22,404 nt of DNA from a virus: positions 1-22,404 of IMG/VR virus record IMGVR_UViG_3300047478_000033; one strand, written 5' to 3'. Position numbers and translations under genes: made by a program. Below, in pieces: positions 1-22,404 of the stretch. The notes beneath the pieces were generated by a model. The model was not told the origin of the DNA. It made no database searches and saw only the letters and a list, made by a program, of their open reading frames with translations. Numbering within the stretch: the stretch's first letter is position 1; each line of letters starts with the position of its first letter.

Positions 1-1
1 T

Positions 2-1066
2 TGGGAAGCCATTAAACGTGCTCTAGACGAGCCTGAGAACCATCCTGAGGTTTGGGGTACCGATGCCCCGTGGTGCATGTTCAGTGCAGCGTACGAGTTG
101 AACCAGGCGTACCTAAGCGGTAATCCTGAGACGTACGAGACTGGTGTGATTGTGCACATGGATGCTACGTGTTCTGGCCTACAGCACTTCTCAGCACTGC
201 TCCGTGACCCTATGGGTGCTACGTACGTGAATCTCATTGACGAAGCTAAGTGTGGTCCTAAGCAGGATATCTACAGTCGTGTGAGTGCTATGGCTCTGCA
301 AGCTATTGCCCTAGACGCTGAAGGTACTGGTGAAGAGGCAGACATGGCTCGCTGGTGGCTGAGTATCGGGATGCCTCGTAGCTTAGCTAAGAAGCCAGTG
401 ATGACGTACGTGTACGGTGCTACAATCCGTGGCACAGCTCAGTTCATTGAGGAGTACGTGTACAAGGAGATGCCGGAAGCGGTGTTCCCTGATCCACTAC
501 GCTCGTACACGTACTGCTCGTACGCTGCTAAGAAACTGTTCGTAGGTATTGCTGCTACAGTCCCTGCTGCGGATAACGCTATGCGATGGTTACGTAGTGT
601 GGCTAAGGAGATGCCTAAGGGTAAACGCATGGAATGGCGTACACCTACAGGGTTCCTAGTGCAACATGACTACCAGGACTACGATGAGCGTATCTTGCAC
701 GTGCATTCCTGTGGTCTAAAGCAGATCACAGTACGGGAGTGGAACGAAGGTACGAAGCCTCTGCAAATGCAGAATGCTCTGTCACCTAATTTCGTACACG
801 CTCTGGATGCTTCGCACCTCACAATGACTGCAAAGCGTATGCATGACAAAGGTCTATTCATGGTAGGTATCCATGATTCATTCGGAACTCACGCATGTAA
901 CGTAGGTATTATGCACGATATAATAAGAGACTCGTTCGTTCAGTTATATTCAAGTCGTAATATCTTAGGTGAGTTCCTTTGGGAAGTAGGCGGCATAGGT
1001 GAACCTCCGATGAGGGGATCATTCGACTTAAAGAATGTTCTAGAATCGGAATTTTTCTTCTGCTAA
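2..1066 (+). CDS. Phage single-subunit DNA-dependent RNA polymerase, C-terminal part (T7 gp1-like), 5' truncated by window
   Basis: This is the catalytic C-terminal part of a T7-type RNA polymerase, which transcribes phage middle and late genes from phage promoters. The frame is open from base 2, so the true start lies outside the window; about 354 residues are visible. Family landmarks are all present. MDATCSGLQHFSALLRD holds the metal-binding aspartate (codon 161-163, T7 D537 equivalent). AKKPVMTYVYGA holds the lysine and tyrosine of the O-helix (389-391 and 413-415, T7 K631/Y639). GIHDSFGTH holds the second metal aspartate (875-877, T7 D812). The C-terminus ESEFFFC matches the terminal hydrophobic foot of the family (T7 FAFA). 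The polymerase lies directly upstream of the structural genes, as in phiKMV-like phages and unlike T7, where it is an early gene. Most tyrosine codons here follow a codon ending in G (GTAC). Confidence 0.97.
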   Translation, partial: WEAIKRALDEPENHPEVWGTDAPWCMFSAAYELNQAYLSGNPETYETGVIVHMDATCSGLQHFSALLRDPMGATYVNLIDEAKCGPKQDIYSRVSAMALQAIALDAEGTGEEADMARWWLSIGMPRSLAKKPVMTYVYGATIRGTAQFIEEYVYKEMPEAVFPDPLRSYTYCSYAAKKLFVGIAATVPAADNAMRWLRSVAKEMPKGKRMEWRTPTGFLVQHDYQDYDERILHVHSCGLKQITVREWNEGTKPLQMQNALSPNFVHALDASHLTMTAKRMHDKGLFMVGIHDSFGTHACNVGIMHDIIRDSFVQLYSSRNILGEFLWEVGGIGEPPMRGSFDLKNVLESEFFFC

Positions 1067-1184
1067 ACCTTTAGTATAGGTATAGTGGAGAGAGGGGGTA
1101 AGGGGGAGAGTGGTAGGGGAGAGAGCAGTAGTAAAAGAAAGCTCAGCACTTTACAGTTCTTCCCTTTTCCTTTTAGAGGTATAA
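1067..1184 (+). promoter_or_regulatory. Intergenic region with a purine/G-rich tract and a possible phage-RNAP promoter
   Basis: This 118-base gap separates the polymerase gene from the next small gene. It contains TATAGTGGAGAG (about 1081-1092), which loosely recalls the initiating part of T7-type promoters (TATAGGGAGA). An almost pure purine run follows (about 1085-1125) with two runs of five G and one of four G. Next is AAGCTCAGCACTTTACA (1139-1155), which has a near copy upstream of the capsid gene, then a pyrimidine-rich stretch and the Shine-Dalgarno AGAGG at 1175-1179. A promoter role is inferred from position and weak resemblance only. Confidence 0.3.
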
Positions 1185-1361
1185 ATGAATAGTACTTCAG
1201 TTAAGAAGGATCAGATATTCTTCTCTAAAGCTCAAGTAGCTTATCTAGAGAGTATCTATCCTGAAAGAATTATGAGAGCAGATACTTCAGAAGCAGAGGT
1301 ACGCCAGTACTTCGGTGCTAGAGAAGTAATCATGTTCATCAAGAGTAGAATCCGTGATTAG
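1185..1361 (+). CDS. Small hypothetical protein, 58 aa
   Basis: An ATG at 1185 is preceded by AGAGG at 1175-1179 with a 5-base spacer, a good ribosome binding site. The context TTAGAGGTATAAATG closely matches the one before the tail tube A gene (TTAGAGGAATAAATG). The frame runs 58 codons to TAG at 1359-1361 and overlaps the next gene by 8 bases. The product starts MNSTSVKKDQIFFSKAQVAY and is basic, with no signal peptide or membrane segment. I do not recognise the family. Small unassigned genes are usual at this site, between polymerase and portal, in phiKMV-like phages. Arginine codons are mostly AGA, unlike the CGT-rich structural genes. Confidence 0.7.
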   Translation: MNSTSVKKDQIFFSKAQVAYLESIYPERIMRADTSEAEVRQYFGAREVIMFIKSRIRD

Positions 1362-1833
1362 AGATGCTACTCTACAAGATATATCAGACTTAGCTAGACT
1401 AGGTATGATGATGCACGCAGAGTCAGACTACAGAGATATTCCTATGAATACTTCTAAAGGTGCTGACTTCCTAGTGCATATTCTGTGTAATCCAGATAAG
1501 TACAAAGTAACTGTAGCTGAAGGTGCTTCAGGCGTATTCGGTATGCACATCGGACTATTGCAGGATTACTGGTTCAGTGACGAGATAGCTGGGTACGATG
1601 TTCTACTGTACATCTCTCCAGAGAAGCGAGGAAGCATTGCCGGTATTCGAATGATTAAAGCGTTTGAAGACTGGGCTTTCTCTAAGGGCGCTATTGAAGT
1701 TCGCCCTGGGTCTACTACAGGTATCTCTCCAGAGGTAGTCAAGGAACTCCACGAGAGACTTGGGTACAGTACTGTTGGATACACATTCCGAAAGGTACGA
1801 CAATGTGCGGTGGCTACACAGGCCAGAAACTAG
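1354..1833 (+). CDS. GNAT-family N-acetyltransferase-like protein, 159 aa
   Basis: It starts with GTG at 1354, overlapping the previous gene by 8 bases. The N-terminus MIRDATLQDISDLARLGMMM is a typical GNAT beta1-alpha1 opening. The segment PEKRGSIAGIRMIKAFEDWA (about residues 89-108) resembles the acetyl-CoA pyrophosphate loop (R/Q-x-x-G-x-G/A) followed by its helix. The end (ELHERLGYSTVGYTFRK) matches the usual C-terminal strand pair of GNAT folds. Phages often carry such a protein beside head genes, and T7 gp13 is also GNAT-like, so a virion or assembly role is as likely as enzymatic acetylation. The substrate is unknown. Arginine is coded mainly by AGA and CGA, unlike the neighbouring structural genes. 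It overlaps the next gene by 31 bases. Confidence 0.75.
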   Translation: MIRDATLQDISDLARLGMMMHAESDYRDIPMNTSKGADFLVHILCNPDKYKVTVAEGASGVFGMHIGLLQDYWFSDEIAGYDVLLYISPEKRGSIAGIRMIKAFEDWAFSKGAIEVRPGSTTGISPEVVKELHERLGYSTVGYTFRKVRQCAVATQARN

Positions 1834-2117
1834 GTCTTGACATTACCGGTTATGAAGAGCGTAAGAAGCAAGCTGCTCTAGCTGCTGAAGCTCAAGACCG
1901 TGCTACCAAAGCTGCTCAAGAAGCCGCTAAGGTTGCAGAAGAACAAGCTGCTCAACAAGCAGCGATGCAATCAAACTTTGCAGCAGACTTGACGCAAGAG
2001 AATATCGGCACAGTAGTTGCTGGTGGCTCTGCAGAACAGACGATGGCTACTTCCGATATGAAGAAGAAGTCTAAGCGTGTGTCAGGTCTATCGAGTGCTC
2101 TCGGTATTAACGTATGA
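1803..2117 (+). CDS. Small virion/tail-assembly protein, T7 gp6.7/gp7.3-like, 104 aa
   Basis: The ATG at 1803 lies inside the end of the GNAT gene and has AAAGG about 7 bases upstream. The protein begins MCGGYTGQKL, followed by a long Ala/Gln/Glu/Lys-rich stretch (about residues 22-60) that should form one helix. It ends in a basic tail, MKKKSKRVSGLSSALGINV. The end resembles that of T7 gp7.3 (basic patch, Ser/Gly, GINI), and the MC start recalls T7 gp6.7. Both are small virion proteins ejected with the DNA, and their genes flank the portal gene in T7. The assignment rests on position and these short resemblances. It overlaps the portal gene by 4 bases (ATGA). Confidence 0.55.
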   Translation: MCGGYTGQKLGLDITGYEERKKQAALAAEAQDRATKAAQEAAKVAEEQAAQQAAMQSNFAADLTQENIGTVVAGGSAEQTMATSDMKKKSKRVSGLSSALGINV

Positions 2118-3688
2118 CGAACCGAGTCACGCATAAAGCCTTGTTTGAGAAGTTGCGTGACGATACGGTTGTTCAGAAGAGTGAGCGGTATGCTCACTGG
2201 ACGTTACCGCAACTCATGGCTGACTTCTCAGAGACGAGAGGTACAAGCTCTCTTGTAGTCGAACGGGACTATCAAGAGATTGGAGCTATCCTGGTGAATC
2301 ATCTTGCCAGCAAGCTCGCAGGGTTGCTCTTTCCGAGTAACCGACCGTTCTACCGTATTCAACCGTCTGATGAATTCGTGGGTGCTGCTGAGAAGGCAGG
2401 CGTTAAGAAGACTGAACTAAGCTCTTCTCTAGCACGTCTAGAGATGGAGTCGTGTCAGAACCTCTTCATGAATGCCTCGTACAACCAGCTAGTCACGCTT
2501 CTGAAACATCTGATCATCACAGGTAACGCTTTGCTGTACCGTGACTCAGACGATAAGAAGTGCTCCGTGTACGGACTGCAATCGTTCGTAGTACGGCGTG
2601 ATGGTAAAGGACGTATGGTTGACGGAGTTCTACGTGAGTTCACTTACGTTGAGTCTCTGGACCTTGATATCCAAGAAGCATTGAAGCGTGTGAATAAGAG
2701 TAAGTTCAGTAGACCTGAGCAACAGGTTGAACTGTTCACTCGTATCCATCGTAAAAAGGTGCCTACTGGTCGTGCAATCTATGAGATTACACAAGAGGTC
2801 GATACGATTCCCGTAGGGGAAATGAGTACTTACCCTGAGCATCTGTGTCCCTGGCAGTTCCCTACGTGGAATCTGATCGCAGGTGAGCACTATGGTCGGG
2901 GCATGGTTGAAGATTACGCAGGCGGCTTTGCTCGTTTATCTGATCTGAGTGAATCCCATGCTTTGTACGCTGTTGAAGTAATGCGTGTTGTGCATCTTGT
3001 TGCTGCCGGTTCCGGTACCGATATTGATGACCTCGCTAACGCTGAGACAGGTGAGTACATACGTGGTGATGGTAACTCAGTTCTAGCGCACGAGTCTGGA
3101 GACGCACGTAAACTTGAACAAATTCAACAAATCATTACAGAAGTCTTCCAAAGACTAGCACGTGCATTCATGTACAGTGCGAACACGCGTGACGCAGAAC
3201 GTGTCACAGCGTATGAGTTGAGGCAACAAGCTATCGAGGCAGAGAATGCTTTGGGTGGGGTGTACTCCTCACTTGCAGAAAGCATTCAAGTTCCTCTTGC
3301 ACACATCCTCATGTTCGAAGCTAAGCCGCAAACGCTGGATAGCATCATTCGTGAAGATGTGAAGCTAGACATCATGGCAGGTATCCCTGCTTTAGGTCGA
3401 GCTTCTGATGTGCAGAACCTTGTGCTGGCTGTACAAGAAGCTGCAACTGTTGTGCCTGTGCTTGCACAGATTCAAGCTGCTGATCCTCGGATCGACATTA
3501 AGAAAGTCATGGATATGATTTACGAAGGTCGTTCTGTGGACGTAGACAGAATCTACAAGGATCAGGACACTCTAGATGCAGAGGCTCGTGCTATGGCTCA
3601 GCAACAGCAAGGCCAGGCCCAGATGGGTGCTGCCGTAGATGCTGCGTCTCAACTTGAACAACTTAATCAGATGACCAAAGGTGCGTAA
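2114..3688 (+). CDS. Portal (head-tail connector) protein, T7 gp8-like, 524 aa
   Basis: This is the dodecameric ring at the capsid vertex through which DNA is packaged and ejected. Its length is close to T7 gp8 (about 536). The N-terminal section has the family pattern TRGTSSLVVERDYQEIGAIL, followed by a VNHLASKL-type segment and LFPSNRPFYRI (about residues 40-82). SANTRDAERVTAYELRQQ (about 356-373) matches the conserved region in which T7-type portals have ERVTAEEIR. The C-terminus is Gln/Ala-rich. The start overlaps the preceding stop as ATGA, suggesting translational coupling. Portal, scaffold and capsid follow in the standard podophage order. Confidence 0.95.
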   Translation: MTNRVTHKALFEKLRDDTVVQKSERYAHWTLPQLMADFSETRGTSSLVVERDYQEIGAILVNHLASKLAGLLFPSNRPFYRIQPSDEFVGAAEKAGVKKTELSSSLARLEMESCQNLFMNASYNQLVTLLKHLIITGNALLYRDSDDKKCSVYGLQSFVVRRDGKGRMVDGVLREFTYVESLDLDIQEALKRVNKSKFSRPEQQVELFTRIHRKKVPTGRAIYEITQEVDTIPVGEMSTYPEHLCPWQFPTWNLIAGEHYGRGMVEDYAGGFARLSDLSESHALYAVEVMRVVHLVAAGSGTDIDDLANAETGEYIRGDGNSVLAHESGDARKLEQIQQIITEVFQRLARAFMYSANTRDAERVTAYELRQQAIEAENALGGVYSSLAESIQVPLAHILMFEAKPQTLDSIIREDVKLDIMAGIPALGRASDVQNLVLAVQEAATVVPVLAQIQAADPRIDIKKVMDMIYEGRSVDVDRIYKDQDTLDAEARAMAQQQQGQAQMGAAVDAASQLEQLNQMTKGA

Positions 3689-3691
3689 CTA

Positions 3692-4525
3692 ATGCCTGAC
3701 ACTAACCTCCCTCCGAACGTCCCTCCTGCGGGTGGCCCTCCAGTTATTCCTCCGGCCCCCACACCACCTGGTACTCCTCCTGTACCACCAGCTCCTGCTC
3801 CTGCAGAGCCTAATGCTGACTTCACAAAGGCTGTAGAAGCCCTTGCTGCTGCACTAGGTAAGACTGGTACTAACCCTCCTGCTACAGGTACTGAAACTCC
3901 TGCAACTGTTGATCAAGAGAGCTTGAACAACATGAACATCGAGAACATCCAGAATCCTGTAATCAAGAGCATGGCTCAAGTCATGCAGACTGCAGGTAAG
4001 GGTCTGGACATGGATCGTATCTTCAAGAAAGCCTTAGAGTCTGGTGATGCTGAGCTACTTGATGTTGCGTACATCAAAGACAAGGCAGGTGCTAATGCAG
4101 AGCAACTCGTAACGATTGCTAAGGGGATTGTTCAAGCTGTTCAGGCAGACACTGAAAAGTCTGTCGGTGCTATTCATGCACTGGCAGGTGGTGAGGCTCA
4201 ATGGAATGCTTGTGTCTCTGCGTTCAATACGAACGCTCCGCAAGAACTGAAGCAGGTTATCTCTACCATGTTGAACTCTGGTAACAATGACCAGATTCAA
4301 GCTGCAGGGAAACTTCTAATTCAATTTGCACAAGGACAAGGATTCGTGCCGAACCAACAACCTATCGTTCAAAACGGCGGTGCCGCTGTGTCAGGTGCTC
4401 AAGCCCTAAGTAAGGCTGAGTTCCAAGCTGAGCTGCAGAAGCTCGATACGCGTAGTGCTACGTACCAACAAGAACGAGACACCCTCTTCAATCGCCGTGT
4501 ACTCGGTAAGAAGATGGGCAAGTAA
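3692..4525 (+). CDS. Capsid assembly scaffolding protein, T7 gp9-like, 277 aa
   Basis: It lies between portal and major capsid, the fixed place of the scaffold gene in T7-like phages, and has a similar length (T7 gp9 about 307). Residues 5-41 are strikingly proline-rich (repeated PP and PAP). The remainder is Ala/Gln-rich and probably helical, ending in a basic tail (NRRVLGKKMGK). Scaffolds of this group are acidic, helical proteins that guide procapsid assembly and leave before maturation; a basic C-terminal helix usually contacts the coat protein. It starts 3 bases after the portal stop, with AAAGGTG upstream. The function comes mainly from position, size and composition. Confidence 0.85.
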   Translation: MPDTNLPPNVPPAGGPPVIPPAPTPPGTPPVPPAPAPAEPNADFTKAVEALAAALGKTGTNPPATGTETPATVDQESLNNMNIENIQNPVIKSMAQVMQTAGKGLDMDRIFKKALESGDAELLDVAYIKDKAGANAEQLVTIAKGIVQAVQADTEKSVGAIHALAGGEAQWNACVSAFNTNAPQELKQVISTMLNSGNNDQIQAAGKLLIQFAQGQGFVPNQQPIVQNGGAAVSGAQALSKAEFQAELQKLDTRSATYQQERDTLFNRRVLGKKMGK

Positions 4526-4580
4526 TACCCAAGCTAAGACTTTACACAGGCTTGTTCAAATTTAACTCTGAAAGAAGATA
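4526..4580 (+). promoter_or_regulatory. Capsid gene leader with a possible phage promoter element
   Basis: This 55-base gap precedes the major capsid gene, where T7 has its strongest promoter (phi10). It contains AAGCTAAGACTTTACA (4531-4546), a near match to AAGCTCAGCACTTTACA at 1139-1155 (one substitution and one single-base gap). The repeat in two intergenic sites suggests a phage-RNAP promoter or an RNA-processing signal. The capsid Shine-Dalgarno AAAGAAG lies just before the ATG. Confidence 0.35.
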
Positions 4581-5588
4581 ATGGCTAATACCACTTATGC
4601 TGCTGCAAATACCCGTCCACATTGGGCTGGTACGGATGCCGACCTCGACATCCACCTGGAAATGTACGAAGGCGATATCGAAGGCTCGTTCCGAGTTCAG
4701 TCGATGTTCCGTTCGGAAGGTCTGACTAACTACAAGTCGGTTGCTAATCAATCGAACACCTGGCGTGGTGATCGTATCGGTGGCGTTGCTGTCAAGGGCC
4801 GTACCGCTGGTCAAGCTCTGGATAGCTCGCGTATCGTGAATGAGAAGTTCGTGATCACTGTTGACACGACTTCGTACATCCGTACCCCTGTTGACTACCA
4901 GGATAACTGGACTGCTCCAGACTTCCAAGCTGAGTACTCTGCTGAGCACGGCTCGGCTCATGCTAAGGCATTTGACCAAGCTCACATCATCCAGCTCATT
5001 AAGGCTGGCTCGTGGGTTGCTCCTGCCTCGCTGAAGGCTTCTGGCGCATTCTACGATGGTATCCTGGAAGAAGTCACTGGCTACGCTGCTGAGACCGATG
5101 CTGCTGCTAAGGCAGACCTGCTGGTTCAGAAGCACAAGGAAGTTGTTGCTGAGTTCGTTAAGCGTGACCTTGGTGGTTCGCTCAGCGAGTTCGTAACTCT
5201 GATCACTCCAGATGCTTTCAATGTCCTGCTGGACCACGACAAGCTCATGAACGTACAGTTCAGCGGTAATGACACGGCTGGTAACAGCTTCGTTCGCCGC
5301 CGTATTGCTATGCTGAATGGCTTGCCTGTTATGGAGACTCCACGTTTCCCTACCGGCGCTATCACTTCGCACTTCCTGGGTTCGGCCTTCAATGTGTCGA
5401 GCGCTGAAGCCAAGGCAATGCTGATCGTGTTCCACCCACGTAAGACTCTGGTTACGGTTGAAGCTCAACCTATGACCGTTCGTATGTGGGATGACGAGAA
5501 GGAATTCAACAACGTCCTGGACTCGTACGCAATGTACACCGTAGGTATTAAGCGTGGCGATGCTGTCGCTGTGCTGTCTACGGACTAA
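4581..5588 (+). CDS. Major capsid protein, T7 gp10A-like, 335 aa
   Basis: This is the HK97-fold shell protein. Length and position fit T7 gp10A (345 aa): after the scaffold, before the tail tubes, and followed directly by a strong terminator as in T7. The opening ANTTYAAANTRPHWAG, the GDVEG-like EMYEGDIEGSF (about residues 28-38) and the IRTPVDYQDNW segment match T7-group coat proteins. Codon use is more biased than in any other gene here. Serine is often TCG, leucine CTG or CTC and arginine CGT or CGC, with almost no TTA, CTA or TCA, as expected for the most abundant virion protein. One result is a long antisense open frame over 4542-5468, which is not a gene. Confidence 0.96.
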   Translation: MANTTYAAANTRPHWAGTDADLDIHLEMYEGDIEGSFRVQSMFRSEGLTNYKSVANQSNTWRGDRIGGVAVKGRTAGQALDSSRIVNEKFVITVDTTSYIRTPVDYQDNWTAPDFQAEYSAEHGSAHAKAFDQAHIIQLIKAGSWVAPASLKASGAFYDGILEEVTGYAAETDAAAKADLLVQKHKEVVAEFVKRDLGGSLSEFVTLITPDAFNVLLDHDKLMNVQFSGNDTAGNSFVRRRIAMLNGLPVMETPRFPTGAITSHFLGSAFNVSSAEAKAMLIVFHPRKTLVTVEAQPMTVRMWDDEKEFNNVLDSYAMYTVGIKRGDAVAVLSTD

Positions 5589-5599
5589 GTAGCACCTCT

Positions 5600-5631
5600 A
5601 AGGGGAATCACATTCGTGGTTCCCCTTTTTT
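5600..5631 (+). terminator. Rho-independent terminator after the capsid gene
   Basis: The arms 5600-5611 and 5616-5627 pair as AAGGGGAATCAC with GTGGTTCCCCTT (12 pairs including one T-G wobble). The loop is ATTC, and a run of six T (5626-5631) follows. It lies 12 bases after the capsid stop, the place of the T-phi terminator in T7. It should reduce transcription into the tail genes, so capsid mRNA accumulates most. Confidence 0.93.
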
Positions 5632-5645
5632 CGTTAGAGGAATAA

Positions 5646-6197
5646 ATGAAACTATTAGATGCAGTGAACTTGATCCTACCTAAGCTAGGTGAGCATCCTG
5701 TTACATCACTGACACTGAAGCACCCTACCCTGGCTATCATCCTGCCTGAGGTAGAGCAAGAACTTAAAGCCCTGCTTATGCGTGGCTGGTGGTTCAATCA
5801 ATTCGATTACAAAGCAATGCCTGATGTTGATGGTAAGATTGCACTGGGTACCACGACTCTATCGTTCGTACCGTACAGTGCGTACGCTGCTGTGCGTGGT
5901 AAAGAGCTGTATAACGTAGACACTATGTCGTACGTATGGACTGATGCTGTACAAGGACTCCTCACACAGTACATTGATTTTGAAGAGTTGCCTGAGACTG
6001 CTGCTCAAGTTGTTTGGTACAACGCGCTAATCAATGCATTCACTACCGATATTGGTATGTCGAATGAACTGCAGATTTGGCAAGTGCGTGCAGGTACTGC
6101 AGCGAGCGATCTTATGGCAGAGCATCTACGCAATCGTAAGTACAACACAAAGAAGACTCGTAGGTTCCGTAACCTACGCTGTGCATTAAGAGGTTAA
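5646..6197 (+). CDS. Tail tubular protein A, T7 gp11-like (gatekeeper), 183 aa
   Basis: It forms the ring joining the portal to the tail nozzle. Length (T7 gp11 about 196) and position agree. The start MKLLDAVNLILPKLGEHPVT is the usual opening of this family. The middle segment LLMRGWWFNQFDYKAMPD (about residues 45-62) matches the conserved block in which T7-type proteins have RGWWFN. The segment RNRKYNTKKTRRFR gives a basic C-terminus. The ribosome binding site TTAGAGGAATAA lies just downstream of the capsid terminator. The next gene starts one base after its stop. Confidence 0.93.
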   Translation: MKLLDAVNLILPKLGEHPVTSLTLKHPTLAIILPEVEQELKALLMRGWWFNQFDYKAMPDVDGKIALGTTTLSFVPYSAYAAVRGKELYNVDTMSYVWTDAVQGLLTQYIDFEELPETAAQVVWYNALINAFTTDIGMSNELQIWQVRAGTAASDLMAEHLRNRKYNTKKTRRFRNLRCALRG

Positions 6198-6198
6198 T

Positions 6199-8541
6199 AT
6201 GTCTGTTTTCGAAAGCTCGTACAAGTCCTTACTACAAGGCGTATCTCAGCAGTTGCCTCGTGAGCGTCTACCTGGACAGGTCGGCTCTCAAGACAACATG
6301 CTCTCCGATCCAGTAACAAACATCCGTAGACGGCCTGGTGCACAGTTCCGGTACAGCATTGAGATGCCTGATGTAACTTCAGACTCAGTGCGTGCATGGT
6401 TCACTGATATAGGTGGATTCAAGGTGCATGTGCTCCTGAACACTGTCACAGGTAGCCTGAAGGTTCTCGATGAAGAGTATGAGCTTCTAGAGTACTTCCC
6501 CGACCAGACGTACCTACAGACCTCTGATGCTTCCCGTATCAGAACAACTACTGTAGGCGATGAGTTCTTTCTAGCTAACGTAGACAAGATTCCGAACGTA
6601 GTGGATAACACTGGCGGTATCAGTCCATCCCGTAGAGGGTACTTCTACATTGCTGCTGGCTCGTTCTCTCGTGGGTACTCTGTGACCATCACTACCAGTG
6701 TAGGGAACATCACAGCTACGTACACTACTCCGTCAGGCACTAATGCCGGTGATGCTGCTGCAAGTACCCCTGAGTACATTGCTACACAACTGGCTAATGC
6801 TCTGGATTCAAACAAGGCTACTGCAGGGCTTACTAAGGTAGTCCGCATTGCCTCGTACGTGTACGTAGAGGGGGCTACAACGACCTCAAACGTAGCGGTG
6901 AATACCAGCACAGGGACAACGTACATTCAAGTCTCCAAAGCCTCTTACACAGCCTTAGAGGGCAATCTCCCTGCTCAGCTTCCTTCGGATGCTGAAGGGT
7001 ACATTATGTCGGTAGGCTCTGTAGCCTCTCCACAGTACTTCAAGTACCAGCACAGCACTACCTCATGGATTGAGTCAGGTGACTGGAACTCTCCAGCGTA
7101 CATTGAGAACATGCCTATCTCCCTCACGTACGAGGATGGTGCCTGGGCTTTAGTTCTTGATGACTTCGAGGGTAGACTCTCAGGTGATGATAAGAGCAAT
7201 CCTGAGCACCGATTCATGACGCATGGTATCTCAGGTATTGGATCGTACCAGGGCAGGCTTGTACTGCTCTCAGGCCCTATGGTGTCTTTGAGTGCAAGCT
7301 CTAATGCTCGGTGGTTCTTCCGTACTACGGTGTCAAGTATTGTGGATAGTGACCCTGTTGAAATTGGTAGTACTGGTAACTCTAGTGCAAGCTATGAGTA
7401 CTGCAAGCCATTCAACAAAGACCTGCTCCTATTTAGTGAGTCTTACCAAGCTCTGATCCCTAGTGCCAGCACAGCACTTACTCCGCGTAATGCGTACGTG
7501 GTGCTTACGAGTACACACGAGACGAGCACACGCTCTGAGCCTGTATCGCTAGGCCGTACCTTGATGTACCCTATGCGCCGCTCAGAAGACTTCTTCGGTG
7601 TTATGGAGATGGTGCCTTCACAGTACACGGACTCTCAGTACATTAGCATTGACAGCACTCAGCATCTACCGAAGTACCTACCAGGCGATTGCCGGTTCTC
7701 TGTTAGCGCCACTGTGGATAACATGGTTCTGTTCGCTCCGTCTGGTGACAAGTACAGCTTGATTGTGCATGAGTACAGTTGGGATGCAGAGAGCAAGGTA
7801 CAACAAGCATGGCATCGTTGGACGTTCCCGTACGAAGTTGCTGGTGCGTACTTTACTAATGCCTTTGTGAATGTGCTGTTCGCTCAAAACGATCATATCG
7901 TAGGTTGCAGCATTGATCCTCGTGTCGGTGTGCTGACGTTCGATGCAGAGCGTAGACCCTTTAGTGACCTGTACGTCATCGCAGAGATCGTAGATAACGT
8001 GATCACCCTTCCTGATTGGATGCTTGACCTAGATCCAGACATCGCTACTAAGCTAGTGGCTGCAGTAGGTGCAGGCGATCTAGCAGGTGATAAGGTCGGC
8101 TTCACTGTAACCAGTCCTAGCACTCTACAGACTGTTCGCTCTTTCCCTTCAGGCTCTGTAGCAATCGGTGTGCCTTACACTTCGAGTATCTCTCCTAATC
8201 CTCCGATCATTAAAGATCAGAACGAGGTGGTGATTAGCTCGAATAAGCTCACTGTGCTACGGTACATGATCGGTACAAAGAACTCGTCTCAGTACGAGGT
8301 TACTGTGCGTGATGCTGCTGCTCCTGATGCTGGTTCTGAAGACGTAGCTACCCTTACATGGAGTAGCACTGAGCTAGACATCAATCGTGGTCGATACGCT
8401 AACGAGAGCATCTCTGTAGTACCATGTAGAACGAATGCACAGAGCACTACAGTTCTGATCAGTACAGATGGTACTGGTGAGTTAAATATCATTTCAATGG
8501 AGTACGTATGCAGGTACAACCAAAAGATCAAACGGAGATAA
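6199..8541 (+). CDS. Tail tubular protein B (nozzle), T7 gp12-like, 780 aa
   Basis: This large beta-rich protein forms the tail nozzle below gp11. Its length is close to T7 gp12 (794). The start ESSYKSLLQGVSQQLPRERL and the nearby GQVGSQDNMLSDPVTNIRRR (about residues 26-45) are the diagnostic N-terminal block of the family. The segment YEYCKPFNKDLLLFSESYQA (about 398-417) is another family-like block. The gene follows AAGAGG and overlaps the next gene by 34 bases. Tyrosine codons here again mostly sit in GTAC contexts. Confidence 0.95.
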   Translation: MSVFESSYKSLLQGVSQQLPRERLPGQVGSQDNMLSDPVTNIRRRPGAQFRYSIEMPDVTSDSVRAWFTDIGGFKVHVLLNTVTGSLKVLDEEYELLEYFPDQTYLQTSDASRIRTTTVGDEFFLANVDKIPNVVDNTGGISPSRRGYFYIAAGSFSRGYSVTITTSVGNITATYTTPSGTNAGDAAASTPEYIATQLANALDSNKATAGLTKVVRIASYVYVEGATTTSNVAVNTSTGTTYIQVSKASYTALEGNLPAQLPSDAEGYIMSVGSVASPQYFKYQHSTTSWIESGDWNSPAYIENMPISLTYEDGAWALVLDDFEGRLSGDDKSNPEHRFMTHGISGIGSYQGRLVLLSGPMVSLSASSNARWFFRTTVSSIVDSDPVEIGSTGNSSASYEYCKPFNKDLLLFSESYQALIPSASTALTPRNAYVVLTSTHETSTRSEPVSLGRTLMYPMRRSEDFFGVMEMVPSQYTDSQYISIDSTQHLPKYLPGDCRFSVSATVDNMVLFAPSGDKYSLIVHEYSWDAESKVQQAWHRWTFPYEVAGAYFTNAFVNVLFAQNDHIVGCSIDPRVGVLTFDAERRPFSDLYVIAEIVDNVITLPDWMLDLDPDIATKLVAAVGAGDLAGDKVGFTVTSPSTLQTVRSFPSGSVAIGVPYTSSISPNPPIIKDQNEVVISSNKLTVLRYMIGTKNSSQYEVTVRDAAAPDAGSEDVATLTWSSTELDINRGRYANESISVVPCRTNAQSTTVLISTDGTGELNIISMEYVCRYNQKIKRR

Positions 8542-8957
8542 CTCCCGCTGGTCGTAGGGCTGAAATCATGGCTCTGCAGCAGTACATGCAGGAACAGCCT
8601 GATCAAATTCAGCCTCCGGTTCTGCATCACTTTGCTCCAGGCATGTACGGCAGGGAGATTCTTCTCCCTGCTGGTTCGCTCACAATAGGCAAGATTCACA
8701 AGCACGCGCACTTGAACGTCATTAGTATGGGCAAGTGCAGAGTGCTTACTGAAGATGGGACGAAGACGTTTGAGGCTCCGTACACATTCGTGTCAAAGCC
8801 TGGAACTAAACGTGTTGTGTACGCTATAACTGACGTTGTATGGACAACGTGCCATTTAGCGAACAGCACAGACTTAGAAGAAATTGAAGCAGAGGTTATC
8901 GCTCCTAGTTACGAAGCGTTAGAACTATCTGCTACACACCTGGAGTTATCGTTATGA
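8508..8957 (+). CDS. Cupin-like phage protein, 149 aa
   Basis: The ATG at 8508 overlaps the end of the nozzle gene but has GGAG about 5 bases upstream, so this start is preferred over an internal ATG at 8569. Residues about 60-115 have a single cupin-like pattern: a GKIHKHAHLNV segment with the His-x-His metal-site spacing, then MGKCRVLTEDG, then PGTKRVVYAITDVVWTTCH. This would form a small beta-barrel with histidines able to bind a metal. It occupies the position of T7 gene 13, but gp13 is GNAT-like, so the two are not obviously related. Whether it is an enzyme, a virion component or an assembly factor is unknown. It overlaps the next gene by 4 bases (ATGA). Confidence 0.65.
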   Translation: MQVQPKDQTEITPAGRRAEIMALQQYMQEQPDQIQPPVLHHFAPGMYGREILLPAGSLTIGKIHKHAHLNVISMGKCRVLTEDGTKTFEAPYTFVSKPGTKRVVYAITDVVWTTCHLANSTDLEEIEAEVIAPSYEALELSATHLELSL

Positions 8958-9550
8958 CGTGGGCATTAGTTGCCGTAGGCACTGTTGCCGTGGGTACTGC
9001 AGTGCAGAGTGCATCTGCTTCGAACTCTGCAGTGGCTCAAGGTGCACGGGCCAGTATCCAACAGAACAAGCAGATCACTGCACAGAACGAGGCTTCTGTA
9101 GAAGCTAACCTAAAGAACACCGTACGTACTGGATATCGTGTAGGTATTTTGAATGTACAGCAAGCTCAGATGAATCGTGAAGCTATTCAAAAGGGCTTTG
9201 ACATCTCTGCAGCACAAGTTAATGCATTCGGAGCTGTTGATGCTAATCAAGCCGCTGTAGGAGCTATCGGGGCAAGTGCTCAGGCTGTGTTGAATGATGT
9301 GCGTATGCGTGCTGGTGAAGCGCAAGCTCAGAACCTTGAAGATTGGCAGATTCAGAAATTCAACTTTAACAACCAGCTTGCTGATCTTGTATTCCAAGGT
9401 ACCTCAGCTCTTAGTGGCTCTCAAGCTGCTACTGAGTTCGATGCTCCTAGCACTGGTGAAACAGTCAAGTCAGCTCTTGTGGCTGGCACTATTGCAGCTA
9501 CTACCATGTACGCTACATCACAGTTCAAGTTAGGTGCAGGAGGTAAGTAA
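8954..9550 (+). CDS. Internal virion protein, T7 gp14-like, 198 aa
   Basis: Size (T7 gp14 196 aa), order (before two very large internal proteins) and composition identify it. There is a hydrophobic N-terminal segment (about residues 3-20, LVAVGTVAVGTAV), then a long Ala/Gln/Asn-rich helical region with QQAQMNREAIQ and QAQNLEDWQIQK. In T7, gp14 leaves the capsid and inserts in the outer membrane as the first part of the DNA ejection conduit. The start overlaps the cupin gene stop as ATGA. The last base of its stop is the first base of the next start (TAATG). Confidence 0.85.
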   Translation: MTWALVAVGTVAVGTAVQSASASNSAVAQGARASIQQNKQITAQNEASVEANLKNTVRTGYRVGILNVQQAQMNREAIQKGFDISAAQVNAFGAVDANQAAVGAIGASAQAVLNDVRMRAGEAQAQNLEDWQIQKFNFNNQLADLVFQGTSALSGSQAATEFDAPSTGETVKSALVAGTIAATTMYATSQFKLGAGGK

Positions 9551-12222
9551 TGGTAGAACGTGTATCAAAGCCTGTTGATTTTAATACAGGCCGACAAACT
9601 CAAGTGCAGTCTGCTGGTGGTGGCATTGCACCTATGCGTGTACAAGGTACGTCTCGTGAGATTTATGTAGATCAAGGGCGAATGAGTTCTTTGGGTTCCC
9701 TCATTGGTAAGTCTATGACTGAGGTCGGGGTAGCTGCGTTTGATCGTGCTACTACCGATGCATACCTAAAGGGCGCTGCACAGTTAGGTAAGGTAGAGTC
9801 TGAAGCTGATCTAGAGACAGACCCACTTACCAGTAACTGGACTAAGGCTGGCTACCGAGACTCAGCATTCAAGCTCGCACATGCTGCTGAGCTGAACAAG
9901 CTGAACACCGAGATGGAAGACCTACGTACGCAGAGCCTAGATGTGTTCGATGCCCGTATGCAAGAGTTCAGAGGTAAGATGGTTAGTCAGCTAGATGGTA
10001 TGTCATCGCAGGCTCGGCAACAAGCGGTCTCCCAACTAGCAAGCACTCAAGAGCTGGCGTACAATGCGTACACACGCGAGCATAAGAACTACACTACTGG
10101 TGTAGATGCCTCTGCTGCTAACGCCTCCTTTAACACTGTCTTTAATATGCTTCAGGATGCCCGTACAAAGGGCACGCCTCAAGAGTACATGAATGCTACT
10201 AAGGCCGTGCTGGACAACGTAACAGGGCTGTACACAAATAAAAGACTACCACAGAATATCCGTGATAACCTTGTGTACGATGCTGCTAGGATGGCTATTG
10301 AGTCAGGTGATACTGCACTGTGGGGAGCTATGAAACAGCTTCCTTATGACACAGGCGATGGTACTACATCTCCTCTGTTAGATAGACTCCCGTACCAAAT
10401 GCAAACTAAGCTGGCTGACATAGCTCGTCAAGCTCAACAGAGCAGCATGACTGATGCAAAGATGGGGTACCTGGACACGTTAGCTAAGGTCGATGCAGCT
10501 ATGGCTACAGGTCAACCTATTGATGTAGCTAGTACTAAGGCTTTGCTAGATCAGGGTGTGAACAATAAGTGGATCACTGCTGGGGCGTATCACGCTAGCT
10601 TGCAGAGCATGTACATTGCTGTTGACAAGCAGAAGGGTGGTGCTGCGATTATCCAGAACTACCAGACCTCTGTAGTCGGTGATGCTGACTTAGCCGGTAA
10701 GACTAAGAAGGAAGTGCGTGATGCTTGGGTATCTCAGTTGTACCGCTCTGGTAAGTCTGATGATCAAGTGATTGATGCTCTAATTGTGAATGGTACTAAG
10801 GTAGGCAATGTGGAGTCTCTGGAACTGGTAGGTGCAAGTGTTAAGCCTATCATGCAGAAGCTATCATCTGCTGATGCTGCTCCTCTTAACGAGGTAGAGA
10901 ATGCTCGCCTATCTAAGGTGCTCACTACGCTGAACGAACTCACTGTGCAGAACAAGCAAGGTGCTGTTGCAGCTATGCTGTCAGGTATGCCTGAAGAGCA
11001 ACGCGTGTTCATGGAAACTGTACGCACTAAGGTAGCTGGTGGTATCCTGAACGATACTGCTATTCGTGAGGCTGGTTCGCAACTGCGTGCTGCTTCTACG
11101 ATGTCTGCTAAGGATCGTGCTGCGTTGTACGAGAATCAATCTAAGGATGATTCTACGAAAGTACAAGACCTTGTTAAGGGTGGTTTCACAAGCTGGCTAG
11201 GCACTAAGTTCACACTGGGTGCTCAAGGTGACTTGCGTTCACAACTCGTAACACAACGTAGCACTGGTGTAATGGCTACTGCTATGCTAGAAGAGATGCG
11301 TTCTCTAGGCGTAGCTAACCCAGGCACTACTGCTGATGTACGATTCAATGTAGCTATGGCTAACGTGTCACAACGTCTAGTACCTACTGGAGACTACCAG
11401 ATGCTTATGCCTAAGGGCGTAAGTGTTCAACAGTTCTTTGGTGTCGATGCTACGCAAAGTAATGAACGTGTTGGACAAGCTCTTCAAGGCATTGCTAAGA
11501 AGATTCCTGAGTTCAAGGATAAGGCACTGTACTTCACACCTGGTGTTGATGGTCGTGTGCAGATTGATGCGTGGAGCAAGGATCGTGGTGAAGAGGGTGC
11601 AGCAATGTTCCAGTCATTCACGGTCGAGGCTTCACAAGTCAAAGAAGAACTCAAGGGTATGGATGCTAATCTAGCTGAGAAGTCTAAGCGTATCTTTGGT
11701 GATGGTAAGACGTTCACTCAAGGTGCTGCCTCTGTGACATTCAATGGCATGTCTAGTACGACAGTTGACCCTAACGCTATGTATCGGTTCCGTAGTAACC
11801 TAGTGAAGAGTGAAGGTGTACGGGATACTGTGTACAAGGACTCGCAAGGTAATCCTACTGCTGGTGTTGGTGTAGCTAATGAGTTCATGCCTAAGCCAGG
11901 TCCTGATGGTAAGATCAGTCAACAAGACATCAACCTATCGTTTGCTAAAGCATCTGACGCTGCAGCTAATGCTGCTGTGAAGATTCAGAATCAAACTGGT
12001 CTACGTGGTGATAAGTGGTTCATGCTAGTAGGTGAGCTTGCGTATCAATCAGGCCCAGGCTTCGCTGCGCTACCGCAGTATCAGGGTATGTTAAGTGCGA
12101 TCCGTACAGGTGATGTAGCTACAGCTACTGCAGCTTTGCAGAAGACTCCAGCGTACCGTATGTCTGGACCAGAGCGTAAGACGCATTACGAGCGATTGCT
12201 TAGCACTGCGATGAATAATTGA
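9550..12222 (+). CDS. Internal virion protein with C-terminal GH24 lysozyme domain (phiKMV gp36-like), 890 aa
   Basis: This ejected internal protein holds the position of T7 gp15 and carries a peptidoglycan-cleaving domain at its C-terminus. The catalytic triad of T4-type lysozymes is visible: E755 in LVKSEGVRD, D764 in VYKDSQG and T770 in NPTAGVGV. The E-8-D-5-T spacing is exact. The preceding 740 residues are mostly helical and Gln/Ala-rich, as in gp15-like proteins. phiKMV gp36 has the same layout (about 898 aa), whereas T7 carries a transglycosylase on gp16 instead. The enzyme would open the wall locally for the ejection tube. A strong AGGAGG lies at 9538-9543. Confidence 0.92.
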   Translation: MVERVSKPVDFNTGRQTQVQSAGGGIAPMRVQGTSREIYVDQGRMSSLGSLIGKSMTEVGVAAFDRATTDAYLKGAAQLGKVESEADLETDPLTSNWTKAGYRDSAFKLAHAAELNKLNTEMEDLRTQSLDVFDARMQEFRGKMVSQLDGMSSQARQQAVSQLASTQELAYNAYTREHKNYTTGVDASAANASFNTVFNMLQDARTKGTPQEYMNATKAVLDNVTGLYTNKRLPQNIRDNLVYDAARMAIESGDTALWGAMKQLPYDTGDGTTSPLLDRLPYQMQTKLADIARQAQQSSMTDAKMGYLDTLAKVDAAMATGQPIDVASTKALLDQGVNNKWITAGAYHASLQSMYIAVDKQKGGAAIIQNYQTSVVGDADLAGKTKKEVRDAWVSQLYRSGKSDDQVIDALIVNGTKVGNVESLELVGASVKPIMQKLSSADAAPLNEVENARLSKVLTTLNELTVQNKQGAVAAMLSGMPEEQRVFMETVRTKVAGGILNDTAIREAGSQLRAASTMSAKDRAALYENQSKDDSTKVQDLVKGGFTSWLGTKFTLGAQGDLRSQLVTQRSTGVMATAMLEEMRSLGVANPGTTADVRFNVAMANVSQRLVPTGDYQMLMPKGVSVQQFFGVDATQSNERVGQALQGIAKKIPEFKDKALYFTPGVDGRVQIDAWSKDRGEEGAAMFQSFTVEASQVKEELKGMDANLAEKSKRIFGDGKTFTQGAASVTFNGMSSTTVDPNAMYRFRSNLVKSEGVRDTVYKDSQGNPTAGVGVANEFMPKPGPDGKISQQDINLSFAKASDAAANAAVKIQNQTGLRGDKWFMLVGELAYQSGPGFAALPQYQGMLSAIRTGDVATATAALQKTPAYRMSGPERKTHYERLLSTAMNN

Positions 12223-12232
12223 AAGGATAGTA

Positions 12233-15178
12233 ATGGCTGAAATTGCACCAGCATTAGGGCAGACCCTAGAGGCTGCTCAAGGTGCGGCAATTCGAGCTGA
12301 AGCTAACAGAGAGCGTGCCAGTCCCCTTGTAGGGGCTGGTGCTGCTGTCTCTGGATGGGCTACATCGGATGTGTACCGCTGGATCACTAAGCCGGACTTC
12401 GGTGCTGCTGATCCGAACTTCGATGCTCAGACGAGTATCAATCAAGTACCATTCAACCTGAATGACGATGACCGAGAGTTCCTCTTGAAGAGCAACAACT
12501 CGGAGTCTTGGCAGTACAACCTGAAGGCTATCCAAGACCAGCGTGAACGATACAAGGCTATGGGAGACTCTCCTATTACCTCGTTCATGGTCGGTATGAT
12601 TGACCCTGTGTACCTTGCTGCTGATGCCGCTTCATTCGGTGCAGCTAGGTTCGTTACTGCAGGTAGGGCTGCAAAGGCCGCTGTAGGGGCTACAGGAGCC
12701 GCAGGAGCATCTCTGGCTATCTCAGGTATAGCAAGTGAAGTTCGCCCTGTAGGGACGCAGGAAATCATTCTGGACGCATTGTTCAATGCTGGTGCTACTG
12801 GTGTGGCTGCTGGTATAGGTGGACAGCTCCGTAAGGTCGATAATGACTTTAATGGGGATGTGCTACAGAGCACGCTACAGAAGCCTGCTCCTGCCGGTAT
12901 CACAGGTAGTCTAGATAATGCTGCTACGGTAGCTGAGACACAGGCTCGTACACTGTCAGAGAAGTTCGCTGATGGTTTGTCATGGAGTGTGCACTCGTCA
13001 CTGTCTAAGTACGATCCTGCTCTAGCTGATCGTCTCGTAAGCAACATTCGCTCTAAGTCGGTTTCTGCTGAAGATGAAATCTTCGGTATCCGTAGAGAAC
13101 TAAGTACAGCACAGTTCGAATTTGAAGACCTACTGAAGGGTGCTTTGGATGAACGTGGTGCAGGGATCATGGCGCGTATCTTCAAGAAGGACGCTACGAA
13201 GATTCAGCGTGACCTTGAGAACGAAGTAGCTATGGAGATGTGGCGTAGGGAGAGTCTCGTTAACCGTGGACTTGAAGTCACTCCAGCCAATGTGAATCCT
13301 CGCGTTACAGCGATTGCTGATGCTCTGGATAAAGTGAACGCTCTGGCTGCTGACACACTACGTAAGTCTGGTGTAGAAGGTGCTGAGCAGATCGTACCTC
13401 GTTCAGGCTGGTTCAGTCGTTCGTGGAACGCTTCTAAGTACAACGATGTAGTAGAAGCCTTGACTCGTTCAGGCAAGACCCTACAGGAAGCTGAGAAAGC
13501 TGTGAAGGGTCTTGTGACTCGTTCATTGCGTCTAGCTAATGCGGACATGCCTGATGAGGTTGCTAAGGATATTGCAGCTAGCACAATCAATCGTATGAAG
13601 CGTAAGGGTGAGCACGCTGATCCTATTTTCTTCACACGTAAGGATAGTGCTGAGTACAATGCCTTCCGAGACATTATGCGTGAGGAAGGTGTTCCTGAGG
13701 AACGTATCACTCGTGCATTGGATTACCTCACAGGTGCTAAGGCTGAGAAGGGTAAAGCTGCATTCTTAAAGCATCGTGTTGATTTAGATTACCGTGCTGC
13801 TCTTGATGTTAATGGGCAGATGTTCCGTGTAGTGGATATGTTCGACACTGGACTCACTACGATCACAGAACGATACCTGGATGGTGTAGCTGGTAAGGCT
13901 GGCTTTGCTCGTGCAGGTATGAACTCTGAGAAGGCTATTCAGCAATTCCGTGATGAGTTAGTTCAGAAGATGCGTGCTAAGGAAACTGATCCTAATGTAA
14001 TCGCTCGGGAAGAGAAGCTCATTGACAATACGATCCAACATCTCCAGGGTAAACCTGCTGGTGAGGAGATGAGTCAGATCGTACGCTTAGGACAGTCCTG
14101 GGCAAGGTCTGTAGCTCTAAGTGCTTCAGGTCTATGGCAGGTTACTGAGTATGCTCCAGCAATGGCACACTACGGTGCAATTAAAACACTGAAGTACGCT
14201 ATGCAGGAACTGCCTGTACTACGGAAGCTCTTTACAAAGATCAGTGAGAACGCTGGCACCAGTACTAAGCTGAAAGATATCTTAGCTCGTAGTGCGTACC
14301 AGGACACACGTATTCGTCCGTTCATTCAACGATTCGAAGATGGCTTTGCCATTCCCGAGTCCGAGATGGCCTTAATGAAGATGCAGCAAGCATCTCAATT
14401 AGTCCCGTACTTTAATGCTATGAAGTACGTACAGCACCACCAGTCTCGTGTTATTGCGAATCTAGTAATAGACCGAATTTCTGACGCTGTGCGTGGTGAT
14501 GCTAGAGCATTCAAGAACTTAGAGAAGTACGGACTGTCCACGGATATAATGGAGAGCTTACGCTCTGACATTACAAAGTACGGATTAGATACCGCTAAGT
14601 GGACTGATGGCACTTGGGAAGCAGTACGCCCTGTGTTCATTAAGATGATGGATGAGAGTGTTCTTAAGGCTCGCTTAGGTGAGACTCCAGCATTCGCTGC
14701 GTTTGATAACGTAGGGAAGTTCCTGTTCAGTTTCCGTAGCTTTACCTTAGCTGCACATAATAAGATTTTAATGGGTACTGCAGGCCGTGATGGTTTCGGT
14801 CCCCTTGCCTTAATTATGATGTGGCAGTTCCCTCTAGCGATGATCGCTACACAAGCTAATGAAGTTGCACGTGGTAGAGAGCCTCTAGAAATGGATAAGC
14901 TCGCTGCTAAGGCTGTAGGTCAAGTAGGCTCGTTAGGACTTCTATCTGAAGTTGCTAAGGTGTTTACAGGTGAGTCCCGTCAATGGGGTAGCCCTGGCCT
15001 GATTGCTTTAGATCGTAGTATCTCGTTCCTAGGAACAGGTGCTGCAGCTATCAAAGCTGAGATGAATGGCGATGATGCAAACTGGGGTAAGGTAGGAGCT
15101 GCTGCTATGGCTGTTACACCTGTACTCGGCATGGCTCCTTTGAGCGGTGCTTTACAAACTCTTTTGAAGACGGATTAA
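12233..15178 (+). CDS. Largest internal virion protein, T7 gp16 / phiKMV gp37-like, 981 aa
   Basis: This third ejection protein spans the inner membrane during infection in T7-type phages. Position, great length and two hydrophobic stretches support the call: an Ala/Gly-rich one near residues 145-170 and GFGPLALIMMWQFPLAMIAT near 853-872. No lytic transglycosylase motif was seen at the N-terminus, which explains why it is shorter than T7 gp16 (1318). The lysozyme function sits on the preceding protein. SLGLLSEVAKVFTGESRQWG and the Ala/Gly-rich tail resemble the C-termini of gp16-like proteins. AAAGGA precedes the ATG. Confidence 0.88.
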   Translation: MAEIAPALGQTLEAAQGAAIRAEANRERASPLVGAGAAVSGWATSDVYRWITKPDFGAADPNFDAQTSINQVPFNLNDDDREFLLKSNNSESWQYNLKAIQDQRERYKAMGDSPITSFMVGMIDPVYLAADAASFGAARFVTAGRAAKAAVGATGAAGASLAISGIASEVRPVGTQEIILDALFNAGATGVAAGIGGQLRKVDNDFNGDVLQSTLQKPAPAGITGSLDNAATVAETQARTLSEKFADGLSWSVHSSLSKYDPALADRLVSNIRSKSVSAEDEIFGIRRELSTAQFEFEDLLKGALDERGAGIMARIFKKDATKIQRDLENEVAMEMWRRESLVNRGLEVTPANVNPRVTAIADALDKVNALAADTLRKSGVEGAEQIVPRSGWFSRSWNASKYNDVVEALTRSGKTLQEAEKAVKGLVTRSLRLANADMPDEVAKDIAASTINRMKRKGEHADPIFFTRKDSAEYNAFRDIMREEGVPEERITRALDYLTGAKAEKGKAAFLKHRVDLDYRAALDVNGQMFRVVDMFDTGLTTITERYLDGVAGKAGFARAGMNSEKAIQQFRDELVQKMRAKETDPNVIAREEKLIDNTIQHLQGKPAGEEMSQIVRLGQSWARSVALSASGLWQVTEYAPAMAHYGAIKTLKYAMQELPVLRKLFTKISENAGTSTKLKDILARSAYQDTRIRPFIQRFEDGFAIPESEMALMKMQQASQLVPYFNAMKYVQHHQSRVIANLVIDRISDAVRGDARAFKNLEKYGLSTDIMESLRSDITKYGLDTAKWTDGTWEAVRPVFIKMMDESVLKARLGETPAFAAFDNVGKFLFSFRSFTLAAHNKILMGTAGRDGFGPLALIMMWQFPLAMIATQANEVARGREPLEMDKLAAKAVGQVGSLGLLSEVAKVFTGESRQWGSPGLIALDRSISFLGTGAAAIKAEMNGDDANWGKVGAAAMAVTPVLGMAPLSGALQTLLKTD

Positions 15179-15180
15179 AT

Positions 15181-16272
15181 ATGTCATTTTACAGTACTCA
15201 GCGTGCAGTCTCTGATGGCACGCTGGTGCTGCTACCTATCAGCATTGAATACTTTGATCGCTCTGAGATCACTGTGTTCTTTGACGAGTTACCGACTACA
15301 GAAGGCGTAGATTGGAACTGGGTAGGCAGCACAGATCATACCCTGTCGTTCCCGTCTCCAGGTGTGCCTAATGGCGTAGAAGTCCTGGTAGCACGTAACA
15401 CAGATATTTCAGACGTACGGCACATTTTTGTTGATGGTGCGGCATTTCTTGATGAAACGATGGATGAGAATTTTAGACAGATTCTCCACGTTGTTCAAGA
15501 AGCTAAGGAACGCTTAGGTTTATCAGACATTTTCAATGATCTGAATATGCACGGGTACCGTATTCGTAACATAGGTACGGCTGTAGACGATACAGATGCT
15601 CTATCTTTCGCTCAGTACAAAGCTGATGCAGACGGTGCATGGACTGCACGTGCTCAAGCTGTTGTCGCTAAGGATGCCGCTGTTCTAGCGAAGACTGCAG
15701 CTGAAACAGCAGAGGCTAATGCAGAACTTGCTGAGACGAATGCAGAGACAGCTCAAGGGCTGGCTGAAGATGCTAGGGATGCAGCTATCGTTGCAAAGAA
15801 TGCAGCTGAAGCAGCTAGCACAAATCCATACGTACTTGCAGTTGGTTCGGATTTACTGGAGCCTAACTCTGAGATTGAAACTGTAGCGACACACATTGCT
15901 AATGTTGATTTAGTAGGTACAAACATTAGCGATATTCAACAAGTAGCTACAAACCTTGCCCCTATTTTAGCAGCTCCTGCGGAGGCAGATGCTGCTGCCG
16001 CTAGTGCAGCTGCTGCGTTGGCTTCTGAAAATAAAGCAAACGAGTGGGCTGAAAAAACCTCTGGCCCTGTAGAAGGTTCTGAGTACAGTGCTAAGTACTG
16101 GGCAGAGCAAGCAGCCGCTTCAACCTCAGGGCAGTTCTACGAAGGCAGTAATACTGTCACCGTGAATAAGACTATTGTAAATGGTAAGAACGCTATGACC
16201 CCAGGCCCTATTACAGTGGCTAACGGTCCTTCAGTAGTTGTAGAGTCCGGCGCGGTCTGGACAATTGTATAA
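15181..16272 (+). CDS. Tail fibre protein with T7 gp17-type N-terminal domain, 363 aa
   Basis: Residues 1-115 match the phage T7 tail-fibre attachment domain: a beta-rich opening, the VEVLVARNTDISD segment, then FVDGAAFLDETMDENFRQI and the helix LHVVQEAKERLGL. Residues about 145-210 are an alanine-rich heptad-like coiled coil (TAETAEANAELAETNAETAQ). The C-terminal segment (ITVANGPSVVVESGAVWTIV) resembles short end domains of fibres that do not bind the receptor themselves. It is much shorter than T7 gp17 (553). Together with the Mtd-like gene that follows, this suggests it is the shaft or adaptor, while receptor recognition lies on the variable protein. That division of labour is inferred. 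Confidence 0.9.
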   Translation: MSFYSTQRAVSDGTLVLLPISIEYFDRSEITVFFDELPTTEGVDWNWVGSTDHTLSFPSPGVPNGVEVLVARNTDISDVRHIFVDGAAFLDETMDENFRQILHVVQEAKERLGLSDIFNDLNMHGYRIRNIGTAVDDTDALSFAQYKADADGAWTARAQAVVAKDAAVLAKTAAETAEANAELAETNAETAQGLAEDARDAAIVAKNAAEAASTNPYVLAVGSDLLEPNSEIETVATHIANVDLVGTNISDIQQVATNLAPILAAPAEADAAAASAAAALASENKANEWAEKTSGPVEGSEYSAKYWAEQAAASTSGQFYEGSNTVTVNKTIVNGKNAMTPGPITVANGPSVVVESGAVWTIV

Positions 16273-16282
16273 AGGGTATTAA

Positions 16283-17335
16283 ATGACAATGACTGTCGAT
16301 GGTGTTAATGGGCTTACGTTTCCAGACGGCACCACTCAAAAATCAGCTGCTGTAGGCAACAGCACTTTCCTAGATCAAAGCGCCTTGCTATCCGGTGCGC
16401 AGACTACATTGAACCTGCCAAACATTAGCGGTATGGTGAACGGTGGTTTAGTATCCGTTGCTGCTGCAGGTATTGCGCTAGGTACTGCAGGTAACTGGGA
16501 TAACAGTACGTACGCCACTGCCGGTAATCGCGCTGGTAAAGACTTTTACGTGTACTTGAAGGCAGCTGGAGGTGTAATCCTTTCAGCTAACAGCACGTAC
16601 CCAGATGGTTATACAAGTACGAATACACGGAAGATCGGTGGCTTTCACTGTTTATGCGTTGCTGTTGGCACTATTGCATCCCACCCTCTTACAGGTTATG
16701 TAGCTGGCGACATCCTACCACGCTCTGTGTGGGACAGATTCAATCGCAGCTCGGCTACTCAAGAGGGTCGCGTCCTGTCTCGCTCTGGTAAGTGGGTAAT
16801 GATTTACCTGCCGTCTGTATCAGGCAGTACGCTAGTGTCCGTCAATGGTGGTACAATTGCAGATGGTGTTTCTAGCCCTGCATTTCATGCGTACAAGTTT
16901 GAGGAATGGTTCGCCCGTCAAGGCGAACAAAGCATTAGTCAGCAAGAGTTCTTCGCAGCTTCAGCAGGCGCTAATCAAGGTACAAACATCGCAGGCTCTA
17001 CTGATCCAGGTACAACTACGGGACACACAGACACTGCAGGTCGGCGTATGATTAGCCATGAGGGTATTGAAGATACGTGCGGAGTTCTTTGGCAGTGGTC
17101 GCGTGACCAAGGTGGCGTGCTAACCTCAGCCGCGTGGGCTAACGCGTACGATGGTAATGATACAGGTGTTGGTGGACAGCACTATCAAGCACCTTATCGC
17201 GGCCTTCTCGGCGGCTTTTGGAGTGACGGTGTGGCTTGCGGTTCGCGCGGCTCGCGTTGGCTTGATTCTCCCTTGAATCTCGCTTCCCACTTTTCCTCGC
17301 GCAGCGTCGCGGAGCCAGCGTCTAGCCGGTTCTAA
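16283..17335 (+). CDS. DGR variable receptor-binding protein, Mtd-like C-type-lectin fold, 350 aa
   Basis: This is the diversified target of the retroelement. The start (TVDGVNGLTFPDGTTQKSAA) is typical of tail-fibre attachment segments. From about residue 88 the protein resembles BPP-1 major tropism determinant: DGYTSTNTRKIGGFH (108-122; Mtd has GYTSTTARKVGGFHY) and GGTIADGVSSP (189-199; Mtd VTIADGSASP). CGVLWQWSRDQGG (266-278) resembles Mtd CLWTWGNEFGG. The C-terminal GGFWSDGVACGSRGSRW (310-326) has the DGR ligand-site pattern. Residues 304-346 are encoded by the variable repeat; the tryptophans at 313 and 326 and C319 are invariant because their template codons have no adenine. Eleven AAY codons of the template map to 305, 312, 315, 318, 325, 327, 328, 332, 333, 335 and 336. 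AAAGGG precedes the ATG. Confidence 0.95.
   Translation: MTMTVDGVNGLTFPDGTTQKSAAVGNSTFLDQSALLSGAQTTLNLPNISGMVNGGLVSVAAAGIALGTAGNWDNSTYATAGNRAGKDFYVYLKAAGGVILSANSTYPDGYTSTNTRKIGGFHCLCVAVGTIASHPLTGYVAGDILPRSVWDRFNRSSATQEGRVLSRSGKWVMIYLPSVSGSTLVSVNGGTIADGVSSPAFHAYKFEEWFARQGEQSISQQEFFAASAGANQGTNIAGSTDPGTTTGHTDTAGRRMISHEGIEDTCGVLWQWSRDQGGVLTSAAWANAYDGNDTGVGGQHYQAPYRGLLGGFWSDGVACGSRGSRWLDSPLNLASHFSSRSVAEPASSRF
17193..17324 (+). repeat. DGR variable repeat (VR), 132 bp
   Basis: Aligned to 17364-17495 with no gaps at a constant offset of 171 bases, it matches at 101 of 132 positions. Thirty of the 31 differences are at template adenines (14 A>G, 9 A>C, 7 A>T); eleven template adenines are unchanged. 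The single non-adenine difference is T17485 to G17314, near the 3' end. It encodes residues 304-346 of the Mtd-like protein and lies just before its stop. The 5' border is approximate: the first unambiguous shared block begins near 17197. Confidence 0.96.
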
Positions 17336-17362
17336 GTAATTTAAGCAGTACAGGTGTACGAG

Positions 17363-17368
17363 TATAAT
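17363..17368 (+). promoter_or_regulatory. Possible sigma70-type promoter (-10 TATAAT) at the 5' edge of the template repeat
   Basis: TATAAT at 17363-17368 is a perfect -10 hexamer. TTTAAG (17340-17345) stands 17 bases upstream, a weak -35 (3 of 6) at ideal spacing. Transcription would start near 17375, just inside the template repeat, and read through the repeat, the spacer and the reverse transcriptase. The -10 box could equally be a chance A/T-rich segment. Confidence 0.35.
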
Positions 17369-17495
17369 CGCAGCATTCTCAGCAGCAATTGGAGTAACAG
17401 TGTGAATTGCAGTTCACGCAGCTCGAATTGGAATAATTCTCCCTTGAATCTCAATTCCAACAATTCCTCACGCAGCGTCACGGATACAGAGACTA
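17364..17495 (+). repeat. DGR template repeat (TR), 132 bp, adenine-rich at codon positions 1-2
   Basis: This is the non-coding master copy for mutagenic retrohoming. Read in the frame of the variable repeat it would give a Ser/Asn-rich peptide containing SSNWSNSVNCSSRSSNW, with 11 AAT/AAC codons. These can mutate to many amino acids but never to a stop. It has 41 adenines, 30 of which differ in the variable copy. It lies 28 bases after the Mtd-like stop and 144 bases before the preferred reverse transcriptase start, all in the same orientation. The 5' limit could lie anywhere in 17364-17369. Confidence 0.96.
17481..17495 (+). other. Candidate IMH*-like 3' end of the template repeat
   Basis: The 3' end of the TR (17481-17495) and its VR counterpart (17310-17324) differ at four of 15 positions, one of them non-adenine (T17485/G17314). 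In BPP-1 the 3' ends of VR and TR carry the initiation of mutagenic homology (IMH) and its diverged form IMH*, which fix the direction of information flow. The same role is inferred here. Unlike BPP-1, no pure G/C run is present. Confidence 0.45.
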
Positions 17496-17639
17496 TGCAG
17501 CATGATCTGTCGCGGGTCAAATAGTCCTCTGGCTGACTTGTACACCTCGTTGCGATGTGCGTTAGCACTGACAGCGAAATACACAACGACTACTTCTAAG
17601 ATAAGGCTAGTACCTCAAGAGAACGCCCTCAAGGAATTT
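17496..17639 (+). ncRNA. Putative DGR RNA spacer between template repeat and reverse transcriptase, 144 nt
   Basis: In BPP-1 roughly 140 nt of RNA directly 3' of the template repeat (the Sp region) fold with the repeat, bind the Avd-RT complex and prime cDNA synthesis. The 144-nt gap here has the same place and nearly the same length. It also contains an open extension of the RT frame (ATG 17502), which I regard as non-coding because a better start with a ribosome binding site is at 17640. Confidence 0.5.
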
Positions 17640-18665
17640 ATGAAAAGACATGGCAATCTCTGGGATGCGGTAACACACCCAGATAACATTGCAGAAGCAT
17701 ACCGTAGAGCTAAGAAAGGCAAATCTTGGCAACGGCATGTAAAAGATTTTGAGTTAGACGTACCTGGGAACTTATTACGCATACAGAAGCTCCTTTGCAC
17801 AGGAGTGTACAGTACTTCAAGTTACCGTACCAAGACAGTGTATGAGCCTAAGAAACGAGACATTTACGTGTTGCCTTTTTACCCTGATAGAGTAGTACAG
17901 CATGCATTGCTACAGATTCTGGTGCCTATATGGGATGCCCTTATGATACCAGATTCTTACGCATGTAGAACAGGTAGAGGTATGCATGATGCTAGTCGCA
18001 AGACTATGCAATACGTTCGCAAGTACAAGTATTGCTTCAAAGCCGACATTAGTAAATTCTACCCATCTGTAAACCACGCAATCCTGTTGCATGTACTTGA
18101 GCGCAAAATAAAGTGCAAGCGTACTTTAACTTTGCTTGAGAACATCGTACGTTCCTATCCAGGCGAGTCTAACGTTCCTATAGGAAACTACACAAGCCAG
18201 TGGTTCGGTAATCTGTACATGAATGAACTAGATCAATGGTTGTTACACACGCATAAAGTAAAAGCGTATGTAAGGTATTGTGATGATTTTGTTGTGTTCT
18301 CTAACGATAAAGCAGAACTCCAAAAGCTACAGCAATTGGTTAAAGCGTTTCTCAAAGAGCACCTAAAACTTCAGTTCTCTAAGTGGAGCGTGTTTCCTGT
18401 AACACAGGGTGTTGATTTTGTAGGGTACCGGCACTTTCCAAATAAAGTGTTACTGCGTACCAGTACTGCACGTAGGGCAAAGAAGCGTATGCAAACTCTT
18501 CTGCCTAAGTTTTCTCGTGGTGAATTAACCTTAGACCAGTGCCGCTCCAGTATTGCCTCAACAGAAGGTTGGATCAAATGGGCGTGCACGTACAACCTTC
18601 GAGCTGCACTACAGCTTCGTGAATTAAAAGGACAATTAGAATGCATGGTTTCCCTAAATACTTAA
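17640..18665 (+). CDS. DGR reverse transcriptase, 341 aa
   Basis: This enzyme copies the template-repeat RNA into cDNA, misincorporating opposite adenines. The ATG at 17640 has AAGGA at 17631-17635 and gives a normal DGR-RT length. An in-frame ATG at 17502 would add 46 residues with no family resemblance. Motifs in order: FKADISKFYPSVNH with catalytic D136; IGNYTSQWFGNLYMNELDQW (181-200), where the GxxxSQ signature is characteristic of DGR RTs; YCDD active site at 213-216; and GVDFVGYR (257-264) as the following palm motif. The C-terminus is basic, as expected for the RNA-binding thumb. Only 5 of 18 tyrosine codons lie in GTAC, against 11 of 15 in the visible polymerase fragment, which hints at a separate origin. 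Confidence 0.97.
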   Translation: MKRHGNLWDAVTHPDNIAEAYRRAKKGKSWQRHVKDFELDVPGNLLRIQKLLCTGVYSTSSYRTKTVYEPKKRDIYVLPFYPDRVVQHALLQILVPIWDALMIPDSYACRTGRGMHDASRKTMQYVRKYKYCFKADISKFYPSVNHAILLHVLERKIKCKRTLTLLENIVRSYPGESNVPIGNYTSQWFGNLYMNELDQWLLHTHKVKAYVRYCDDFVVFSNDKAELQKLQQLVKAFLKEHLKLQFSKWSVFPVTQGVDFVGYRHFPNKVLLRTSTARRAKKRMQTLLPKFSRGELTLDQCRSSIASTEGWIKWACTYNLRAALQLRELKGQLECMVSLNT

Positions 18666-18949
18666 GTACCAAACAAGATGTACTTAATGTAATGCAAGAG
18701 TACCCAAAACAAACTCGTAATTTTATTCAAGAACTATTAGACACAAAAGACGTGTGGTTGCTTGTGCGTAAACTAAACGATGATGAGATTGGTGTAGAAG
18801 ACGAAACGCACAAAGTAGTTACAAACGATGATCCTGAAACTAAGGATGTGGTTGAGCGTTACCAGTACGAATTTAAGGAAGACCCTAACGGCACTATCTT
18901 CCGCATGGGTTTTACCGTTGAAGAAGTGCAGTTGCTTGTTCAGGACTAA
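18641..18949 (+). CDS. Small acidic phage protein of unknown function, 102 aa
   Basis: The ATG at 18641 overlaps the end of the RT gene by 25 bases and has AAAGGA about 9 bases upstream, so its translation is probably coupled to the RT. The protein opens HGFPKYLSTKQDVLNVMQEY, then is rich in Asp/Glu, and ends FRMGFTVEEVQLLVQD. It resembles a recurrent family of unassigned phage proteins found next to tail-fibre genes, recognised here from the FPKYLSTKQD opening only. It is not a likely Avd accessory factor: Avd proteins are basic four-helix bundles, whereas this one is acidic and has a beta-like middle. Its place between the DGR and the terminase makes it either the first backbone gene or the last cassette gene. 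Confidence 0.8.
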   Translation: MHGFPKYLSTKQDVLNVMQEYPKQTRNFIQELLDTKDVWLLVRKLNDDEIGVEDETHKVVTNDDPETKDVVERYQYEFKEDPNGTIFRMGFTVEEVQLLVQD

Positions 18950-18951
18950 GT

Positions 18952-19239
18952 ATGGCAAGCTCAGCTTCGTCTAAGGAGTTGGAAGCGCTACACCGCTTAG
19001 TAGCTAGTTCACTTACTAAGCGCATTGAAGAAGACATGCGTGATGGCATCCCCACGGATGCTGCCACGCTGTCCAGTGCTATCAAGTTCCTGAAAGACAA
19101 TTCAATTACTGCTGATCCTGCAGATGCTGATGACCTCAGTGCTCTGCGAGATAAGCTGAAACAACAGATTGGCAAGAACACTGTAGGGAATGTAATCTCC
19201 CTTGCGACTGCTGATCTACAGGAAGGTACTAACGGATAA
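18952..19239 (+). CDS. Terminase small subunit (DNA maturase A), T7 gp18-like, 95 aa
   Basis: It recognises concatemeric DNA and recruits the large terminase subunit. Size (T7 gp18 about 89) and position directly before the large subunit identify it. The sequence is helical, with ELEALHRLVASSLTKRIEED and TDAATLSSAIKFLKDNSITA (about residues 35-54), a pattern shared with maturase A of phiKMV-like phages. AGGA lies about 7 bases before the ATG. Its stop and the next start share one base (TAATG). Confidence 0.9.
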   Translation: MASSASSKELEALHRLVASSLTKRIEEDMRDGIPTDAATLSSAIKFLKDNSITADPADADDLSALRDKLKQQIGKNTVGNVISLATADLQEGTNG

Positions 19240-21005
19240 TGGACATCAAGCAGCGTTTCTCTCACGTAGCACTCCTTGCTGAGCACTACGAACGCTTCTC
19301 TGATTTCGCCAGAGACGGCATGGCTTTCTTAGGGTTCAGTCTAACCTGGATGCAAGAAGACATCTGCGAGTTCATGCAGGATGGTCCTCGCTTGCGTATG
19401 GTGATGGCTCAGCGGGGCGAGGCTAAGAGTACCTTAGCTGCGCTGTACGCTGTGTGGTGCATTGTGCACAGGCCTAGTACACGTACCCTAGTGGTATCTG
19501 CCGGTGAGACTCAAGCTAATGAAGTGAGTACCCTGATTGTCCGACTGATTATGCAGTGGGATATTCTGGAGTGCTTACGTCCTGATAAGCGTATGGGTGA
19601 CAGAACCTCTGTTGAGGCATTCGATGTGCACTACGCTTTGAAGGGGCTGGATAAGTCTCCCTCTGTTGCGTGCGTGGGCATCACATCGAACCTTCCAGGC
19701 AAGCGTGCTGACCTTCTAATACCGGATGATATTGAGTCCCCTAAGAACGGCCTCACTGTGACACAACGTACAATGCTGCTGCAGCTCACTAAAGAGTTCG
19801 GTAGTATCTGTACGCACGGTGACATCCTGTACCTAGGCACGCCACAGTCTAAGGACTCGGTGTACAACTCTTTACCTGGGCGTGGGTACAGCATTCGTAT
19901 TTGGCCTGGGCGTTACCCTACTCAAGATGAGATGGAGAAGTACGGTGATAGACTTGCCCCAAGTATTACGGAACGCGTTCTTGCAGACTCCTCCCTCCAA
20001 AAGGGCGGGGGCATTGACGGTACCCGTGGTAAACCAACAGACCTTGAACGATACACAGAATCGGCGCTTGTCGAGAAAGAGTTAGACAAGGGACCTGAGG
20101 ACTTCAGCTTGCAGTACATGCTAGATACCTCGTTGCTGGATGCACAGCGCCAGCAGTTGAAACTTAGTGACCTGCTGGTTGCGAATTTTGATGCTGACAG
20201 TATCCCTGAGATTATCGCGTATCAAGCTGCTCCGAAGTACCAAGTGGAACTCAGCAATGACTTTCCTATCTATGGTACTAAGATGTACTACCCCGCTCCT
20301 GTGGATTGCGCTTTCGTAAAGCCAACTGAGGTATTCATGTTCATTGACCCTGCCGGTGGCGGTGCTGATGAACTTGCATTCGGTGTGAGCTGTGCAGTAG
20401 GTCCGTACATTCATGTTCTAGATGTTGGTGGTTTGAAGGGTGGCCTCTCTGGAGATAACCCTGAGAAACTCTGCCGGATCATTAAGGACTTGAACGTAAC
20501 TGAGATCGTGTGCGAATCCAACATGGGGCATGGCCTGTTCGAGATGACATTACGGGCTGAGCTACAGAAACGTGAGCTTATGCATGTAGGTGTAAAGGGT
20601 GAGTACAGTACTGGGCAGAAGGAGAAGCGAATCATTGATTCTCTAGTCTCGCCTATGCAACGTCACCGTATCGTCTTGCACAAGCGTGTATTCGACTCTG
20701 ATAGAGAGTACGGTAAGCAGCACAGCATTGAGGCTCGCCCTCAGTACAGTCTGTTCTACCAGATAAGCAACATCACTACAGACAGGAACTCGCTACCACA
20801 TGATGACCGTATCGAAGGCTTAGCCGGATGCGTGCGTAAGTGGAAGGGTGTCCTAATGACCGATGAGCACAAGGCCGCTGAACAGCGAGCGCTTGCAGCT
20901 GTCACTGACTTCATGCGTGATCCTATGGGGTACGGAAACAGAGGAGATAAACCTGCCTCTGGTGTACGTGCGTTCCTGCAGTCACGAAAACTAAAGAGAC
21001 GGTAA
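19239..21005 (+). CDS. Terminase large subunit (DNA maturase B), T7 gp19-like, 588 aa
   Basis: This is the ATP-driven packaging motor and nuclease. Its length equals T7 gp19 (about 586). The ATPase domain shows Walker A at residues 58-65 (QRGEAKST) and a VVSAGETQANE segment after it. Walker B is near residues 157-166 (ADLLIPDDIES). The nuclease domain has MFIDPAGGGADELAFG around residues 366-381, with the metal-binding aspartate, and the later EIVCESNMGHG. The C-terminus is basic. It is translationally linked to both neighbours through single-base TAATG overlaps. Confidence 0.97.
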   Translation: MDIKQRFSHVALLAEHYERFSDFARDGMAFLGFSLTWMQEDICEFMQDGPRLRMVMAQRGEAKSTLAALYAVWCIVHRPSTRTLVVSAGETQANEVSTLIVRLIMQWDILECLRPDKRMGDRTSVEAFDVHYALKGLDKSPSVACVGITSNLPGKRADLLIPDDIESPKNGLTVTQRTMLLQLTKEFGSICTHGDILYLGTPQSKDSVYNSLPGRGYSIRIWPGRYPTQDEMEKYGDRLAPSITERVLADSSLQKGGGIDGTRGKPTDLERYTESALVEKELDKGPEDFSLQYMLDTSLLDAQRQQLKLSDLLVANFDADSIPEIIAYQAAPKYQVELSNDFPIYGTKMYYPAPVDCAFVKPTEVFMFIDPAGGGADELAFGVSCAVGPYIHVLDVGGLKGGLSGDNPEKLCRIIKDLNVTEIVCESNMGHGLFEMTLRAELQKRELMHVGVKGEYSTGQKEKRIIDSLVSPMQRHRIVLHKRVFDSDREYGKQHSIEARPQYSLFYQISNITTDRNSLPHDDRIEGLAGCVRKWKGVLMTDEHKAAEQRALAAVTDFMRDPMGYGNRGDKPASGVRAFLQSRKLKRR

Positions 21006-21232
21006 TGGATATTAAATCCGCTGCTGAACATGCTGTGCAAACTACGAGTGGTGTGACGTACACCGCTGCGGGTGGTGCAGTGCTGTTCGGGTTATCAGCT
21101 GCTGAATTCGCTGCGTACGTAGGTGCAGGTATTGCTATCCTATCGTTCATTGCGAATCAGTACTGGCAGTTCAGAACGTACAAGCTCCGGCAGAAAGAAG
21201 CTGCTGAGCACGTTCACTCAGATGTCAAGTAA
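21005..21232 (+). CDS. Small holin (probable pinholin), 75 aa
   Basis: The holin sets the time of lysis. Two hydrophobic segments are visible: about residues 18-31 (TYTAAGGAVLFGLS) and about 34-50 (EFAAYVGAGIAILSFIA). A charged, basic C-terminal tail follows (RTYKLRQKEAA), a class II layout. The AAEFAAYVGAGIAILSFIAN stretch is similar to the small holins of phiKMV-like and P21-like phages. Because the next gene is an SAR endolysin, the holin need only depolarise the membrane, so a pinholin is likely. It overlaps the endolysin start by 11 bases. Confidence 0.85.
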   Translation: MDIKSAAEHAVQTTSGVTYTAAGGAVLFGLSAAEFAAYVGAGIAILSFIANQYWQFRTYKLRQKEAAEHVHSDVK

Positions 21233-21689
21233 GAAGGCAGTACCTCTGGTTCTTGCACTTAGCGTTGCGGGTATCGTTTTCATTCAAAAGTACGAAGGTA
21301 CCTCTTTGAATGCGTACCTCGATGTGGTGCAAGTTCCAACTATTTGTACAGGCAGTACCAGGAATGTATTCGTGGGGCAGAAGGCTACCCTTGCAGAGTG
21401 CGAGGAGCGCCTCAGAGAGGACACAACGTACGCAGGGATAGCAGTACAGCGGTACGTGCAGACAAAGCTCTCTCAGGGCCAGTACGATGCCCTAGTGTCG
21501 TTCGTGTTCAACGTGGGTCCTGGCGCTTTCAAGAAGAGTACCTTGCTTAAGAAGCTGAACGCTGGGGAATGCCACGCTGCAGCTCGGGAGTTCCTACGCT
21601 GGAACAAGGCTAAAGGGAAAGTGTACCCAGGCCTCACGAAACGCAGGGCTGCTGAGAAGGAAATGTTCGAGAAGGATTGTGATGATTGA
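21222..21689 (+). CDS. SAR endolysin, GH24 lysozyme, 155 aa
   Basis: It degrades peptidoglycan at lysis. The start at ATG 21222 gives MSSKKAVPLVLALSVAGIVF, a short basic end followed by a weakly hydrophobic, Ala/Gly/Ser-containing segment typical of signal-arrest-release domains (as in P21, P1 and phiKMV gp45). An upstream in-frame start at 21123 would read through the holin and is rejected. The GH24 triad is E25 (KYEGT), D34 (YLDVV) and T40 (VPTICTG) with E-8-D-5-T spacing. SQGQYDALVSFVFNVGPGAF (about residues 84-103) is the conserved lysozyme core. C42 lies next to the active site and could take part in a regulatory disulphide. Confidence 0.95.
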   Translation: MSSKKAVPLVLALSVAGIVFIQKYEGTSLNAYLDVVQVPTICTGSTRNVFVGQKATLAECEERLREDTTYAGIAVQRYVQTKLSQGQYDALVSFVFNVGPGAFKKSTLLKKLNAGECHAAAREFLRWNKAKGKVYPGLTKRRAAEKEMFEKDCDD

Positions 21690-22038
21690 CAGCAGTATTA
21701 TCCAGCAGGGTATTCGGTACCTCGTGCTCGCTCTCTTGGTCCTTGTGATCGGGTACTGCAGCATCCAGAAGTACGACTCGCTGGTACAAAGCCGCTCCGA
21801 AGCCCAGATGCTCAGCAAGGGCATCCAGGAGTCTCAGGAGCGATTACAGCAGAACCTGAAGGCCGATGCATCCCTGGCTGAATCCAGAGCCGTACAGCGC
21901 GATTCTGTGCGCTCTGCGGTGCAGGCTGCTCGGTTGGAAACGCAGGAATCAAAGAATGTTAAAGAAGATTGGTTTGCTCGCCCTGACCCTGATTGGGTGC
22001 GGGTGTTCAACACAGCTGTCCGTTCCATCGGGCAGTGA
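21682..22038 (+). CDS. Inner-membrane spanin (Rz-like), 118 aa
   Basis: The i-spanin joins the o-spanin across the periplasm to fuse the inner and outer membranes at lysis. It has one N-terminal membrane segment (about residues 10-27, YLVLALLVLVIGYCSI) and then a long charged coiled-coil region rich in Gln, Glu and Arg, ending DPDWVRVFNTAVRSIGQ. ATG at 21682 is chosen; a GTG one codon earlier (21679) is also possible. It overlaps the endolysin stop by 8 bases. The o-spanin starts inside it in another frame, the standard Rz/Rz1 arrangement. Confidence 0.9.
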   Translation: MIDSSIIQQGIRYLVLALLVLVIGYCSIQKYDSLVQSRSEAQMLSKGIQESQERLQQNLKADASLAESRAVQRDSVRSAVQAARLETQESKNVKEDWFARPDPDWVRVFNTAVRSIGQ

Positions 22039-22228
22039 TCTGAGTGCGCCACAAGCGTGCGTGCAGATCAAGACAGAGTGCCGTCCCCTGGATACCCTCC
22101 AGACCGGCTCTGTGCAGGAGAGCCGGAGTTGGATGCTCAGCACGATTGAGCAGTACAGCTCCTGCCGTAACACAGCACTGGACTGTTCCAGTGAAATTCT
22201 ACGTAGAACCTTGAAGGAAATGAAATGA
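21956..22228 (+). CDS. Outer-membrane spanin lipoprotein (Rz1-like), 90 aa
   Basis: The start at ATG 21956 gives MLKKIGLLALTLIGCGCSTQ, a lipoprotein signal peptide with lipobox L-I-G-C (C15 lipidated). AGGA lies 8 bases upstream. The gene begins within the i-spanin in the +1 frame and extends 190 bases past it, so it is overlapping rather than fully embedded. The mature part has several cysteines (CVQIKTEC, CRNTALDC) that could form disulphides. Upstream in-frame starts (21866) would bury the signal peptide and are rejected. It overlaps the next gene by 4 bases. Confidence 0.92.
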   Translation: MLKKIGLLALTLIGCGCSTQLSVPSGSDLSAPQACVQIKTECRPLDTLQTGSVQESRSWMLSTIEQYSSCRNTALDCSSEILRRTLKEMK

Positions 22229-22404
22229 GTATTTCGACTACCGCTACCCGCGCTGAAATTGTAACGCTGTACAACGCTGTTGTGAAGCTGGAGATTTCGC
22301 TTCGCCAGATAGTTGATGGCTCTGGTTCGCCAGCTGCCCCAGGTCGCTTCACGGCTGCTCAGGTTGATACCCTGGCTCAGGCTGTTGAAGACGCTATTAA
22401 CGCT
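22225..22404 (+). CDS. Hypothetical protein, 3' truncated by window (60 codons visible)
   Basis: The ATG at 22225 overlaps the o-spanin stop as ATGA and has AAGGAAA at 22214-22220, so it is a true start. Visible sequence: MSISTTATRAEIVTLYNAVV, followed by a helix-prone region and AAQVDTLAQAVEDAINA. The frame is open to the window edge. No family was recognised. phiKMV-like genomes carry one or two small unassigned genes after the spanins, near the terminal repeat. Confidence 0.75.
   Translation, partial: MSISTTATRAEIVTLYNAVVKLEISLRQIVDGSGSPAAPGRFTAAQVDTLAQAVEDAINA

Follow-up and report, generated by a model that had tools for sequence, protein, structure and literature searches.

A preference for G-ending codons before tyrosine in a T7-like phage contig and its relatives

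Bacterial genes tend to avoid certain codons just in front of tyrosine; in a survey of 119 ORFeomes, GCG>UAC, GUA>UAC, UUG>UAC and AUG>UAU came out among the most general negative codon pairs (PMC1952141). Ribosomes translating the Salmonella his leader stall at UCA-UAU and UCA-UAC about as strongly as at a stop codon, an effect due to context and not to the supply of tRNA-Tyr (PMC4046918), and the modifications Q34 and ms2i6A37 of tRNA-Tyr affect frameshifting at tyrosine codons (PMC13326639). We describe here a phage contig in which most tyrosines are preceded by a codon ending in G, and compare it with related phages, with more distant ones and with bacterial genes.

The contig and the size of the bias

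The carrier of the bias is a viral contig of 22.4 kb, the whole of which (22,404 nucleotides) is called the window hereafter. Its main genes all lie on the + strand, with a single-subunit RNA polymerase just upstream of the structural genes; their order is RNA polymerase C-terminus, portal, scaffold, capsid, tail tube A and B, internal virion proteins, fibre and terminase (Table 1; ORFs were called mechanically, with a length of at least 100 aa). The closest named phages by portal protein belong to the Krylovirinae (Autographiviridae), at about 56% identity. Judged by its gene order, its PHROG matches and its portal matches, the carrier is a T7-like, Krylovirinae-like member of the Autographiviridae.

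Table 1. Main features of the window, with their PHROG matches and the share of their tyrosines that follow an NNG codon.
Feature	Position	Strand	Match or basis	Tyr after NNG
Single-subunit phage RNA polymerase, C-terminal part	2..1066	+	PHROG 414, E 5e-116	11/15
Portal / head-tail connector	2114..3688	+	PHROG 449, E 1e-162	9/18
Major capsid protein	4581..5588	+	PHROG 267, E 1e-76	5/10
Tail tubular protein B / nozzle	6199..8541	+	PHROG 457, E 4e-191	33/39 (densest case)
Internal virion protein with lysozyme motif	9550..12222	+	PHROG 2083, E 1e-73	17/25
Long ORF, probable second internal virion protein by position	12233..15178	+	Gene order of Misse and phiKMV	13/18
Terminase large subunit	19239..21005	+	PHROG 17672, E 1e-134	14/21

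An earlier note on this DNA had counted an NNG-TAC junction at 11 of the 15 tyrosines of the polymerase fragment, and our recount agrees exactly (GCG twice, ACG four times, GTG twice, TCG twice and GAG once). The figure of 11 out of 12 where a G-ending codon was possible is exact as well, since among the other four tyrosines only TTA-TAT had such an option, and the pattern does recur, as claimed, in the portal, nozzle and internal virion genes (Table 1). The pattern is real, and it is stronger across the window than was first stated. A G-ending codon precedes 156 of the 231 window tyrosines, for an overall third-position G of 24.4%. TAC accounts for 200 of these tyrosine codons (87%) and TAT for 31, with a G in front of 142 and 14 of them, respectively; when only residues that can take a G-ending codon are considered (Met and Trp excluded), such a codon is found before 138 tyrosines out of 175. 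A codon- and amino-acid-preserving shuffle bears this out: with synonymous codons shuffled within each gene over 500 rounds, keeping the amino acids and the within-gene codon usage fixed, 65 ± 5 G|TAC are expected for the 142 observed, and all in-gene GTAC taken together amount to 255 vs. 161 ± 9 in the shuffles (maximum 192).

Alanine before tyrosine is GCG in 20 cases out of 22 (64/787 elsewhere; Fisher p = 5e-19), and valine is GTG in all 15 cases (145/514 elsewhere). The Mantel-Haenszel odds ratio for a G-ending codon before TAY reaches 14.6 in the window, with a value above 1 for each of 11 preceding residues (Ala, Val, Thr, Ser, Pro, Gly, Leu, Arg, Lys, Glu and Gln). One has to keep in mind that GC3 varies widely among these phages; odds ratios were stratified by genome and by preceding codon box, and these within-genome strata remove the contribution of base composition.

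The window has other peculiarities of codon choice. GTA is its commonest valine codon (178/529), though the other four-fold boxes do not favour A-ending codons; strong junction biases were also seen for C|TCT (odds ratio of 4.2), C|TCG (4.9) and A|GGY (2.2-3.0), and both G|G and T|T are broadly avoided at codon boundaries.

Reading frame and the decoded codon

The earlier note had also called GTAC strongly over-represented, which holds for the in-frame junction but much less for the tetranucleotide: no other of the 16 four-base palindromes is as over-represented in the window, yet GTAC amounts to only 1.21 times its maximal-order Markov expectation (257 vs. 213). That first rank would suit a DNA site enriched as such, be it a modification target, a packaging or protection motif or an anti-restriction mimic, but the excess is found only where a codon meets a tyrosine codon. 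By frame, the observed and shuffled counts are 142 vs. 65 for G|TAC and 71 vs. 53 and 42 vs. 43 for the other two; the 71 vs. 53 reflects a preference for T in front of AC that holds irrespective of the preceding base and is, hence, not peculiar to GTAC. When 14 related phages are pooled, GTA|C (1.23) and xGT|AC (1.05) match their controls NCA|C (1.19) and x[CT]T|AC (1.18), whereas G|TAC stands at 1.85 and G|TAT is enriched too, at 1.65 (2.16 in the window). With in-frame G|TAC at 1.93, out-of-frame GTAC stays at control levels, and depletions follow the frame in the same way: in a pool of 19 phages, A|TAC and T|TAC fall to 0.38 and 0.45 in frame, while out of frame ATAC and TTAC stand at 0.93 and 1.00. 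A G bias was looked for before TAA and TAG stops and none was seen (G 1.04 and A 1.35 before TAA, vs. G 1.85 and A 0.32 before TAC). The effect also exceeds that at other T-starting codons 9-fold (odds ratio of 9.0 for TAY against them), so it is not merely a G|T junction.

The excess is confined to the in-frame codon-tyrosine junction, and the GTAC palindrome is incidental. An excess at this junction only, TAT included, together with normal out-of-frame GTAC, ATAC and TTAC and unbiased stops, makes a DNA motif, a modification site or a mutational context unlikely. Among the readings that had been offered for the enrichment, a codon-pair effect agrees with these results, as it is frame-specific, includes TAT and is missing before stop codons; a DNA modification target, or selection on the palindrome itself, does not, since the other two frames match their controls, and we give such a DNA site next to no chance.

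Neighbour-dependent mutation by the phage replication machinery could also put a G before TA. The dominance of TAC (87% of tyrosine codons), which is the reverse complement of GTA, would fit a strand-symmetric mutation, and TAC is indeed commoner after G than TAT is (Fisher p 0.007). We nevertheless see very little chance for this explanation, as the signal is frame-specific, as TAA and TAG lack a preceding G bias and as the third base of the next codon matters (CAY vs. CAR, AAY vs. AAR). The depletion of A|TAC and T|TAC in frame only is what one would expect if phages were avoiding an in-frame, ribosome-linked cleavage of the mRNA at UAY codons without a preceding G; however, TAC itself is the favoured tyrosine codon, we know of no such UAY-cleaving nuclease in these phages or across hosts so diverse, and the idea seems to us scarcely credible.

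Other candidates were tried and rejected: a rule calling for a strong base (C or G) in front of weak A-site codons, because C|TAC lies below 1 (0.77 in frame, pool of 19); the avoidance of antisense stop codons, because A|TA is the most avoided although it forms no antisense stop; and the misreading of UAY by release factors, which leaves the effects at Asn, His and Phe unexplained.

In the window, the comparisons for a preceding G give 3.8 for His (CAY vs. CAR), 2.6 for Asn (AAY vs. AAR) and 1.2, not significant, for Asp. Across 24 phages, those within a clade not being independent, the tyrosine effect covaries with AAY>AAR (rho 0.77, p 1e-5), with CAY>CAR (0.57) and with TTY>TTR (0.61); its covariation with four-box pyrimidine/purine controls in the same 24 phages is not significant. 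The Asp effect is weak, positive in 92% of phages, and does not covary with that of Tyr. With CAY and CAR, and AAY and AAR, behaving differently and with no such bias before the stops, the signal depends on the decoded A-site codon and not on nucleotides alone.

On the P-site side, the G-versus-A odds ratio before TAY reaches 11.4 for the window and 5.7 for the Krylovirinae set. In E. coli, the NNA and NNG codons of Val, of Ala, of Lys and of Glu share a single tRNA in each case; a G-versus-A effect despite a shared tRNA implies that the identity of the P-site tRNA is not the cause, and it is the wobble-position base of the mRNA, rather than the P-site tRNA, that appears to carry the effect. 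The queuosine set consists of the codons read by tRNAs with a GUN anticodon, namely those of Tyr, His, Asn and Asp; a G preference was found for Tyr, Asn and His, and for Phe too. As the Phe codons (UUY) lie outside the queuosine set and Asp does not covary with Tyr, the grouping by GUN tRNA is imperfect.

Phages, bacteria and gene classes

Compared with the 14.6 of the window, the odds ratio before TAY is 6.1 in the Krylovirinae set (picked by sequence similarity, and taking in Proteus and Providencia phages whose formal subfamily may be another), 1.5 in T7-like Studiervirinae, 0.72 in lambda-like phages, 0.66 in E. coli and 0.46 in Proteobacteria, the bacterial yardsticks being stretches around one metal-efflux gene and not whole genomes, which makes them non-random (a Pseudomonas plasmid stretch with plant-pathogen effector genes was left out). 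Genome by genome, it goes from 23 in Proteus phage PM16, 19 in a relative at 82%, 15 in the window and 13 in Providencia phage PS3 to 6.0 in a Sphaerotilus phage, 4.5 in Pseudomonas phage Misse, 3.9 in a Macromonas phage, 1.7 in T7 and 1.6 in phiKMV, and down to 0.65 in Pseudomonas phage gh-1, where C is preferred, and 0.63 in E. coli. Expressed as observed/expected G before tyrosine, all 20 IMG/VR relatives counted lie between 1.44 and 2.81, with a median of 1.27 in 72 T7-like Studiervirinae, 1.02 in T4-like phages, 0.79 in lambda-like phages and 0.76 in E. coli. The trait is common to Krylovirinae and related T7-like phages, to a varying degree, and is extreme in the window phage, its 82% relative and the Proteus and Providencia phages. 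No class is avoided more than A|TAY, whose odds ratio is 0.1-0.4 in most of the strong phages. Elsewhere, C is preferred before tyrosine in gh-1 (odds ratio of 3.0), SP6 (1.9) and N4 (2.3), and a few T4-like phages prefer G (2.6-3.1), though most do not.

Some bacteria might carry such a bias, in which case a phage could be copying the codon context of its host, and a host-adaptation signature had indeed been suggested. Bacterial genes are, however, biased the other way (Proteobacteria 0.46, E. coli 0.66), even if these yardsticks may not be the true host; about 80 proteobacterial and plasmid loci have a median observed/expected of 0.59, with 4% above 1, mostly on small tyrosine counts, and Comamonadaceae loci lie mostly below 1, yet the Sphaerotilus and Macromonas phages reach odds ratios of 6.0 and 3.9. 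With GCG>UAC also among the most generally negative pairs of the 119 ORFeomes (PMC1952141), these phages invert the usual rule, and host copying has, in our view, little chance of being the explanation.

The preference persists as genes diverge. From the window to Misse, G was retained before tyrosine in 26/32 cases vs. 98/184 elsewhere, and from PM16 to PS3 in 61/74 vs. 161/312; between PM16 and PS3, a non-G base became G in 13/26 cases before tyrosine vs. 225/1577 elsewhere. These codon counts show a frame-specific, tyrosine-centred codon-pair preference that is maintained between lineages. The bias extends to every gene class and differs little between the early, middle and late genes of three full genomes, and a restriction to late genes, tried as a candidate, fails in these same genomes. 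Its strength does not rise with likely expression (capsid 2.0, RNA polymerase 2.2), a rise that a pure speed model might predict; for the major capsid protein, the pooled relatives have 35 tyrosines after NNG vs. 17 expected. High expression as the explanation was rejected, as it fails for tyrosine in 37 highly expressed E. coli genes (ribosomal proteins, EF-Tu, EF-G, RpoABC, SecY, SecE and NusG), where G before Tyr stands at 0.96 and G before TTC at 1.43.

Some observations concern neighbouring subjects. Highly expressed E. coli genes avoid T before TTC (0.52), unlike average genes, and the same context before Phe is seen in T7 and in the window. In T7, G|ATC is nearly missing at codon junctions (observed/expected 0.08), in line with general GATC avoidance, and this was used as the positive control for the avoidance of a site. 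In Misse, positions 11450-12121 are annotated as a tRNA nucleotidyltransferase, which may hint that the tRNA pool of the host matters to this phage.

A proposed translational rule and its known counterparts

We favour, at roughly 60%, a P-site/A-site codon-pair rule of translation, by which synonymous codons before tyrosine would have been selected to end in G, with the same preference, weaker, before Asn, His and Phe and marginally before Asp. A G-ending P-site codon next to an incoming tRNA with a GUN (queuosine-type) anticodon might make tyrosine decoding faster or safer, and neighbours ending in A or U might slow it or make it error-prone; virulent phages, which have little time per cycle, could then have optimised the neighbouring codon. 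Points against this reading are the absence of the tyrosine preference from highly expressed E. coli genes (0.96), which favour G only before TTC, and the C preference of gh-1 and SP6, which are virulent T7-like phages as well.

The rule might instead adapt the phages to a tRNA pool that is threatened or altered during infection: defence nucleases, or changes in Q34 and ms2i6A37, would hit GUN tRNAs such as tRNA-Tyr, and a G neighbour would limit the damage. The affected codons are mainly read by GUN tRNAs, queuosine rises late in infection by a Shewanella phage whose late genes prefer UAC (PMC9963407), and phages are reported to evade retrons by making specific tRNAs, tRNA-Tyr figuring prominently in that report (PMC11555353). 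In the window and ten relatives, tRNA genes were searched for and none were found, which fits such an adaptation and dismisses phage-encoded tRNAs as the cause. Since Phe is affected too and the effect is already there in early genes, we regard this adaptation as unlikely, albeit with some weight. A more specific version, in which infection or host defence alters the abundance of GUN tRNAs or their Q34/A37 modification and phage genomes are rewritten at the neighbouring wobble position, giving the inverted rule, would be doubtful.

By the standards of codon bias, odds near 15-fold at synonymous positions correspond to strong selection, with a sign opposite to the bacterial rule. Proteus, Providencia, Pseudomonas and Sphaerotilus phages offer cultivable natural examples for the long-debated cause of codon-pair bias; moreover, the rule sets the virulent T7-like phages of this group apart from bacterial genes and from lambda-like temperate phages, and may help in classifying viral contigs. 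We found no earlier report of a G-before-tyrosine rule in phages in the open-access literature, which does not prove its absence.

Codon-pair bias is already known as a kind; the present strength and the reversed sign are new. As in bacterial ORFeomes (PMC1952141, PMC2585594), the synonymous choice depends on the neighbouring codon, chiefly through the third base of the first codon and through which codon comes second, but GCG>UAC and UUG>UAC are among the most general negative pairs there, NNG-UAC being the strongest positive context here, and nnGUnn is missing from the preferred patterns that PMC2585594 lists as conserved. An A-ending codon before tyrosine is likewise penalised in the Salmonella his leader (PMC4046918); this is, however, a reporter result for the UCA neighbour only, whereas the phage pattern is genome-wide and involves all neighbours, U-ending ones included. 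The Shewanella phage (PMC9963407) is also virulent and also involves tyrosine codons and GUN tRNAs, but there the choice is TAC over TAT in late genes, and here it bears on the preceding codon, in all genes. Finally, the TTC context of T7 and of highly expressed E. coli genes resembles the present one in that G is favoured and T avoided before TTC, unlike the tyrosine rule, which is missing in those E. coli genes and weak in T7.
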